64,000 nt of DNA. It comes from an uncultured Roseburia sp. (GTDB lineage: Bacteria > Bacillota > Clostridia > Lachnospirales > Lachnospiraceae). A model generated the notes under the pieces. It ran no database searches and was not told where the DNA came from. It was given only the letters and a program-made list of their open reading frames with translations. Of this stretch, positions 1 to 64,000 are shown in pieces (position 1 is the stretch's first letter; each line of letters opens with the position of its first letter). The DNA lies in the NCBI GenBank assembly GCA_947647505.1, contig CANSKO010000008.1, positions 62,001-126,000 of the forward strand, given 5' to 3'. Made by a program: the position numbers and the translations under genes.

Positions 1-111
1 CAGACAGTCTATCGGATAAGCGTCATACTCATCCGGCAGATTCCTGCCTTTTTCCCGTTCCTTTTGTAAAATTTCCTGATACAGCTCCTGTAATGTCTTC
101 GTCTCATCCAT
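1..111 (-). CDS. N-terminal part of an unrecognised protein, cut by the window edge
   Basis: The first 37 codons are open to the left edge, starting MDETKTLQELYQEIL. The ATG at 109-111 has an AAAGGA ribosome binding site about 5 bases upstream. The visible part is charged and helical, with no signal peptide. It lies downstream of the symporter gene on the same strand after a 143-base gap, so it may be co-transcribed. Too little is visible to name a family. The gap between them (112-254) holds only a weak AT-rich inverted repeat near 225-250 (ACATATTTTATG...CAAAATATGC). Confidence 0.5.
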   Translation of the reverse strand, partial: MDETKTLQELYQEILQKEREKGRNLPDEYDAYPIDCL

Positions 112-254
112 ACGTTTCCTTTCACATATCCGCAAAATTTCTTTTGACAGACGGCATACCCTCTCCTGATAAGCGCATGCGCTGCGGATGTCTCTGTTCT
201 TTCTTATCTGTCAGTATGGACGAATTTCACATATTTTATGCCCCAAAATATGCG

Positions 255-1787
255 CTATTTTCCAAGCGCCGTTTTTTTGGAAACCTGCGTTTTCTCTTCA
301 TAGCACGCAAACGCTTCCTCCACGAGCTTCTGATCCATCTTTGGCGTAAAGAGGCTTACGACCGGCACAATGACAAGCCCTGCCAGCATCGCAATCACGC
401 CGCAGTTGATCGGCGACTGCATCCATTCCGGAAAGGAGCTTTTAAAGAAAATATTGGCAAGCATCAAAACGGAGCCAAACAGAAAACTCGCCCAGCACGC
501 CGCTTTCGTTACTCTTTTCGAATACAGCGCATACAGAAACGGAGCCAGAAACGCGCCGGCAAGCGCGCCCCACGATACGCCCATCAGCTGCGCGATAAAG
601 GTCACGGAGCTCTTGTACTGAATCAGCGCCAGAACAGAGGAAATCGCAATAAACACGACGATCAGAAACCGCATCGTAAGCACCTGCTTTTTCTCACTCA
701 TTTTCCGGAAGAACAGCTCTTTCAAAAAGTCGATCGTAAGCGTGGAGCTTGACGCCATGACAAGAGACGAAAGCGTGGACATGGACGCCGACAGCACAAG
801 GATCACGACCAGCGCGATCAGCATCGGCGAAAGCCCCGAAAGCATCGTTGGAATAATGGAGTCAAACCCATTTGCCGCCACGTCAATCTGATCGGAAAAA
901 AGCCGCCCAAAGCCGCCGAGAAAATAGCAGCCGCCCGATACAACCAGCGCAAATACGGTAGAAATGATCGTTCCTTTTTTGATGGACGCTTCATCTTTGA
1001 TCGCATAAAATTTCTGCACCATCTGCGGCAGGCCCCACGTTCCAAGCGACGTCAGAAGCACGACAAACAAAAGATTCAGCGGATCGGGGCCAAAAAACGA
1101 AGCAAACACCCCCGGCGTTGTGGCAACCGTCTCGTCCGTCACCTGCGCCAGTCCATCCAAAGCCGCCAGAAAACCGCCCTTGCTGCTGATTACGGCGGCA
1201 ATGACCGCTACAATGCCAACGAGCATAATCATGCCCTGAATAAAGTCATTGATCGCCGTCGCCATATAACCGCCGGCAATGACGTAAATCGCCGTCAGCG
1301 CCGCCATCAGGAGGATACAAACGGCATAATCAATCGCAAACGCCATCCCAAACAGCCTGGAAAGGCCGTTGTAAAGAGACGCCGTATATGGAATCAAAAA
1401 AATAAAAATAATAATCGAAGCGCCAATTTTAAGCCCCCTGCTGCCAAAACGCTCGCCAAAAAACTGCGGCATCGTCGCCGAATCCAGATGCTGCGTCATA
1501 ATGCGCGTCCGGCGTCCCAAAACCACCCATGCCAGAAGTGAACCGATGACCGCGTTTCCAATGCCCGCCCAGGTAGCCGAAACGCCAAATCTCCATCCAA
1601 ACTGTCCGGCATAGCCGACAAATACAACGGCGGAAAAATACGATGTGCCATATGCAAAAGCCGTCAGCCACGGCCCTACAGACCGTCCTCCTAAAACAAA
1701 TCCCTTCACATCCGTCGCATGCTTACGGCAGTACAGGCCGATGCCAATCAACACCGCAAAATAAACAATCAGTAAAATAAGTTTCAT
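255..1787 (-). CDS. Sodium:solute symporter (SSS family) permease
   Basis: 510 residues with about 13 hydrophobic segments, the size and layout of the sodium:solute symporter family (PutP/PanF/SglT type). The N-terminus starts directly with a membrane helix (MKLILLIVYFAVLIGIG) and is followed by the family's GGRSVGPW-type loop. A GGYMATAINDFIQG stretch near residue 173-185 matches the conserved region around helix 6. The protein should import a small organic solute with sodium. The substrate cannot be told from sequence; proline, pantothenate or another organic acid are all possible. The ATG follows a GGGAGG site, and a good promoter (TTGCAT-17-TATAAT) sits about 60 bases upstream. Confidence 0.88.
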   Translation of the reverse strand: MKLILLIVYFAVLIGIGLYCRKHATDVKGFVLGGRSVGPWLTAFAYGTSYFSAVVFVGYAGQFGWRFGVSATWAGIGNAVIGSLLAWVVLGRRTRIMTQHLDSATMPQFFGERFGSRGLKIGASIIIFIFLIPYTASLYNGLSRLFGMAFAIDYAVCILLMAALTAIYVIAGGYMATAINDFIQGMIMLVGIVAVIAAVISSKGGFLAALDGLAQVTDETVATTPGVFASFFGPDPLNLLFVVLLTSLGTWGLPQMVQKFYAIKDEASIKKGTIISTVFALVVSGGCYFLGGFGRLFSDQIDVAANGFDSIIPTMLSGLSPMLIALVVILVLSASMSTLSSLVMASSSTLTIDFLKELFFRKMSEKKQVLTMRFLIVVFIAISSVLALIQYKSSVTFIAQLMGVSWGALAGAFLAPFLYALYSKRVTKAACWASFLFGSVLMLANIFFKSSFPEWMQSPINCGVIAMLAGLVIVPVVSLFTPKMDQKLVEEAFACYEEKTQVSKKTALGK

Positions 1788-1830
1788 AACGTCCTCCCTT
1801 TGTCGCCTTCTTATTTAATACCATAAAGCT

Positions 1831-2053
1831 TTAAAGCGTTAAAGCGATTATAGCATACTGGTGGAGGATATGCAAATAAATTTTCTTCCAGCGGCATCCG
1901 ATAGCTGTCTCGGCAGAAAAAAGCGGTACGCCGCCTATAACGTACCGCCTGTCCTTAGAATTTTTTAGCTTGTTTTTAAACTGCTTTTTCTCCTGTGCGG
2001 TCAGATCCTTAAAATGCTTATAAAAACGGAATGTATAGATAAATTCATGGCCA
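1831..2053 (-). pseudogene. Remnant of a RelE/ParE-type toxin gene
   Basis: The reading frame contains a stretch at about 1957-2052 (FIYTFRFYKHFKDLT, then QEKKQFKNKLK) that resembles the start of RelE/ParE-type toxins. It has no usable start codon in frame at the junction with the antitoxin. After about 35 codons it turns into unrelated sequence, where an intact toxin would carry its core strands and catalytic residues. It directly follows the antitoxin-like frame, as expected for a toxin-antitoxin pair. I read it as an inactive deletion remnant. The family assignment rests on a short match. Confidence 0.5.
1847..1875 (-). promoter_or_regulatory. Sigma-A-type promoter for the symporter gene
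   Basis: Read on the minus strand: TTGCAT, 17 bases, then TATAAT preceded by TGC (extended -10). It ends about 60 bases before the symporter ATG. It lies inside the decayed toxin fragment, so it may have been created or exposed when that gene broke. Confidence 0.6.
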
Positions 2054-2281
2054 TCACTCTGCCTCCAATTTGTCAAACAAGGCATCCACGCTATCAAAGA
2101 CAGGCTGCTCCCCAGATGCGAGCTTCTCTTTTACATCATTGATCTCTTCCCGAAGCTCATCCAAGTATTTCTTAGGATAGACTGCTACTGACATAAGACA
2201 GATAGAGCCGTCTTTCTCGAAGATGTCCAGCTTGTCACCTTCTGACAGACCGAGCTTAACAATGATCTCTCTTGGTCTTGC
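2054..2281 (-). pseudogene. AbrB/MazE-type antitoxin remnant lacking its start
   Basis: 75 codons are open (RPREIIVKLGLSEGDKLDIFEKDG, given here as RPREIIVKLGLSEGDK then LDIFEKDG), ending in a TGA that overlaps the toxin-like frame. The swapped-hairpin style of the N-terminus (short strands, GDKLDIFEKDGSI) and the charged C-terminal helix fit small AbrB/SpoVT-like antitoxins. A stop codon (TAA at 2282-2284) stands just before the conserved part, and no ATG, GTG or TTG with a ribosome site lies at the right place. The first codons appear lost, so this is probably no longer expressed. Confidence 0.5.
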
Positions 2282-2341
2282 TTACAATATATTCCCTTTG
2301 GAGGATTTATGCAAGAAGGCGCAAAAAATTTACAGCCTTTT

Positions 2342-2476
2342 TCATAGCTTCAGTTTAAATAGCCAATTCAAAATATCGAATATATAACCTCTAAGCAAAA
2401 CGATTAAAATTATTAAAATAAATAAAACTGTTAAAATTTCAACAAAATGAGATGCTTCACTTTCTTCGCTTTCCAT
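2342..2476 (-). CDS. 44-residue single-span membrane peptide
   Basis: A short frame starting MESEESEASHFVEILTV. It has an acidic soluble head (about 10 residues), one long Ile/Leu/Val/Phe membrane segment (about residues 11-28), and a short tail ending in FKLKL. The start is well supported by GGAGGGGTG about 6 bases before the ATG. Codon use is very AT-rich, like the next gene upstream (2547-3161) and unlike the rest of the window. No family is recognised. An acidic head plus one helix could be a small regulatory or immunity-type peptide or a membrane toxin, but nothing decides this. Confidence 0.5.
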   Translation of the reverse strand: MESEESEASHFVEILTVLFILIILIVLLRGYIFDILNWLFKLKL

Positions 2477-2546
2477 CTTTACACCCCTCCTTAATCTTTA
2501 AATCATCTATAATATACGTATTTAAATATATTATATTTTTCATTAA

Positions 2547-3161
2547 TTAAACATTATTTAAAACTAAAACATTTCCAGCAATTAATTTATGTGCAAAATT
2601 ATAAAAAGGAAAAAATACTGCAGAAAACAAACATATAAACAATATTCTGGGAATCAACATTCTGATTAGATCAATAAATAAAACATTTTCACCCAACTTA
2701 TTGATATATAATTCCCATATAGGAAATAAGAGAGACACTAACACCACATAAAACTTTATATTATCTGATGCTATACTATCAATTCTCTGTTGCAATTGAT
2801 TGTTTAATTGTATAACATCATAACTTTTAAACTTCTTTTTTTTATAATATTTTTTTAAAATTTTAACTCGTATATCTTGGATTTTATTCCGTGATTCTAT
2901 CGTTTTTTTATCTAATCTATATAATAATACAAATAATAAAACGCTTAAAGCTACGCAAACATACGAAAGCCAATACAGTGTTTCTTTAAAAGCAAAATAG
3001 TACACTAAAAATACCACTGTTAATACCATCACACAAAACAAAGAAAACAGTGAAACAAAATATATCCTTTTGTATTTTTTATAGACCAGTTTATAGACTC
3101 CCATATTTCTTTTTGCAAACAATACTACATTATTTACATCTATATATGTTATAATTTTCAT
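2547..3161 (-). CDS. Unrecognised AT-rich membrane protein, 204 residues
   Basis: About four hydrophobic segments are visible, at residues 33-55, 62-82, 140-155 and 165-190. A lysine-rich, probably coiled cytoplasmic loop (KKTIESRNKIQDIRVKILKK, then YYKKKKFKSYD) separates the pairs. Base composition is far more AT-rich than the neighbours, which suggests recent transfer. The first ATG (3161) has no clear ribosome site; an internal ATG at codon 20 (GVYKLVYKKYK) is an alternative. It precedes the 44-residue peptide on the same strand with a 70-base gap, so the two may form a unit. No function can be assigned. Confidence 0.6.
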   Translation of the reverse strand: MKIITYIDVNNVVLFAKRNMGVYKLVYKKYKRIYFVSLFSLFCVMVLTVVFLVYYFAFKETLYWLSYVCVALSVLLFVLLYRLDKKTIESRNKIQDIRVKILKKYYKKKKFKSYDVIQLNNQLQQRIDSIASDNIKFYVVLVSLLFPIWELYINKLGENVLFIDLIRMLIPRILFICLFSAVFFPFYNFAHKLIAGNVLVLNNV

Positions 3162-3267
3162 ATTTTCACTAAAACATTCAACTATCTAAAGCAAGCAGAA
3201 AAATACATATTAAATATAGCATTTATTAAATTCTTCATATGTCAAAAATTGTCGAAATATCTCAAAA

Positions 3268-3312
3268 TAAAAATGAAGCGTATCACCCCTTCAGATGATA
3301 CGCTCCATTTTT
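3268..3312 (-). terminator. Rho-independent terminator after the broken Xre gene
   Basis: On the minus strand GAGCGTATCA and TGATACGCTTC form a 10-base-pair stem around a 10-base loop, followed by ATTTTTATTTT. It lies just past the stop of the Xre remnant. Confidence 0.7.
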
Positions 3313-3755
3313 TTATTTCTGCTCTTTCCGCCGCGTCCAAACGCCCGCCAGAATATCCTTTAAAACAAGAAATGCGTCCAGTTCCCCATAACCATACTGT
3401 TTTTCCAGATCTTCCAGCATCCCGTTTAATTTTTCCACATAGGCCTGTACCCCCACTTCGTTTTGATAGGCGGCAAGAATCGGATATTTTTTGCTCCATG
3501 CCTCTGTCCAGTTTACTTTTTCACAAACGACATCGTTTGTCCGGTCGATGATCTTTTGCATTTCTTTCACATCCATGTCAAATGCAACCAGTCCATACAT
3601 GCGGACAAGCGTTTTGGACTGGCGAATGTCGGGCAGCGTTTCATCCAGCTCCCATTTCGAGATCGTCTGTCTAAAATCTACCAACAGGAGTTTCCTTTTT
3701 TGCCCGTTTTGTTAACATAGGAAAGCGCTGCGGCTCCTCTTCCTGTTTTTCTCAT
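3313..3755 (-). pseudogene. Xre-family regulator with destroyed DNA-binding N-terminus
   Basis: The frame 3313-3684 begins inside a helix-turn-helix: RQTISKWELDETLPDIRQ is the recognition helix and following turn of Xre/Cro regulators, normally found 30-45 residues into the protein. The rest (LVRMYG..., then a helical C-terminus ending GVWTRRKEQK) is intact. An old start is still visible at 3755 (ATG with AGGAGG 8 bases upstream), but that frame reads only 25 codons of lysine/alanine-rich sequence to a stop. A deletion or frameshift removed helices 1-2. A TTG at 3684 could start a truncated product without DNA binding. Confidence 0.65.
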
Positions 3756-3862
3756 CCTCTTTTCCTCCTGTCTTTTCTGTAGTTCGATTTCAGCATAACG
3801 CAGCAATCTCCAAACGATCTCTAAAACGCATACTTTTCTTCCAGATTGTAAGAGAAGTCAGA

Positions 3863-3891
3863 TTGACATTCCTCTATCAGAGGGCTATAAT
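3863..3891 (+). promoter_or_regulatory. Perfect-consensus promoter of blaI-blaR1
   Basis: TTGACA (3863-3868), exactly 17 bases, then TATAAT (3886-3891). The spacer carries a small dyad, CCTCT-ATC-AGAGG (3871-3883). The BlaI operator begins 4 bases after the -10, so a bound repressor would sit on the transcription start. Confidence 0.85.
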
Positions 3892-3895
3892 TTAT

Positions 3896-3905
3896 TACAT
3901 ATGTA
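3896..3905 (+). promoter_or_regulatory. BlaI/MecI-type operator in front of blaI
   Basis: TACATATGTA is a perfect palindrome of the TACA-NN-TGTA form bound by BlaI/MecI repressors, located between the -10 box and the blaI start. It predicts autorepression. The same motif recurs at 7622 and 7668. Confidence 0.75.
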
Positions 3906-3924
3906 AGAATCGGAGGCCTGAATC

Positions 3925-4311
3925 ATGAAAGCATTGCCCAAAATTTCAGAAGCGGAATATGAAATCATGAAAATCGTATGGAAGCACGCGCCCGTCAGCA
4001 CTACGGAAATCACAGAACAGCTCACAAAGACGACCGCATGGAATCCCAAAACCATCCAGACTTTAATCCGGCGCCTTGTAACGAAAGGCGCGCTTTCCTA
4101 TGAAAAACAGGGCCGTGTATTCGTATACGCGCCCAAAATTGCGCAGGGGGAATACGTTGGGGAAAAAAGCCTTTCCTTTCTGGAACGTTACTACGACGGC
4201 AAGATGGCGAACATGCTCTCCGCCTATCTGGAACACGATCCGCTGTCGGAATCTGAATTGGACGCCCTGCGCGCGCTTCTCTCCACAAAATCCAAAGATA
4301 AGGAGGCATGA
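3925..4311 (+). CDS. blaI: BlaI/MecI/CopY-family transcriptional repressor
   Basis: 128 residues, the normal length for the family. The N-terminal winged helix is clear: LPKISEAEYEIMKIVWKHAP, then TTEITEQL, then the recognition part WNPKTIQTLIRRLVTKGAL, and a wing with YEKQGRVFVYAP. The C-terminal half (residues 75-128) is the helical dimerisation region that BlaR1-type proteases cut in the family. It is expected to bind the TACA-NN-TGTA sites at 3896, 7622 and 7668 and to be released when BlaR1 senses a beta-lactam. GGAGG lies 8 bases before the ATG. Its stop is 2 bases before the blaR1 ATG. Confidence 0.93.
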   Translation: MKALPKISEAEYEIMKIVWKHAPVSTTEITEQLTKTTAWNPKTIQTLIRRLVTKGALSYEKQGRVFVYAPKIAQGEYVGEKSLSFLERYYDGKMANMLSAYLEHDPLSESELDALRALLSTKSKDKEA

Positions 4312-4313
4312 GC

Positions 4314-6164
4314 ATGGCTGCGTTTGGCATACATTTTTTTCTGAGCAACCTTCTTCTCTCCCTCCTGATGGCGCTCTTTCTTTTTCTCAAACGGACGCTG
4401 CGGCCGTATCTGACCGCCCGGATGCAGTTTCGCCTGTGGTATCTTTTCTCCGGCCTTTTTGCCGCTCCGTTTCTTTCGTTTTCTCCGCCTGTCGTTTCGC
4501 AGATTTTTGCATGGTCGGACAAGCTCACGCGCACATTTTTACCGACGCGCCATATCCCGTCCTCTTTTGCTGCCGCAGAAAACGCGTCCGCCATAGACTG
4601 CATACGCGACTATGCCATTTCAATCAACGGCAAAACGCCGTCCATCTTCGGTTTTCTCCTGTGCGCCCTGTGGCTGGCCGGCGTTGCCGCAGCGCTGCTT
4701 TTGACCATTCGCGCCCACATCCGTTTTCATGTTGTCAGACAAACGGCCCTGCCTCTGCAAAACAGAGACATCCGCGCTCTGTACGACGCATGCCTAGCAG
4801 AACTTGGCATTCAGCGGACGATTCCCCTCTACAGCACGGCATTTTTAAAATCCCCCATCCTGACGGGATTGTTTCGCCCCCGCATCTATCTGCCCATCCA
4901 TCTGATCTCAAACGTTTGCAGGACAGGGCCAGGCACGCGCCCAACCCCTGCAAAAGAGCTGCGCCCCATCCGATACATATTGCTGCATGAATTGCAGCAT
5001 TACCGGCACAAAGACGCCTTCTCTAGCGGCCTGATGCATCTGCTTGCCATTGCATACTGGCACAACCCGCTCATCTGGCATGCGCTGCGGGAAATGCAGA
5101 CCGACAGGGAAATCGCCTGCGACGCTTCCGTCCTGCATCTTCTGGAAGAAAACGAATACGAGGCATACGGCGACGCATTGTTATATTTTGCCAAAACAGT
5201 CTCGCGGGCCCCGTTTCCTTTTGCCGCCGCCGCGGCGGGAAGTCTGCGGCAGTTAAAAAAACGCATGCTCCATATTGCCGCTTACAAAAAGCCATCTGCC
5301 ATAAAAATTTCAACCGGCCTTTTTGCTTTTTTTGCATGCGCTATCCTGTTCCTGCCGCTCGCTTTCATGTTGTCCAGGAAGACTTCTGCGCCAGACCGAT
5401 ATGCCTTCTCCGCGTCTGCAAAAAACATCTCCCTGCTGCCGCAAAATGATTCGAACAGCCTGTCCACATATTTTAACGGATATGAAGGAAGCTTCGTTCT
5501 TTATGATTCCAAACGCGACGCATGGACCATTTACAACATAGACGCCGCTGCGTTAAGAACGGCGCCCGAATCCACTTACAAAATATACGATGCGTTGTTT
5601 GGTCTGGAAGAGGGCGTGATCACGCCCGGGCATTCTTTTATGGCGTGGGACGGCGTCCCCTGTCCGTTTGATGCATGGAATGCCGATCAGACGCTGCCAT
5701 CGGCCATGCGCGATTCCGTCAACTGGTATTTTGAAAAAATAGACGAAAAAATTGGAGCATCCACCATAAAACGCCGCATTCAGCAGATCGGATACGGAAA
5801 TGAAAGCCCAACGGACGACGCCTTCTACTGGATGCAGTCTGATCTGAAAATTTCTCCCATCGAGCAGGTCCTGCTTTTAGCAAGGCTTTACGACAATCGC
5901 CTGGACTGCTCGCCAGAGCACATACAGGCGGTAAAAGATTCCCTTTACCTTTCTTCTTCCGGCACGATGCGGCTCTATGGAAAAACCGGAACGGGACGCA
6001 TTGACGGGCGGGATGTAAACGGATGGTTTGTCGGCTATACGGAGGATCCGGAACAAACACATTTCTTCGCCGTCAACATACAAAGCAATGCGAATGCAAC
6101 CGGAAGCCGGGCGGCAAACATCGCATTGTCCATTTTATCCGATCTGCATCTGTGGACGCTATAG
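4314..6164 (+). CDS. blaR1: BlaR1-type beta-lactam sensor/signal-transducing metalloprotease
   Basis: 616 residues from the ATG at 4314, preferred over 4308 because GGAGG is then 7 bases away. Order: membrane helices near 5-25, 40-58 and 112-135; an M56 zinc-protease domain with HELQH at about 225-229 and a downstream REMQTDREIACD glutamate ligand; a fourth helix near 330-352; and an extracellular penicillin-binding domain. That domain has the class D-like serine motif STYK (about 421-424), SVN, and KTGTG near the C-terminus. All sensor and protease residues are present, so it should be functional. A beta-lactam would acylate the serine, activate the protease and inactivate BlaI. No beta-lactamase gene lies nearby. 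Confidence 0.93.
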   Translation: MAAFGIHFFLSNLLLSLLMALFLFLKRTLRPYLTARMQFRLWYLFSGLFAAPFLSFSPPVVSQIFAWSDKLTRTFLPTRHIPSSFAAAENASAIDCIRDYAISINGKTPSIFGFLLCALWLAGVAAALLLTIRAHIRFHVVRQTALPLQNRDIRALYDACLAELGIQRTIPLYSTAFLKSPILTGLFRPRIYLPIHLISNVCRTGPGTRPTPAKELRPIRYILLHELQHYRHKDAFSSGLMHLLAIAYWHNPLIWHALREMQTDREIACDASVLHLLEENEYEAYGDALLYFAKTVSRAPFPFAAAAAGSLRQLKKRMLHIAAYKKPSAIKISTGLFAFFACAILFLPLAFMLSRKTSAPDRYAFSASAKNISLLPQNDSNSLSTYFNGYEGSFVLYDSKRDAWTIYNIDAAALRTAPESTYKIYDALFGLEEGVITPGHSFMAWDGVPCPFDAWNADQTLPSAMRDSVNWYFEKIDEKIGASTIKRRIQQIGYGNESPTDDAFYWMQSDLKISPIEQVLLLARLYDNRLDCSPEHIQAVKDSLYLSSSGTMRLYGKTGTGRIDGRDVNGWFVGYTEDPEQTHFFAVNIQSNANATGSRAANIALSILSDLHLWTL

Positions 6165-6200
6165 CCTGCCCGTTTCCAATGCTGCGGCATGCTGCATCCC

Positions 6201-7544
6201 TTATAACGCGAAAGCGTCTCGTTCTTTTCCCTGAACGGAAAGGCGAGCGCCTTCGTTCCTTCCATAGATTTCTTCCCATTTTTCTTTTGTCAGGCGATCC
6301 GTATGCCACCATGCATCGTACGTTTCCGCTCCATTTTCTGACCCGTCTGTACAGTTGGACACATATTGAAAACCGCCGTCTGGCAAGGGGCGGATCACCG
6401 TCCTGTGCATCCACGCTTTCGACGTATGCTCCTGCGGATATACGGCATGGACGAAAAGCGTAATCGTCCCATCCGGATTATACGCGTAACGCACGGTTTC
6501 CGGATAGGGAATGTCCGGGTATTCCGCTTCCTGAAAGCCCCGCGGACGATATACATAAGCCGCATCTTCTCTGCTGTATTCCGTTTTTGACCGAAGCGTT
6601 TTCCGGTCAATCTGAAAATATGTCTGTATCACACGTTCAAATACTTCCTCCGGAATGGAATACACGGCTCCAACGCCCAGATTTTCATCTGCGGCATAAG
6701 GCACGGGCTGTTTGAAAACAAGCGGATACAGCCTGTCAAACAGATCGTAAAAATCCAGCTCCCCAAAGTCCGCTTCACTCCATTCAGAAAGAAACAGATT
6801 ATTCTGACTGTAACCAACGGGCAGTATATACTTCCGGTTTTGCTCCCGACAGGCTTCTTCCAGCGGCAGCACGCGAAATGCGGCATATTCCGTCGTATCG
6901 CTTAACGTAAGCACATAATTTTCCTTCGACCTGTAACTTCCTTCCAGCATCAGATATCCTTCCTCCGTATACCGAAATACGTCCGCCGGATAGCGCGCCG
7001 TGCTTTTATTCAAAAGCGCTCCGTCTGCGTCAAACTCATAGCTTCCCCGTTCAACCGTCACAGTTTTGTCTGTCAGTTCCAGATCATACGTGAAAAAGCC
7101 TCCGGTATATGTAACTTCCACGATTGTCAGCTCGTTTCGCGCCGCGCCATCATCGTCTGGCAGGACCGCAGACGGAGGCGTTACAGAATCTGCCGCCCTG
7201 CAAAATTCTAAAACGCGTTCCGCTTTTGTCATATTCACCTGATTTTTACTGTCAACCGCCACATAGCCATGCTCCCCAAGCCGCTCCACGATGCGCCGCA
7301 CGGCTTCCGGCATGCCAACCGTCCCGGTTTCGGCTGCCCGATGATAAAGATCCTGACAGCATTCCGCAATCTTTTGCGCTTCGATCGAACATTCCCCGGA
7401 AGGCGCAGCGCCATCCGGCGCATCCGATGCGTCTGACGCTGTAAAAGATTCCGTCTGCGGCCTGCTGCGACAGCCCGTCAGGGCGATAGCCAGCATGCAG
7501 ACCAGCAGAAGCAAATGCGTTTTTCTTATTTTGACACAGGTCAT
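6201..7544 (-). CDS. Secreted lipoprotein under probable BlaI control
   Basis: 447 residues. The N-terminus is a lipoprotein signal: MTCVKIRKTH, a hydrophobic run, then LTGC with the lipidated cysteine at residue 25. A Ser/Asp-rich linker follows, then a mature part rich in beta strands (for example FFTYDLELTDKTVTVERG and YAYNPDGTITLFVHAVYP). I do not recognise a named domain. It is convergent with blaR1 (36 bases apart) and divergent from the recombinase gene. Two BlaI-type operators lie upstream of it, so it is probably induced by cell-wall antibiotics. It could be a wall-binding or accessory resistance protein, but this is inference from context only. Confidence 0.75.
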   Translation of the reverse strand: MTCVKIRKTHLLLLVCMLAIALTGCRSRPQTESFTASDASDAPDGAAPSGECSIEAQKIAECCQDLYHRAAETGTVGMPEAVRRIVERLGEHGYVAVDSKNQVNMTKAERVLEFCRAADSVTPPSAVLPDDDGAARNELTIVEVTYTGGFFTYDLELTDKTVTVERGSYEFDADGALLNKSTARYPADVFRYTEEGYLMLEGSYRSKENYVLTLSDTTEYAAFRVLPLEEACREQNRKYILPVGYSQNNLFLSEWSEADFGELDFYDLFDRLYPLVFKQPVPYAADENLGVGAVYSIPEEVFERVIQTYFQIDRKTLRSKTEYSREDAAYVYRPRGFQEAEYPDIPYPETVRYAYNPDGTITLFVHAVYPQEHTSKAWMHRTVIRPLPDGGFQYVSNCTDGSENGAETYDAWWHTDRLTKEKWEEIYGRNEGARLSVQGKERDAFAL

Positions 7545-7564
7545 ACTCCATTCTCCCTTCTTTT

Positions 7565-7608
7565 CAAACAGGCGTTTTAGAATCTGTATCCTATAAAACG
7601 TCTGTTTG
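7565..7608. repeat. 15-base-pair inverted repeat in the lipoprotein leader
   Basis: CAAACAGGCGTTTTA (7565-7579) and TAAAACGTCTGTTTG (7594-7608) are inverted copies with one G/U-compatible mismatch and a 14-base loop. It lies between the BlaI operators and the lipoprotein start and has no T-run, so it is not a terminator. It could be an mRNA leader hairpin, or a two-arm recombinase binding site given the adjacent recombinase gene. Confidence 0.55.
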
Positions 7609-7621
7609 AGGAACCTTTTCT

Positions 7622-7631
7622 TACATTTGTA
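7622..7631. promoter_or_regulatory. BlaI/MecI-type operator 1 in the divergent intergenic region
   Basis: TACATTTGTA, form TACA-NN-TGTA. It overlaps the putative -35 box of the recombinase promoter (7627-7632). Confidence 0.65.
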
Positions 7632-7656
7632 GGATTTTAAAATAAAAAAATATCAT
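7627..7656 (+). promoter_or_regulatory. Putative promoter of the recombinase gene
   Basis: TTGTAG (7627-7632), 18 bases of A/T, then TATCAT (7651-7656). One BlaI-type operator covers the -35 and the second begins 11 bases after the -10, the arrangement expected for repression. The boxes are only moderate matches. Confidence 0.4.
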
Positions 7657-7667
7657 TTTTATAAGAT

Positions 7668-7677
7668 TACAACTGTA
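7668..7677. promoter_or_regulatory. BlaI/MecI-type operator 2 in the divergent intergenic region
   Basis: TACAACTGTA, form TACA-NN-TGTA, with flanks ATT and AGA similar to those of the blaI operator. It is centred 46 bases from operator 1, between the lipoprotein and recombinase genes. Confidence 0.65.
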
Positions 7678-7768
7678 AGATATTTTTGTCAAGTAAAACA
7701 AGATGGTAAAATTTCAAAAATGCATGTACGATGGAATCGGAAAAATTTCAGACAAAGGAGATCGCATC

Positions 7769-8689
7769 ATGAACAATTTACAAAAGCATATCAAAAACTA
7801 TCTGGCATATTGCAGCGAGCAAAAACGCCTGGATGCAAAAACCGTAAAAGCCTATCGCATTGACCTGAGGCAATTTACAGAACACATTTCCCTATCGGAG
7901 GCCACGGAAATCACTTCGACCGTCCTGGAGCAATACATCGCAAAGCTGCATCAGACATACAGGCCCAGAAGCGCAAAAAGAAAAATCGCCGCCATAAAAG
8001 CGCTGTTCCGCTACTTCGAATACAGGGAAATCATTGACAAAAACCCTTTTTATAAAATTCAGATACGTTTTCGCGAGCCTGTCATTTTGCCAAAGATCAT
8101 CCCGCTGTATACCGTTGAGATCTTTCTGTCTACAATCTATGCGCAGCGAAGAGAAGCCAAAACAAATTATCAAAGAAGAAATGCCTTGCGGGACGCCGCT
8201 GTTGCAGAGCTTTTATTTGCCACAGGCATACGGGTGTCCGAGCTCTGCTCCTTAAAAAGCAGCGACGTCAATTTATATGACGGCACGGTTCTGATTTATG
8301 GAAAAGGCAGCAAAGAGCGGCGGCTTCAGATTGGAAATGCATCCGTGCTGCATATTCTGAATGAATATAAAAATGAATTTCGCAAAGAAATTGCAGCCTG
8401 TAATTATTTTTTTACCAGTCAGATCGGAAACGCCTTATCGGATCAGACCGTACGGAGGATGATAAACAAATATGCCTCCCTCGCTTCCATAGAAATGCAT
8501 ATTACGCCCCATATGTTTCGCCATACGTTTGCAACAAGCCTTCTGGAAGCCGATGTAGACATACGATTTATTCAGGAAATGCTTGGACACAGCTCCATCC
8601 ATGTCACAGAGATTTATACACATGTTACCGTTTCCCGGCAAAAAGATATTCTGGCCTCGAAGCATCCCCGGAAGGATTTTACGATATGA
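7769..8689 (+). CDS. Tyrosine site-specific recombinase (XerC/D-like integrase)
   Basis: 306 residues from the ATG at 7769, chosen because AAAGGAG lies 8 bases upstream; an earlier in-frame ATG at 7703 has none. The N-terminal SAM-like core-binding domain (IKNYLAYCSEQKRLDAKTVKAY) spans about residues 5-85. The catalytic domain has the full set: Arg in ATGIRVSEL, Lys in YGKGSKERR, HMFRHTFAT, LGHSSIHVT and a final YTHV tyrosine. Length and layout are XerC/XerD-like. No excisionase, relaxase or transposition gene is near, so it is a stand-alone recombinase; its substrate could be a local inverted repeat or the chromosome dimer site. The BlaI-type operators suggest antibiotic-linked expression. 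Confidence 0.9.
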   Translation: MNNLQKHIKNYLAYCSEQKRLDAKTVKAYRIDLRQFTEHISLSEATEITSTVLEQYIAKLHQTYRPRSAKRKIAAIKALFRYFEYREIIDKNPFYKIQIRFREPVILPKIIPLYTVEIFLSTIYAQRREAKTNYQRRNALRDAAVAELLFATGIRVSELCSLKSSDVNLYDGTVLIYGKGSKERRLQIGNASVLHILNEYKNEFRKEIAACNYFFTSQIGNALSDQTVRRMINKYASLASIEMHITPHMFRHTFATSLLEADVDIRFIQEMLGHSSIHVTEIYTHVTVSRQKDILASKHPRKDFTI

Positions 8690-8695
8690 TTTTAG

Positions 8696-8730
8696 AAAGC
8701 AATTCCCTGTTTTTGGGGAATTGCTTTTTT
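8696..8730 (+). terminator. Rho-independent terminator after the recombinase gene
   Basis: AAAGCAATTCCC pairs with GGGGAATTGCTTT around TGTTTTT, followed by a T-run. It begins 6 bases after the stop codon. Confidence 0.85.
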
Positions 8731-8745
8731 AATGATAATTTCTTA

Positions 8746-8830
8746 TTATCCACATCATTCTTATCCCATCTGATTGACGGATAACGATGGATTATCAATG
8801 AATTTCTTCATCCCAAAATCCAACGGATAA
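8746..8830. repeat. Cluster of four TTATCC (DnaA-box-like) motifs
   Basis: TTATCCACA (8746-8754) is an exact DnaA-box consensus. TTATCCCAT (8761-8769) follows in the same orientation, then TTATCCGTC (8776-8784) and TTATCCGTT (8822-8830) in the opposite orientation. The last two share CGGATAAC. The stretch 8731-8886 is AT-rich and holds no gene. It could titrate DnaA or serve as recombinase arms; only the first copy is a full consensus. Confidence 0.4.
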
Positions 8831-8886
8831 CTTTCAATTATCTCCCCAAACAGTATATCACACACTATTTCATTTTTCACCAAAAA

Positions 8887-11424
8887 TCAACAAAAAAATG
8901 AAATTTCTAACTCACCCACACACAACCTCCGTCTTAACCCCCACAACAAAACAATTCCAAAACAGGAAAGCAGCTTCCCGGCCGCAAACCCCGGCGCATG
9001 ATACACGATCATAATCCGATGCGTCCCCTGCTCCACCTTACTGCCCAGAAACGCCGTATTCACCTTCTCTGTGGCAACGCGCTCCCCGTCTGCATAAATC
9101 GCAAAGCCCGCATCATACGGAATCGACGTAATCAGATAGCCCGCGCGCTTCACATCGATCTTTCCGCAAATGCGATTTCCCTTCGTCGCCTCTTTCTCCA
9201 ACTGAAACGCAGACTGATACAGCGCGTCCCGCTCCAGTATGGACGCATCGCAAAGAAAACAGCGAAGATTCGCAATCGCATAATCCCCCTCGCCAAATAC
9301 AGCCTCTACCGACGATGCATGGCGGTCCAGTCTGCATACATAGGTAAACGTCGTATTTCCGTTATAATAAATATGGCTTTCCGCACTCAGCTTATTGCGT
9401 ATTCCCGCTATATCCACCCAAACATCCTGCTTTTCTCTGTTGTTTTTCACATCAAACTGCAAAAAGAGCAGCCGGTCAGCCTCCCTGTCCGCTTCCCGCC
9501 CTATGGCAAAAAGCTGCGTCACAGAGGATGCATCCGCCAAAATCCGATACCCGTTCTCCGTCTGCGCCACGGCGTCGTTTTCCGAAAAAAACGCCTTTGC
9601 CTCCTGCACTTCTTCCAGCTCCAAACGCTCCTGCTTTTCGCGCTCCCCGCTTTCTTCCACTGCCGCATATTCCATCAAAGCCGTCTGATTATAGGGAAAC
9701 GGCAGCGATGCATATGCCGTTTCCGAAAGCGTCCTGTCCGTGGCATACGCTACAGGCGCCGCATGCTCCTGCACCTCTGTCACAAACCCGCTTCCGCCTT
9801 CTGCGCGTCGGATCACATATTTTACGCCCATCAGCTTTTGAAACAGCGGGTTTTCAGAAGCCGACTGCATCAGACTGTTTCGAAACGGCTGCTCCGTCTG
9901 AAACGTGCCTGTCCGAAAATGCCGATACGTTTCCGAACAAGCCGAAGAATACGCCGACGTTATCCATTGCCCGGCGTCCCAGGTACGGTTGATCGCCGCC
10001 TTGTTTTCCTCCGGCGTTCCCTGCTGTTCCAGTCGATACAATCCCTGCTCCTTTGCAAGAAGCTCAGAAATCGCATCGCCCCATGCCACATCCGTCACAT
10101 CATCATAAAGCGTCCGATCGATCAGCTGTCCGTCCTTTCCATTCAGGCAGACGCCGGACATCGTCAGGCAGACAAGCGACGGCAAAACCATCACATGCAG
10201 CGCACAGCGCTCCTTTTTGCACAGCAGCAAAAGCAGAAGCGAAATCCCAAGCTCTACAAATGCAAGCGCATGCATTCCGGCAGCCGCAGACCCTTCCTGC
10301 GTCAGCGCCGAACACAGGCACCACAAAAACGCGGCCGCGTGTCCGGCCAGACAAAGCGCATAGGAAATTTCCCGTTTCCTCAGCCGTTCCAGATAAGACG
10401 CCGTCAGAAAGCAAAGCACAGGCAAAAACGGAATCAGCGCTTTTTCCCGCGCATACAGTCCGCCATTTAAAATCCAGGAAAACAATGGAATCACAATCAC
10501 TGCAAAACAGCCCGCCGCTAAGAAGCGATCCCTTGCATGCCCACCCAGCAGGCAGACAAAGAGCACGATGAAAATTCCGGCAGAAAGCCCAATGCCATAT
10601 CCGCTCCATACAAAGCGGGAAATAGAAACGTCAACCGTAACAAGCTCCCACAGATTCTGCGCCGCGCCGCCGCCCTTTCGCTCCATCAGCGCATACGCCG
10701 TAGGAAGCAGCAGCGCTCCGGCCGCGCACACTGCCGCCAGAATGGGAAAAACCAAACGAAGCAGCGCATGCTTCCATGGCGTTTTCTGATACCGGCTGAC
10801 GCCGTATAACAGCAGGGCCAATATCCCGCCAATGCTAAAGTAAAAGCTCGTCAGAATCATCAAAAATACGCCCACCCCGTACATGCCCCGCTTTCCCTCG
10901 CTCCAATAACGGTCTGCGCCCATCAAAGCCATGCATAAAAAGGGCATATACCAGACAAACATCACCTGTCGGCAGGACTGATATACCACAGGCCCGGCCA
11001 GAAGAAACAGCACGGAAACGGCCATGCAGATGACAGGAGAAATCCCCTGTCTGCGCAGCCACGCATACAGAAGGCAGACGGCGGCCATCAGACAGCAGAC
11101 AGACGCCACGATCAGATAATCGCTCATTTTTACAAACGGCAGCAGATATGCCGCCAGAACAATCGGACTGTACAGCCCGTAATAAGAAAAATGATACAGA
11201 TTCTGCCCGCCGCCAATGCCCGGAGCAAATTCCGGGAAAAGCGTTCCCGTATCGTAAAACTGCTGCCTAAAATATTCCGGAAACACGCTGTGCTGACTGA
11301 TCCAGTCCACTTTTGATGCAAACATGCCATGTCGCCCCGAAAAATACCAGCAGACGAAAACCGTCAGAGCCGAAAGAAACAGAAAGGGAAGCGCAGCCCG
11401 GATATTCTCGTTCGTTCTTCTCAT
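8887..11424 (-). CDS. YfhO-family multi-spanning membrane protein (probable glycosyltransferase)
   Basis: 845 residues from the ATG at 11424, preferred because AGAGGAGG precedes it; the upstream ATG at 11448 has no such site. About a dozen hydrophobic segments fill the first 430 residues, followed by a mostly extracellular region and a last helix near 815-830. The first loop carries DWISQHSVFPEYFRQQ, matching the acidic aspartate-containing first loop of YfhO/GT-C-like proteins. Members add sugars to teichoic acids or cell-surface lipids in Firmicutes. The gene stands alone between the recombinase and a divergent TetR gene. A second YfhO protein lies at 20761-23271; the two are only distantly alike. 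Confidence 0.82.
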   Translation of the reverse strand: MRRTNENIRAALPFLFLSALTVFVCWYFSGRHGMFASKVDWISQHSVFPEYFRQQFYDTGTLFPEFAPGIGGGQNLYHFSYYGLYSPIVLAAYLLPFVKMSDYLIVASVCCLMAAVCLLYAWLRRQGISPVICMAVSVLFLLAGPVVYQSCRQVMFVWYMPFLCMALMGADRYWSEGKRGMYGVGVFLMILTSFYFSIGGILALLLYGVSRYQKTPWKHALLRLVFPILAAVCAAGALLLPTAYALMERKGGGAAQNLWELVTVDVSISRFVWSGYGIGLSAGIFIVLFVCLLGGHARDRFLAAGCFAVIVIPLFSWILNGGLYAREKALIPFLPVLCFLTASYLERLRKREISYALCLAGHAAAFLWCLCSALTQEGSAAAGMHALAFVELGISLLLLLLCKKERCALHVMVLPSLVCLTMSGVCLNGKDGQLIDRTLYDDVTDVAWGDAISELLAKEQGLYRLEQQGTPEENKAAINRTWDAGQWITSAYSSACSETYRHFRTGTFQTEQPFRNSLMQSASENPLFQKLMGVKYVIRRAEGGSGFVTEVQEHAAPVAYATDRTLSETAYASLPFPYNQTALMEYAAVEESGEREKQERLELEEVQEAKAFFSENDAVAQTENGYRILADASSVTQLFAIGREADREADRLLFLQFDVKNNREKQDVWVDIAGIRNKLSAESHIYYNGNTTFTYVCRLDRHASSVEAVFGEGDYAIANLRCFLCDASILERDALYQSAFQLEKEATKGNRICGKIDVKRAGYLITSIPYDAGFAIYADGERVATEKVNTAFLGSKVEQGTHRIMIVYHAPGFAAGKLLSCFGIVLLWGLRRRLCVGELEISFFC

Positions 11425-11551
11425 AAAGCAATTCCTCCTCTTTTGCATCCCGATTTTTCTTTTTTGATACTAGCGCCCATTTCTTAACAATCGCCCAAAG
11501 TATTTCTTAAGCTTTCTAAAGAAATAAAAGTTCTGTCCGTCATTTTAACGC

Positions 11552-11580
11552 TTGACATTTTCCTGAAAACGCAGTATGAT
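11552..11580 (+). promoter_or_regulatory. Promoter of the TetR-DUF4180 pair
   Basis: TTGACA (11552-11557), 17 bases, TATGAT (11575-11580). It lies about 50 bases before the TetR start. Confidence 0.75.
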
Positions 11581-11585
11581 ACATA

Positions 11586-11609
11586 TGACTAATTTAGTAT
11601 TTATAGTCA
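11586..11609. promoter_or_regulatory. Palindromic operator, probably for the adjacent TetR protein
   Basis: TGACTA (11586-11591), 12 bases, TAGTCA (11604-11609). It starts 6 bases after the -10 box, covering the transcription start, which suggests autorepression. Confidence 0.6.
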
Positions 11610-11628
11610 CAGAAGGGATGCGAATGAC

Positions 11629-12207
11629 ATGGCGAAAGGGTTTACCGAGCAGGAGAAAAGAACGATCAAAAAAAATCTGCAATATGCCTGCAGGCAGAGC
11701 TGGACGATGCATGGCTATAAGAAAACAGGCGTGGATGAGCTTTGCCGGCAGGCGGGCATTTCCAAAGGGGCGTTTTATCTTTTTTATGCATCAAAAGAAG
11801 CCCTCTTCTGCGAGGTTTTATGCTCCGTTCAGGAGCAAATGCGAAAAGAAGCTTCCAGGATCCTAAAAGAGCGGCCAAATAAGCATGGCGTTGCAAAAGC
11901 GCTCAAACACATTTACCGGGAATACGACAGATATCATTTTTTATGCGATGCAGACAGCATGGATTTTACCATTTTAAAAAACAGGCTGTCCGAAGAAGAA
12001 GTCAGAAAAATCGAAGCGTCCGAACAGTTAAACCGGCAGCTTTTTTTCAGCCATCCACGCTTAAAATGCAAGGTGAAGGAGGATCTGGCCCTGTCCGTTC
12101 TTTACACTTTGATTTTAAATATTCGCAACAAAGACGTGCTTTTACACAATCACATGGAAACGTTTGATTTTATGGCAGACCATCTGGCAGACAGTCTGTA
12201 TGAATAA
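11629..12207 (+). CDS. TetR/AcrR-family transcriptional regulator
   Basis: 192 residues. The N-terminal helix-turn-helix reads YKKTGVDELCRQAGISKGAFYLFYASKEALF at about residues 30-60 (quoted in part: ELCRQAGISKGAFYLFY), the classical TetR signature. The rest is a helical ligand-binding domain with no recognisable ligand class. AGAAGGG lies about 8 bases before the ATG. It is followed after 12 bases by a DUF4180 gene, and the pair should be one transcript from the promoter at 11552. The palindrome at 11586 is the likely operator. Confidence 0.9.
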   Translation: MAKGFTEQEKRTIKKNLQYACRQSWTMHGYKKTGVDELCRQAGISKGAFYLFYASKEALFCEVLCSVQEQMRKEASRILKERPNKHGVAKALKHIYREYDRYHFLCDADSMDFTILKNRLSEEEVRKIEASEQLNRQLFFSHPRLKCKVKEDLALSVLYTLILNIRNKDVLLHNHMETFDFMADHLADSLYE

Positions 12208-12219
12208 CAGGAGGACATT

Positions 12220-12588
12220 ATGAAAACAGAAGTAATAAGAAAAGAAAATGTTACAATCGCAGTGATACACAGCGAGCAGCCGCTCATTACCGACGCCCGC
12301 TCCGCTCTGGATCTGATCATGACCGTAAAATACGAAACAGGCTGTACGAACATTGCCATAAATAAAGAAGCCATTGTAGATGACTTCTTCATTTTGAGCA
12401 CACGCCTGGCAGGAGAAATCGTGCAAAAATTTGTCAATTACGGCATACGCTTTGCCATATATGGAGATTTCTCAGCCCATACAGGCAAAGCTTTAAAAGA
12501 CTTTATGTATGAAAGCAATAACGGAAAGGACCTCTTCTTTTTGCCTGACGCTTCGCTTGCCGTTGACCGGCTTTCGGCATGCGCATAA
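12220..12588 (+). CDS. DUF4180-family protein
   Basis: 122 residues. The sequence fits DUF4180 throughout: LITDARSALDLIMTVKYETGC, then the conserved INKEAIVDDFF, LSTRLAGEIVQKF and the FAIYGDFS strand, followed by LKDFMYESN. The fold is probably STAS-like alpha/beta with no known catalytic site, and the protein should be cytoplasmic. GGAGG lies 7 bases before the ATG. Coupling with a TetR regulator is what the sequence shows; the role of the family is unknown. Confidence 0.85.
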   Translation: MKTEVIRKENVTIAVIHSEQPLITDARSALDLIMTVKYETGCTNIAINKEAIVDDFFILSTRLAGEIVQKFVNYGIRFAIYGDFSAHTGKALKDFMYESNNGKDLFFLPDASLAVDRLSACA

Positions 12589-12606
12589 GACCAGACACAT
12601 CCGTCG

Positions 12607-13353
12607 TTACGCTTGCTTTTCCGACACGCCAAACACCTTTTCGCCAATCAGAATTAAAACTACGGCCACGGCAAACAGCGTAACGAACGCCGCAGCAGCG
12701 CGCACAAGAAACATCGTCGTATAATGCTTTTCATACCACGCGTCGCAGAACGCATAATAGACAGAGCCCGTCGGCGCGTCATACGTTTCACACAAAGACC
12801 GCAGCGTACTTGGAACGCCTTTTAAGGCTTTTCTTCCAATTGGCAAAACGACATGTTCGCCACGCCGGATGGCGTCTGCGTCGCGTTTTGGAATCTGCGC
12901 CAGAATATAGCTTTCATCGGGAAGCTTTAGCAGATAAAACGGCAGATAATCTTCCCTGTTATGAAACAGTCCGTCCGGACTTTTATACTGTAAAAACTGC
13001 GGCTTCTTTTTGGGCGCGCCATAAGCCCTTCCTTTTCTTGTCCTGCGCTGCGTATAGGGTTTGACCCACGATTTCAGTTCATACGCCCCCGTAGCGACAA
13101 TATCGATCGGTTCCGCCGTAAATACGGGAGAAAGCGTCGTTTCAAACGCTTCTTTTCCGGACAGGCGGGGAATATCGTCTCCCGCCTCAGCTCCCGTATA
13201 ATCCGTCCCTCTATTTTCCTCTGCCTCCTTTAGCGTAACCGGTTCCCTTTCTTCCCGAAACAACGGCTCAACATCCAGATTCACAAACAAAACGTAAGCC
13301 GCCACAAGGCCGATTAACGTGCTGCAAACAGCAATCACTTTTCCCTTTTTCAT
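12607..13353 (-). CDS. Unrecognised membrane protein of a two-component operon
   Basis: 248 residues from the ATG at 13353, preferred because AGGAAGG stands 9 bases upstream; an ATG at 13362 overlaps the kinase stop with no spacing. One hydrophobic segment lies at the N-terminus (VIAVCSTLIGLVAAYVLF) and one near the C-terminus (FLVRAAAAFVTLFAVAVVLILI), leaving about 170 residues between them, probably outside. This part has a basic patch (YTQRRTRKGRAYG) and a FYLLKLPDESYILAQIP strand. It is the last gene of the regulator-kinase operon, so it may be the sensor partner or target. No family is recognised. Confidence 0.7.
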   Translation of the reverse strand: MKKGKVIAVCSTLIGLVAAYVLFVNLDVEPLFREEREPVTLKEAEENRGTDYTGAEAGDDIPRLSGKEAFETTLSPVFTAEPIDIVATGAYELKSWVKPYTQRRTRKGRAYGAPKKKPQFLQYKSPDGLFHNREDYLPFYLLKLPDESYILAQIPKRDADAIRRGEHVVLPIGRKALKGVPSTLRSLCETYDAPTGSVYYAFCDAWYEKHYTTMFLVRAAAAFVTLFAVAVVLILIGEKVFGVSEKQA

Positions 13354-13358
13354 CCCTG

Positions 13359-14648
13359 TCATCCTTCCTGTTTTCCAACTGTCTGAAACGTCACGCGAAA
13401 CGACGTGCCTTCCTGCGCGCTGCTGTCCGCCTCCATTCTGCCGTTCATGCAGTCTGTCATGCGCTTTGCGATCGCAAGCCCAAGCCCGTGTCCGCCGCCC
13501 TTTGCTCTGGATGGGTCCGCACGGTAGAACCGCTCAAACACATACGGCAAATCCTCCCTGGGAATAACGGCCGATCGATTGTTTACCACCAACGCCGCAT
13601 GCTTTCGCACAACGGAAAGCGAAATCGTAATTTTACCGCCAGACGGCTCATACTTCACGGCATTTTCGATCAAAGCCTGCGCAATCCGTTTCAGATACTC
13701 TACATTCCCCCGCACGTAAACGTCTTCTGCAATCGCCGTTTCATACGTAATCTTTTTTTCATATGCGACAGATTCCAGAAACAGCGCAATCTGTTCTACG
13801 GCGTTTGAAAAACTGACCGTTTCCATTTCTGTTTTCGCCCCGACCGCCTCCAGGTCGGATAAAAGCAGCATTTCCTCAATCAAAGACTGCATTGCTTCCG
13901 CAGCGGCTTTTGTCCCGTCCACCCATTGCATCAGCTCACGAACGCAGACGTTTTCATTGCCGCGCAAAATACCCATATTGGCAAGCACGACTGCGACAGG
14001 CGTCTTTAAATCGTGCGACGCATCCGCTACAAACTGCTTTTCCATTGCAAACGCCGCTTCCAACGGGCGGACCGCAACACTTGCCAGCCGTCTGCTGATC
14101 GCATAAAAAACCAGCATGGCGCATAAAAAAATAAGCACAAGCATACCCGACAAACGAATGGACGCGACACGGAGAAACCCGATATCCGCCACAGCTATTT
14201 TGACGACCGGACCTGTCTTTCTTCTGTAATAATACAGGCCCTCCTCCGAAAGAGCGCCGTACGCTTCCGGCGCCGCGGCAATCTCCCTTGCAATCTTTTG
14301 CAAAGACTCTCCTTCCTGAATAAATGACTTTGACAGAAGCGAAAGCTCTCCCGTATCCATGTGATAGAAAAAAATGGACAGATTTTTTTCATAGATCTTT
14401 TTTTCCCGCTCTGCTTCCTCTTCCGGTCCCGGCGGCAGCGGCCATGGTTCTTCCCGAAACGGAAAAAACCGCTCTTCTTCCGTCCGCATGCCCCCGATCG
14501 GCTCCGTCAGCTGCGCCATCGTCGCTTTTAAATCTTCTTTGTTTCGATAGCCGGAATAGACAAACACAGCCAGAAGCATGAAAAAAAGCGCGCTTCCCGC
14601 CAGAAGCATATTCGACAGGATAAACCTCTTCCTGTACGCCGCTAACAT
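13359..14648 (-). CDS. Membrane sensor histidine kinase
   Basis: 429 residues. Two membrane helices (about 10-30 and 168-188) enclose a roughly 135-residue extracellular sensor that is rich in Pro/Glu (PFREEPWPLPPGPEEE). The cytoplasmic part has an H-box (FVADASHDLKTPV), N-box (ALIENAVKY) and G-box (GGGHGLGLAIAKR), complete for a class I kinase. The start overlaps the regulator stop by 7 bases (14642-14648), so the two are translationally coupled. The signal is unknown; the acidic sensor could respond to cationic peptides or metal, but this is a guess. Confidence 0.92.
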   Translation of the reverse strand: MLAAYRKRFILSNMLLAGSALFFMLLAVFVYSGYRNKEDLKATMAQLTEPIGGMRTEEERFFPFREEPWPLPPGPEEEAEREKKIYEKNLSIFFYHMDTGELSLLSKSFIQEGESLQKIAREIAAAPEAYGALSEEGLYYYRRKTGPVVKIAVADIGFLRVASIRLSGMLVLIFLCAMLVFYAISRRLASVAVRPLEAAFAMEKQFVADASHDLKTPVAVVLANMGILRGNENVCVRELMQWVDGTKAAAEAMQSLIEEMLLLSDLEAVGAKTEMETVSFSNAVEQIALFLESVAYEKKITYETAIAEDVYVRGNVEYLKRIAQALIENAVKYEPSGGKITISLSVVRKHAALVVNNRSAVIPREDLPYVFERFYRADPSRAKGGGHGLGLAIAKRMTDCMNGRMEADSSAQEGTSFRVTFQTVGKQEG

Positions 14649-15319
14649 GCCCCCTCCTCCAGTCGATAGCCGATTCCATATATGCTTCGTATTGTGACGT
14701 TCGCCTTTAAAAACCGCAGTTTTTTTCTGAGGAAGGAAATATACGCTTCCACCGTATTGTCCGCCGCATCCGAATCCTCGCCCCAGACATGAACCAAAAG
14801 ACTTTCTTTTGTAATCGTCATGCCACAGTTGCGCAGAAAAAAGCGCGCCACTTCAAATTCCCGCTTCGTAAGCTGCACCGACTCCTCCCCGCACTGTAAC
14901 AGGGCGCCGTTTAAATCCAGACAAATATCGCCATACGAAAGCGCTTCCAATATCAGCTCGCCCCTCCTGCGCGTCAAAGCGCGTACGCGCGCAAGCAGCT
15001 CATCGGCATGAAACGGCTTCGTCATATAATCGTCCGCTCCCGCATTCAGCCCGCTTACTTTATCCGGCGCAGCGTCCTTTGCAGTCAGCATTAAAACAGG
15101 CGTTTGCACGCCATTCCTCCGCATCCGCCTTACCGCCTCCATGCCATCCATCTCCGGCAGCATCACATCCATCAAAATCAGATCGTAACCGGCCTCCATG
15201 CTGTAGTATACCGCGTCTCTTCCGTCAGAAACAGCGTCTGTAAAATAACCTGCGTCACAAAGCAATTTGCAGATCGCGTCTGATAACAGCGCCTCGTCTT
15301 CCACTACCAGAATTTTCAT
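14642..15319 (-). CDS. OmpR-family response regulator
   Basis: 225 residues from the ATG at 15319 (GAGGTG 6 bases upstream; the earlier ATG at 15328 lies inside that site). The receiver domain has VVEDE at the N-terminus, the phosphorylated Asp in LILMDVMLPEMDG and the Lys in MTKPF. The C-terminal winged helix includes LTKREFEVARFFLRN and ends with VRSIYGIGYRLEE-type sequence (TIRSIYGIGYRLE). It heads the operon with the kinase at 13359 and the membrane protein at 12607. Confidence 0.93.
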   Translation of the reverse strand: MKILVVEDEALLSDAICKLLCDAGYFTDAVSDGRDAVYYSMEAGYDLILMDVMLPEMDGMEAVRRMRRNGVQTPVLMLTAKDAAPDKVSGLNAGADDYMTKPFHADELLARVRALTRRRGELILEALSYGDICLDLNGALLQCGEESVQLTKREFEVARFFLRNCGMTITKESLLVHVWGEDSDAADNTVEAYISFLRKKLRFLKANVTIRSIYGIGYRLEEGAC

Positions 15320-15337
15320 CCAAAACACCTCAAAAAA

Positions 15338-15366
15338 ACTATAGCATATTTATGCACTCCGCTCAA
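15338..15366 (-). promoter_or_regulatory. Promoter of the two-component operon
   Basis: On the minus strand TTGAGC, 17 bases, TATAGT with a TGC extension before the -10. It ends about 19 bases before the regulator ATG. Confidence 0.6.
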
Positions 15367-15412
15367 CTGTGAGAGAATTCTTTTTGTAGGATCTGTAACA
15401 CGCATCCAGACC

Positions 15413-15440
15413 AAAAAGGCTGATGCCTTCGCATCAGCCC
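15413..15440 (-). terminator. Terminator of the ligase-ACP-acyltransferase operon
   Basis: On the minus strand GGCTGATGC-GAAG-GCATCAGCC, a 9-base-pair stem with a tetraloop, followed by TTTTT. It lies 30 bases past the ligase stop. Confidence 0.88.
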
Positions 15441-15469
15441 TCTCTTTCCGATCCCTTTCCTTCTCTCCT

Positions 15470-16981
15470 CTAATGCCGTTTGATCTTTCTTGCCGCCGTC
15501 TTCTCAAATTCCTGTTCGCGCACGGTAAGCTTCGCCACCCGTTTATAAAGCGGCGCATCCTGATTATAAGCGTCCACCAGCTCCTGCAGCGACGCTTCCA
15601 GATCCGAAATCCCCTGCTTGCTTGCATATTCCAGATCCGGGAAGATTTCGGCTTCGATGACGCCCTCGCGCTCGCGCACCAGAACCTCCTGCGCCAGCCT
15701 GTGCCTGGAAAGCTTATTTTCGATCTCCTCCGGCGAAACATTCTCACCGTTCTTTGTAATAATCAGATTTTTCTTCCTTCCGGTCAGGAAAAGAAAACCG
15801 TCTTCGTCCACATACCCAAGATCGCCCGTCTTAAGCCATCCGTCTTCTGTCAGCGCCTCCGCCGTCTCTTTTTGCATCTTATAATAGCCCTGCATCACGC
15901 TGCTGCCTTTTACCCAGATTTCTTCCTCTACCACTTTTGCCAGACAGTTTGGCATCAGCTTTCCAACGGAATTCGGTTTACGGTTCCAATCCAGATTCGT
16001 GCTGATAACGGGCGCGCATTCCGTCATGCCATAGCCCTGTAAAATCGTAATGCCATATTTCTCAAACAATGCGATCCAGACCGGATCTAAGTATGCGCCG
16101 CCGCTGCAAATCGTATGAAGGCGTTCGCCAAACACTTCTTTCTTTACGATCTCAGGCGGCAGAGCGGCTGCGTCTTCCAGTTTTTTTGCAAACGATTCGA
16201 TCATCATGGGCACCATCAAAATCATATCCGGTCCAAACAGCTTAATATTTTTGGCTATGCGCATGATGGAATCATTGATGCAGATGATGCTTCCAAGCGA
16301 AATTCCCTTTAGAATATCCATGCTCAGGCAATATGCATGATGAATCGGCAAAACCGAAAGAATGACCGTCCTCGATGGAATCCGCATATCAAGACAGGTC
16401 GCGTTCTCCGCCAGATTACGCTGGGTCAGCATAACACCCTTGCTCTTCCCCGTCGTGCCGGACGTAAACAGAATTGTACACAAATCCTCCGGATTCGCCC
16501 ATGCGTCAAAACCGCACGCACTCTCCTCCAACAGCCTTTGCATCGCATCTGCTTCGCTGTCCGGCTCTTCCTTCTGCATGGAAATCACCTTTTGCAGCTT
16601 CGGGCACTTCTGCTTTGCAAGCGCCGCCACATCCGCGCGGATTTCATCATACACAAGCACAGACGCATCGGAGCGGTCAATCAGCTCGCACAGCTCCTCT
16701 GCCGGCAGCGCCACGTCCAAAGGAACCGCCACGCTGCTGCAATTAACCGTTCCAAAATAGGCGACCAGCCAGTGATAAGAAGTCATGCCGACAATCGCCA
16801 CATGCTTTCCCTGCATTCCCATCGCCTTTAACGCGCCGGAAAAGTGTTCGCTGTCTTCTCTTAACTGCGTATAGGTTTTCGACTCGATGCAGTCTTTTCC
16901 GGTTTTGTAACGAATGGCGTCCTGCCCTCCAAATCGTTCCTGCGCCTGTACTAAAATTTCACGAATTGTATTGCATACCAT
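15470..16981 (-). CDS. AMP-dependent acyl/aminoacyl ligase
   Basis: 503 residues, the length of a free-standing adenylating enzyme. Core motifs are present: the P-loop-like LFTSGTTGKSKGVMLTQ (about 168-184), YGMTECAPV, the GWLKTGDLGYVDEDGF hinge region, GRKKNLIITKNGENV, and a C-terminal lysine in TAARKIKRH. It should activate a carboxylic acid with ATP and load it on the ACP encoded 12 bases upstream. The substrate pocket cannot be read by eye; fatty and aromatic acids and amino acids are all possible. It is the last gene of the five-gene operon controlled by the TGACC-N3-GGTCA operators. Confidence 0.88.
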   Translation of the reverse strand: MVCNTIREILVQAQERFGGQDAIRYKTGKDCIESKTYTQLREDSEHFSGALKAMGMQGKHVAIVGMTSYHWLVAYFGTVNCSSVAVPLDVALPAEELCELIDRSDASVLVYDEIRADVAALAKQKCPKLQKVISMQKEEPDSEADAMQRLLEESACGFDAWANPEDLCTILFTSGTTGKSKGVMLTQRNLAENATCLDMRIPSRTVILSVLPIHHAYCLSMDILKGISLGSIICINDSIMRIAKNIKLFGPDMILMVPMMIESFAKKLEDAAALPPEIVKKEVFGERLHTICSGGAYLDPVWIALFEKYGITILQGYGMTECAPVISTNLDWNRKPNSVGKLMPNCLAKVVEEEIWVKGSSVMQGYYKMQKETAEALTEDGWLKTGDLGYVDEDGFLFLTGRKKNLIITKNGENVSPEEIENKLSRHRLAQEVLVREREGVIEAEIFPDLEYASKQGISDLEASLQELVDAYNQDAPLYKRVAKLTVREQEFEKTAARKIKRH

Positions 16982-16993
16982 ACCGATTCCCCC

Positions 16994-17221
16994 CTAATCT
17001 GAAATCCGGCTCAGATACTCCATCGCCTCTCCCACCGTGCGCAGCCCTGCCGCTTCCCGCTGCTCCACCTCAAGGTCAAACGCTTCTTCGATTTCTCCCA
17101 GCATGCTCATAAAGTCAAACGACGTAAATCCCAGATCTTCTACAAAACGGGACTCAGGCACGATTGCCTCCGGGTCCGCTTCCACATAATTCACAATGAT
17201 TTCTCTCAGTTTTTCCAGCAT
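16994..17221 (-). CDS. Free-standing acyl carrier protein
   Basis: 75 residues with the four-helix carrier pattern: acidic throughout, PESRFVEDLGFTSFDFMSML, where the Ser of FTSFD (residue 34) is the phosphopantetheine site. It carries the variant GFTSFD rather than the DSLD of fatty-acid AcpP, typical of carriers in specialised pathways. AGGAGG precedes the ATG by 6 bases. It lies between the ligase and the condensation-like gene with 10-12-base gaps, so the three should be made together. Confidence 0.88.
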   Translation of the reverse strand: MLEKLREIIVNYVEADPEAIVPESRFVEDLGFTSFDFMSMLGEIEEAFDLEVEQREAAGLRTVGEAMEYLSRISD

Positions 17222-17231
17222 ATCGCTCCTC

Positions 17232-18635
17232 CTAAATCAGTTTTAAAATATCGCCTACGGAAAGATTTGGATTTTCCACTCCCTTGAACATGATTTTGCA
17301 GAGATAATAATACAGATATTCCAGCTGCTTTCGGCTGATCGCTTTTACCTGATGCTCAAAATTGAAATCCAGGCCGTTATCCTCCGGCCGATGCATCACC
17401 GTCAGATACATCGCCTGCGTCGTCGCGCCATTTGGATACCATTTCGTCTTATACCGAATCTCCCCAAGCTGCTCTAAGCCTTTTTCTTTCAGCGTCATCG
17501 GCTGATACGTCAGAGACATCGGCTCATACGTGCAGCCTCTTGGATTCGGATAAACCTGACTGCGATATGCGAAATAAGACACCGGATCATAATTGGCATG
17601 GCGAAACAGCTCATTCTGCCGGTCTCTGATCTCAAACAGCGCGTCTAAAAACGTTTTCTCCGGCGAAATGATCGTACGGAATGGAAACGAATGGATACGG
17701 GTGCCGCCGCATTTTTTTTCTTTTAACGTGGCGCGCCTTGCAATCGCCGTATTGATGGATACGTCGTCGTTGCCATTCATTTTCTGAAAATACGTCCGAA
17801 GTCCCATAATCAAAAGACAGGTCAGAGAAATATGCTGCGCGTTGCAAAAATCCATCAGGCGCTTTGTCGGTTCGCCCTCCAGATGAAAAATATCCAGATC
17901 CGACTCCACCGAATCGGAAACATTTACAGCTGCCCGAAGAGACGGCTTCCCCTGTCTGTCCCGTTCCATTTCAAGCTTTGCCGTTCCATCAATGCCATTG
18001 TAAATCGGCTCAGAGCTTTCAATCAGGCTCCGGAAAAAAGCTTCGTCCTTCTCCCTTGCTTTCGATCCCGCCTCATACGAAAGATCCTTCTTCAGCTGTT
18101 CCAGATAAGAAGACATATCTTTTGGATACGGCACATTTTCATACATGCGGCTGCTGTACAGTTCAATGATGTCTTTCAGAAAACAAATCAAAGACTGCGC
18201 ATCCATAATCAGGTGATCCGCCAGAAGATATACGCCGCTGAATCCGTCCGGCGTTTTTATCATCACCATGCGGCTCATGGGAGAATCTTCCCTTTTAAAT
18301 GGAACCTGCGTCCATTTTTTCATTGTCTCTTCCGCTTCCTCCATCGTGACGCCGGAAAAATCCATATATTCAATTTCCTGCTTCACCTCGTCTACCACGT
18401 ACTGATACCATACGCCTTCTTTATCCTTTGCAAACTGAAGCCGCATGGATTCGCTTCGTTCATATGCTTTTAAAATAGACGTCTTTAAGACTTCAAAATC
18501 CAGCTCCGTTTCAATCGTCAGACTGGTGCCAATGTTGACGACTGCTTTATTCGGACAATAATCCAAATAGAAAAAATGAAATTTCTGCGCCGCCGTAAGC
18601 GGGTATACGTCATACCCTTTTCTTTTTCTCATCAT
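17232..18635 (-). CDS. Condensation-domain-like acyltransferase
   Basis: 467 residues from the ATG at 18635 (GAAAGG 7 bases upstream); a GTG at 18659 is less likely. The fold pattern is that of nonribosomal-peptide condensation domains and the related acyltransferases (two chloramphenicol-acetyltransferase-like halves, early YPLTAAQKFHF). The active-site motif HHxxxDG appears as DHLIMDA at about residues 140-146: the catalytic His and the Asp are kept, the first His is Asp and the Gly is Ala. As a single domain beside a discrete ACP and ligase it probably moves an ACP-bound acyl group to an amine or alcohol. The acceptor is unknown. Confidence 0.78.
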   Translation of the reverse strand: MMRKRKGYDVYPLTAAQKFHFFYLDYCPNKAVVNIGTSLTIETELDFEVLKTSILKAYERSESMRLQFAKDKEGVWYQYVVDEVKQEIEYMDFSGVTMEEAEETMKKWTQVPFKREDSPMSRMVMIKTPDGFSGVYLLADHLIMDAQSLICFLKDIIELYSSRMYENVPYPKDMSSYLEQLKKDLSYEAGSKAREKDEAFFRSLIESSEPIYNGIDGTAKLEMERDRQGKPSLRAAVNVSDSVESDLDIFHLEGEPTKRLMDFCNAQHISLTCLLIMGLRTYFQKMNGNDDVSINTAIARRATLKEKKCGGTRIHSFPFRTIISPEKTFLDALFEIRDRQNELFRHANYDPVSYFAYRSQVYPNPRGCTYEPMSLTYQPMTLKEKGLEQLGEIRYKTKWYPNGATTQAMYLTVMHRPEDNGLDFNFEHQVKAISRKQLEYLYYYLCKIMFKGVENPNLSVGDILKLI

Positions 18636-18658
18636 AAAATAGCCTTTCTCCCTTTCCA

Positions 18659-19603
18659 CTATTGAAACAACGTCTCTTTCAGAAACAAATCCAACGCTTT
18701 CTCATAACGTCCGGTATCCATATAATAGCTCTCCGCATGCGCTGCGCCCGGCACAATCAGCTTCCATTTCTCTGCCGCGCAGTTCTGATACATCTCCTCG
18801 CACATGCAAACCGGAACAAACGTATCTGCGCTGCCATGTATAAACAGAGTCGGCGTAACGGATTTTTTCACTTCCCTTGCCGCATTGCACGTATCCATGC
18901 CATAGCCCGCCAGCTTCCGATTCATCCTGTCCGCAATCTGAATGATCGGAAACGCCGGTATATGGTACATCGTATGCAGCACATGCGTAAAGACCTCTTT
19001 GGGAGAAGTAAACCCGCAGTCGGAAACAATGCCCTTCACCTGACGCGGCAGTTTTAAGCCTGACGTCATCAAAACCGTCGCCGCGCCCATCGACGTCCCG
19101 TGCAGAATGATGCTGCAATCCTCCCCGCACGTCTCAAGCAGCCATGCGATCCATTGCAGCGCGTCCATCCGATCCAGGCATCCAAATCCAATGTATGTCC
19201 CTTCGCTCCTTCCATGCGCCCGCGCATCGACAAGCAGCATGGCGTATCCGCGCCGCAGATAGTAATCGGACAGGCCGATGTAATCCTTCATGCCCTCGCT
19301 CGTATATCCATGAAAGCACAGTATAACGCGCCCGCTTCCCCCGTTTGGAAAAAACGTCCCGTGCAGCCGCAGCCCGTCCTCCGAATGAATCCATACATCC
19401 TCATGCGGCTGGGAAAGCATGTATTCCTTACATTTTCCTATTTTTTCGGCGTACTGGCTCCAGTCTGTGCCCGCCATCTTCATCGTGCGCTCCACTTTTG
19501 CCCTGCCGCGCTTCATCGTCCTCCTGTAAAAATAGGCCGACAACAGAACTTCGGCTGTTAAAACCGCGCCGGCCGCTCCGAGCATCCCCTGCATTTTTCC
19601 CAT
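18659..19603 (-). CDS. Membrane-anchored alpha/beta hydrolase
   Basis: 314 residues. A single N-terminal hydrophobic segment (MLGAAGAVLTAEVLLSAYF) anchors an alpha/beta hydrolase. It shows ILCFHGYTSEG (oxyanion strand), the nucleophile elbow GTSMGAA (Ser near residue 170), an Asp in HGSADTFVP and a His in AAHAESY, so the triad is complete. Its place between the SCP2 and condensation-like genes suggests it releases or trims the product as a thioesterase or lipase-like enzyme. AGAGG stands 7 bases before the ATG. Confidence 0.85.
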   Translation of the reverse strand: MGKMQGMLGAAGAVLTAEVLLSAYFYRRTMKRGRAKVERTMKMAGTDWSQYAEKIGKCKEYMLSQPHEDVWIHSEDGLRLHGTFFPNGGSGRVILCFHGYTSEGMKDYIGLSDYYLRRGYAMLLVDARAHGRSEGTYIGFGCLDRMDALQWIAWLLETCGEDCSIILHGTSMGAATVLMTSGLKLPRQVKGIVSDCGFTSPKEVFTHVLHTMYHIPAFPIIQIADRMNRKLAGYGMDTCNAAREVKKSVTPTLFIHGSADTFVPVCMCEEMYQNCAAEKWKLIVPGAAHAESYYMDTGRYEKALDLFLKETLFQ

Positions 19604-19615
19604 ATGAAAACCTCT

Positions 19616-19951
19616 TTATTTTTTCTTTCTGCTGTCGATGATCGCTTTTAACCGCAGCGCTTTCTCAATGCTGCCCTCCACCTTCAGCTTCTGCGTCGTA
19701 ACGGCCCAGATCGGGTCCAGCTTTCCTTCCGCAATTTTCTTTAACGTTTCTGCCGAACAGGTAAACATCGCGTCCCTGTCATAATATTCATACGGCTCCA
19801 CAAAAATTTTTCCGTCTTTCGCTTCGACGTAAAAGATGCCTTCCCCTTCTCCCGTAATATTAAACTGATACGCCAGATGTTCCGTTATTTCGGAAATATC
19901 CGCCTCCATAAATTTCCCTTTGATCTCCGAAAAAAAATCTGCATACGTCAT
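19616..19951 (-). CDS. SCP2 sterol-binding-domain protein
   Basis: 111 residues, a complete single SCP2 domain: YQFNITGEGEGIFYVEAKDG, then FTCSAETLKKIAEGKLDPIWAVTTQKLKVEGSIEKA (shown in part: KLKVEGSIEKALRLKAI). The family binds acyl chains or other apolar ligands in a tunnel. As first gene of the ligase/ACP operon it points to a lipid-like intermediate or product. It is intracellular, with no signal peptide. GGAGG lies 7 bases before the ATG. Confidence 0.85.
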   Translation of the reverse strand: MTYADFFSEIKGKFMEADISEITEHLAYQFNITGEGEGIFYVEAKDGKIFVEPYEYYDRDAMFTCSAETLKKIAEGKLDPIWAVTTQKLKVEGSIEKALRLKAIIDSRKKK

Positions 19952-19977
19952 GCCTGCTCCTCCATTCTTTCTAATTC

Positions 19978-19989
19978 GACCGTCGGTCA
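19978..19989. promoter_or_regulatory. TetR operator 1 (GACC-GTC-GGTC)
   Basis: GACCGTCGGTCA, identical in its core to the second copy at 20021. It lies downstream of the minus-strand -10 box, in the leader of the SCP2 operon, so a bound repressor would block the polymerase. Confidence 0.75.
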
Positions 19990-20005
19990 GTTTCTGTTCA
20001 AAATT

Positions 20006-20034
20006 ACAATAACACTAATATGACCGTCGGTCAA
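20006..20034 (-). promoter_or_regulatory. Promoter of the SCP2-hydrolase-acyltransferase-ACP-ligase operon
   Basis: On the minus strand TTGACC, 17 bases, TATTGT. The -35 box lies inside TetR operator 2. Confidence 0.6.
20021..20033. promoter_or_regulatory. TetR operator 2 (TGACC-GTC-GGTCA)
   Basis: TGACCGTCGGTCA overlaps the -35 of the minus-strand promoter and abuts the -35 (20038) of the plus-strand TetR promoter, so one site can control both directions. Confidence 0.75.
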
Positions 20035-20037
20035 GTA

Positions 20038-20066
20038 TTGATTCAAAAATTTTTTCGTGCTATACT
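20038..20066 (+). promoter_or_regulatory. Promoter of the divergent tetR gene
   Basis: TTGATT, 17 bases, TATACT; about 80 bases before the gene start. Confidence 0.55.
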
Positions 20067-20146
20067 TTACACAGATTTTTACCGGATGGACGGCCAGTGG
20101 CTTTCCATCCGTAACAGGAATATTATTTTCCGGGAGGAGCGCCATT

Positions 20147-20764
20147 ATGCCAGCTATGGACAAATACAACCGCATTTTGGATGCACTTTCTGCTTTGCTG
20201 GAACAAAAGACGCTGCGCACAATCTCTGTCAGCGACATTGCGCAGACGGCCGGCATTGCAAAAGGCAGCATCTACTACTACTTCGATTCCAAAGACGCCA
20301 TTGTAGAAGCGCTCGTAGAGCGCAGCTATTCCGCTTCCATCGAAACGGCCAAACGGCTTGCCGGGGAAACGACGATTCCGCCGTTCACCCGCATGGCGCT
20401 GATTTTTCAGGCATGCCGAAATTCCTCCACCGAATTTTTAAGGCAAAATACGGCGACGGACGCAAATATGCAGGAGCGCACTCTGCTGCACCAGAAGTAT
20501 CTTCGTTATATTATAAAGGAATTGAACCCAGTCCTTGCCAGAATCATCCGACAGGGCATTGACGCCGGAGAAATCTCCTTTGAATACCCTGACGCATTGG
20601 CTGAGATCGTACTGATTGTACTGACTGTGAAAATAGACAATACGCTGATTCCCTCTACGCCGGAGGAAATCGAGCGCACGATTATCGGTTTGATTGCGCT
20701 TTTGGAAAAAGGAACGGACAATCCAAAAGGCTCGCTGAATTTTCTGACGCTTCCCTCTGCTTAA
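20147..20764 (+). CDS. TetR-family regulator of the adjacent acyl-ACP operon
   Basis: 205 residues from the ATG at 20147 (GGGAGG 8 bases upstream); an in-frame ATG at 20057 lies in the promoter and is rejected. The helix-turn-helix is VSDIAQTAGIAKGSIYYYF with DSKDAIVEAL following. The C-terminal ligand domain is about 140 residues, ending with a Pro/Lys-rich tail. Divergence from the SCP2 operon, with two identical palindromes between, makes it the probable local repressor, perhaps released by an acyl ligand. Its stop overlaps the stop of the convergent YfhO gene by 3 bases (20761-20764). Confidence 0.9.
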   Translation: MPAMDKYNRILDALSALLEQKTLRTISVSDIAQTAGIAKGSIYYYFDSKDAIVEALVERSYSASIETAKRLAGETTIPPFTRMALIFQACRNSSTEFLRQNTATDANMQERTLLHQKYLRYIIKELNPVLARIIRQGIDAGEISFEYPDALAEIVLIVLTVKIDNTLIPSTPEEIERTIIGLIALLEKGTDNPKGSLNFLTLPSA

Positions 20765-23271
20765 TCCGGCTGTGCATGCACGCAAAGCGCGCGGCGTCTT
20801 TTTCTGTGCGTCCCAACGCTGATGCACAAAAACAGCGTCAGGCAAAACAGGCTGATAGCCGCGCCCGTCAAAAGGCCCGGCGTCCGGTAGCGCAGCGTAA
20901 TATTGTGCCGCCCCGGTATCAGAGGAATTTTCATCAGACTGTCCATAAATATGCCGCAGTCGGTCTCTTTCCCGTCTACGTATACGCGCCAGCCCTCCTC
21001 CTTTGGTATGGAAAGCAGAAGATTCCCCGCCTCTTTCACATCTACGTATCCTTCTATGCAGTCATCCGCAAACCGCGTCGTCTGAAACGGCTGCGCGCAA
21101 AGCTTTTGAAACGCCTGATGCAAAACGTCAAGATCCAGACGATAGGGCTGCACCGTAAAATGAGATACGTCAGACGTATTCGTAATCTCCAGCACGTCCC
21201 CCTTTTTGCACCAGCCGAAATCCAGAAGATAGCCGTGCTCGCATTTGCTGAATTTGCGCACCCTCTTTTGATTTGTTACGGTAAGATTCGTCACCGACGT
21301 ATCAGTATACGTCCCGTACAGATACCCGTCCTCTTCCACTGTTATCGTCGTTCTTTCCCGCCCGGCTTCCACCGCGCCAAAAACCGGCGCAAGCAGCGTG
21401 CCTTTTGCGCCAAGCGCACAGGCCAGACGGTTTAAATTCGCAACCTGTCTGCCTTTCCCTGTCTGCAAGTCCCATTTGGCTTCCAGATCCACATCCGCCA
21501 TAAAGCCAAGCGGCAGCGTATAATGATTTTTATAAATATAAGTTTGCCCGTCGTCTGCAGCCAGCGTTACGAGAGGGCTTTCTTCATATGGACTGTCGCT
21601 GATTACATACTTTACGGCAAGCATTGCCGAAGAAAGCGGCGTCGCGCCGCTGTAGCTGTAAAAATTTTTGCCGCCCTCCATTCCCATCTTCCGGTAAAAC
21701 CGGCTGACGCCAATATTCATCAGAGACGAAAACGTCGTAGCGGAGCGATATCCATACAGGGCCGCATCGTTTTTCGTCATGCGTTCCATCTCCTCTACCC
21801 GGTAAAACGGCTCCTCCTCCGCTTCCTCCACTTTAGCCAACAGCTGACGAATCGAAGCCTGATGTTTTGTATAGGCCGTCCGGCTCGTTACGGAAAGTCC
21901 CGTCAGCGCAAAATTGACAAACAGCTCTAAAACGGCCAACGCGCAAAGCAAATACCGCGCCGTCAGACGCCCGGCTGGACGACCGCTCTTTTTCAGCAGA
22001 AGAAGCGTCCCGTACGAGACAGTCAGGCATACCGTCAGGACAGACGCGCCCAATGAAACCTGCCCGTCATCCGCGCCATACGAAAAGACAGCCAGACATG
22101 CCGCCGACGCCACAATGGAACTCGCAATTTCGATCCGGGTATTGCCGGATATGTTCTGATACGCTTCAAATCCCAGCGTCAGCAGCAAAAACACATACAG
22201 ATACGACTGTCTGCCCGGCAAAGAATCCGGAAAATGCAGACCATGCCATACAAAATCCAGAAAATTGTTCGAAAAGCTCAGCCAGAACAACACAAGCAGC
22301 AGCACGCGTTTGATTTTCCCGCTCCATGCAATGCTTCGGTTAAACAGATACAGCAGCAAAAACAGGAATACGGCCGCTCCGCAATACAGATTGGGAAAAT
22401 GATCGCGTCCCGTATAAGGCTCTACGGCAATGCAATGCCTTGCCAGCATAGACGTCAGGTCAAAATACCATTCCATCGTCTGCGGAAACGAAAATCCGGA
22501 AGAACCGCTGTAGCTTAAAATCGCAGCCTCCGGCAAAAGCAGCACGGCGCCCATGCCTCCGGCCAGCAGAGAATACAGCGCAAACCGGCCCACGCAAAGC
22601 AGACGGCTGACAAAGCCTCCCTTCTCTTCTATCCATACGATGACGAACAGCAGCGCAAGAAACAGGCACAAAAGCATCGCCATATAATAATTGCACAAAA
22701 TGGCCGCTGCAAGGCTCGCACAGTAAAGCCCACACTTTTTTTCCTTTACAAGCTGGAAAAGCCCCAGAACGACAAGCGGCGCAAGCGCGACCACATCCAG
22801 CCACATGATATTCCAGCTATAGGCCGCCATATAGCCCGACAGCGCGTAAAATGACGAAAACAAAACAATGCTTCCATCGTCCGTCTGAAAATGACGCCGC
22901 AGATAAACGGCAAAAAACAGACCGCACAGACCTGTTTTCACCAGAACCAGAAGCGTCATAAACTCAATCACCAGTCCGGAAGGGCAAAGCAAAAGCAGCC
23001 AGTTGAACGGGCTTGCCAGATAATAGGCAAACAACGAAACAAAATCCGAACCGATTCCCAGCCGAAACGAATACAAAAGGCTCCCGCCATGCTTGAGCTT
23101 ATCCATAAATTCCGTAAAAAACGGCGCATACTGATGGTACATATCAACATGCAGAATGCATGTTTCCCCAAACGGATAGACCCTGTTGCGCACGCAAATC
23201 AGAATGCAGATCAGAAACGGCAAAAAAAATGCGCACAGATACAGCCGAATGCCTGTCTTTTTTCGTCTCAT
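20761..23271 (-). CDS. YfhO-family membrane protein (probable cell-surface glycosyltransferase)
   Basis: 836 residues. Typical YfhO layout: N-terminal helix, then an extracellular loop with HVDMYHQYAPFFTEF (acidic Asp expected at the active site) and SFRLGIGSDF, about 12-13 membrane helices to residue 450, an extracellular beta-rich domain, and a final helix near 805-825. The family includes enzymes that glycosylate lipoteichoic acid using a lipid-linked sugar. It follows an LTA synthase-like sulfatase by 41 bases on the same strand, which supports a role in decorating a glycerol- or ribitol-phosphate polymer. AAGGAG precedes the ATG. Confidence 0.88.
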   Translation of the reverse strand: MRRKKTGIRLYLCAFFLPFLICILICVRNRVYPFGETCILHVDMYHQYAPFFTEFMDKLKHGGSLLYSFRLGIGSDFVSLFAYYLASPFNWLLLLCPSGLVIEFMTLLVLVKTGLCGLFFAVYLRRHFQTDDGSIVLFSSFYALSGYMAAYSWNIMWLDVVALAPLVVLGLFQLVKEKKCGLYCASLAAAILCNYYMAMLLCLFLALLFVIVWIEEKGGFVSRLLCVGRFALYSLLAGGMGAVLLLPEAAILSYSGSSGFSFPQTMEWYFDLTSMLARHCIAVEPYTGRDHFPNLYCGAAVFLFLLLYLFNRSIAWSGKIKRVLLLVLFWLSFSNNFLDFVWHGLHFPDSLPGRQSYLYVFLLLTLGFEAYQNISGNTRIEIASSIVASAACLAVFSYGADDGQVSLGASVLTVCLTVSYGTLLLLKKSGRPAGRLTARYLLCALAVLELFVNFALTGLSVTSRTAYTKHQASIRQLLAKVEEAEEEPFYRVEEMERMTKNDAALYGYRSATTFSSLMNIGVSRFYRKMGMEGGKNFYSYSGATPLSSAMLAVKYVISDSPYEESPLVTLAADDGQTYIYKNHYTLPLGFMADVDLEAKWDLQTGKGRQVANLNRLACALGAKGTLLAPVFGAVEAGRERTTITVEEDGYLYGTYTDTSVTNLTVTNQKRVRKFSKCEHGYLLDFGWCKKGDVLEITNTSDVSHFTVQPYRLDLDVLHQAFQKLCAQPFQTTRFADDCIEGYVDVKEAGNLLLSIPKEEGWRVYVDGKETDCGIFMDSLMKIPLIPGRHNITLRYRTPGLLTGAAISLFCLTLFLCISVGTHRKRRRALCVHAQPD

Positions 23272-23312
23272 GTCCGCTCCTTTCCTTCCTGTCCGTCGTC
23301 TTTCCTGACGGT

Positions 23313-25064
23313 TTAATCTTTATCAAACATCTGGTAATATTGCAGGGTCTGATACGGCAAAAGCGCCTCCTTAGCTTCCTCCGGCCAGATTCCGGCAGCC
23401 GATACGACGGGCGCGCGCTCCCTCAGCTCCCTTAAGAAATTCTGATACGCCGGAAGCGCAATTCCCGCCGCCTCTAAGACCTTCACGCCAAGATAATTTA
23501 CGCTCATATCCTGCTGCGTTTCCGTTTCCATCGGATAATTCGTCCATATCACATAAGGAACCTGATAACGCAAAGCCGCATCCGCGCCGGACAGAAAACG
23601 ATAGCTTTTCCCCTGCAGCCGCCAGATTGGTTCCGCCACCGTATCATTTGGCTGGTGATCGCCAAAAAATACGACCATCGTCGGTTCCTCTTCCTGCGAA
23701 AAATAAGAAATCAGAGATTCCAGCGCCCGGTCCGTTTCCTGTATCAGAGACAAATACATGGAAAGCGCTTCCGACGGCGCGCCCTCCACCGTGATATGGG
23801 GCGCAAAACCGGGATGCGCGTCATACGAACCATGATTCTGCATCGTAACGTTAAAGACAAACAGAGGCGTATCTTCCTCCTTTTCCTCATACGTCCGTAT
23901 GATCTGGTCAAAGCAGGTCTGATCGCTGACATAATCCCGGATGTATGCTTTCTTCCCAAAATCATGCAAAAACTGCATGTGCGAAAACCCAAGCAGCGGA
24001 TACACGGTATCCCTGTCCCATCCGCCGGCATAATACGGATGCATCGCATACGTCTCATAGCCAAGCGCCTTTAGACAGGATGGAATCGCAGGAAGCTCTT
24101 TCCGAATATACTGCTGATACGGTATGCTTCCCTGCGGCAAAAACGCCATCGTATGGCCCGTCAGAAATTCAAACTCCGTATTCGCCGTGTTGCCGCCGCA
24201 GACCGACGTATGCAGATAGCCTGTAATCGTATTTTTCTCCCCCTGAAACAGACGGCGCACAAATGGCATGTACTCCTCGCTTGCCGTAAAATCCCCCAAA
24301 ACGCCAGGATCGGAAAACGCCTCATCCATAATCACAATGATATTTGGCATCCGCTCCGCTCCCTGCTCCTGATTTGCAGACGCCTCCTGCGTCGTCTCGT
24401 ACTCCGCCAGCATCTGCTCTGCCTTTGTCCTGCTGTACCCGTCCGGCTTTTCAATCGACAAAAAGGGAAGCTCCATCACCATCGTTAAGGCAAAGCCGTT
24501 TGTCTGCCACATGTAAACCGGCGTAAACAGCTTATTATACATCAAATGACGATTCTGAAACTCCTCCCGCTGCAACGTTTTTGCAAACAGCAGCAGCGCC
24601 ACGCACAGCGCAAATGCCGCGGGCAGACTGACATACCGTTTGCACTTCTTCCCGTCCGCCCTGCAAAAGCCCTCCAGAAACAGCACGAGCAAAAAGCCAA
24701 AAAGCACAGCCGCCACACGGGGCGTCGGCATAAAATTATAATTGTCCATAACGCCCGCCGCCGTGCCAATCGAGAAAAGATCCCAGGGGACAAGCGGAAG
24801 CGAGCGAAACGTATAGACGTAATAGTTGATCAGACCAAGCAGCATAGCCAAAATCCCTTCCGTCCGAAGCGCCCATGTCACGCTCCGAAACAGAAGGGCC
24901 AGTATCCACGCCACCAGTTCAAACAGAAGAATATTAAAAATCTGCGGCCACTGCCTGACCTCTGTAAAGCCATTGTGCGTATACGCCTCCAGCAGATAAA
25001 AATGCACGATGGGAAACAAAAGCAGGCCGCAGACGCTTCGAAATGTTTTCACTGTATCAGACAT
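23313..25064 (-). CDS. LTA synthase-like membrane sulfatase-fold phosphoglycerol transferase
   Basis: 583 residues. Five to six membrane helices fill the first 190 residues, followed by the extracellular alkaline-phosphatase-like domain. It shows NIIVIMDEAFSD, the nucleophile threonine in GGNTANTEFEFLTG, MQNHGSYD, and a metal-binding VVFFGDHQPND. All residues expected for LtaS/OpgB-type enzymes are there. It should transfer glycerol phosphate or a similar group from a phospholipid to a surface glycan or polymer. It starts 1 base after the stop of the transglutaminase-like gene with no strong ribosome site, so it is probably translationally coupled. Confidence 0.9.
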   Translation of the reverse strand: MSDTVKTFRSVCGLLLFPIVHFYLLEAYTHNGFTEVRQWPQIFNILLFELVAWILALLFRSVTWALRTEGILAMLLGLINYYVYTFRSLPLVPWDLFSIGTAAGVMDNYNFMPTPRVAAVLFGFLLVLFLEGFCRADGKKCKRYVSLPAAFALCVALLLFAKTLQREEFQNRHLMYNKLFTPVYMWQTNGFALTMVMELPFLSIEKPDGYSRTKAEQMLAEYETTQEASANQEQGAERMPNIIVIMDEAFSDPGVLGDFTASEEYMPFVRRLFQGEKNTITGYLHTSVCGGNTANTEFEFLTGHTMAFLPQGSIPYQQYIRKELPAIPSCLKALGYETYAMHPYYAGGWDRDTVYPLLGFSHMQFLHDFGKKAYIRDYVSDQTCFDQIIRTYEEKEEDTPLFVFNVTMQNHGSYDAHPGFAPHITVEGAPSEALSMYLSLIQETDRALESLISYFSQEEEPTMVVFFGDHQPNDTVAEPIWRLQGKSYRFLSGADAALRYQVPYVIWTNYPMETETQQDMSVNYLGVKVLEAAGIALPAYQNFLRELRERAPVVSAAGIWPEEAKEALLPYQTLQYYQMFDKD

Positions 25065-25066
25065 GC

Positions 25067-26977
25067 TTATTTTTTAATTTTTACAGACTTTACTTTGCTC
25101 CAGGAACCGTATTTTTTCTTTCCGGTCACAGAATCCTTCTGGAACGTACGCGCCTGTACATAATACGTCTTGCCTTTTGCCAGTTTGTTTATCGTCAGAG
25201 ACGTTTCCGTAACGTCCTTTTTCTTAGCGGACGACATATTTTTGCGCAGCGAATAGCGTATCTGATATCCGCTTGCCGCCGCATTCTTTTTGACTTTGAT
25301 CCGCATTGTTTTCTTTGCGCTGTTTTTCACCGATGCAACCGCCGTCTTTCCGGGCTTGATTTTCGCCCAGTGCGCATAAAGGTTAAGATCAGCCGTTACT
25401 GTGTCGGACGCGCTGACTTTTCTGCCGCCGACGGCGCTCGTGTACCAGCCAAGAAACGCATATTTGCTCCGCTTTGGATCTGTCATGCTCCCCAGGCCCG
25501 CGCCATAAAGAATGCCCGATTTTACAATAGATTTCGTGCTTTTGCTTCCAATGTATCCGCCATTTGCATGAAACGTTACGGTATACTGCGGCGTAATCGT
25601 AACGGACGATACCGGACTGTCGTAATACCCGTTTGCCGCGGCAGACGCCGTTACCGTCGTCACGCCGGATATGGAAAATGGCGCCAGATAAACCTGCGAC
25701 CTTGTAGACGCAATGGAAGGCGTTGTTCCATTTAACGTATAATAAATCGTCCCGCCCGCCGGCGCAGCGATCGTAACCGTGTTGCCGGTGCAGACAATCT
25801 GCGGCGCGGCAAGACCCGCAGACGGCGTAAAGATCGTTCCGATCTCGCTTTCGCTTGCTCCGGAGTCATACACCAGAGCCGGCAGCATGCCATTCCAGAT
25901 GCTCTCCGGCAAATGCTGCCGGCTGCCCAGCTCCGCGTCATGAATAAAAACCTGCTCGCTTCTGTTAAAGTAAGGATACGTGCTGACCAGCCCCTTATCA
26001 TCCGCAATGTTGTCATTCCAGGTCACATCCACACAGTACCATGTGCCATTCAAACGCACAATATTCCATTCATGCTCCAGGCTTGTCACAACTGCACAAT
26101 CCACATTCGCGCCGTTTAACAAAAGCTGCAATGCCTGCGAATACCCCGCGCATACTGTCGTATCCGTACAAAATACGCTGTAAGCCACCTGATTATACGG
26201 ATTCATCGGAATCGACGGATCTTCATATCCAAAATCATACGTCATTTTCGCACAGATCAGATCATGCGCCAGCTTCTCTTTGGAAAGATCGTCCGGCTGC
26301 GCGTTGATCTGCGCCATCCAGTTATCAATGACGCTCTTCATCTGCGCCGTCGCCTGGCTGCGCGCGCCGCCCTGCGCAAATTCCGGAAAAACCGTAAGCG
26401 CGACCATGCCGCCATATCCGGCTCCGGAGCTGTAAATGCTGGAATCCAGAAAATAATACTGCGGATTGGAGTATTTGAACAAAAACGCTGTTTCGACTGC
26501 CGTATCTCTTGGCATACCCGTAAACATAACGGATTTTGTCTGGCAAACCATGCGCCCGTCACTGTCCCTTGTTATGGCAAGGGAGTCTGCGCCCGTCAGA
26601 TAGCTGATGCACATCTCATCCAGCTTATCCCAGAATTCCCTTTTGCTTGCCGAAAGCTGGTTGTAATAATAATTCGTAGAATATTTATCCCAATCATATC
26701 GATACACTGCGGACGCTTTCTGGTTCGCGTCCTCCTTTGGACGAAACGCCTCCGGCATGTCTTTGGCGTCTGTTTCATGATTGACCGGCCGCTCCAGTCC
26801 TCCCGGCAGACGAATTCCCGCTCCGTCCTCCTCTGCCGTTACAGGCGCCTCCTCCATCACCGGAGCCTCTTCTGTCACCGCTCTCTCATCGGTCGCCGGC
26901 GCAGCGTATGCCGGGCCAGCCGCCGCGCCAAGCAGCAATATACCGGACAATAAAAATGAAATCATTCGTTTCCTCAT
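25067..26977 (-). CDS. Secreted transglutaminase-like protein with InlB-type and Fn3 domains
   Basis: 636 residues. A Sec signal peptide (MRKRMISFLLSGILLLGAAAGPAYA) leads to an acidic linker, then a transglutaminase/protease-like domain at about 150-350 with Cys in DTTVCAGYSQA, His in LEHEWNIV and Asp in YCVDVTWND. Next is a chitobiase-C-like or Ig-like segment (GGTIYYTLNGTTPS, about 400-460), one InlB B-repeat (TVTFHANGGYIG to LNLYAHWA, about 470-540) and a C-terminal Fn3-like domain (YQIRYSLRKN, KTYYVQARTF) with a basic end. It has no LPXTG. It could be a peptidase or cross-linking enzyme on the cell surface. It is the first gene of the operon with the LTA synthase-like protein and YfhO. 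Confidence 0.85.
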   Translation of the reverse strand: MRKRMISFLLSGILLLGAAAGPAYAAPATDERAVTEEAPVMEEAPVTAEEDGAGIRLPGGLERPVNHETDAKDMPEAFRPKEDANQKASAVYRYDWDKYSTNYYYNQLSASKREFWDKLDEMCISYLTGADSLAITRDSDGRMVCQTKSVMFTGMPRDTAVETAFLFKYSNPQYYFLDSSIYSSGAGYGGMVALTVFPEFAQGGARSQATAQMKSVIDNWMAQINAQPDDLSKEKLAHDLICAKMTYDFGYEDPSIPMNPYNQVAYSVFCTDTTVCAGYSQALQLLLNGANVDCAVVTSLEHEWNIVRLNGTWYCVDVTWNDNIADDKGLVSTYPYFNRSEQVFIHDAELGSRQHLPESIWNGMLPALVYDSGASESEIGTIFTPSAGLAAPQIVCTGNTVTIAAPAGGTIYYTLNGTTPSIASTRSQVYLAPFSISGVTTVTASAAANGYYDSPVSSVTITPQYTVTFHANGGYIGSKSTKSIVKSGILYGAGLGSMTDPKRSKYAFLGWYTSAVGGRKVSASDTVTADLNLYAHWAKIKPGKTAVASVKNSAKKTMRIKVKKNAAASGYQIRYSLRKNMSSAKKKDVTETSLTINKLAKGKTYYVQARTFQKDSVTGKKKYGSWSKVKSVKIKK

Positions 26978-27067
26978 AGCAATCGTTCCTTTCTTTCATA
27001 GATGTTTCCAGTATGTCCATTGTACTATATCCGCACAGAAAAGGAAAGAAGAAAAACATATGTTTTG

Positions 27068-30000
27068 CTATACTTCCAAAAGCTCCAGCAGCTCTTTTCG
27101 GCTCAGCGCCAGAAGATTTCCCATTCCGCTCCCCATCACCTGTTCCGCAAGGTCTTTTTTTGCCTCCTGGAGCTTTTGAATCTTCTCTTCCACCGTTCCT
27201 CTGGCAATCAGCTTATAGACCGTTACCTTTTTCGTCTGCCCGATTCGATGCGCCCGATCGGTTGCCTGATTCTGCACTGCAAAATTCCACCACGGATCAT
27301 AATGTATCACCACGTCGGCTCCCGTCAGATTCAGGCCGACGCCTCCTGCCTTCAGTGAAATCAGAAAAACGGGAACGCTCCCTTCATTAAACTCCTTCAC
27401 CAGCAAAAGCCGCCGCTCCTTTGGCGTGCTCCCTGTGATCGTAACATACGAAATTCCTTCTTCCATAAGCCTTGTCTGCAAGATTTCCAGCATGCTCTTA
27501 AACTGCGAAAACAAAAGAATGCGATGACCCCCGTCTATCGCGCTTTTTAAAAGCTCCAGACACGCGTCAAGCTTTGCCGCCCCTCCTTTATACTGCGCAA
27601 AGCACAGGGACGGATCGCAGCAGATCTGGCGCAGCCGCGTAAGCTCTGACAGAATCTGCATCTTCTGTTTCTGAAAATCCGCATCATTCTGCCCGGCAAG
27701 CCGCTCTTTCATATGCAGGACCTGTCCGTCATACAGCCGCTGCTGCGCGCGCTCGAACTTTACATAACGGCATTCTTCCAGCTTCTTTGGCAAATCCTTA
27801 AGCACGTCCTCCTTGCGTCTGCGCAGAATAAACGGCCCGACCATTTTCTGTAAACGCCGCATCGCGGCTTTGTCGCCGTTTTTGACGACAGGCGTCTCAA
27901 TTTCACGCCGAAATGTCTCATACCCATACAAAAAGCCGGGCATCAGATAATCAAAAATGCTCCACAATTCGCTCAGACGGTTTTCAATCGGCGTTCCGGT
28001 CAGCGCATAGCGTATCCGGCTCTGCACCGCTTTGACCGCCTTCGCCGCCGTTGTCGCATGGTTTTTGATGTACTGCGCTTCGTCTATGATTTCATAGGAA
28101 AACCGTTTTCCTTCATACTGCGCGATATCGCGTTTTAACAGATCATAGGACGTGATGAGCACGTCAGACTCCTTCCAGTCTCTAAGCTTTCCCTGCCGCT
28201 CCTTCTGCGTGCCTGTAATCAGCGAAACGCTTAGCTCCGGCGCAAATTTTTTGATTTCCTCTCCCCAGTTAAAGACGAGCGACGCCGGAGAAATGACAAG
28301 CGACGTGCCGCCTCCCTCCCGTTTCGCCGCAAGCAGTACCGCAATGACCTGCAACGTCTTGCCAAGCCCCATATCGTCCGCAAGAATTCCTCCGAATTGC
28401 CACGCTTCCAGCGTGCGCAGCCATTTATAACCATTCTTCTGATAATTGCGCATAACGGCCGAAAGGCTCTCCGGCTCCTCAAAATCGGCGTCCTTTATCG
28501 TTTTAAACCCTTTGACCACTTCCCGAAAATGACTGTCCCGTCTGCTGCATACGCCCTCGTGTTCTTCCAGCATCCGATCCAGATACAGCGTACGGTACAT
28601 CGGAAGGCGCATCTTTCCCTTTGCAAACTCCCCGGGCCCAATTTGCGCGGCGTCCATCATTTCCGCCAGCATCCCAAGCGAAGCGTCGCCTAAGCTGGCA
28701 AACGAGCCGTCTTTCATCCGGTAATAGCGCTTCTTTGCCCGATAACTGTCTAAAATGGCCAGCAATTCTTCTTTCGATACGTCATCCGTCGCAATATCCA
28801 GCTCCAAAAGCCCGCAGGAGACGGATACGCCGACCGACACCTTAACGGGCTTTACCGCATGGCTGCTTAAAAACCGTTTCGTACAGCGCACCTCGCCAAG
28901 CTCCATCAGCTTTTCTACGCCGCCCTCCATCATCTGGTAAACGAGCTCCTCATCGCCGCCGCAGTGCAGCGCTTCCTTTTCCGGATCCACCTCCGGCAAA
29001 AGCTGCATGGCCTGATATACTGCCTCTTCCTCCCTCGCCGCGTCCCGAAACGGCTCTACGCTCTTTGCCGCATGACCAGACACCCGGTCAAGCGCTGAAA
29101 CTTCTTTCTCCCCATATCTGGCATATACCATACAGGTGACGTTTTGATCCTCCATATCCAGATAAAAGGTGATTTTCGCTTCCGGCAGCAAATATTTCCG
29201 AAACGTTTCCGGCTCCGTTTCCATGATTTCCACAACCTCCGCAAGCTGCGGCAGCGCACGGTAAAAAAATTCCGACATTGCATTTCTTCCGATGTGAAAA
29301 GAAAAACGATCGCCGTCGGCCAGACTGACCAGCGGTTCGATTTTTTCCAGAAACGCCGGATCGACCCGGTTTATCTTCTCATCCTTCAGATAGTAAGCCG
29401 CATCCGTTCCATAATACAGCTTCGGCAGACTGCCCGTCACCTGAACGCCATGAAATTCCCGCTCATTCGGATACGTTTCAGCTGAAATCCGCATAGAGAC
29501 GTCCGGGTTATGCTGCGCGCAAAAAAGCAGACGCTTCTTTTTTTCGGCTGCATCCCTGTCCTCAAACTCGACCGCATCCTCTCCCAGCCGTTTATAAAAA
29601 GCGTCCAGCCTCCATCCGGACAATTTCAGCTCGCTTAAAGCGCCTGATCTGCGGTAAGCATACCCCCGGTATTCTGCCATCCGCTCCTGAAACGCTTCCT
29701 CTTCGCGCACAATCTGACTGAGAAAGTGAATCCATCCTTTTCCCTTTTCCGTAAACCGCTGAATATCGTGATGGATCTGCGTGCTGCTTCCATACGTTTC
29801 CGTCGCGCAATGCCTGACGTTTCTACAGAACTGATCCGGTTTTTTTACGACAAACAGCTTTTTTTCTCCTATTTTAAAGGAAATCATCAGATTTCCATTC
29901 TTTTTAATCAAACGCGGAACAAACTGCAGCAAAGGATACGCGTCCGCTTTTGCAGCAATCTGGCTGACCCGTTTTTGCTGATAAGCCCGCAGTAGCGTCT

Positions 30001-30484
30001 TCGCCCGTTCGTCCGTCGCGTCTCCCAGCGTATGCGTGTTCAGATATTCCTGCAGCATCTGAAGCGTCCCCGCCGTATAAGGGCATTCCAGACTGGCGGC
30101 GTACCAGGAATAGTACCGTTTGCGGCATTTGGGACAACCGCATTCCATGTGCGTCACCTCTGTGCGCGCAAACAAAATCCGAATCGGAAACGTTTCGCCC
30201 TCCTGCATGCCCGTTGCATCTATCTCCCCCAGCGCCCGCCCGTCCGTCCGGGAATGGCCCGACCGAATCCGCTCTAAGACGATGCGCCCTTCCCGATAAA
30301 GCGTCTCGCCCTCCATCCTGATTTTCTGCGCGATATTTCTGGAAGCGGCAATTTTATCTCCGACAAAATAACGGTACTGCTCCAACGCCTCTGGCGATAA
30401 AAACGAATCCGCCCGCTCCGACAGATCCGCTTCCTCCTCCCAGGCGTCGCCAAACAGCCTGTAATTTTTTTCCATCTTTTCCAT
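27068..30484 (-). CDS. SWIM-type zinc-finger SNF2 DEAD/DEAH ATPase
   Basis: About 1138 residues from the ATG at 30484 (GAGGAAG upstream); an in-frame ATG at 30559 has a weaker site and gives 25 more residues. A SWIM-like zinc motif (THMECGCPKCRKRYYSW) lies near residue 115-130. A large unassigned middle region of about 500 residues follows. The C-terminal SNF2 motor carries ADDMGLGKTLQVIA, DEAQYIKN, SQFKSMLEIL and DRAHRIGQTKKV, so all helicase motifs are intact. The family is a double-stranded-DNA translocase/remodeller; its cellular task in Firmicutes is not settled. A strong promoter lies at 30595-30623. Confidence 0.9.
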   Translation of the reverse strand: MEKMEKNYRLFGDAWEEEADLSERADSFLSPEALEQYRYFVGDKIAASRNIAQKIRMEGETLYREGRIVLERIRSGHSRTDGRALGEIDATGMQEGETFPIRILFARTEVTHMECGCPKCRKRYYSWYAASLECPYTAGTLQMLQEYLNTHTLGDATDERAKTLLRAYQQKRVSQIAAKADAYPLLQFVPRLIKKNGNLMISFKIGEKKLFVVKKPDQFCRNVRHCATETYGSSTQIHHDIQRFTEKGKGWIHFLSQIVREEEAFQERMAEYRGYAYRRSGALSELKLSGWRLDAFYKRLGEDAVEFEDRDAAEKKKRLLFCAQHNPDVSMRISAETYPNEREFHGVQVTGSLPKLYYGTDAAYYLKDEKINRVDPAFLEKIEPLVSLADGDRFSFHIGRNAMSEFFYRALPQLAEVVEIMETEPETFRKYLLPEAKITFYLDMEDQNVTCMVYARYGEKEVSALDRVSGHAAKSVEPFRDAAREEEAVYQAMQLLPEVDPEKEALHCGGDEELVYQMMEGGVEKLMELGEVRCTKRFLSSHAVKPVKVSVGVSVSCGLLELDIATDDVSKEELLAILDSYRAKKRYYRMKDGSFASLGDASLGMLAEMMDAAQIGPGEFAKGKMRLPMYRTLYLDRMLEEHEGVCSRRDSHFREVVKGFKTIKDADFEEPESLSAVMRNYQKNGYKWLRTLEAWQFGGILADDMGLGKTLQVIAVLLAAKREGGGTSLVISPASLVFNWGEEIKKFAPELSVSLITGTQKERQGKLRDWKESDVLITSYDLLKRDIAQYEGKRFSYEIIDEAQYIKNHATTAAKAVKAVQSRIRYALTGTPIENRLSELWSIFDYLMPGFLYGYETFRREIETPVVKNGDKAAMRRLQKMVGPFILRRRKEDVLKDLPKKLEECRYVKFERAQQRLYDGQVLHMKERLAGQNDADFQKQKMQILSELTRLRQICCDPSLCFAQYKGGAAKLDACLELLKSAIDGGHRILLFSQFKSMLEILQTRLMEEGISYVTITGSTPKERRLLLVKEFNEGSVPVFLISLKAGGVGLNLTGADVVIHYDPWWNFAVQNQATDRAHRIGQTKKVTVYKLIARGTVEEKIQKLQEAKKDLAEQVMGSGMGNLLALSRKELLELLEV

Positions 30485-30594
30485 ATCCGCTTCCTCTTTC
30501 CCGTCCGAACGCAAAAAAACATTCCCATCAGCCGCATTGCCGGAAAACGCCGCATGCATCTGACAAATGCCTTTTCTTCGTACACTCTATGTAA

Positions 30595-30623
30595 ATTCTA
30601 ATCGCGGCATCTTAAAATGTCAA
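30595..30623 (-). promoter_or_regulatory. Promoter of the SNF2 ATPase gene
   Basis: On the minus strand TTGACA, 17 bases, TAGAAT. It is 36 bases upstream of the ATG at 30559 and about 110 upstream of the preferred start. Confidence 0.75.
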
Positions 30624-30678
30624 GGCCGTCAGACCATGCGCATTCCGAAGCAAAAACAAAACGTGTTACAATTCACAC

Positions 30679-30736
30679 CCACGCCAGTTTTTGCAAAGTT
30701 TTTATTTGATAAGGGTGCACGGAGTGATTGGCGTGG
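30679..30736. repeat. 8-base inverted repeat upstream of the DegV gene
   Basis: CCACGCCA (30679-30686) and TGGCGTGG (30729-30736) enclose 42 AT-rich bases. It lies in the roughly 375-base non-coding stretch between the SNF2 and DegV genes, which otherwise shows only the two promoters. Function unknown. Confidence 0.3.
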
Positions 30737-30756
30737 CGTGAAAAATAACCAAAATG

Positions 30757-30785
30757 TTGCTTTTTCTCTGCAAACGTAGTATTCT
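30757..30785 (+). promoter_or_regulatory. Putative promoter of the DegV gene
   Basis: TTGCTT, 17 bases, TATTCT. The roughly 70-base leader that follows can form a hairpin (GATAAACTGC with GCAGTTATC). Confidence 0.45.
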
Positions 30786-30859
30786 ATGTATCAAGATAAA
30801 CTGCGCTTCCTTCTTTTGGCAGTTATCAAAACTACATAACACTGAGAGGTTTATTTTAT

Positions 30860-31762
30860 ATGAAAGAGACATTCCACATTATAAGCGACGGCTCCTGCGA
30901 TCTGCCGCCAGCGCTCGCACAGGAAAAAAACATTACCGTCGTGCCATTTTACGTATCCTTTGACGACAAATGCTATCAGAAAGAAAACGTAGACATCGGC
31001 ATTCGGGACTTTTACCAGCAGATGGTTGACAAAAAGGGCGTCTACCCCAAATCCTCGATGCCCTCTGTCTTTGACTACGAAAACGCCTTTCTCCCGTATG
31101 CGAAAAAGCAGATTCCCATTCTCTGCATCTGCATCACTTCCAAATTCAGCGGGTCCATGCAATCTGCGCAAAACGCGCGTTCAATTGTACTGGAGCAGTA
31201 TCCAAACGCGCAGATTCACATCATCGACTGCATGTTCAATACTGTGCTGCAGGGGCTTTTTACACTGGAAGCCGCAGCGTTAAGAGACAACGGCGCAGAC
31301 TATGCAGACGCCATCAAACGGCTGGAAGACATTCGTCACACCGGCAGAATCTTTTTCACGGTTGGCAATATGGAATATTTAAAGCATGGCGGACGCATCG
31401 GAAAGGTTGCCGCCGTAGCGGGCGGCGTGCTGGACATCCGTCCCATCATCACGTTAAAGCAGGGTGAAATCTTTCCCTCCGGCATTGACAGAGGCAGAAA
31501 GCGCACCACGCAAAAAACGCTGGATCTTCTGCTCGAATACTTAAATGAAAACGGTTGGAGCGCTGATTGTTTCAGCCTTGTCGTCGGATATGGATATGAC
31601 AGAGAAGAAGGCGACGCTTTCCGCGACCATGCGCTTGACGTCCTGCGCCGGAACGGATATGCCATCGACGCCATTCCCGTCTGTCAGATCGGCGCTACAA
31701 TCGGCGTGCACACCGGTCCGTATCCGCTTGGCTTTGGAATTATCGAAAAAGCGATGCACTGA
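30860..31762 (+). CDS. DegV-family fatty-acid-binding protein
   Basis: 300 residues, a full DegV domain. Features include SDGSCDLP near the start, VPFYVSFDD, KSSMPSVFDYE, CITSKFSGSMQSA with the conserved serines, and a C-terminal GATIGVHTGPYPLGFG. DegV/FakB proteins bind one fatty-acid molecule; FakB-type members present it to a fatty-acid kinase. No FakA kinase gene lies nearby, so the role is inferred from family only. AGAGG lies about 10 bases before the ATG. The stop codon sits inside the loop of a terminator shared with the convergent aroG-type gene. Confidence 0.92.
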   Translation: MKETFHIISDGSCDLPPALAQEKNITVVPFYVSFDDKCYQKENVDIGIRDFYQQMVDKKGVYPKSSMPSVFDYENAFLPYAKKQIPILCICITSKFSGSMQSAQNARSIVLEQYPNAQIHIIDCMFNTVLQGLFTLEAAALRDNGADYADAIKRLEDIRHTGRIFFTVGNMEYLKHGGRIGKVAAVAGGVLDIRPIITLKQGEIFPSGIDRGRKRTTQKTLDLLLEYLNENGWSADCFSLVVGYGYDREEGDAFRDHALDVLRRNGYAIDAIPVCQIGATIGVHTGPYPLGFGIIEKAMH

Positions 31763-31773
31763 CATCGCTTTTT
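31746..31773. terminator. Compact bidirectional terminator between degV and the DAHP synthase gene
   Basis: AAAAAGCGATG-CACTGA-CATCGCTTTTT is an 11-base-pair perfect stem with T-runs on both strands. The degV stop forms part of the loop and the DAHP synthase stop abuts the other side. Confidence 0.85.
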
Positions 31774-32808
31774 CTACCAAAGCTCCGCCAGCTCATAAAT
31801 CAGACGCTCCGTCTTTTCCCATCCCAGACACGGATCGGTAATCGACTTGCCGTAGCAATGTCCGCTGATGGCCTGCGCTCCGTCTTCCAGATAGCTTTCG
31901 ATCATCAGCCCTTTGACGATCTTTCGTATCTCCCCGGACACTCTGCAGCTATGCATAATGTCTTTGCTGATACGGATCTGTTCCAGAAAATTCTTCCCCG
32001 AATTGGAATGATTCGTATCAATCACTACCGCCGGATTTGCGATCTCTTTTTCTCCATATAATTCCAGCAGCTGTTTTAAATCCTCGTAGTGGTAATTGGG
32101 GATATTCCGTCCGAATTTATCCACGTAGCCGCGCAGAATTGCATGCGTATATGGATTGCCGCCCGTCTTTACCTCCCATCCCCGATAGAGAAACGTATGG
32201 CCGCACTGTGCCGCAATAATGGAATTCATCATCACCGTCAGATCCCCGCCTGTCGGATTTTTCATGCCGACCGGAATCCCGACGCCGCTTGCCGTCAGCC
32301 TGTGCTGCTGATCCTCTGCTGACCTGGCTCCCACCGCCACATAAGAAAGAAGATCCGAAAGGTATCTGTGATTTTCCGGATAGAGCATTTCGTCCGCACA
32401 CGTAAAGCCCGTCTCTTCCACAGCCCGCATATGCATCTGACGGATTGCAATGATCCCCTTTAACATATCCGGCTTTTTCTCCGGGTCTGGCTGATGCAGC
32501 ATCCCTTTATAGCCGACGCCGATCGTTCTTGGCTTATTCGTATAAATTCTTGGAACGATAAAAATCTTCTCGCATACCTTATCCTGTACATTCCGTAATC
32601 TCGAAATATAATCGAGAACCGCATCCTCATGATCCGCCGAACACGGCCCAATGACCAAAAGCAGACGGTCGTCCTTCCCCTCAAAGATGCGGCAGATTTC
32701 TTCGTCGCGCTTTGCCTTTGTCTCCGCCGTCTTTTCACTAATCGCATACTGCTGCTTCAGCTCGTCGGGAGCCGGCAGCTTCCGCAAAAATTCCATATTC
32801 ATCTCCAT
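31774..32808 (-). CDS. 3-deoxy-7-phosphoheptulonate synthase, class I
   Basis: 344 residues, the AroF/AroG/AroH-type length. Conserved pieces are visible: LLVIGPCSADHEDAVLDY, PRIYTNKPRTIGVGYKG, KNPTGGDLTVMMNSI, HTFLYRGW and VIDTNHSNSGK. It condenses phosphoenolpyruvate and erythrose 4-phosphate, the first step of aromatic amino-acid synthesis. No other aro gene lies near it. GGAGG is 9 bases before the ATG and its own promoter is at 32869. No leader peptide or T-box was seen in the short leader. Confidence 0.94.
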   Translation of the reverse strand: MEMNMEFLRKLPAPDELKQQYAISEKTAETKAKRDEEICRIFEGKDDRLLLVIGPCSADHEDAVLDYISRLRNVQDKVCEKIFIVPRIYTNKPRTIGVGYKGMLHQPDPEKKPDMLKGIIAIRQMHMRAVEETGFTCADEMLYPENHRYLSDLLSYVAVGARSAEDQQHRLTASGVGIPVGMKNPTGGDLTVMMNSIIAAQCGHTFLYRGWEVKTGGNPYTHAILRGYVDKFGRNIPNYHYEDLKQLLELYGEKEIANPAVVIDTNHSNSGKNFLEQIRISKDIMHSCRVSGEIRKIVKGLMIESYLEDGAQAISGHCYGKSITDPCLGWEKTERLIYELAELW

Positions 32809-32868
32809 AATCGTTTTCCTCCATTACTTTTTCGCTTCAACGCTTCACAGTAAAGATGCGTTGTATGT

Positions 32869-32897
32869 AGCATACCCCCAAACAGACGACTTGTCAA
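32869..32897 (-). promoter_or_regulatory. Promoter of the DAHP synthase gene
   Basis: On the minus strand TTGACA, 17 bases, TATGCT, about 60 bases upstream of the ATG. Confidence 0.75.
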
Positions 32898-32933
32898 CCT
32901 TTTGCGCGCAAAAAATTCTGTTTCGATAAAAAC

Positions 32934-32973
32934 AAAAAAGAGGCTGCCGCAAACTTCCTGCAACAGCCTCTTT
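32934..32973 (-). terminator. Terminator of the butyrate (thl-hbd-bcd-etfBA) operon
   Basis: On the minus strand AAAGAGGCTG and CAGCCTCTTT form a 10-base-pair stem around a 17-base loop, followed by TTTTTTG. It lies about 40 bases past the etfA stop. Confidence 0.85.
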
Positions 32974-33010
32974 CCAATTTTTGAATCGAAACAAAAACCT
33001 CTCTTCTTTT

Positions 33011-34054
33011 TTAAGCCATCTCCGCTTTTAACGCCGCCGTCAGAGCCGGAACGATCTTATTCAGATCGCCAACAAGCCCATAATCCGCTACGTCGAAGAT
33101 CGGCGCGTCCTCATCCTTATTGATCGCTACGATCAAATCAGAATCTTCCATACCTGCAACGTGCTGAATCGCGCCCGAAATGCCGATTGCAAAGTAGATC
33201 TGCGGACGAACGGTTTTTCCAGTCTGTCCAACCTGCAAATCCACCGGCTGCCAGCCGTTTTCTACGACTGCACGGGAACAGCTTACCGTTGCGTTCAATA
33301 CTTCCGCCAGATCATCCAGCAGCTTGAAATTCTCTTTGGAGCCAACGCCGCGGCCGCCGGACACTAAAATCTTTGCATCCATGATATTCGCCGCCGTTTT
33401 TACTGCCTTCACTACGTTTAAAATTTCTACATAGCGATTGTTTGGCTCAAATCCCGGATTGAATTCTACAATGTTTGCTTTTGCGCCTTCGATCGGAGCG
33501 ATCTTCTGCATAACGCCAGGACGTACCGTCGCCATCTGCGGGCGGTGGTCCGGACATGCGATCGTAGCAATCGTGTTGCCGCCGAATGCAGGACGCGTCA
33601 TCAAAAGCTGATTGTGCTTCTGCTCGCTCTCTTTGCCAGGCGCAGCCACCAATGGGAAGTCGCCAATCTCAAGCACGGTACAGTCTGCCGTCAGACCGGT
33701 TGCAACCCTTGCGGAAACGGTCGGGCCAAGATCACGGCCGATTGCCGTTGCGCCAACCAGCATAATGTCCGGTTTATACTCATTGATCACCGACGACAGT
33801 GCGTGTGCGTACGGTTCTGTCCGATAATCCTTCAGCTGCGGATCATCCACTACGATCACTTTGTCTGCTCCATATACCGCCAGCTCATCCGCAAGGCCCT
33901 TTACGTCGGAACCAATCAGGACTGCCGTTACGTCTGTATCCAAATCTTTTGCCAGGTCTTTTGCTTTGCCAAGTAATTCAAATGCAACGCCGTCTAATAC
34001 GTTGTCTACCTGCTGTGCAAAGACATATACTCCCTTATATTCTTCTAAGCCCAT
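33011..34054 (-). CDS. etfA: Electron transfer flavoprotein alpha subunit
   Basis: 347 residues from the ATG at 34054 (MGLEEYKGVYVFAQQ); GTG codons at 34063 and 34066 are possible alternative starts. The N-terminal alpha/beta half carries AVLIGSDVKGLADEL. The C-terminal FAD-binding half has VSGGRGVGSKENF, QVGQTGKTVRPQIYFAIGISGAIQHVAGM and INKDEDAPIFDVADYG. With EtfB and Bcd it should form the cytoplasmic bifurcating complex that reduces crotonyl-CoA and ferredoxin with NADH. Last gene of the operon. Confidence 0.95.
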   Translation of the reverse strand: MGLEEYKGVYVFAQQVDNVLDGVAFELLGKAKDLAKDLDTDVTAVLIGSDVKGLADELAVYGADKVIVVDDPQLKDYRTEPYAHALSSVINEYKPDIMLVGATAIGRDLGPTVSARVATGLTADCTVLEIGDFPLVAAPGKESEQKHNQLLMTRPAFGGNTIATIACPDHRPQMATVRPGVMQKIAPIEGAKANIVEFNPGFEPNNRYVEILNVVKAVKTAANIMDAKILVSGGRGVGSKENFKLLDDLAEVLNATVSCSRAVVENGWQPVDLQVGQTGKTVRPQIYFAIGISGAIQHVAGMEDSDLIVAINKDEDAPIFDVADYGLVGDLNKIVPALTAALKAEMA

Positions 34055-34083
34055 TGTATTCACCACTTTTCCTTATTTTTATT

Positions 34084-34866
34084 TTAGATGATATGTTTCT
34101 CTTTGAATTTGCCCATCAGATAAGCAACTGCTTCATCCGTGTCAAGCACAACTTTTTCTCCCGCTCCTTTGCGGACTTTATCGGATGCCTTTGCAATCTT
34201 CGTCGGTGAACCCTTTAATCCAAGATTTGCATCGTCAACATCCTTTAAGTCGGGTCTTCCCCATACGGTTACATCTTTTTCATATGCATCAAAGATCCCG
34301 CCCGGCGTCATATAACGCGGCTCGTTCAGTTCGGATAACGCCGTAATCAGACAGGGCATCGTCACTTTTAATTCATGATATCTGTCTTCGTACTGACGCT
34401 CAATGACAACAGCGTCGCCGTCAACTTTGATATTCTGCGCATAGGAAATCACCGGAAGTCCAAGATGCTCTGCAATCTGCGGTCCAACCTGCGCGGTATC
34501 GCCGTCGATTGCCTGACGGCCTGTGATGATAAGGTCATATTCCAGATTGCGGATCGCGCCGGCCAACGTAGTGGAGGTCGCCCATGTATCGGCTCCGCCC
34601 AATACCCTGTCCGTTACAAGGATGCCTTTGTCAGCTCCCATAGCCATAGCCTCGCGAAGCACCTCGTCTGCCTTCGGAAGTCCCATCGTAACGACCGTAA
34701 CTTCCGCTCCGTTTTCTTCTTTGATTCTAAGCGCTGCCTCCAGTCCGGCTTTGTCGTCCGGATTCATAATGGTAAGCATTGCAGCTCTGTTTAATGTACC
34801 GTCCGGGTTAAACTGTACGCCGCCCTTGGTATCCGGTACCTGTTTTACACATACAACTATCTTCAC
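34084..34866 (-). CDS. etfB: Electron transfer flavoprotein beta subunit
   Basis: 260 residues. The start is the GTG at 34866: AAGGAG lies 8 bases before it, and the protein then begins MKIVVCVKQVPDT as in other EtfB proteins. Family signatures are visible: NPDDKAGLEAALRIKE, VTVVTMGLPKADEVLREAMAMGAD, ITGRQAIDGDTAQVGPQIAE and the C-terminal KASDKVRKGAGEKV. It pairs with EtfA encoded 29 bases downstream. Confidence 0.95.
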   Translation of the reverse strand: MKIVVCVKQVPDTKGGVQFNPDGTLNRAAMLTIMNPDDKAGLEAALRIKEENGAEVTVVTMGLPKADEVLREAMAMGADKGILVTDRVLGGADTWATSTTLAGAIRNLEYDLIITGRQAIDGDTAQVGPQIAEHLGLPVISYAQNIKVDGDAVVIERQYEDRYHELKVTMPCLITALSELNEPRYMTPGGIFDAYEKDVTVWGRPDLKDVDDANLGLKGSPTKIAKASDKVRKGAGEKVVLDTDEAVAYLMGKFKEKHII

Positions 34867-34919
34867 GGTATTCACTCCTTATAATTTTTTATTTATGGGG
34901 GTCGGACGCGGATGCGCGG

Positions 34920-36074
34920 CTATTTTAAAAGCGCGCCTGAGATTACCATTCTCTGCACTTCTGACGTTCCCTCGTAAATCTCGGTAATCTTCGCGTCACG
35001 CATCATGCGCTCTACGTCATACTCTCTGATATATCCATATCCACCGAATAACTGAACGACTTCCGTCGTAACAGCCATAGCCGTCTCTGCCGCAAATAAT
35101 TTCGCTTTTGCCGCTTCTACAGAATATACTTTCTGCGTCGCTTTTGCCATAGCCGCTTTGTAAACAAGAAGCTGTGCAGCCTCGATCCTTGCAGCCATAT
35201 CCGCCAGCTTAAACTGCGTATTCTGCTGCTGCGCGATGGAACGGCCAAACTGCTTTCTTTCTTTCGTGTAAGCAACCGCTCTGTCCAGCGCTCCTTCTGC
35301 AATGCCAAGCGCCTGAGCGGCAATGCCGATTCGTCCGCCGTCCAGCGTATGCATGGCGATTGGGAAGCCCTTTCCTTCCGGTCCAAGCAGATTCTCTTTC
35401 GGAATTCTGCAATCTTCAAAGATCAGTTCATATGTAGAGGAACCGCGAATACCCATTTTCTTCTCTTTTGTGCCAAAGGAGAAGCCCGGCGCGTCTTTGT
35501 CTACGATAAATGCAGAGAAGTTCTTTTTCTTTCTGCCTCTCTTGTCCGTTACAACGCTTGTAATTGCGATTACGATATAAACGTCCGCCACTTTACCATT
35601 TGTGATAAAGCATTTGGAGCCGTTTAAAATCCATTCATCGCCGTCTAAAACAGCCTTTGTCTGCGCGCCCTGCGCGTCCGTTCCTGCGCCCGGCTCCGTC
35701 AGTGCAAATGCGCCAAGCTTTTCACCCGTCGCAAGCGGCTTTACGTATTTCTGCTTCTGCTCTTCCGTGCCGTAAGTTAAAATCGGATCGATGCAAAGCG
35801 ATGTGTGCGCAGATACGATAACGCCGGTCGTGCCGCATACTTTAGACAGCTCTTCCACGCACATCACGTACGTCAGAGGGTCGCAGCCCTGTCCGCCGTA
35901 CTCTTTTGGAACCGGAATCCCAAGAAAGCCAAGCTTCTGCATTTTCTTTACGGTTTCCACTGGAAACTCTTCTGTCTCATCCACTTCCTGAGCCAGAGGC
36001 TTCACTTCGTTTTCAGCGAATTCTCTGAATAAAGATCTCGCCATTTCATGTTTTTTATCTAAACCGAAATCCAT
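34920..36074 (-). CDS. bcd: Butyryl-CoA dehydrogenase (short-chain acyl-CoA dehydrogenase)
   Basis: 384 residues, normal for the family. Motifs: FALTEPGAGTDAQGAQT, WILNGSKCFITNG, ERKQFGRSIAQQQ, and the catalytic glutamate in ITEIYEGTSEVQRM. It reduces crotonyl-CoA to butyryl-CoA using FAD, coupled to EtfAB. It lies between hbd and etfB. A structured 118-base gap separates it from hbd, which may let its expression differ from that of the upstream genes. Confidence 0.95.
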   Translation of the reverse strand: MDFGLDKKHEMARSLFREFAENEVKPLAQEVDETEEFPVETVKKMQKLGFLGIPVPKEYGGQGCDPLTYVMCVEELSKVCGTTGVIVSAHTSLCIDPILTYGTEEQKQKYVKPLATGEKLGAFALTEPGAGTDAQGAQTKAVLDGDEWILNGSKCFITNGKVADVYIVIAITSVVTDKRGRKKKNFSAFIVDKDAPGFSFGTKEKKMGIRGSSTYELIFEDCRIPKENLLGPEGKGFPIAMHTLDGGRIGIAAQALGIAEGALDRAVAYTKERKQFGRSIAQQQNTQFKLADMAARIEAAQLLVYKAAMAKATQKVYSVEAAKAKLFAAETAMAVTTEVVQLFGGYGYIREYDVERMMRDAKITEIYEGTSEVQRMVISGALLK

Positions 36075-36107
36075 GATTTTCTATTCCTCCATGTCTATTA
36101 TTCTACA

Positions 36108-36154
36108 AAACGCCCACAGGCCAAAACGGGCCGAAAACAGCAACACGGGCGTTT
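36108..36154 (-). other. Nested hairpin in the hbd-bcd intergenic region
   Basis: On the minus strand AAACGCCC and GGGCGTTT pair, enclosing an inner GGCC-CGTTTT-GGCC hairpin. There is no long T-run, so it is more likely an RNA-processing, stability or weak attenuation element than a full terminator. Confidence 0.5.
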
Positions 36155-36191
36155 CGTCCTGATTGCCAGTTCTCTTTTTATTACAGATCCA

Positions 36192-37064
36192 TTACTGCGC
36201 GTCTACCGGCGTCTTCGTACGGTCTGCATTGTATACGTAGAAGCCCTTTCCGCTCTTTGCGCCGAGGTTGCCGCCGCGAACCATCTTGCGGATCAACGGA
36301 CATGCGCGATATTTGCTGTCGCCCGTTTCATTGTAAAGAACGTCCATAATGGCAAGGCAGATGTCAAGACCGATAAAATCACCAAGCTCCAAGGGTCCCA
36401 TCGGATGGTTTGCGCCAAGCTTCATGGCAGCGTCAATGCCGGCGATGTCGGATACGCCTTCCATCTTGATGAACGCGGCTTCGTTAATCATTGGGATTAA
36501 AATGCGGTTTACGACAAATCCCGCCGCTTCGTTTACCTGTACCGGCGTCTTGCCGATTTCTTCGGAGATCTTCTTGATTGCGTCTACCGTTTCTGCCGGA
36601 GTGTTTACGCCCGCAATGACTTCGATCAGCTTCATGCGGTCAGCCGGGTTAAAGAAATGCATGCCAACCATTGGACGCGTTAAGCCGTTTCCGATTTCCG
36701 TAATGGAAAGGCTTGACGTATTGGAAGCGAAAATGCATTCCGGTTTTGCAATCTTATCCAGTTCGGAAAACGTCGTCTTCTTCACTTCCATATTTTCAAA
36801 AGCGGCTTCCACGATTAAGTCGCAGTCTGCGCAAAGGTCTTCTTTTAAGCCCGGCGTAATTTTCGCAAGGATCGCGTCTGCCGCTTCCTGCGTCATTTTG
36901 CCTTTCTGCACAAGCCTGTCATAGCCCTTCTGGATCTTCGCCTTTCCGCCGTCTGCCCACTCCTGTTTGATGTCGCAGAGCGCCACTTCGTATCCGTCTA
37001 CCTGAGCGAATGCTTTTGCGATGCCCTGTCCCATGGTGCCTGCACCGATAACTCCTACCTTCAT
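36192..37064 (-). CDS. hbd: 3-hydroxybutyryl-CoA dehydrogenase
   Basis: 290 residues from the ATG at 37064, chosen over 37106 because GAAGGAGG lies 8 bases upstream. The N-terminal Rossmann motif is KVGVIGAGTMGQGIA. The catalytic His is in VGMHFFNPADRMKLIEVI, and the C-terminal part has AAGFVVNRILIPMINEA and LGANHPMGPLELGDFIGLD. It reduces acetoacetyl-CoA to 3-hydroxybutyryl-CoA. It follows thl. The crotonase (crt) gene that often sits in such operons is absent here. Confidence 0.96.
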   Translation of the reverse strand: MKVGVIGAGTMGQGIAKAFAQVDGYEVALCDIKQEWADGGKAKIQKGYDRLVQKGKMTQEAADAILAKITPGLKEDLCADCDLIVEAAFENMEVKKTTFSELDKIAKPECIFASNTSSLSITEIGNGLTRPMVGMHFFNPADRMKLIEVIAGVNTPAETVDAIKKISEEIGKTPVQVNEAAGFVVNRILIPMINEAAFIKMEGVSDIAGIDAAMKLGANHPMGPLELGDFIGLDICLAIMDVLYNETGDSKYRACPLIRKMVRGGNLGAKSGKGFYVYNADRTKTPVDAQ

Positions 37065-37149
37065 TGTAGTTCCTCCTTCATTGATTTTATTATGGCATAT
37101 GAACATCCGAGAAGCAAATACCTCCCGGATGTCTTTTTTCTTTGATCAG

Positions 37150-38334
37150 TTAGTCTCTCTCTACGATGGTTGCGCAGCCCATGCCGCCGCCAATGCAAAG
37201 CGTTGCAAGGCCTTTCTTCGCATCCCTCTTCTGCATCTCATGCAGCAGCGTTACCAGAATGCGGCAGCCGGACGCTCCAACCGGATGTCCCAGCGCGATT
37301 GCGCCGCCGTTTACATTTACTTTATCCATATTGAACTTCAAATCCCTTGCGACTGCGATCGACTGCGCCGCAAACGCTTCGTTTGCTTCTACCAGATCCA
37401 TATCGTCAATCGTAAGGCCTGTCGATGCGAATACTTTATTGGTAGCCGCAACCGGGCCGATTCCCATGATTTCCGGAGCTACGCCGCCAAGCGCGCCTGC
37501 AACCCAGGTAGCCATCGGCGTTACGCCAAGCTCTTTTGCCTTTTCTTCACTCATTACGACCATCGCCGCAGCGCCGTCGTTAATGCCGGAAGCGTTGCCT
37601 GCCGTCACGAGCCCGCCTTCTTTGCCGGAGCAGCATTTTAAACTGGAAAGGCTTTCTTTTGTCGTGCCGGCGCGCGGTCCCTCGTCCTTTGCAAACAGAA
37701 CCGTCTCTCTCTTTACTTTTACCGGAACCGGAACGATTTCATCGTCAAATCTGCCTTCTGCGATTGCTTTTTCACATTTCTGCTGGCTGTTTGCCGAAAA
37801 CTCGTCTAATTCTTCTCTGGTAAGTCCATATTTATCACATACGTTCTCTGCCGTAATCATCATGTGGTAGTGGTTGAACGCGTCTGTAAGAGCATCGTTT
37901 ACCATAGTATCGATGATCGTCGCATTGTTCATACGGTATCCAAAACGAGCTTTTGTCATTGCATACGGAGCCATCGACATATTCTCCATACCGCCTGCAA
38001 CGACGACGTCAGCCTGTCCTGACAGAATCAGGCTTGCAGCTTCGTTTACGCATTTCAAGCCGGAACCGCATACGACGTTTAAAGTGAATGCCGGAACTTC
38101 AATCGGCAGACCCGCTTTGATCGATGCCTGACGCGCAACGTTCTGTCCCTGTGCAGCCTGAATAACGCATCCCATCATGACTTCATCCACCTGCTCCGGC
38201 TTTACGCCTGCCCGATTCAAAGCTTCCTTAATCACGATTGCGCCCAGATCAGCCGCCGGGGTGTTGCTCAATGCCCCGCCCATTTTTCCGATTGCCGTAC
38301 GGCATGCGCCTGCTAAAACTACTTTCTTTGCCAT
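37150..38334 (-). CDS. thl: Acetyl-CoA acetyltransferase (thiolase)
   Basis: 394 residues. The acyl-accepting cysteine is in [15 protein letters not shown] (about residue 88), the second active site has [19 protein letters not shown], and the end [13 protein letters not shown] gives the third. It joins two acetyl-CoA to acetoacetyl-CoA, the first step of butyrate formation. It is first in the operon. A promoter candidate (TTGCAA-17-TACTGT) lies about 110 bases upstream. Confidence 0.96.
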
Positions 38335-38445
38335 TTTCTCGTCTCCTTATCCATATTTTTTCGAAGCAGCGTGTCTGCCACCGTCCTGATGCTGTAAAAT
38401 TCCGGCCAAATAACAGCGCGTTGGCACGCTTGCCCTTTCCCATTA

Positions 38446-38474
38446 ACAGTATCATATTTTCCATTTCTTTGCAA
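38446..38474 (-). promoter_or_regulatory. Putative promoter of the butyrate operon
   Basis: On the minus strand TTGCAA, 17 bases, TACTGT. It lies in the 174-base gap between the pyrD stop and the thl start. The boxes are moderate matches. Confidence 0.45.
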
Positions 38475-38508
38475 GGATTTCACGGCAAAATCTGCGCTTT
38501 TGAACCCT

Positions 38509-39414
38509 CTATTCCACCGCGCCGGTCAGCTCGCTCACCTCTGCAATTCCATGCTCGATCAGATAGGCTTCCATCCCCTCTGTCACTGCGATTACGGCCG
38601 CCGGATTCTGAAAATTCGCCGTCCCCACGGATACCGCGGTCGCGCCCGCCAGCATCATTTCGATCGCGTCCTCCGCCGTTTGAATCCCGCCCATGCCGAT
38701 GATCGGAAGCTTTACCGCGCGCGCCGTCTGATACACCATGCGAACCGCGATCGGATGAATGGCCGGGCCGGAAAGCCCGCCGGTACGATTGGCAAGCGCA
38801 AACCTGCGCGTATGCACGTCAATTTTCATTCCCGTCAGCGTATTAATCAGAGAAAGCGCGTCTGCGCCGCCCGCTTCCGCCGCCCGCGCCGTCTCCGTGA
38901 TATCCGTCACGTTTGGGCTTAATTTCATAATGACCGGCTGCGCGGCATGCCGCTTCACTTCTTTTGTAATCTCCTCTACGCTTTTGGGATTTTGCCCAAA
39001 CGCTATGCCGCCTTCTTTTACATTTGGACACGAAATGTTCATTTCCAGCAAATCCACCGGCTGATCCGAAAGGCGCTCTGCGACTTCACAGTAATCTGCG
39101 ACGCTTCTTCCGCAGACATTGACGATAATCCTCGTATCATACTGTTTTAAAAATGGAATGTCCCGTCTGATAAACAGATCAATGCCAGGATTTTGCAGAC
39201 CGATCGCATTTAACATGCCGCCGCAGACTTCCGCTACGCGCGGCGTCGGATTGCCTTCCCAGGGCACATTGGCAACGCCCTTTGTCACAACGGCCCCCAG
39301 ACGGTTCAAATCCACAAACTCCGAAAATTCCTCTCCCGATCCAAACGTGCCGGACGCCGTCATAACAGGACTTTTTAACGTAACTCCGGCAAGGCTGATG
39401 CGCATAGAACTCAA
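38509..39414 (-). CDS. pyrD: Dihydroorotate dehydrogenase, catalytic subunit (type 1B)
   Basis: 301 residues. Typical of the NAD-linked class: PVMTASGTFGSGEE, NAIGLQNPGID, the catalytic cysteine in ISCPNVKEGG, and C-terminal FMN-phosphate-binding IGMGGIQTAEDAIEMMLAGATAVSVGT (quoted in two parts: IGMGGIQTAEDAIE and MLAGATAVSVGT). It oxidises dihydroorotate and passes electrons to PyrK. The start is a TTG at 39414 overlapping the pyrK stop, or an ATG 9 bases later at 39405; GGAGGTGGAG serves both. Confidence 0.94.
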   Translation of the reverse strand: MSSMRISLAGVTLKSPVMTASGTFGSGEEFSEFVDLNRLGAVVTKGVANVPWEGNPTPRVAEVCGGMLNAIGLQNPGIDLFIRRDIPFLKQYDTRIIVNVCGRSVADYCEVAERLSDQPVDLLEMNISCPNVKEGGIAFGQNPKSVEEITKEVKRHAAQPVIMKLSPNVTDITETARAAEAGGADALSLINTLTGMKIDVHTRRFALANRTGGLSGPAIHPIAVRMVYQTARAVKLPIIGMGGIQTAEDAIEMMLAGATAVSVGTANFQNPAAVIAVTEGMEAYLIEHGIAEVSELTGAVE

Positions 39415-40178
39415 AACTCCACCTCCTCTGCCGCAAATACCGGACCTTCTTTACAGATTCTTTTATTGTTTACGTTCGTATGCGCGTCAATCTCTTTGGA
39501 TTTGCAGACGCATCCCAGACAGGCGCCGATGCCGCACGCCATGCGCTCTTCCAAAGACACCTGGCATTCGATGCCCTGCTCCGCCGCGTATTGTTTTAAC
39601 GCGCGCAGCATCGGCAGCGGCCCACAGGCATACAGCGTCTGCGCATGCAGCCGCTTGTTTTGGATGACGTCTAAAACAGTTCCCTTCGTCCCAGCGCTTC
39701 CATCCTCCGTAGCGATCGATACGGTTCCATACGCTTCAAATTCCCTCTGTAAAAACAGCGCGTCACGATATCCCAGCACAATCTGTTTTTCACATTCCAG
39801 CTCCTGCGCCAGCGCAAGCATAGGAGGAATGCCGATGCCGCCGCCAACGAGAAGCGCTGTTTCTTTCTTCTTTGAAAAACCGTTTCCCAGAGGCCCCATA
39901 ACGTCTATGCGCATTCCCGCCTCCATACGGGAAAATTCTTCCGTCCCTTTTCCCGCCACGCGAAATACAAGGCGAATTGCATGTTCTTTTCTGTCGATTT
40001 CGCAAATGCTGATCGGCCGGGGCAAAAGCCTACTCTCGTCTTTGCAGTACAGCGCAACAAACTGTCCCGCTCTGGCCGCGCCCGCAATCCGCTCCGTATG
40101 CAGCCGGATATCGAATATCCCGGGCGCAATTTCATTTTTCGAAAGCAAAAGCGCCTGCTCTTTCTGTCTCTTTGTCAT
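39411..40178 (-). CDS. pyrK: Dihydroorotate dehydrogenase electron transfer subunit
   Basis: 255 residues. It has a ferredoxin-reductase-like FAD domain (LLPRPISICEID), an NAD-binding domain (LLVGGGIGIPPMLALAQEL), and a C-terminal [2Fe-2S] site with cysteines in MACGIGACLGCVCK plus a later CKEG. It links dihydroorotate oxidation to NAD. AGGAG precedes the ATG, and its stop overlaps the pyrD start. Confidence 0.94.
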   Translation of the reverse strand: MTKRQKEQALLLSKNEIAPGIFDIRLHTERIAGAARAGQFVALYCKDESRLLPRPISICEIDRKEHAIRLVFRVAGKGTEEFSRMEAGMRIDVMGPLGNGFSKKKETALLVGGGIGIPPMLALAQELECEKQIVLGYRDALFLQREFEAYGTVSIATEDGSAGTKGTVLDVIQNKRLHAQTLYACGPLPMLRALKQYAAEQGIECQVSLEERMACGIGACLGCVCKSKEIDAHTNVNNKRICKEGPVFAAEEVEF

Positions 40179-40187
40179 ACGCCTCTC

Positions 40188-41117
40188 CTATTTGGCCGCA
40201 CGCAGCGCGCCGTCAATATCCTGTATCATCGCTTCCGTCGCCGCACGAGCCGCCTCCGCAAAGCGCTCGCTGCCGTACTTCTGATACACTTCCTGCCTGT
40301 AAGCTGCAATAATGCCTCTGGAAGAATTGACGATTGCGCCAAGCCCGTCCGAATTGAAAAAGTGCGCCAGATCCGATCCCTTTCCGCCCTGCGCGCCATA
40401 GCCTGGCACGAGCAGAAAGCTCTTCGGCATGATCTTACGGAGTATTTTCCCCATTTCAGGATACGTAGCCCCTACGACGGCTCCCACACAGCTGTATGCG
40501 CCTTCCATATACGCCTCGCCCCATTGCGCGACTTTCTCTCCGACCCATTCATACAGCGGCCTTCCGTCGATGATGCGGTCCTGAAATTCGCCGCTGGAAG
40601 GATTTGACGTTTTCACCAGAACAAAAATCCCTTTTTTCTCCTGCTTGCAGACATCCAGAAACGGCTGCACGCCATCCGTGCCAAGATATGGATTGACCGT
40701 AGCAAAATCCTCGTCAAACGCGGTACAGATCTGGCTTCCGACTTTTACTTTTCCAAGATGCCCCGCGGCATATGCAGCCGACGTGGAGCCAATATCGCCA
40801 CGCTTGACGTCTCCGATTACGATCAGATCTTTTTCGTGACAGTAATCAATCGTCTTTTGAAACGTCTTTATCCCTTCGACGCCAAACTGCTCATACATTG
40901 CAATCTGCGGCTTGACGGAAGGAATCAGATCGTATACCGCGTCAATAATCGCTTTGTTGTACTGCCAGATGGCTTCCGCCATGCCTGCAAGCGTCTCGCC
41001 ATATTCCGAAAACGCCTGTTTGAGCAAATGCTGCGGAATATACTCCGGCATCGGGTCCAGCCCCACGCAAATCGGCGCATGGGTTTTTTTAATTTTATCC
41101 ACTAATTTCTGAATCAT
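40188..41117 (-). CDS. pyrF: Orotidine 5'-phosphate decarboxylase (type 2, long form)
   Basis: 309 residues, the longer PyrF subfamily. PICVGLDPMPEYIPQ lies at the start, DVKRGDIGSTSAAYA carries the catalytic Lys/Asp cluster, and PGYGAQGGKGSD plus NSSRGIIAAY form the phosphate-binding end. It makes UMP from OMP. GGGAGG lies 7 bases before the ATG. It sits between pyrC and pyrK with gaps of 18 and 9 bases. Confidence 0.95.
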   Translation of the reverse strand: MIQKLVDKIKKTHAPICVGLDPMPEYIPQHLLKQAFSEYGETLAGMAEAIWQYNKAIIDAVYDLIPSVKPQIAMYEQFGVEGIKTFQKTIDYCHEKDLIVIGDVKRGDIGSTSAAYAAGHLGKVKVGSQICTAFDEDFATVNPYLGTDGVQPFLDVCKQEKKGIFVLVKTSNPSSGEFQDRIIDGRPLYEWVGEKVAQWGEAYMEGAYSCVGAVVGATYPEMGKILRKIMPKSFLLVPGYGAQGGKGSDLAHFFNSDGLGAIVNSSRGIIAAYRQEVYQKYGSERFAEAARAATEAMIQDIDGALRAAK

Positions 41118-41135
41118 GAAACTCCTCCCCGCCCG

Positions 41136-42413
41136 TCAATAATCGCTGTACGCCACTTCGCCGGAAACAATTGTGGCAACGACTTTTCCGGTAACTTCTC
41201 TGCCGTCAAACGGCGTATTTTTCGATTTTCCAACAAACTCTTTCGCACAGATCCGATACGTCTGCCGGGGATCAAACACGACAAGATCCGCCGGCGCGCC
41301 CTCCTGTATCCTGCCCCTTTCCGAACCGATGATTCTGGCCGGGTTGTAGCTCAGCTTCTCAGCCATCTGCAGAGGCGTCAGATATCCCTGCAAAACAAGC
41401 TCCGTATACGTCAGCGCCGCCGCCGTCTCAAGCCCCACGATCCCAAACGGCGCACGCTTCATAGACCGTCCCTTTTCAATTGCGGCGTGCGGCGCATGGT
41501 CTGTCGCAATCACGTCGATTACGCCGCTTTTGAGGCCTTCCCGAATCGCCTCCCGGTCTTCTCTGGAACGGAGCGGCGGATTCATTTTATAATTCGCGTC
41601 GTCTTCCGGAATATCGTCTTCCGACAGCGTAAAATGATGCGGGCACGCCTCCGCCGTTACGCAAACGCCTTCTTTTTTGGCCTGTTCCACCATAAAGACG
41701 CTGCCCTTTGTGGAGCAGTGGCAGAGATGCAGGTGCACGCCGACGCCTTTTGCGAGAACGATGTCCCTTGCAACAATCGTATCCTCCACTTCATTCAAAA
41801 TGCCCGGCAGCTGAAGCTCCTGCGCACGCGCTCCGGCGTTCATCACGCCGCCGGCGGCCAGATGCACGTCTTCGCAATGCGCAAATACGGGAATCCCCTC
41901 TTCTTTCGCAATCTGCATCGCTTTATAGTAAACGGCCGTATGCATAACGGATCTGCCGTCCTCGGAAATCGCCGGAATGCCCGCCTGCACCATGCGGCGG
42001 ATGTCGGAAAGCTTTCTGCCCTCCTGCCCCCGGGTAATGGATCCGATCTGATGCACATGCACGGGCGCAAGATTTCTGGCCTTCTGATGCACATAGCTGA
42101 CAACGTCCTCGTTATCCGCCACCGGACGCGTATTGGGCATAGCCAGAATCGTCGTAAAACCGCCTTTTGCCGCCGCACGCGCTCCTGTAACGACCGTTTC
42201 TTTCTCCTCATAGCCCGGATCTCTCAGATGCACGTGCAAATCCACAAATCCCGGCATCACGAAACAGCCTTTTGCATCGATCGTTTTATCCGCCTTTTCC
42301 TTTATCGTTGCGGCAATCCTTTTGATTTTGCCGTCTTCTGTGAGAATATCTGATTTCACATCCGTCTGGGACGCAGGATCGATGACCCTGCCGTTTTTAA
42401 TTAATAATTTCAT
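41136..42413 (-). CDS. pyrC: Dihydroorotase
   Basis: 425 residues, the bacterial class I (Gram-positive) dihydroorotase. Metal ligands are visible in GFVDLHVHLRDPGYEEKET, FAHCEDVHLA, HLCHCSTKGS and VIATDHAPHA, with a final NPARIIG stretch. It closes carbamoyl aspartate to dihydroorotate. pyrB, carA and carB are not in the window. It follows lysC by 24 bases, joining the pyrimidine genes to the aspartate-family genes. Confidence 0.95.
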   Translation of the reverse strand: MKLLIKNGRVIDPASQTDVKSDILTEDGKIKRIAATIKEKADKTIDAKGCFVMPGFVDLHVHLRDPGYEEKETVVTGARAAAKGGFTTILAMPNTRPVADNEDVVSYVHQKARNLAPVHVHQIGSITRGQEGRKLSDIRRMVQAGIPAISEDGRSVMHTAVYYKAMQIAKEEGIPVFAHCEDVHLAAGGVMNAGARAQELQLPGILNEVEDTIVARDIVLAKGVGVHLHLCHCSTKGSVFMVEQAKKEGVCVTAEACPHHFTLSEDDIPEDDANYKMNPPLRSREDREAIREGLKSGVIDVIATDHAPHAAIEKGRSMKRAPFGIVGLETAAALTYTELVLQGYLTPLQMAEKLSYNPARIIGSERGRIQEGAPADLVVFDPRQTYRICAKEFVGKSKNTPFDGREVTGKVVATIVSGEVAYSDY

Positions 42414-42437
42414 TCATCAGTCCCCCTGATCCATCTG

Positions 42438-43757
42438 TTACAACTGCGTCGTCACAAAAATATCATAGACCGCCTGGATTGCCGTTTCAAAATCATGATT
42501 TGCCACGCCGATGATAATATTCAGCTCGCTGGAACCCTGATCGATCATTTTTACATTGACATTGGCGTGCGATAACGCGGAAAAAATTCTGCCCGCCGTT
42601 CCCCGCGTGGAGCGCATGCCTCTTCCCACAACCGCGATCAGCGCAAGATCGGATTCCAGATCAATCGTATCCGGTTTTGCAAGCCGGTGAATTGCAGAAA
42701 GCACCTGCTGCTCTTTTCCTTCAAACTCTTCCTGATGCACAAATACCGTCATCGTATCGATGCCGGACGGCATATGCTCAAACGAAATTCCATTCTGCTC
42801 AAATGCCGAAAGAACCTTCCTTCCAAATCCAACTTCGGAATTCATTCTGTCTTTGTCGATATTGACTGCGACAAATCCCTTTTTCCCGGCAATTCCGGTA
42901 ATCGTATAGCGGGAATGGTGACAAGTGTTTTCCACAATCAGCGTCCCCTCGTCCTCCGGCCGGTTCGTATTGCGAATATGAATCGGAATCCCGGCTTTGC
43001 GCACCGGAAATACGGCTTCTTCATGCAGAACGCCCGCTCCCATATAGGAAAGCTCGCGCAGCTCCCTGTAAGTGATGACTTTGATAACTTCGGGATCCTG
43101 AATAATGTTTGGATCTGCAATCAGAAATCCGGATACGTCCGTCCAGTTTTCATAAAGATCGGCTCCGGCCGCTCTTGCAACGATTGATCCGGTAATGTCG
43201 GAGCCGCCACGCGAAAACGTACATACGACGCCATCCTCTTTTGCCCCGTAAAATCCGGGAATCACGGCACGTTCCGTCTTTTTCAGGCGTTTGGCAAGCG
43301 CTTTATCCGTCTTCTCCGCATCGAATTCCCCGTTTTTGTCAAAGAAAACCACTTCCGCCGCGTCAATAAACGCATACCCCAGATAAGACGCCATCAGAAT
43401 GCCGTTTAAATATTCGCCGCGGGAAGCCGCATACGCCAGTCCCGCCTTTTTCTCGAAATTTTCCGCAATCGTTCGAAATTCCGCTTCCAGCGATACTTTT
43501 AAATTCAGCCCGTTGATAATCGAATCGTACCGGTCCTTGATTTTTTTCAGCTTCAATTTAAAGTCTTCTTCCGCCTCTGCCGCCGCATAGCAGTCATACA
43601 GCATATCCGTCACTTTGACGTCTTTTGCATTCCTTCTGCCCGGCGCGCTTGGAACGACATACCTTCTGCTCTCATCCGCAGTGATGATCTCTTTTACCTT
43701 TGCAAACTGTCCCGCGCTCGCTAACGAACTGCCCCCGAATTTTACTACTTTTATCAT
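42438..43757 (-). CDS. lysC: Aspartate kinase
   Basis: 439 residues. VVKFGGSSLA opens the kinase domain, FSRGGSDITGSI binds substrate, and two C-terminal ACT domains follow (about residues 300-439, with IAVVGRGMRSTRGTAGRIFSAL). The ACT domains usually give feedback control by lysine and/or threonine. It feeds aspartyl phosphate to lysine, methionine and threonine synthesis. GAGGAG lies 8 bases before the ATG. It lies in line with hom and the probable homoserine kinase. Confidence 0.94.
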   Translation of the reverse strand: MIKVVKFGGSSLASAGQFAKVKEIITADESRRYVVPSAPGRRNAKDVKVTDMLYDCYAAAEAEEDFKLKLKKIKDRYDSIINGLNLKVSLEAEFRTIAENFEKKAGLAYAASRGEYLNGILMASYLGYAFIDAAEVVFFDKNGEFDAEKTDKALAKRLKKTERAVIPGFYGAKEDGVVCTFSRGGSDITGSIVARAAGADLYENWTDVSGFLIADPNIIQDPEVIKVITYRELRELSYMGAGVLHEEAVFPVRKAGIPIHIRNTNRPEDEGTLIVENTCHHSRYTITGIAGKKGFVAVNIDKDRMNSEVGFGRKVLSAFEQNGISFEHMPSGIDTMTVFVHQEEFEGKEQQVLSAIHRLAKPDTIDLESDLALIAVVGRGMRSTRGTAGRIFSALSHANVNVKMIDQGSSELNIIIGVANHDFETAIQAVYDIFVTTQL

Positions 43758-43767
43758 GTTTCACTCC

Positions 43768-44979
43768 TCAATTCTTCGTTCCATTAAATAAATGCCAGAT
43801 CATTTCATGGCCTTTTGCTATAAAATTCCCTGATTTCTCCGCTTCCGCTTCGTTGTATTTCCAGCTTCTGTCCTGCTCGTTTACGCTGTCATACAACAGA
43901 TACGGCACGGAATCCCCCGTATGCGTTCGTATCGACACAGGCGTCGGATGATCCGGCAGAATCAGCATGCGGAACTCTTCTCCGGCCGCGCGAAGCCCTT
44001 CCGCTACAGGGCGGATGATGCGCGCATCCAATCGTTCGATCGCCTCCACCTTTTTCCTGACGTCGCCCTGATGCCCCATCTCGTCCGGCCCTTCCAGATG
44101 CACATAGACAAAATCACAGCCGCCGGTTGTCAGCGCATCGACTGCGGCGCGCGCCTTGCCTTCATAATTGGTGTCCAGTCCGCCCGTTGCGCCCTCTACC
44201 GGAATGACCCGCATCGAGGTTGCGACCGCAATTCCCTTTAACAGATCCACGGCGGAAATCATCGCCCCCTTCTTTCCCGTCATTTCTTCAAACGAAGGCA
44301 GATTCGGCCGCGTCCCCGCTCCCCAGAACCAGCAGGAATTGGCAGGGCGCAGTCCCTGGCTTCTTCTTCTGACATTGATCGGATGATCGGATAAAATTTC
44401 ACTGCTCTTTTTCATCATCGCATAAAGCGCTTCCTGCTTCGGCAGCTTATCTCCGATTTTCTGCCCAAGAATGTCATGCGGCGCCACAAGCTCGACGGCT
44501 TCTCCCCGTTCCCAGATCAAAAGATGCCGGTAACTCGTTCCCGCATAAAAGTGAAAGCAGTCCGTTTCCAGCGCATCGCGAACGGCCGCAAGCAGCTTAG
44601 AAGCCTCCTCCGTCGAAATCTCGCCGGAGCTGTGATCTAAAATCGTGCGATCCCCGTATGCCGCCTCTTCCTCCGACAGCGTGACCAGATTGCAGCGCAG
44701 CGCAATATCCGTCTCTTTCATCGGCACGCCTATGCTGAAGGCCTCAAGCGGCGAACGGCCTGAATAATAACGCTTCGGATCATATCCAAGCGCTGAGAGA
44801 TTCGCCGTATCGCTGCCCGGCTGCATCCCGTCCGGAATGGTATGCACCATCCCGATTTCACCCTTTGCCGCCAGCGCGTCCATCTTAGGCGTTCTGGCAT
44901 ATGCAAGCGGCGTCTGATTCCCTAATGCTTCAATGGGACGGTCTGCCATACCGTCCCCTAAAATAACTGCATACTTCAT
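43768..44979 (-). CDS. Phosphoglycerate-mutase-like metalloenzyme, probable homoserine kinase
   Basis: 403 residues of the alkaline-phosphatase-like ApgM group. Metal and phosphate residues are visible in YAVILGDGMADRP, the serine in MQPGSDTANLSALG, HLEGPDEMGHQGD, and LPDHPTPVSIRTH. It would usually be annotated as cofactor-independent phosphoglycerate mutase. A subgroup has been proposed to be an unrelated homoserine kinase because it sits with threonine genes, and here it is exactly between hom and lysC with no ThrB-type kinase nearby. I favour homoserine kinase, as inference. AAAGGAG lies about 9 bases before the ATG. Confidence 0.85.
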   Translation of the reverse strand: MKYAVILGDGMADRPIEALGNQTPLAYARTPKMDALAAKGEIGMVHTIPDGMQPGSDTANLSALGYDPKRYYSGRSPLEAFSIGVPMKETDIALRCNLVTLSEEEAAYGDRTILDHSSGEISTEEASKLLAAVRDALETDCFHFYAGTSYRHLLIWERGEAVELVAPHDILGQKIGDKLPKQEALYAMMKKSSEILSDHPINVRRRSQGLRPANSCWFWGAGTRPNLPSFEEMTGKKGAMISAVDLLKGIAVATSMRVIPVEGATGGLDTNYEGKARAAVDALTTGGCDFVYVHLEGPDEMGHQGDVRKKVEAIERLDARIIRPVAEGLRAAGEEFRMLILPDHPTPVSIRTHTGDSVPYLLYDSVNEQDRSWKYNEAEAEKSGNFIAKGHEMIWHLFNGTKN

Positions 44980-45054
44980 ACATTTGCTCCTTTATTTCCC
45001 AAAAACGGCGGCCGAATGCGCCCACGCAAGTCTCCATTCGCCGCCGCGCATGCT

Positions 45055-46257
45055 TTACGCTCCGACGCGGATTACGGAAAGAATGCCGCCAAGCGTATCC
45101 GCCCTGTCAGCAAAGTCCCCTTCTGTCAGAACAGGCGTGATAAAGCCGATTTCCCCTTCTATGCCGGCATCTACGTATTCCACTTTTCCAAATGCTTCTT
45201 CTATCGCTTTTTTATCGGAAGACGTCCGTACAAAAAACGTGTTTTCTGCCCGTGCAAAATCGACAAGCTCCATCTTCTTCGAGCTCCATTCCACCCAGAT
45301 ATTGCGCTCTAAATGCTTTGCAATGTCTACAATATCCGCCACAACCGCGGAAGCCGTCGGCAGCTTTCCTGCGCCGCTTCCATAAAACATGGCGTCGCCC
45401 AGCACATTGCCATGCACAAATACCGCATTGAACACGTCATTGACCGGAAAGAGCGGATGCGCGCCGGAAATCAGAAACGGCGCGACCATCGCCAGATAGC
45501 CGTCATCCGTTTTTTTGCTGGATGCAAGCAGCTTAATGGCACGTCCCATCTGCACGGCATATTTCATATCCGTCGCAGAAATTTTTGTAATCCCTTCCGT
45601 ATGGATATCTGAAAAATCCACCTGACGCCCGCAGACAAGCGAGGTTAAAATCGCGATTTTCCGACAGGCGTCGTATCCTTCAATATCCGCCGTCGGATCT
45701 TTTTCCGCATAGCCTTTATCCTGCGCGTCTTTTAAAACGTCTGCAAACTCCAGCCCTTCAACCGACATTTTCGTCATCATGTAATTCGTCGTTCCATTTA
45801 AAATGCCTGTAATCTCTTCGATTTCATCCGCAGTCAGACTGGAGTTTAAAGAACGGATAATTGGAATGCCGCCCCCTACGCTTGCTTCAAACAGAAAGTT
45901 GACGTTTTTCTCTTTTGCGAGCGCGATCAGTTCCGCACCCTTTTCCGCCACAAGCGCCTTATTCGACGTCGTCACATGCTTCCCTGCCTGAAGCATGGCT
46001 TTTACAAACGTATACGCAGGCTCTACGCCTCCCATCGTCTCCACGACGATTTTCACCTCCGGATCGTTTACAATGCAATTGACGTCATGCACGACCTTCT
46101 CCTGCATCGGATCACCCGGAAAGTCTCTCAGATCCAACACGTATCGGATTTCAATTTCCTCTCCGGCGCGCTTTGCAATGCTCTCCCGGTTGATTTTCAG
46201 CGTTTCCGCAACGCCGGAACCGATCGTTCCATATCCCATAATTGCTGCCTGTATCAT
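45055..46257 (-). CDS. hom: Homoserine dehydrogenase
   Basis: 400 residues. The Rossmann motif IMGYGTIGSGVAETL is at the start. GGGIPIIRSLNSSLTADEI and ILNGTTNYMMTKM lead into the catalytic region with DPTADIEGYDA, and a C-terminal ACT domain (about 320-400) suggests threonine feedback. It makes homoserine from aspartate semialdehyde. Its ATG overlaps the stop of the ACT/HTH gene (ATGA, 46254-46257). Confidence 0.95.
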   Translation of the reverse strand: MIQAAIMGYGTIGSGVAETLKINRESIAKRAGEEIEIRYVLDLRDFPGDPMQEKVVHDVNCIVNDPEVKIVVETMGGVEPAYTFVKAMLQAGKHVTTSNKALVAEKGAELIALAKEKNVNFLFEASVGGGIPIIRSLNSSLTADEIEEITGILNGTTNYMMTKMSVEGLEFADVLKDAQDKGYAEKDPTADIEGYDACRKIAILTSLVCGRQVDFSDIHTEGITKISATDMKYAVQMGRAIKLLASSKKTDDGYLAMVAPFLISGAHPLFPVNDVFNAVFVHGNVLGDAMFYGSGAGKLPTASAVVADIVDIAKHLERNIWVEWSSKKMELVDFARAENTFFVRTSSDKKAIEEAFGKVEYVDAGIEGEIGFITPVLTEGDFADRADTLGGILSVIRVGA

Positions 46258-46715
46258 AATTCCCTCCGTTCCTGTTCTCTTTCCAGTATTTTTAAATAGT
46301 GGATTCCCTCTTTTTTTTCAATTTCCTCTGCCATACGGGAAAGATCCCCCGTATCCTTGCGCACCTCAAGGCTGAGCGTCAAGGACGCCACGCCGCCTGT
46401 CGGGATGCTCTGATGTATCGTCAGAATATTCGCATGATAATTTGCCACGGACTGCAAAACGCCGGATAAAAGCCCCGGCTCGTCCTCCATCTGCATCATC
46501 ATGGTAATCGTCGTCCCCTTCGCGTTGCCGCGGAATGGAAAAATCGCATCTCTGTATTTATAAAAAGAGCTACGGCTGATGCCCACCGCCCCGATCGCTT
46601 CCTGAACGCTTCCCGCCTGCCCCGACGCAAGCTGCTCTCTGGCTTCCATTACTTTAAAAAGCACAGGCGGCACGGCGTCTTCCCTTAAGACAAAATAACG
46701 CGTTCGTTCCGTCAT
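46254..46715 (-). CDS. ACT-domain protein with helix-turn-helix-like N-terminus (PheB/UPF0735 type)
   Basis: 153 residues from the ATG at 46715, which overlaps the prfB stop as ATGA; AAAGGAG is 11 bases upstream. The first 65 residues contain a helix-turn-helix-like piece (VQEAIGAVGISRSSFYKYRD). The rest is an ACT domain (GTTITMMMQMEDEPGLLSGVL) that should bind an amino acid. Placed just before hom, it probably senses threonine or a related amino acid and may control the operon. The family name is solid; the regulatory role is inference. Confidence 0.88.
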   Translation of the reverse strand: MTERTRYFVLREDAVPPVLFKVMEAREQLASGQAGSVQEAIGAVGISRSSFYKYRDAIFPFRGNAKGTTITMMMQMEDEPGLLSGVLQSVANYHANILTIHQSIPTGGVASLTLSLEVRKDTGDLSRMAEEIEKKEGIHYLKILEREQERREL

Positions 46716-47834
46716 CCGTTCGCTTCTCCTTTTAAAGACAGCCATTTCAGATAACCGTTGATAAACAAATCAATTTTGCCATCCATCACGCTGTCCACAT
46801 TGCCTGTTTCGACGCCGGTCCTGTGATCTTTTACCATCGTATACGGCTGCATGACGTAGGAACGAATCTGATTGCCCCATCCAATCTCCGTCACTTCGCC
46901 GCGAATGCCGGCCGCTTTCTGCGCATTCTCCTGCTGCTTTAACAGATAAAGCTTTGCTTTTAACATCTGCATCGCCTTATCCCTGTTCATATGCTGTGAA
47001 CGTTCATTCTGGCACTGTACGACGATTCCGGTTGGAAAATGCGTAATGCGGATGGCCGAAGACGTTTTATTGATATGCTGTCCGCCCGCGCCGCTGGAAC
47101 GATACGTGTCCACACGAATGTCGTCTTCATTGATCTCGATATCGACGTCTTCCTCGATATCCGGCATTACATCGCAGGAAACGAAAGACGTCTGCCGTTT
47201 GCCGGCCGCGTTAAACGGAGAAATGCGCACCAGTCGGTGCACGCCCTTTTCGGATTTCAAATAGCCATACGCATTTTCACCGTTGATCTGGAACGTTATG
47301 GATTTGATGCCCGCTTCTTCTCCGTCCAGAGAGTCGAGCACTTCAATCTCATAGCCTTTTGCCGTCGCCCATCTGGAAAACATGCGGTAAAGCATCGCCG
47401 CCCAGTCACAGGACTCTGTCCCGCCGGCGCCCGCATGCAGGGAAAGAATCGCATTATCCTTATCGTATTCCCCGGACAGCAGCGTCTTCATGCGGATGCC
47501 TTCAAACGTCTCTTCAAACGCATCCAGCTCCGCCTCCACTTCCTCCAGAAGCGACGTATCCTGCTCTTCCTCCGCCATTTCCATTAAGGTCCCAACGTCT
47601 TCCAGCTGCTGGCTGAGCGCCTGAAATGTCTCAACGTCGCTTTTTAGGCTTTTCAGCTCTTTCATTTTCTGTTGGGAGACTTCTACCGCATCCCAGAAGC
47701 CCGGCGCTTCCATCTCCCGCTCCAGTTCCTGTATCTGCTGTTCTTTGCCAGCCAGGTCAAAGTGAATCCCTCACTTCCACTAACGGTTTTTTATATGCAT
47801 TCCATCTTGCTTTGAACGAATCCAGTTCAACCAT
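46712..47834 (-). CDS. prfB: Peptide chain release factor 2 with programmed +1 frameshift
   Basis: The gene starts at the ATG at 47834 (AGAGGTG upstream), reads 25 codons to CTT-TGA (47757-47762), and continues in the +1 frame from GAC at 47758 to the stop at 46712, giving 373 residues. This is the classical RF2 autoregulatory frameshift. The RF2 discriminator SPF (RISPFNAAG) and the catalytic GGQ (SSGAGGQHINKTSS) are present. It recognises UGA and UAA stops. Its start lies within the last codons of the VanZ-like gene (47827-47834). Confidence 0.95.
47756..47771 (-). promoter_or_regulatory. RF2 programmed-frameshift site
   Basis: On the minus strand AGGGATTCACTTTGAC. CTT-TGA-C is the slippery codon and in-frame stop. 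The purine-rich GAGGGA before it plays the part of the internal Shine-Dalgarno-like stimulator. Low RF2 lets the ribosome shift and make more RF2. Confidence 0.9.
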
Positions 47835-48339
47835 TAATTTCACCTCTTTCTTTTTCTTTCTTAAATTTATTCCAAACGGAAAGAACCAGCCAGGCAAACA
47901 ACAGGCCTGCGCAGGCTCCTGCCGAATCGATCATAACGTCTTTTATTTCCCCGGAACGTCCTTTCACAAACAGCTGATGAAATTCATCGGTCGCCGCATA
48001 ACAGGACGCGCCAATCCCGGCCCACAAATAACTTTTTTTGAAAAAAAGCGGGTACTGCATGCAATTTCCAAGCAGCAACCATGCTAAAACAGCATATTCC
48101 GTCATATGCGCGGCTTTGCGCACCGGATGCTCCAGCGCTTCCCCGATCCTGCGCTTTGTCTGCGCATCCCATTCCAGATGAAACATGCCGTCGATTCCTT
48201 CTGCCATACGGTATGTGATGGACCCGCTGACTTTACTGGAGCTTGCGGCTTCCTGGCTGGAATAGAAAAAGATCAACGCCATCCAGAACAGCGCCGCCGC
48301 AAACCAGACGTATCTGCTTTTGTACCGAAATCCTTTCAT
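47827..48339 (-). CDS. VanZ-family membrane protein
   Basis: 170 residues. Four membrane helices and the VanZ pattern: ALFWMALIFFYSSQ in the first, VRKAAHMTEYAVLAWLL in the second, then ATDEFHQLFVKGRSGEIKDVMIDSAG (quoted as DEFHQLFVKGRSGE and KDVMIDSAG). The family is named after the teicoplanin-resistance protein but most members have no known role. The ATG overlaps the stop of the protease gene by 4 bases, and its own stop overlaps the prfB start. Confidence 0.9.
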   Translation of the reverse strand: MKGFRYKSRYVWFAAALFWMALIFFYSSQEAASSSKVSGSITYRMAEGIDGMFHLEWDAQTKRRIGEALEHPVRKAAHMTEYAVLAWLLLGNCMQYPLFFKKSYLWAGIGASCYAATDEFHQLFVKGRSGEIKDVMIDSAGACAGLLFAWLVLSVWNKFKKEKERGEING

Positions 48340-49601
48340 TCCTCCGCCGCAAGCTCCTTATTCAACACTTCCATCGCTTTTAACACCTGATTATCTTTCA
48401 GTTCGTCATACCCATCCTCAGTTTCTCCCTGATAGGAAAATTTGAGCTCCAGATCCGGTTCGATTCCCGTTCCGTGGATATTTTCACCTTTGGGCGTAAA
48501 ATATTTTGCCGTCGTCAGCTTGATCGCATCGCCCTCCGGCAGGGAAATGATTGTCTGTACAACGCCCTTCCCAAATGTCTTCGTGCCAATCAGCGTCCCA
48601 TATTCAAAATCCCGGATCGCGCCCGCTAAAATCTCCGACGCGCTTGCGCTGTTTCCATTGATCAGCACTGCAAGCGGATATTCCATCTTTGTCTCTCCGT
48701 CCGACGTATAATCCTGCCGCGTCCCATTTTTATCCTGCGTATATACGACGGTTCCTTCCGGCAAAATATCATCCAGTATGCCCGTCACCGCCGTAATCAT
48801 GCCGCCCGGATTGTCCCGAACGTCCAAAATCATCGCCTGCATGCCTTCCGCCGCAAGCTGTTTCACAGCCTCTTCAAACTGCGCCACCGTAGGCTCGCCA
48901 AATTCCAGAATCTGAATATAGCCAATCTGCGCGTCCAGCATCCTGTGTTCAATTGTGGGCAGATCAATATGGGCGCGCTTCACGTCAAGCTCCAGATATT
49001 CCGGCTCTCCGCTTCTGTAGATCTGAAGGTGCACCGACGACCCTTCTTCCCCCCGTATATGCGTCACCAGATCGGAAAGCTCCATGCTGACGGATTCGAT
49101 CTGCTCCACCATAACGAGAACATCACCGTCTTTGAGGCCCGCGGCTTCAGCCGGAGATCCTTCGTACACATGCGTAATCGCCACCTGCATGGTGTCTTTG
49201 TCCTGCGAAAGCTGCGCGCCGATCCCACAGTAATTCTGCGTGGCGGAGATTTGCAGATCCTGATATTCCTGCGCCGTATAATACTGCGTATATTTATCGT
49301 CCAGCCCTTCCATCAATCCGGAATACAGCCCGTTCGCAAGCTGCTCCTGATCGACGTCATCGTAAAAATAAAGCTTTATATATCCGATCAGTTCATTGAT
49401 CTTGCCAAGCACGCTCTCATCCAGAATAGAAACCGCGCCAGCGCCCGTATCGTCTTCCTGAAACGCAATGCGTCCTCCCATCCCAACCGTAAAGATAAGA
49501 AATGCCGCCGCTATTACGGCCATAGACCCGATTACGCCTGAAATCACGCCTTTCTGAAATTTACAGTCGGACTCCTGTTCATTTTTCTCCTCAAGCTCCA
49601 T
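48336..49601 (-). CDS. S41-family C-terminal processing peptidase
   Basis: 421 residues. A cytoplasmic N-terminus is followed by one membrane helix (VIGSMAVIAAAFLIFTV, about residues 20-40). Then come a PDZ domain (about 125-205, YEGSPAEAAGLKDGDVLV) and the peptidase domain with VRDNPGGMIT, the catalytic Ser in NGNSASASEILAGA and Lys in GTKTFGKGVVQT. It trims periplasm-like or membrane proteins outside the cell. It lies just after ftsX, a common neighbour of CtpA-type proteases. A TATAAT lies about 60 bases upstream with no clear -35. Confidence 0.93.
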   Translation of the reverse strand: MELEEKNEQESDCKFQKGVISGVIGSMAVIAAAFLIFTVGMGGRIAFQEDDTGAGAVSILDESVLGKINELIGYIKLYFYDDVDQEQLANGLYSGLMEGLDDKYTQYYTAQEYQDLQISATQNYCGIGAQLSQDKDTMQVAITHVYEGSPAEAAGLKDGDVLVMVEQIESVSMELSDLVTHIRGEEGSSVHLQIYRSGEPEYLELDVKRAHIDLPTIEHRMLDAQIGYIQILEFGEPTVAQFEEAVKQLAAEGMQAMILDVRDNPGGMITAVTGILDDILPEGTVVYTQDKNGTRQDYTSDGETKMEYPLAVLINGNSASASEILAGAIRDFEYGTLIGTKTFGKGVVQTIISLPEGDAIKLTTAKYFTPKGENIHGTGIEPDLELKFSYQGETEDGYDELKDNQVLKAMEVLNKELAAEE

Positions 49602-49694
49602 CTTTCATCCGTCCTTTCAACTGCCATGCAAAAACTCTCAGGATCCTTTTCATTATACGTCTGGCGGGCTGCAAACATGCCGCGGAAGCGTCCG

Positions 49695-50603
49695 CTATAC
49701 ATTCAGATGCTTGCGGATTGTCACCCGGCTTCCTAAAAACCCGATGCCCACGCCAAGCAGAAGCGCCACCGGAACAAGCGTATGAAACACCGTATTTGCC
49801 GGAACAAAATGAATCAGACTGCTGAAAAAGCTGAATTTTTCTTCAATATAAACGATAATCCTGTTGTACAGAAGATAAAGCAGCAACAGGGGGAAAATGG
49901 CCCCGATCAGTCCTATCAGCACGCCTTCCACGATAAACGGCGCCCTTACAAAAGAATCGGTCGCGCCAATCAGCTTCATAATCCCGATTTCATCTCTGCG
50001 GACTGCAATGCCCGTCGTAACCGTATTGCTGATCAGAAAAATCGCCACCAGAAACAGAATCAGAATAATGCCTACGGAAATATAGCCGATCAGACTGTTG
50101 AAATCCGAAAGCGTATTTGCCACCGTTGCAGAATGGCGCACATCGCGCACGCCCTCAAGTCCTTTCAGATACTGAACCAGTACCGGCTGCATGGAAATAT
50201 CATTCATATAAATCGCATAGCTGGCGGAATTCGCAAGCGGATTATCGTCTGCAAAACCTGCCGCGGCTTCCTCGCTGCCTTTAAAATATTCTTCCCGAAA
50301 CGATTCCCACGCTTCTTCGGCAGACAGAAATTCGCAGTTTTTCACTTCCGCCCTTTTTCGAATCTCGCTGCCAATCTGATCAATCTGTCCCTGTGAAATT
50401 CCCGGCTCAAAAAACACCGTAACCGCCACGCCAGACTCCGCTTCTTTCACCATTGCCTGAAAATTAGATACAATCGCAAAAAACAGGCCGAATAAAAAAA
50501 TACAGGCCGACATCGTCGCGATCGACGCCAGAGAAAACATTTTATTGCGCCAGATATTGCGGATTCCCTGCTTTATCGTATAACCAAGAGAACTAATCCT
50601 CAT
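49695..50603 (-). CDS. ftsX: Cell-division ABC transporter permease FtsX
   Basis: 302 residues from the ATG at 50603 (AAGGTGG 5 bases upstream); a GTG at 50612 is less likely. Four membrane helices lie near 25-48, 170-195, 220-245 and 270-295. The large extracellular loop (about 50-165) includes FEPGISQGQIDQIGSEIRK. The first residues SSLGYTIKQGIRNIWRNK are the FtsX N-terminal signature. With FtsE it activates wall hydrolases at division or elongation. Its start overlaps the ftsE end by 11 bases. Confidence 0.95.
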   Translation of the reverse strand: MRISSLGYTIKQGIRNIWRNKMFSLASIATMSACIFLFGLFFAIVSNFQAMVKEAESGVAVTVFFEPGISQGQIDQIGSEIRKRAEVKNCEFLSAEEAWESFREEYFKGSEEAAAGFADDNPLANSASYAIYMNDISMQPVLVQYLKGLEGVRDVRHSATVANTLSDFNSLIGYISVGIILILFLVAIFLISNTVTTGIAVRRDEIGIMKLIGATDSFVRAPFIVEGVLIGLIGAIFPLLLLYLLYNRIIVYIEEKFSFFSSLIHFVPANTVFHTLVPVALLLGVGIGFLGSRVTIRKHLNV

Positions 50604-51273
50604 CGCTGCCACCTTCTACATCCGAAACCATGACGCCTTTCTTAATCGTAATTACCCGCTTGTTCATCACCTTGACAATTTCCATATTGTGCGTAACGAC
50701 GATAACGGTAGTCCCCCGCTGATTGATCTCTTCCAGAAGCTTCATGATCTCCCATGCGTTATTCGCATCCAGATTGCCGGTCGGTTCGTCCGCCAGCAAA
50801 ATCTTCGGCCGGTTGACGAGCGCCCTTGCAATCGCGACCCGCTGCTGCTCCCCGCCGGAAAGCTGTCTGGGATACGATTTGTATTTGGCCGCAAGCCCGA
50901 CCATCGAAAGCATCTGCGGCACTTTTTTCCGGGATTCTCTGACGGATGCGCCGATCACGCGCTGCGCAAACGCCACGTTGTCGTATACATTCCGGTCTTT
51001 TAACAGGCGAAAATCCTGAAAGACAACGCCAAGATCCCTTCGAAATTTCGGAATCTGCCTGTGCCCTATGGTATGTAACTTCCTGCCGTTGATTGTAAGC
51101 ACGCCCTCTGTAGGCTCAAGCTCTTTTAACAGCAGCTTTATCAGCGTAGATTTCCCGGAACCGCTGTCCCCTACTACAAATACAAATTCTCCCTCTTCAA
51201 TCTCAAGATTCAGGTCATTCAATGCCGGAATCCCTGCGGAATACGCTTTGCTGACGTGTTCTAACTTGATCAT
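50593..51273 (-). CDS. ftsE: Cell-division ATP-binding protein FtsE
   Basis: 226 residues from the ATG at 51273, with AGGAGG 5 bases upstream. Walker A is VVGDSGSGKSTLIKLL, the signature motif is PRQLSGGEQQRVAIARA, and Walker B is ILLADEPTGNLD. It is the cytoplasmic ATPase of the FtsEX complex. It lies 14 bases after the CdaR/PucR-like regulator gene, so the three are probably one transcript, an unusual combination. Confidence 0.95.
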   Translation of the reverse strand: MIKLEHVSKAYSAGIPALNDLNLEIEEGEFVFVVGDSGSGKSTLIKLLLKELEPTEGVLTINGRKLHTIGHRQIPKFRRDLGVVFQDFRLLKDRNVYDNVAFAQRVIGASVRESRKKVPQMLSMVGLAAKYKSYPRQLSGGEQQRVAIARALVNRPKILLADEPTGNLDANNAWEIMKLLEEINQRGTTVIVVTHNMEIVKVMNKRVITIKKGVMVSDVEGGSDED

Positions 51274-51287
51274 ATATGCCTCCTGTA

Positions 51288-52376
51288 TCAATAATCCAGC
51301 GACTCCATATATTTCATATATTTTACAACCATCAGAGCAATTTTAAAAGTAATGGCGTCTTCAAAGACGCGCAGGTCAAGACCCGTCACCTTTTGCAGCT
51401 TATCCAGGCGATAGACAAGCGTATTTCTGTGAATGTACAGCTGGCGGGACGTTTCCGATACGTTCAGATTGTTTTCAAAGAATTTGTTGATTGTAACGAG
51501 CGTCTCCTCGTCAAAATCATCCGGCGATTTGTTGTCAAAAATCTCCCGGATAAACATCTTGCACAAGGGGATGGGAAGCTGATAAATCAACCTTCCAATT
51601 CCAAGCGTGGAATACGCCACAATCTCTTTTTCCTGAAAAAATATCCTGCCGACGTCCAGCGCCATCCTGGCTTCTTTATAAGAACGGGACACCTCCTTGA
51701 TCTCCCCTACGACCGTGCCGTACGCAATATGAACGTCACGTCTGCCGTCGCTTTTTAAAAGATTTAAAATCGCCTCTGCCGTACGGTTCAGGTCTTCGTA
51801 CGTCTCCTGTTCGGAAAGCGTTCGAACTACGATGATGTCCTTCTCATCCACAGCCGTCACAAAATCCTGCGGACTGCTGCCATAAATGCTTCGAACCTTC
51901 TTCAGATCGCCGCTTTCTTTTTCCCGCTCCGTCTCAATAATATATACCACCCGACGGACTTCCATGTCAATATGAAGCTTTTTGGAACGATTATAAATGT
52001 CTACCAGAAGCAAATTGTCAAGCAAAAGATTCTTAATAAAATTGTCCTTATCAAACCGCTCCTTGTAAGCGATGATCAAATTCTGAATCTGAAAAACGGC
52101 GATTTTTCCCGTCATATGGACCGCGTCGCTGTCTCCGTTTACCAGAAGGACATACTCCAGCTGGCGTTCGTCAAACACCTTGAAAAACTGGCAGCCCTGC
52201 ATGATCTGTGAATCTGCCGGAGAATCTGCAAACCCCGCGGCAGCCTCTTCATACGCACTCGCCTCCGGAAATGTCGCAACCAGTACATTGCCCTCCGTAT
52301 CCAGAATACAAAAATCATTTTTCGTAATCTCTTTCAGCCCGTCTATCGTATTCTGCAATATCTGATTTGAAATCAT
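51288..52376 (-). CDS. CdaR/PucR-family transcriptional regulator
   Basis: 362 residues from the ATG at 52376 (AGAAGGAG 7 bases upstream; the ATG at 52403 has none). The N-terminal half has a sensor-like region (ISNQILQNTIDGLKEI, ILDTEGNVL, as in sugar-diacid recognition domains). The C-terminal helix-turn-helix reads LNVSETSRQLYIHRNTLVYRLDKL, the PucR C-terminal signature. It is an activator type; the inducer is unknown. A perfect palindrome AGCTA-TTT-TAGCT lies at 52412-52424 in the leader and may be its operator. It is directly upstream of ftsEX. Confidence 0.88.
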   Translation of the reverse strand: MISNQILQNTIDGLKEITKNDFCILDTEGNVLVATFPEASAYEEAAAGFADSPADSQIMQGCQFFKVFDERQLEYVLLVNGDSDAVHMTGKIAVFQIQNLIIAYKERFDKDNFIKNLLLDNLLLVDIYNRSKKLHIDMEVRRVVYIIETEREKESGDLKKVRSIYGSSPQDFVTAVDEKDIIVVRTLSEQETYEDLNRTAEAILNLLKSDGRRDVHIAYGTVVGEIKEVSRSYKEARMALDVGRIFFQEKEIVAYSTLGIGRLIYQLPIPLCKMFIREIFDNKSPDDFDEETLVTINKFFENNLNVSETSRQLYIHRNTLVYRLDKLQKVTGLDLRVFEDAITFKIALMVVKYMKYMESLDY

Positions 52377-52431
52377 ATCCGATCTCCTTCTCCAAAATTT
52401 CATTTCCTGTTAGCTATTTTAGCTGAAAATC

Positions 52432-52474
52432 ACAAAAAAAGAAAGAGAAAATACAATATTTTATGCATTTTCTC
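52432..52474 (-). terminator. Probable terminator after the YitT-like gene
   Basis: On the minus strand GAGAAAAT and ATTTTCTC pair around 14 bases, followed by TTTCTTTTTTTG. The stem overlaps the stop codon of the YitT-like gene. It is AT-rich and therefore weak. Confidence 0.5.
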
Positions 52475-53348
52475 AAATTCTCCCATCCTCTATAAATCCT
52501 TCGCCCAGCACTTCCCTGGCATCTGAGACAATGACAAACGCCTCTCTGTCAATTTCAGCAACGATTTCTTTTAATCCCACAATCTCCTTTTTGGACACGA
52601 CGCAGTAAAGAATGCATTTTTCATTTCCCGAATACATGCCCTTTGCATAAAACCCCGTTACGCCGCGGCTTAACCGCTCCATCAGCGCGTTTGCCGTCTG
52701 CACGTACTGATCGGTCACAATAAAAGCCGCTTTGGAATAGTTGAGCCCTTCCATCAGCGCATCGGACACTTTTGAAACGGTAAAGATTGCAATGACTGCA
52801 TACAGGCCGCTGCGCAGTCCAAACGCATACAGACCTGCGAGCACAATCAGGCCGTCAATCACCTGCATAATCTGCACAACGGAATAATGCCGCAGTCTGC
52901 TTTGCATCAGGACAGCCGCCAGATCCGTCCCTCCGGTCGTCGATTTTGCCAGCAGCACGCATCCGATTCCGACGCCGGAAATCACCCCGCCAAAAATCGA
53001 AGCAAGCATCGGATCCTTCTGCGTCATATCGATGGCCGGAATCCAGTACAGCCATACGGAAAGAAGCATAGTGGAAAATCCCGTCCGTACGACAAACGCT
53101 TTGCCTTTGATGCGGTAAGCCATCAGAAATACCGGAATATTCAATACAAGGTTCGTAAGCCACAGCGGAATGCCCGCCTGATCCGGCGCCGCGCTCACCA
53201 GTTTGACGATAATCGCAATTCCGGTAAAGCCTCCCGTCACAAGACCCGCAGGATCATAAAACCACTGTATTCCAAGCGCCATAAGGCCTGTTCCGACCGC
53301 CATCAAAACGCCATCGGCTGCCAGAGGCCTTTTTTTATACCATTTCAT
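52473..53348 (-). CDS. YitT-family membrane protein with DUF2179 domain
   Basis: 291 residues. Five membrane helices in the first 190 residues carry the YitT pattern (FYDPAGLVTGGFTGIAII, LAKSTTGGTDLAAVL). The C-terminal cytoplasmic domain (about 200-280, AAFIVTDQYVQTANALMERLSRGVTGF) is the DUF2179 fold. The family is of unknown function. It follows the TagA-type gene by 13 bases on the same strand. Confidence 0.9.
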   Translation of the reverse strand: MKWYKKRPLAADGVLMAVGTGLMALGIQWFYDPAGLVTGGFTGIAIIVKLVSAAPDQAGIPLWLTNLVLNIPVFLMAYRIKGKAFVVRTGFSTMLLSVWLYWIPAIDMTQKDPMLASIFGGVISGVGIGCVLLAKSTTGGTDLAAVLMQSRLRHYSVVQIMQVIDGLIVLAGLYAFGLRSGLYAVIAIFTVSKVSDALMEGLNYSKAAFIVTDQYVQTANALMERLSRGVTGFYAKGMYSGNEKCILYCVVSKKEIVGLKEIVAEIDREAFVIVSDAREVLGEGFIEDGRI

Positions 53349-53364
53349 ATTCCAGTTCCTGTCC

Positions 53365-54051
53365 TTACTCCATATTCTGTCCGTATTTGGATACCATGTG
53401 ATGCAGTCTGCCTTTCAAAGCCAGCTTTTTTATCACGCCGCCTACGCCGCCCCTTTCTTTTTCGTAAGAATTTCGAACGCCGTACCAGACGCTTGTCCCA
53501 ATTTTATCTTTATGCGACTGTATGAATTCTTCTTCTATGGGAGAATCCAGCGCCGAAATCACAAGATCGGGCGTCGTCCCATTGATCTCATTGACGATCG
53601 CGTCCGGATCTTCTTCAAAATGCTCTGCGGCGCAGCTCCCCACGGCTTCAAAATCCGGAACCCATTCCGCAAATACATTCTGCATGCGCTCCAGCGCGCC
53701 ATCCGTCATTGCCAGCAAAAAAACGCGTTTTCTGTTCCGCGTCATGCGCTTTATCATCTCATGCAAAAAATCCCCTTCACGCACTTCACGCAGACGCTGC
53801 GCAGTCGCCTTGCCCGTTTCCGTTAAGATTTCACCCTCTCCAACAATACAAAGATCCGCCTGCTGCATACAGGCTCTTACCGTGGAATTTTCTCTTGAAA
53901 GGATCAGCCCTTCCACCGTAACTGTCTCAATAATGCTTAATACCGTTCCGCCAAAAAAAGCATCCAGACAAAGCAGGGACTCCCTGACCGAATAATTATC
54001 AATGCGAATGCCCATGATATCTATTTTTTTGCAATCCATATTTTTACTCAT
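53365..54051 (-). CDS. WecG/TagA/CpsF-family glycosyltransferase
   Basis: 228 residues of the TagA family. It has IDIMGIRIDNYS near the start, VTVEGLILSREN, ADLCIVGEGE in place of the usual PDG motif, VFLLAMTDGALERM, and a C-terminal WYGVRNSYEKERGG. Members transfer an N-acetyl-sugar to a lipid-linked sugar in teichoic acid or capsule synthesis. The usual DGxG substrate loop is altered to GEGE, so activity may differ. The start is weakly supported: no clear ribosome site precedes either ATG (54051 or codon 5). Confidence 0.78.
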   Translation of the reverse strand: MSKNMDCKKIDIMGIRIDNYSVRESLLCLDAFFGGTVLSIIETVTVEGLILSRENSTVRACMQQADLCIVGEGEILTETGKATAQRLREVREGDFLHEMIKRMTRNRKRVFLLAMTDGALERMQNVFAEWVPDFEAVGSCAAEHFEEDPDAIVNEINGTTPDLVISALDSPIEEEFIQSHKDKIGTSVWYGVRNSYEKERGGVGGVIKKLALKGRLHHMVSKYGQNME

Positions 54052-54068
54052 ATTCTATATCCCGAACC

Positions 54069-54120
54069 AGAGCGTGCCAAAACCCGTTCCCCTGCACAAA
54101 AGGCTGTTCCGACACGCTCT
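54069..54120. repeat. Inverted repeat between the TagA-type and glycogen phosphorylase genes
   Basis: AGAGCGTG (54069-54076) and CACGCTCT (54113-54120) flank 36 GC-rich bases. A T-run (TTTTT at 54123) follows only on the plus strand, where no gene ends, so it is not an obvious terminator for glgP. It may be an mRNA structure. Confidence 0.35.
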
Positions 54121-54152
54121 AGTTTTTACACTTCCTTTGAAAAATATGTAAC

Positions 54153-56408
54153 TTACAGTTTCCAGACTTCTTCATTGTATTGCGCAATCGTTCGGTCGGA
54201 AGAGAAAAATCCGGCTTTGCTGATGTTAATCAGCATTTTTTTCGCCCATGCCTGCCTGTCTTCATAATCGCCAAATGCCCTCTCCTTCGCTTCCAGATAA
54301 GCTCTGAAATCCGGAAACGTCATAAACCAGTCCTTCTTCAGCAGCTCCTGATACAGCCGTTCCAGATTTTCTTTGCGCCCGATTTTTAACAGCTCGCTTC
54401 CAACGATAAAATCCACGGCGCGCTTTATATCCGCATCGTTCTCGTAATACGTTCTGGAAACATAATCCGCTTTTGCATAACGCGCAATAACCGTATCGCT
54501 GGACTCTCCAAAAATGTAGATATTGTCCTCTCCAACCAGATCCGCAATTTCCACGTTTGCCCCGTCCATCGTTCCAAGCGCCACCGCGCCGTTTAACATA
54601 AACTTCATATTGCTCGTGCCGCTGGCTTCTTTGGATGCAAGCGAGATCTGCTCGTGAATGTCTGCCGCGGGAATCAGCTTTTCGGCAAGCGTCACATTAT
54701 AATTTTCCACCATAACGACTTTTAAATAAGGCGAAACCTCCGGGTCGCTGTCGATCAGCTGCTGTAAGCAGAGGATCAGATGAATAATGTCTTTTGCAAT
54801 GACGTAAGCCGGCGCCGCTTTTGCGCCGAAAAGCACGGTAATCGGTCTTACGGGCTTCTTCCCTTCTTTGATTTCAAAATACTTATGAATCACGTACAGC
54901 GCGTTCAGCTGCTGCCGCTTATACTCATGCAGACGCTTAATCTGAATGTCAAAAACAGACGTTTCATCCAGCTGAATCCCCTGCGTCTTCTCCAGATATG
55001 CCTTCAGTTCTTTTTTCGCGACGTCCTTGACGGAAAGAAGACGCATCCTGACGTCTTTGTCCTCCGCAAATGCAGCCAGCTTTTCCAGCTCCATCGCGTC
55101 TTTCTTAAAGCCAGGCCCTATCAGCTCTTCGATAAAGTCTGCAAGCGGATGATTGCAGTGCAAAAGCCAGCGGCGGAACGTAATGCCGTTTGTCTTGTTA
55201 TTGAATTTCTCAGGATAGATGTTATAAAAATTACGCAGCTCCGTATGCTTTAGGATCTCCGTATGTAAATAGGCCACGCCGTTGACGCTGTATCCATAAT
55301 GGATGTCAATATGCGCCATATGCACCCGCTGTTCCTCATCAATGATATAAACGGACTGATCGCGATACGCTTTCACGACGCGGTTATGCAGTTCATAAAG
55401 AATCGGCAGAAGCTGCGGCACAGCCTTCTCCAGAAAAGAAATCGGCCACGTCTCAAGCGCTTCGGCCAGAATCGTATGATTCGTATAGGCGCACGTTTTG
55501 GATACGATGTCGATGGCTTCTTCCATTAAAATGCCCTGCTCCATCAAAAGACGGATCAGCTCCGGAATAACCATGGTCGGATGCGTGTCATTGATCTGAA
55601 CCGTCGCATACCGATACAGATCATGCAGATTGCTTCCCCGTTCCCTCGCCTCGTCCAAAATCAGCCTGGCCGCGCTGCTTACCATAAAATACTGCTGATA
55701 AATACGAAGAATCCGGCCCTCATCATCGCTGTCATCGGGATACAGAAACAGGGTCAGGTTTTTTGCAATATCCTCTTTGTCAAAATCAATGCCGTCGCCT
55801 TCGACGATGCTCTCGTCCACAGACTCCACATCAAATAAATGCAGCTTCGTCGTACGATTGCCATATCCGGTCACGTCAATGTCATACATGCGCGAGCGCA
55901 GCGTAAATCCTCCAAACGGAATGTCATAAACGGTATCCGTCCTGGTCAGCCAGCTTTCCTTTTCCATCCAGGGATTGGGCGTCTCCTGCTGCAAATTATT
56001 TTGAAACGTCTGCCGGAACAGTCCGTAATGGTAATTCAGCCCAACGCCGTCGCCGTTTAAGCCAAGCGAAGCGACGGAATCCAGAAAACACGCGGCAAGC
56101 CTGCCAAGCCCGCCGTTTCCAAGCGACGGTTCCGGCTCGATCTCTTCGACCTTTGACAGATCTTTTCCATTTTTGGCCAGCAGCGCCTTAACGTCGTCAT
56201 AAATTCCAAGATTAATCAGGTTGTTGGACAAAAGCTTTCCAATCAGAAATTCCGCCGAAATATAATACAGCTTTTTCTTTCCCTGCACACTTTCTTTTTC
56301 TTTTGCCATGCCCTTTGTCATTTCAAGCAGGGCGCAGTACAGTTCCGCATCGGAACATTCCCGGATCGACTTGCTGCATTGCGTTTTTAAAATCTCTTCT
56401 AAATTCAT
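54153..56408 (-). CDS. glgP: Glycogen/maltodextrin phosphorylase
   Basis: 751 residues, in the range of bacterial enzymes. [16 protein letters not shown] and the glucan-binding [12 protein letters not shown] lie in the first third. [14 protein letters not shown] and the pyridoxal-phosphate lysine in [15 protein letters not shown] are in the last. It releases glucose 1-phosphate from storage glycogen or maltodextrin in the cytoplasm. GGAGG precedes the ATG, and TATAAT lies about 45 bases upstream. No other glycogen gene is near. Confidence 0.95.
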
Positions 56409-56491
56409 ACTTTGCCTCCACTGAATATAATAAATTATGTAAATTATAGCAAAAGCTTCCTTAAAAATCTATAAAAATTTATATTTCCATA

Positions 56492-56519
56492 TTGACGGAG
56501 GAAAGGAAATCTGTAAAAT
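56492..56519 (+). promoter_or_regulatory. Putative promoter of the CBS-domain membrane protein gene
   Basis: TTGACG, 16 bases, TAAAAT, ending 22 bases before the TTG start. Confidence 0.5.
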
Positions 56520-56541
56520 TATCGTAAGGAGGTAATTTCTT

Positions 56542-57822
56542 TTGGACGAACAATCTACGATACAACTGATTATTTTAGGGCTTCTGCTGCTGCTTTCCGC
56601 ATTCTTTTCTTCTGCGGAGACAGCCTTCACTACCGCCAGCCGCATCCGCATGCGCACTCTGGCGGAAGACGGAAACAAAAAAGCCGCGCAGGCGCTTAAA
56701 ATCACAGACGACATGCACAAAATGCTTTCCGCCATTTTAATTGGCAACAACATCGTCAACCTTTCCGCGTCTTCCATTGCCACTTCGCTTGCAATCCGTC
56801 TCTTTGGCAGCGTCGGGGCCGGAATCGCAACCGGTATTTTAACGGTTTTGATTTTGATTTTCGGAGAAATCTCGCCGAAAACCATGGCGACCATCCATGC
56901 GGAAAAAATTGCGCTCACCTACGCTTCTTTGATTTACGGGCTGATGTACCTGCTTACTCCCGTCATTTTTATTATCAATCAGCTTTCGATGGGATTTTTA
57001 AAGCTTTTGCGGGTCAATCCCAATTCCAGACAGGCGGCGATGACCGAAGCGGAATTTAAAACGATCGTTGACGTCGGCCACGAAACCGGCGTTTTAGAAA
57101 ATTCGGAACACGAAATGATCAACAATATGTTTGACTTTGGCGACGCTCAGGCAAAAGAAATTATGATTCCCAGAATTGACATGACGTTCGCCAGGCTTGA
57201 CAGCGCATATGACGAGCTGATCGATATTTTCCGAAAAGATAAATTTACAAGGCTTCCCGTATATGAGGAAACAACGGATAACGTGATCGGCATTATCAAT
57301 ATGAAAGACCTTCTGCTGTGCGAAGACAAACCGCATTTTCACGTCTGCGACCTGATTCGGGAACCTTATTTTACCTACGAGCAGAAAAACACATCCGAGC
57401 TGTTCCTGGAAATGCAGAAAAACTCCATTAACATCGCCATCGTACTCGACGAATACGGCGTCACAGCCGGCATGATAACGCTGGAGGATTTGCTGGAAGA
57501 AATCGTCGGCGAAATCCGGGACGAATACGATGCGGACGAACAGGACCCTCTGACGAAAATCAACGACCACGAATATTATATCCAGGGCTCTATGAATCTG
57601 GAAGATTTGTGCGACAGGCTTGACCTGCCGTTTTATTCCGAAGATTACGACACGATCGGCGGCTATCTGATTGGCCTTCTGGATCATGTGCCGGAGCAGA
57701 ATGAAATCATCATTACCACCGAAAACATCCTGTTAAAAGCAGCCCGAATGGACAAAAACCGCGTGGAAAAAATATACATGAAGCTTCCCGCCAAAGAAGA
57801 CGGTTCGGATGCGCCGCACTGA
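56542..57822 (+). CDS. CNNM/CorC-like membrane protein with CBS domains (hemolysin family)
   Basis: 426 residues starting at TTG (AAGGAGG 8 bases upstream), first residues [13 protein letters not shown]. The DUF21/CNNM membrane domain covers about 1-190 with [16 protein letters not shown] and [13 protein letters not shown]. Two CBS domains follow at about 205-330 ([45 protein letters not shown] in two halves). A CorC/HlyC transporter-associated domain forms the C-terminus. The family is linked to magnesium/cobalt efflux, despite the hemolysin name. It ends at a strong terminator. Confidence 0.93.
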
Positions 57823-57852
57823 TGCGACGCCTTCCGGAACGCGATCTGTTTG

Positions 57853-57890
57853 CAGGCAGGAGCCGTTTTACCGGCTCCCGCCTGTTTTTT
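57853..57890 (+). terminator. Strong rho-independent terminator after the CBS-domain gene
   Basis: CAGGC-A-GGAGCCG pairs with CGGCTCC-C-GCCTG (12 pairs, one mismatch), followed by TTTTTT. It overlaps the stop of the convergent subtilase gene by 2 bases. Confidence 0.9.
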
Positions 57891-60800
57891 AACGCACCCT
57901 GCAATTTCCGAATTTCTCCAGAAAGCCGGACGGACCCTCCTTTTCGCCGCCCGCTTCGATATAGGCCTGAATCCGGCGCACTGTGACATGGTCAAACTTC
58001 CAGATCTCCTGCACGTGATCCCATGCGCCGCTTCCCGGCTTTACAACCGGCTGCATGCCAAACGCCCGCTGCACTGGCGTTACGCTTGTATATTCTTCTT
58101 CCGATTTGCGATTGTTCAGCGCGCGTGCAAGCGCTTTTGCATAATTTCCGCTGCGCCAGACGGAATCTTTTGCAAGCGTGTCCATATGTTTTTCGGAAAT
58201 AAACCGCACCGTCCCGTCATCGTATGCCTCACCGGACGTATCGGTCAGCGTAATACGCACGATTTTTGTCGTTACGTGTCCCGCCGCATCTTCTGCGCGA
58301 TATGTGATCGTAAGGCGCATATCCTCTTCGGCGCCCGTAAAATCCTCCGTCTGATAATCTGGAATCGTAAAAGAGGTCCGCCCTGCCGCATCTGTTCCAT
58401 GCTTCATCACGCCATCCGAATTTTCCTCTGTTTTCAGCTCCGCATCCGTCGCGCGGGCAAGTCGCAGCAGATACGCCTCCGTCAGCACGCCGTTTTGCGC
58501 ATCCGAAAGCGGCAAATACTGGTCTGCGGCATGAATCTGCGGATACTCATCCCACACGGCGTACAGATTTAAAAAGGGCAGATTCGGCCGCACTTCTTCC
58601 GCCTCTTCCTCCGTCAATGGTCCAAAGCCGGCCGCCGGCCCGCCAAACGTAAGAATGTCCCCGTTTCCTTCCTCCTCCCTCTTTACCGCTGCAAAAATCA
58701 GCTCACGTCCGCTTCGCTCCACATCATCGAGATCCTCCGAACGATAGATCTCCTCCTGCATCTGTTTCTCTTTTTCCATCTGCATGCTCCATCCATAAAA
58801 ACCAAAGGGCACTGTTTCCATATAAGGATCCCCGGATTCCTGCAACGTCCGTCCAGATGAAACGTCCACCGTCGGCCGCTTTTTTGTCTTTGTAAAGCAG
58901 TTGCGCGCCAACACATGCATGCGCGCCATATCTCCCTTCATGCTCAGAAAATTTCTGCCCGCATCCTGTCCGTTTCCCATATAGGCAATGATAAAATCGG
59001 TATCCCACTGCGCGTAGAGCGTCACATCCTGCTCTTTTGTAATCGTATGCGCGCGCCTGTCCCTGCTTAAGACAAGCTCGCTGTCGCTGTCAATCTCAGG
59101 CGTCAGGCTATACCCTTTCAAACGATAGCATGCCGCCAGCGTTTTATGACGCAGAATCGTATCCGCATAGCTTACGGTCACATCCTCCCCCTTTTCCTTC
59201 CACCGGGGAGACGGGCAGACCACCGGCTCTTTTCCTTTTTCCGGATTAAGGCTTTCAAACAGGTCCATCTCCTCTTTGGAAAGATTTGGATCAAACCGAA
59301 TCATATGCATATCTTCCCACTTTGCATACACGGTTTCGTCCAGAGAAAAATACGCAAACGCGCCCGAGCCGTTGATGCTGGCCAGCATTTCTCCATCCGG
59401 CTGTATCATCAGATGCCCTTTGCCATCCGGCTGTGTATAGTACCCCAGAAACTTCTGCCTGCGCAGACCGCCGGGCAGACCATCGTCCGCAGCGTTCTTT
59501 TTCGGAATTTCAATTTTTCGCTCCGGAAACAGCTGCGTCCCGCCCGGCCTCTGATAATACCCGATGCCATACTTTTCATACACAAACTGTGTGCCCGGCG
59601 ATTGATCCGCCCCCTGATGATCCAGCGTAACCTGATATACGCAGGGCCTCCATCTTGCATACAGCGTTACGACGCCCTGATGCGCATCCGAAAGATTTTT
59701 CACGCCCGTTTCCGGAAGAACCGCTCCGGATGGCGTAAGGCTCCATCCCCGCGTTGTGTGCCCTCTGCGCGTAAAACCGTTTTCCCTCAAATCAAACGAC
59801 TGGCCAAAATATACATTCTGCGGATCTGTATGGCCGCGTTCCGCTCCATTTCCGTCATAGACGACAGTATACCGCTTTCTTCTGATATATACGTCATGAT
59901 ATGCCGCATGATCCAAAGCCGCAAACGCCTCGATCCTTCCCGCCAGAAGCTCGTCTGTTTCCGCTCTTTCCCACTGCAAAACCGACTCGCCCGCCGCATA
60001 ATAAGCATTCTCTCTGTCTGTGCCGGAAGGCAGAGCGGGATAGTTTCCTTCCGTATCCATTTCCCAGATACGAACCGGCTGCAAATAACGGACGTTTCTC
60101 TGCCAGTATGCGCCGGCTCCGTCATAGCCGCCGCAGTTTCTCGTACACGCCTCCCAGTAAATCCCATTTGCAATCCCGTTATTTTCCGCCGTATTTGGAG
60201 CATACGCATGCAAAAGCTGCGGCGTTTCCTGCAAGCCGCCCGTTTCCTTCCACGTCCGGTCGCATGCATCGCACGTATAAGAGGTCTCAACATGGCAGAC
60301 GCCTTTCTGAACGCAGGTCGCTTCCGTATCCAGAATCGTTCTCTGACTGGCAAGGCTGACATGCTCCGTCAGCGGCAGCCGATAGACAATGCCGTCTCTC
60401 TGCCCGTCCGTATACAGATCCCTGCTTCCAATATCAACCGAAGTTGTAATCTCCGTGCTGCCGCAGCGCTTCCCGGAAGCGTCCGCAAGATCCCAGAAGC
60501 CTCCGTGATAAGCGCCGTCCCCATACGCCCTTTGCCGGGCAGCGTCGGACGCCGGCTTTACCTGATAGTGATAAATATACCAGTAATGCGCCTTAAGGCC
60601 CGATATCTGCGTACCCGCAAGCTGATACGTGCTTTTATTCCACAGCGACGCATCAAAATCCACCGCCCTTGCAGCCGGCTTTCTCACCTTGACATTACGG
60701 ATTTTCAGGCGCCACACAAGGGGATTTCCACTGTCCGCCCGATCGCAGTTTTCTATTTTGTGAACGCTCTCTGAAAAGTCATACGCAGAGCTTCCGGGAA

Positions 60801-62466
60801 CAAACAGGATGCCGTATTCTCCGCTGTTCTGGTCGTCCGTACTGCGGTCCTTCATCCAACAGTAGATGGTGGCCGGATTCGTATTTGCCTCCGTATCCAG
60901 ACGGATGCAGCTTCTTGTCCCCGTATTGCTGCCGTACGCAAAAATATGATACCTGGACTGTATTTCATAGCGGTCCGTATAGGCTTTGCTTTGCATAATA
61001 TCATACAGCCTCCCCTGCATGCGAAACGTTTCCGTCGTATTTCCTTTCGCGTCAAACGCGCTCTCCGAATAGAGGACGCGCTCCGTAAACAGCGTCTTAC
61101 GGCCCAGCAGCAGCTTTTGCTCCGCTTCCTTTAACCGGTCCAGAAATACCCTGCGCTCCAGACTGGTTGCCGCTCCAATATACGCATTCAGTTCCCGATC
61201 CGAAATTGCTTTCCAGTCGCAGGAAAGGAGCGTCTTTTCTTTGCCGCTCTCTTCTTCCTTTTTCGGCTCTTCCGGCTGCAAAGCAGAATCCGGCGCAAGC
61301 AGTCCGTGTCCATACAGCGCGTCCCATCCGTCTTCTCCCAGATCTTCTGCGCGTTCTTTCAGATCATCGAAAAGCTCCTGATACGTGCATGTCGGCCGTT
61401 CTGCCATATAGCCGGCGGCGACTGCGGAAACAAGCGCGGCAGAGACGGACGTTCCCTCCATCTTTTTATGTGCGCCGCTTCCTGCCTGCGCTTCTGCCGT
61501 TCCATAGGCGCAAAAATCCACATCATCGCCGCGATTGGAATATTCCGCAATTTTTTTATCTGCGCCAACTGCCGACACTGTGATCGCTTCCTTTATATTG
61601 GCCGGCGAAAAATCCGACGTATCGCCTCCGGCATTTCCCGCAGAAACGATAACGGGTATTCCTTTTCGCCCGGCTTCTTTTATCGCCTCGCACAATGCGG
61701 CGGAATGGGGCGCTTTATACGCGCTCATGCTGATCTGAATCAGATCCGCCTTATGCTCTGTCGCATAGCAGATGCCCAGATACAATTTCAGCGTGGAAGT
61801 CACCCCGTCCGCGTCCGCCGCCTTCACCGGCATTATTTTGACGCGTTCGCCTGTATGTGAAAGGATGATGTCTGCCATCGCGCTTCCGTGTCCATTTGCA
61901 TCCGCCGTTCCGCCGGAGGCAGTCAGATCGACGCCCTCCTGCACCCTGCCGCGCTTCTCCTGTTTCGCGCCGTATCCGGTATCGATCACTGCCACAACGA
62001 CGTCTTTTTCTTCTGATTTTTTCCCTTCTTTCTTTTTTTCTTTTGATGGATTTCCTGCATATTCCTTTGCCGCGGCGCCAACCCATTTTGCGGCGCCGCT
62101 GTAAGAATAATCCGCTTCTACTGTCAGCCCCGGTATTTTCTTCAACGCCCGATATGCCTTTTTTGTCGCTTTTTCTGACGCATAATCCAAAATATACAGG
62201 TTCCCATACCCCGAAATCACCTGACTGGCGCCCATTGCGTCAAATTCCGTTTCACTGATGACAAGCAGCCGCTTATTCTGCCATGCATTGTCCGGCTCTT
62301 TTGTATCCCATTCATCTTCCTCCGCCGCCGCAACAGCGGCTTCCACAAACGCATCAAGATCCTCTGCGACAACAACATTATCCTCCGCTTTGGCAAACCC
62401 GGCGGCAAACAGCCCCATCAGACAGACGCAGACTGCGGCCAGACACGTTTTTTTCCTGTTTTTCAA
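57889..62466 (-). CDS. Giant secreted subtilase-family protein with InlB-type repeats
   Basis: 1525 residues from TTG at 62466 (AAGGAGG 7 bases upstream; the ATG at 62472 is too close to it). A signal peptide ends near FAAGFAKAE. An S8 peptidase domain at about 155-400 has Asp (VAVIDTGYG), His (DANGHGSAMA) and Ser (MEGTSVSAALVS), so the triad is complete. Then comes a beta-rich middle with CxxC pairs (YTCDACDRTW). Four InlB/Listeria-Bacteroides-like repeats follow, each ending in a LYARW/VYAKW/LYAQW/LYAVW motif, and a helical C-terminus. There is no LPXTG or obvious anchor. It may process envelope proteins of the locus upstream. Confidence 0.88.
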   Translation of the reverse strand: MKNRKKTCLAAVCVCLMGLFAAGFAKAEDNVVVAEDLDAFVEAAVAAAEEDEWDTKEPDNAWQNKRLLVISETEFDAMGASQVISGYGNLYILDYASEKATKKAYRALKKIPGLTVEADYSYSGAAKWVGAAAKEYAGNPSKEKKKEGKKSEEKDVVVAVIDTGYGAKQEKRGRVQEGVDLTASGGTADANGHGSAMADIILSHTGERVKIMPVKAADADGVTSTLKLYLGICYATEHKADLIQISMSAYKAPHSAALCEAIKEAGRKGIPVIVSAGNAGGDTSDFSPANIKEAITVSAVGADKKIAEYSNRGDDVDFCAYGTAEAQAGSGAHKKMEGTSVSAALVSAVAAGYMAERPTCTYQELFDDLKERAEDLGEDGWDALYGHGLLAPDSALQPEEPKKEEESGKEKTLLSCDWKAISDRELNAYIGAATSLERRVFLDRLKEAEQKLLLGRKTLFTERVLYSESAFDAKGNTTETFRMQGRLYDIMQSKAYTDRYEIQSRYHIFAYGSNTGTRSCIRLDTEANTNPATIYCWMKDRSTDDQNSGEYGILFVPGSSAYDFSESVHKIENCDRADSGNPLVWRLKIRNVKVRKPAARAVDFDASLWNKSTYQLAGTQISGLKAHYWYIYHYQVKPASDAARQRAYGDGAYHGGFWDLADASGKRCGSTEITTSVDIGSRDLYTDGQRDGIVYRLPLTEHVSLASQRTILDTEATCVQKGVCHVETSYTCDACDRTWKETGGLQETPQLLHAYAPNTAENNGIANGIYWEACTRNCGGYDGAGAYWQRNVRYLQPVRIWEMDTEGNYPALPSGTDRENAYYAAGESVLQWERAETDELLAGRIEAFAALDHAAYHDVYIRRKRYTVVYDGNGAERGHTDPQNVYFGQSFDLRENGFTRRGHTTRGWSLTPSGAVLPETGVKNLSDAHQGVVTLYARWRPCVYQVTLDHQGADQSPGTQFVYEKYGIGYYQRPGGTQLFPERKIEIPKKNAADDGLPGGLRRQKFLGYYTQPDGKGHLMIQPDGEMLASINGSGAFAYFSLDETVYAKWEDMHMIRFDPNLSKEEMDLFESLNPEKGKEPVVCPSPRWKEKGEDVTVSYADTILRHKTLAACYRLKGYSLTPEIDSDSELVLSRDRRAHTITKEQDVTLYAQWDTDFIIAYMGNGQDAGRNFLSMKGDMARMHVLARNCFTKTKKRPTVDVSSGRTLQESGDPYMETVPFGFYGWSMQMEKEKQMQEEIYRSEDLDDVERSGRELIFAAVKREEEGNGDILTFGGPAAGFGPLTEEEAEEVRPNLPFLNLYAVWDEYPQIHAADQYLPLSDAQNGVLTEAYLLRLARATDAELKTEENSDGVMKHGTDAAGRTSFTIPDYQTEDFTGAEEDMRLTITYRAEDAAGHVTTKIVRITLTDTSGEAYDDGTVRFISEKHMDTLAKDSVWRSGNYAKALARALNNRKSEEEYTSVTPVQRAFGMQPVVKPGSGAWDHVQEIWKFDHVTVRRIQAYIEAGGEKEGPSGFLEKFGNCRVR

Positions 62467-62478
62467 TCGCATTCCTCC

Positions 62479-63135
62479 TTACATTTCATCAAATACCGCA
62501 AGCAGCCTGACATCCTCAGAAACGACGTATGCCCTGCCCTGTGACGCCAGGACATTCCGATCGCCGTTTTTCCCCGAAATGCGCAGCGCTTCCGCCACTC
62601 CTGATCCGCCCGACACAAAACGCCATCCCCGAAAAACCGATCCCTCTTCTGTGGGCGGAGCGGGAACGGTGCAGACGGTTCCCTTTCGTATCGAATATTC
62701 CTTGTACAGCGTATCTCTCGACGTATAAAAGCCAACTGTCTGATACTCAGGCGCGCGTTCTTCCTTTCTGTCAAAAATCACCGTCCGCACTTCCGCCACG
62801 CTTCCCTGCTCTCCATTGGGATGCCGGTAAGTTTCCGTAATCTCCACCGACAGCAGTCCCAGCTCATAGTCGGCGTCTAAAATGGCTACCGTAAGATCCG
62901 AATCACTGTTCATCTGTATCAGCAGCGTTTTTAAAAAATCTGCCGTAAACGCCTCCTTCTCTTCTATCGTATACGCATGCCCGCGCATAACGGAAGACAT
63001 CGTCGCATCGACGGCCTGCGAAAGCGAAGCAAACGCCTCCTCTTCTCTGGCGGCTCTTCCATAGAGCGCAAGCATTATCACACATACAAACAGGGCGATG
63101 CATCCGCACCCTGCGCCAAATGCAATTTTTTTCAT
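62479..63135 (-). CDS. Membrane-anchored protein with a partial InlB-like C-terminus
   Basis: 218 residues. One N-terminal membrane segment (AFGAGCGCIALFVCVIMLALYG) leads to an extracellular region. The part at about 30-130 is pilin-like in layout, with QAVDATMSSVMRG, LKTLLIQMNSDSDLTV and LLSVEITETYRHPNG. The last 70 residues resemble half an InlB repeat (VPAPPTEEGSVFRGWRF and RLLAVFDEM). It lies 12 bases before the subtilase gene, AAAGGA precedes the ATG, and both proteins share the InlB-type end. It could be a TadE-like minor pilin. No firm family match by eye. Confidence 0.65.
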   Translation of the reverse strand: MKKIAFGAGCGCIALFVCVIMLALYGRAAREEEAFASLSQAVDATMSSVMRGHAYTIEEKEAFTADFLKTLLIQMNSDSDLTVAILDADYELGLLSVEITETYRHPNGEQGSVAEVRTVIFDRKEERAPEYQTVGFYTSRDTLYKEYSIRKGTVCTVPAPPTEEGSVFRGWRFVSGGSGVAEALRISGKNGDRNVLASQGRAYVVSEDVRLLAVFDEM

Positions 63136-63147
63136 ACCTGTCCTTTC

Positions 63148-63666
63148 TCAGCTGCCCGTTACGGGAATCTTGTATATCCGACAGGACGTTTTCTTTTGAG
63201 CATCCGTTGCGCGCACCTTCAACGCATATACGCCAACAGCGGGAAATACAACCCCCGTCGTATGGTACGCGCCCGTTTTTTTCGCTCTTTCTTCGTTCGA
63301 ACGATACAAAACGCTCTCGCCAGACGCATCATACACGTCCAGAATTTCCACTTCGGCCGGATTCCCGTCCGCATCCTTTGCCGTAAACATCGCGTGAAGA
63401 TTGACGGCCTTTTGCGGCGCTATCTTCTGGCAGACAAAGACAATCTCCGGTCTGCGCCTTGCCGCAACCGTCTGGTAAACGCCCGCGTCCGCATCTGCAT
63501 CCAAAGACGCCTCCTCCTGCTTTGCCCGCTCCATCGCTTTTGCATATGCGACGGCAAACCATCCGGTCTTTCCATCCACGCGGATATGAAAAAAGATGCC
63601 AAATACAACTGCCGCAGCCATGCAAAGCGCAATCGTCCTGCCCTGCTGTTTCATCAATATCTGCAT
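63148..63666 (-). CDS. Membrane-anchored extracellular beta-sandwich protein
   Basis: 172 residues. A short hydrophobic segment (TIALCMAAAVVFGIFF) near the N-terminus is followed by a lysine/acid linker. The last 100 residues form an Ig- or cadherin-like pattern (EIVFVCQKIAPQ, AEVEILDVYDASGESV, VFPAVGVYALKVRATDA). AAGGAGG sits 4 bases before the ATG. It is one of a run of small envelope genes at the right edge. The function is unknown. Confidence 0.65.
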   Translation of the reverse strand: MQILMKQQGRTIALCMAAAVVFGIFFHIRVDGKTGWFAVAYAKAMERAKQEEASLDADADAGVYQTVAARRRPEIVFVCQKIAPQKAVNLHAMFTAKDADGNPAEVEILDVYDASGESVLYRSNEERAKKTGAYHTTGVVFPAVGVYALKVRATDAQKKTSCRIYKIPVTGS

Positions 63667-63675
63667 AATGCCTCC

Positions 63676-63825
63676 TTAACAGGCGGCTTCCAGCATGCCG
63701 GCCAGATACATACGCAGCATGCCGGCGTCTGTGCGCCCAAGCAACAGCAGCATGCCGCCAATTACAACAGACGCTGCCAGAATTCCTTTCATCAGTTCTC
63801 CTCCCTGATATACCGATTCTTCCAT
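63676..63825 (-). CDS. 49-residue membrane peptide
   Basis: The ATG at 63825 follows GGGAGGA by 7 bases and gives MEESVYQGGELMKG. A second ATG at 63792 has an equally good GGAGG and would give a 38-residue peptide. Either contains one hydrophobic segment (GILAASVVIGGMLLLLG) and a tail ending GMLEAAC. It is in series with the next small gene (16-base gap). No family is recognised. Confidence 0.55.
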   Translation of the reverse strand: MEESVYQGGELMKGILAASVVIGGMLLLLGRTDAGMLRMYLAGMLEAAC

Positions 63826-63841
63826 TGTTTCATCCTCCCGT

Positions 63842-63952
63842 CTAAAATGCTGTGACGGCGCCAAGCGCAATCGTCATCAGACCCAACATCGTTATGGAAA
63901 GCACAACGTATAATATCGCTTCCCCGTAATCTTCAAATAATCCGTCGTTCAT
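63842..63952 (-). CDS. 36-residue pilin-like membrane peptide
   Basis: The frame starts MNDGLFEDYGEAILYVVLS and continues with a second hydrophobic run to GAVTAF. GGGGG lies 8 bases before the ATG. The short charged head with a Gly-Glu pair just before a hydrophobic helix resembles small Flp/Tad-type pilins, which keep Gly/Glu at the cleavage site. The length is very short even for that group, so the assignment is tentative. Confidence 0.5.
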   Translation of the reverse strand: MNDGLFEDYGEAILYVVLSITMLGLMTIALGAVTAF

Positions 63953-63964
63953 GCAGCATACCCC

Positions 63965-64000
63965 CTATCTTGCAAATCCACGCAGGCAGCTGGCCGTTTC
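63965..64000 (-). CDS. C-terminal end of a gene cut by the right edge
   Basis: The last 11 codons (ETASCLRGFAR) and a TAG stop (63965-63967) are in frame to the window edge, directly before the ribosome site of the 36-residue peptide. Operon spacing supports a real gene, perhaps another envelope protein. Nothing more can be said. Confidence 0.4.
   Translation of the reverse strand, partial: ETASCLRGFAR

Follow-up and report, generated by a model that had tools for sequence, protein, structure and literature searches.

What does an operon with a free-standing condensation protein, a discrete acyl carrier protein and a discrete ligase make, and what controls it? An earlier note on this locus had read it as a small acyl-ACP pathway with a lipid-binding SCP2 protein and its own TetR switch. 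In the window (the whole stretch of 64,000 nucleotides that was analysed), all six genes were confirmed in position and order, i.e., a minus-strand operon at 15470-19951 and a divergent TetR gene, and every product scores above its Pfam cut-off. The features are as follows.

15413..15439, minus strand: terminator-like hairpin with a U-run, directly 3' of the ligase gene (fold z-score -6.64)
15470..16981, minus strand: AMP-forming acyl ligase (A), 503 aa (PF00501, 217.1 bits, cut-off 29.9)
16994..17221, minus strand: acyl carrier protein (ACP), 75 aa (PF00550, 41.4 bits, cut-off 20.8)
17232..18659, minus strand: stand-alone condensation (C) protein, motif DHLIMDA (PF00668, 135.8 bits, cut-off 30.6)
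18659..19603, minus strand: alpha/beta hydrolase, 314 aa (PF12146, 49.6 bits, cut-off 27)
19616..19951, minus strand: SCP2-family protein, 111 aa, first gene of the operon (PF02036, 53.8 bits, cut-off 21.3)
19978..19988: putative operator O1, GACCGTCGGTC, downstream of the -10 and 44 bp from O2
20006..20034, minus strand: promoter-like site, TTGACC, 17 bases, TATTGT with an extended TG
20022..20032: putative operator O2, GACCGTCGGTC, overlapping the -35 of the operon promoter
20147..20764, plus strand: divergent TetR-family regulator (PF00440, 50 bits, cut-off 24; also PF21303)

The TetR gene more likely starts at ATG 20147, with GGAGG in front, and ends at 20764. For the C gene the likely start is ATG 18635 or 18632, the GTG at 18659 overlapping the hydrolase stop. 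With either ATG, the gaps from SCP2 to ligase measure 12, about 23-26, 10 and 12 bases, in keeping with the spacing of 10-30 bases that had been claimed. The hydrolase that the earlier note called membrane-anchored is present, and its anchor is only suggested: the best 19-residue hydropathy in the N-terminal region is 1.59, and a value of 1.6 is reached in 26 of 101 relatives. The window's own assembly has one PF01648 phosphopantetheinyl transferase match, which could be the activator of the operon's ACP.

The condensation protein and its published relatives

The C protein is 475 aa long and stands alone, with a single condensation domain (PF00668 over residues 17-471). Its best PDB match is 12KH (residues 18-474, E 2.5e-109), the next match lying at 1.3e-10. 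According to the portions available of PMC13142362, 12KH is OaaC, a free-standing fatty-acid-amide enzyme of Coprococcus eutactus that forms fatty acid amides from ACP-bound fatty acids and free amines. Given this match, a pathway without a known product class was rejected. The window protein and OaaC are only 39% identical, which leaves room for a different amine and even a different type of bond.

The active site had been described as keeping its His and Asp in DHLIMDA instead of HHxxxDG, and this reading stands, as His149 and Asp153 are conserved at 97% or more in the window clade and the OaaC group alike. The protein is thus neither an HHxxxDG protein nor a multi-domain one, as a canonical NRPS C domain would be; it keeps the second His and the Asp as FAA-associated C proteins (C_FAA) do, and a non-HHxxxDG motif is described as typical of these (PMC13142362, in part). 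The same source gives the last motif residue of 127 FAA C proteins as Ser in 42%, Ala in 36% and Gly in 17%. In our comparison Ala ends the motif in 98/98 proteins of the window clade, the window's own among them, and Ser in 14/15 of the OaaC band. The clade's Ala is not diagnostic, since three of the seven readable NRPS C domains likewise end in Ala.

An IQ-TREE analysis covered 44 sequences, i.e., 41 FAA-type proteins and three NRPS domains, none of them a starter C domain of known function. The 41 FAA-type proteins were separated from the NRPS domains with a support of 100/100, the window clade received 99.7/99 as an unrooted split, and the OaaC group without one deviating locus (L097) received 99.9/100. 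The window protein falls in a sister clade with Ala at the motif end, not inside the OaaC clade with its Ser. When class-level proteins were added, the Ala clade received 98.5/99, the deeper order was weak (22.9/27), and Ala and Ser were intermixed among the outer groups. We would like to note that labels taken after rooting gave poor support for the window clade (0.291 and 6.2/39). From these comparisons the C protein is mostly explained: it belongs to the fatty-acid-amide cassette family and falls in a clade sister to OaaC.

The OAA cassette of C. eutactus (OaaA, OaaACP and OaaC) shares with the window a stand-alone C protein, a discrete ACP, a discrete ligase, the second His and the Asp of the motif, and the FAA clade. 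The window protein differs in its 39% identity, in its Ala where OaaC has Ser and in its place in the sister clade, and the operon around it further includes SCP2, hydrolase, TetR and twin operators. The main text of PMC13142362, as far as it was available, names three proteins and does not mention a hydrolase, SCP2 or TetR.

A second published system is the CTA operon, described with three genes after Chang et al. 2021. A survey of 7,781 isolate genomes reported it from 36 species of Lachnospiraceae and linked it to oleoyl, palmitoyl and linoleoyl ethanolamine and to oleoyl dopamine; in a CTA-bearing Blautia, acyl ethanolamines were increased, and added amines relieved fatty-acid toxicity (PMC13060934, in part). 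The rule of that paper for a CTA cassette asks for C and A proteins that share 70% identity or more with those of Chang et al. The window shares the family Lachnospiraceae and the C-ACP-A order, its C, ACP (T) and A genes being adjacent with the ACP between C and A, and it differs in having a six-gene block where three genes are described. In the available part of its main text, PMC13060934 does not mention TetR, a regulator, SCP2, a sterol carrier, a lipase or a promoter. The core C-ACP-A is not an unknown pathway; it corresponds to the CTA cassette already in print. One relative is titled Blautia sp. (L061), and 12 of 20 genomes of its genus group carry a C protein that shares 59-72% identity with that of the window, while the matches listed at 1e-30 include none of the OaaC band; the published Blautia results (B. 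wexlerae) may therefore concern the window-type cassette.

Conservation of the six-gene block

Of 299 genomes sampled from the window's family, 72 had a C match at E <=0.001. Stand-alone C proteins at 55-100% identity to the window's occurred in 29 genomes (own included, one partial), a second band of stand-alone C proteins at 35-38% occupied 14 places, and the remaining matches, at 31% or less, were mostly long multi-domain frames. OaaC shares 43-56% identity with 13 of the 14 second-band proteins. The window clade as analysed comprises 98 loci, namely 80 named ones picked by C similarity only and 20 more from the 28 non-own genomes of the 55-100% band, less two duplicates.

The gene order, which the earlier note had proposed to look for in other genomes, is conserved there. 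The hydrolase lies upstream of C in 94/94 testable loci, SCP2 upstream of the hydrolase in 84/93, and a divergent TetR gene beside the operon in 77/87; the ACP is found in 95/96 and the ligase in 92/93. All six genes occur together in 63 of the 78 uncut loci, so that an order found only in this genome is excluded. A chance neighbourhood was rejected as well, because the flanking YfhO gene accompanies only four of the 80 named loci (in 54 of these the upstream side of C is covered for 4500 bases or more) while the six-gene block is kept. There is no additional lipid enzyme among the members of the conserved block.

SCP2 is not in place in nine testable loci (L049, L050, L057, L059, L066, L067, L068, L108 and L098). 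L098 was counted here by the distance limit, and an SCP2 frame lies slightly farther upstream in it. Nine loci lack TetR (L037, L040, L045, L055, L059, L067, L098, L103 and L106), and in L031 the TetR gene is on the same strand and farther away. SCP2 and TetR, missing from their place in 9/93 and 10/87 testable loci, respectively, are thus each dispensable.

Catalytic residues are conserved as well. Ser171, Asp260 and His289 of the hydrolase, which we take to be its catalytic triad from the fold, are kept in 97/97, and the best PDB matches of this protein are esterases, with no amidases among them. The attachment Ser of the ACP is kept in 109/109, and in the ligase Lys179 is kept in 104/107 and Lys499 in 98/107, with nine gaps. 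SCP2 has an almost invariant EPYEYxDRD block, which may be a partner surface.

The OaaC band is not uniform. Eleven of its 14 loci have C-ACP-A, one (L097) has C-A-ACP, and two (L093 and L096) have C alone with no ACP or ligase nearby. No SCP2 gene lies beside C in any of the 14, a related hydrolase occurs in five, and a distant TetR-family gene, scoring 21-27 bits with the TetR profile of the window clade, lies near seven. Eight of the 14 genomes encode an SCP2 domain elsewhere, none of these adjoining the OaaC-band C gene. The SCP2 domain of one genome (G149) lies inside a window-type block of that same genome.

The class-level search of 391 genomes gave a C match at <=1e-30 in 22, and the gene neighbourhood was examined at 11 of these places. 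All 11 have C-ACP-A and six have a hydrolase upstream of C; the window-clade profiles matched no SCP2 or TetR at the 11 places, and no operator motif was found there. This distribution suggests stepwise growth from C-ACP-A, by gain of the hydrolase and then of SCP2 with TetR and operators, with the weak support (22.9/27) for the deep branching in mind.

Promoter, paired palindromes and the TetR regulator

The promoter that had been claimed has a candidate site in the SCP2/TetR interval. Taken alone, this site is weak, as the region holds seven such promoter-like sites against 5.2 expected; its conservation across loci is the better evidence. Among 78 relatives (two duplicates included), at least one exact GACCRNYGGTC was found in 71 and at least two in 40, and in 39 of these 40 the sites are 43-45 bp apart. 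Where one exact site was found (31 relatives), 28 have a partner with one mismatch at 43-45 bp. With up to three mismatches allowed, paired sites occur in 74 of 77 loci (duplicates out, window in) and in 0 of 1540 shuffles; counted by clusters of C identity, they occur in 52/55 at 90% and 18/21 at 80%. No good pair was found in L058, L104 or L107. At the same loci, the exact motif occurs 111 times in 22,929 intergenic bases and three times in 1,017,795 other bases. Given the pairing and this intergenic enrichment, we rejected the explanation of the operators as chance palindromes.

In all 74 loci with paired sites, a TTGACC -35 lies inside O2, and an extended -10-like TGnTA follows at a fixed place, with O1 beyond it. 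The match to the -10 itself is modest, with at least four of six positions in 47/74 loci as compared to 22/74 with shuffled spacers. Twin palindromes placed in this way on the predicted operon promoter are the arrangement expected of a repressor acting there.

The pairs follow the window clade. None of the 14 OaaC-band loci has an operator pair, and one (L086) has a single site. Among the nine loci without TetR, L037 and L040 have one motif site, L045 has two, and six have none, and L031, in which TetR is turned and moved off, still has two sites beside SCP2. L049, L050, L066 and L068 lack SCP2, yet they keep TetR and the operator pair. In the window's own assembly the motif occurs at four places, two of them here, and a reversed-pattern control gives two; from these counts the regulator looks dedicated, and a wide TetR regulon was rejected.

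The window's TetR shares its family with Bacillus-type FadR and other TetR fatty-acid regulators, and 3WHB (fatty acid metabolism regulator protein; E 1.2e-7) is among its better PDB matches. FadR is also its best NCBIfam model, with a score of 43.4 bits where the cut-off is 200; the window's regulator differs from FadR in having its sites at one promoter rather than genome-wide. Because the match to fatty-acid regulators is far under the cut-off, any ligand named for this TetR is a guess.

The twin-operator switch, a pair of GACCRNYGGTC palindromes that sit on the operon promoter at a distance of 43-45 bp, is apparently new. Our literature search showed neither this switch nor the six-gene form, although Chang et al. 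2021 may show the gene order. In the titles and starts of abstracts that made up most of that search, no regulator, SCP2 or hydrolase was tied to FAA/CTA cassettes, and the available portions of PMC10469787, PMC9886687 and PMC13292554 hold nothing on a regulator, SCP2 or hydrolase with such cassettes.

What the operon probably does

The operon is most probably a regulated, extended CTA fatty-acid-amide cassette that turns free fatty acids into amides under TetR control. On the sequence side, the C protein groups with OaaC, and the catalytic residues, the gene block and the promoter palindromes are all kept; the substrates we infer from the work on OaaC and Blautia. The ligase would activate a free fatty acid with ATP and load it onto the operon's ACP, and the C protein would transfer the acyl chain from the ACP to a freely diffusing amine, releasing an N-acyl amide. 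SCP2 may hold the fatty acid or the product, and the hydrolase may free fatty acids from esters or edit acyl thioesters. TetR would bind both palindromes and keep the promoter shut in the absence of an acyl ligand, which would release it. For the cell, the benefit would be fatty-acid detoxification, as reported for Blautia wexlerae. This agrees with the small, non-modular pathway proposed in the earlier note, in which a ligase loads an ACP and a C protein acylates an amine. That no named product was known for it proved wrong at the level of product class, and the ligase and acyltransferase, which might have come from unrelated pathways, belong to one known pathway. A fuller version, in which the operon is a self-contained, ligand-switched module whose TetR senses a fatty acid or its thioester while hydrolase and SCP2 feed or buffer the supply, we hold tentatively, at slightly less than even chances.

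The operon might instead make a cell-bound lipid by acylating the amine or alcohol of a membrane or envelope component, with SCP2 and the hydrolase serving the transfer and no diffusible amide formed. SCP2 and a possibly anchored hydrolase are indeed fixed partners in the window clade, SCP2 is missing beside OaaC-type genes, and the identity to OaaC is low. We nevertheless consider this improbable, as FAA-type C proteins are reported to take free amines (PMC13142362, in part), blocks without SCP2 retain the remainder (four of them with TetR and the paired sites), and the conserved block brings no further lipid enzyme. A turnover cycle, in which the hydrolase would cleave the amide or the acyl-ACP so that conjugates are made and broken as a fatty-acid store, fits the intact Ser-Asp-His of the hydrolase and its constant place beside C. 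It seems less probable still, for the best PDB matches of the hydrolase are esterases and not amidases, sequence being in any case unable to tell the substrate.

The C protein does belong to the NRPS condensation family, and FAA C domains have been placed close to starter C domains (PMC13142362, in part), which could make the operon a fragment of a peptide synthetase pathway with its other modules elsewhere. This we regard as very improbable. The window's own 2.59 Mb assembly (86.8% complete) has no PF00668 match other than the C gene, and relatives at 55% identity or more are stand-alone frames as well; a split modular synthetase was rejected on these two grounds.

Having set these alternatives against the fatty-acid-amide reading, we return to what that reading would mean. 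Among the products ascribed to CTA-type operons are oleoyl ethanolamine, oleoyl dopamine and related molecules with activity on host receptors (PMC13060934 and PMC13142362, both in part). The three-gene descriptions do not include SCP2 and the hydrolase, both of them conserved partners. If the twin-operator TetR is the switch, the condition that turns on amide synthesis in many gut species becomes directly testable, and if the ligand-switched module is real, fat supply would set the production of host-active lipid amides through a regulator not yet described.

The SCP2 protein and its conserved block

An EPYEYxDRD block, which occupies residues 52-60 of the SCP2 protein (gene 19616-19951 in the window), is nearly invariant across the window clade, and it is possible that the block forms a contact surface toward the ACP, the stand-alone condensation (C) protein or the hydrolase. 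A second SCP2 domain (C3:122149-122400, locus L083; 32.7 bits) is found in the window's own genome, separate from the operon, within a 352-residue frame.

Regulator and predicted sites in rearranged loci

Four loci (L049, L050, L066 and L068) have kept the TetR gene and the paired predicted operator sites despite the loss of SCP2. Elsewhere in the L066 and L068 genomes there are two SCP2 matches each; the L049 and L050 genomes gave none at all. At locus L031 (173-2274), tetR lies on the same strand as the operon and about 1 kb off, and two predicted operator sites, 43 bp apart, still adjoin SCP2, as if the regulator gene had been relocated and its sites left in place.

A neighbouring protein in the window

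The minus-strand gene at 12607-13362 encodes a protein of 251 aa whose ends are hydrophobic; it lies next to a two-component system.

Pfam and NCBIfam searches at E 0.1 returned no match to this protein.

Regulators near OaaC-band cassettes

In genome G149 (L096 and L105), a six-gene block of the window type coexists with another C protein, which falls in the OaaC band and has no ACP or ligase nearby. A different, distantly related TetR-family gene is located near 7 of the 14 OaaC-band cassettes (L084-L089 and L092). Perhaps the window-type and OaaC-band cassettes each have their own separate regulator.
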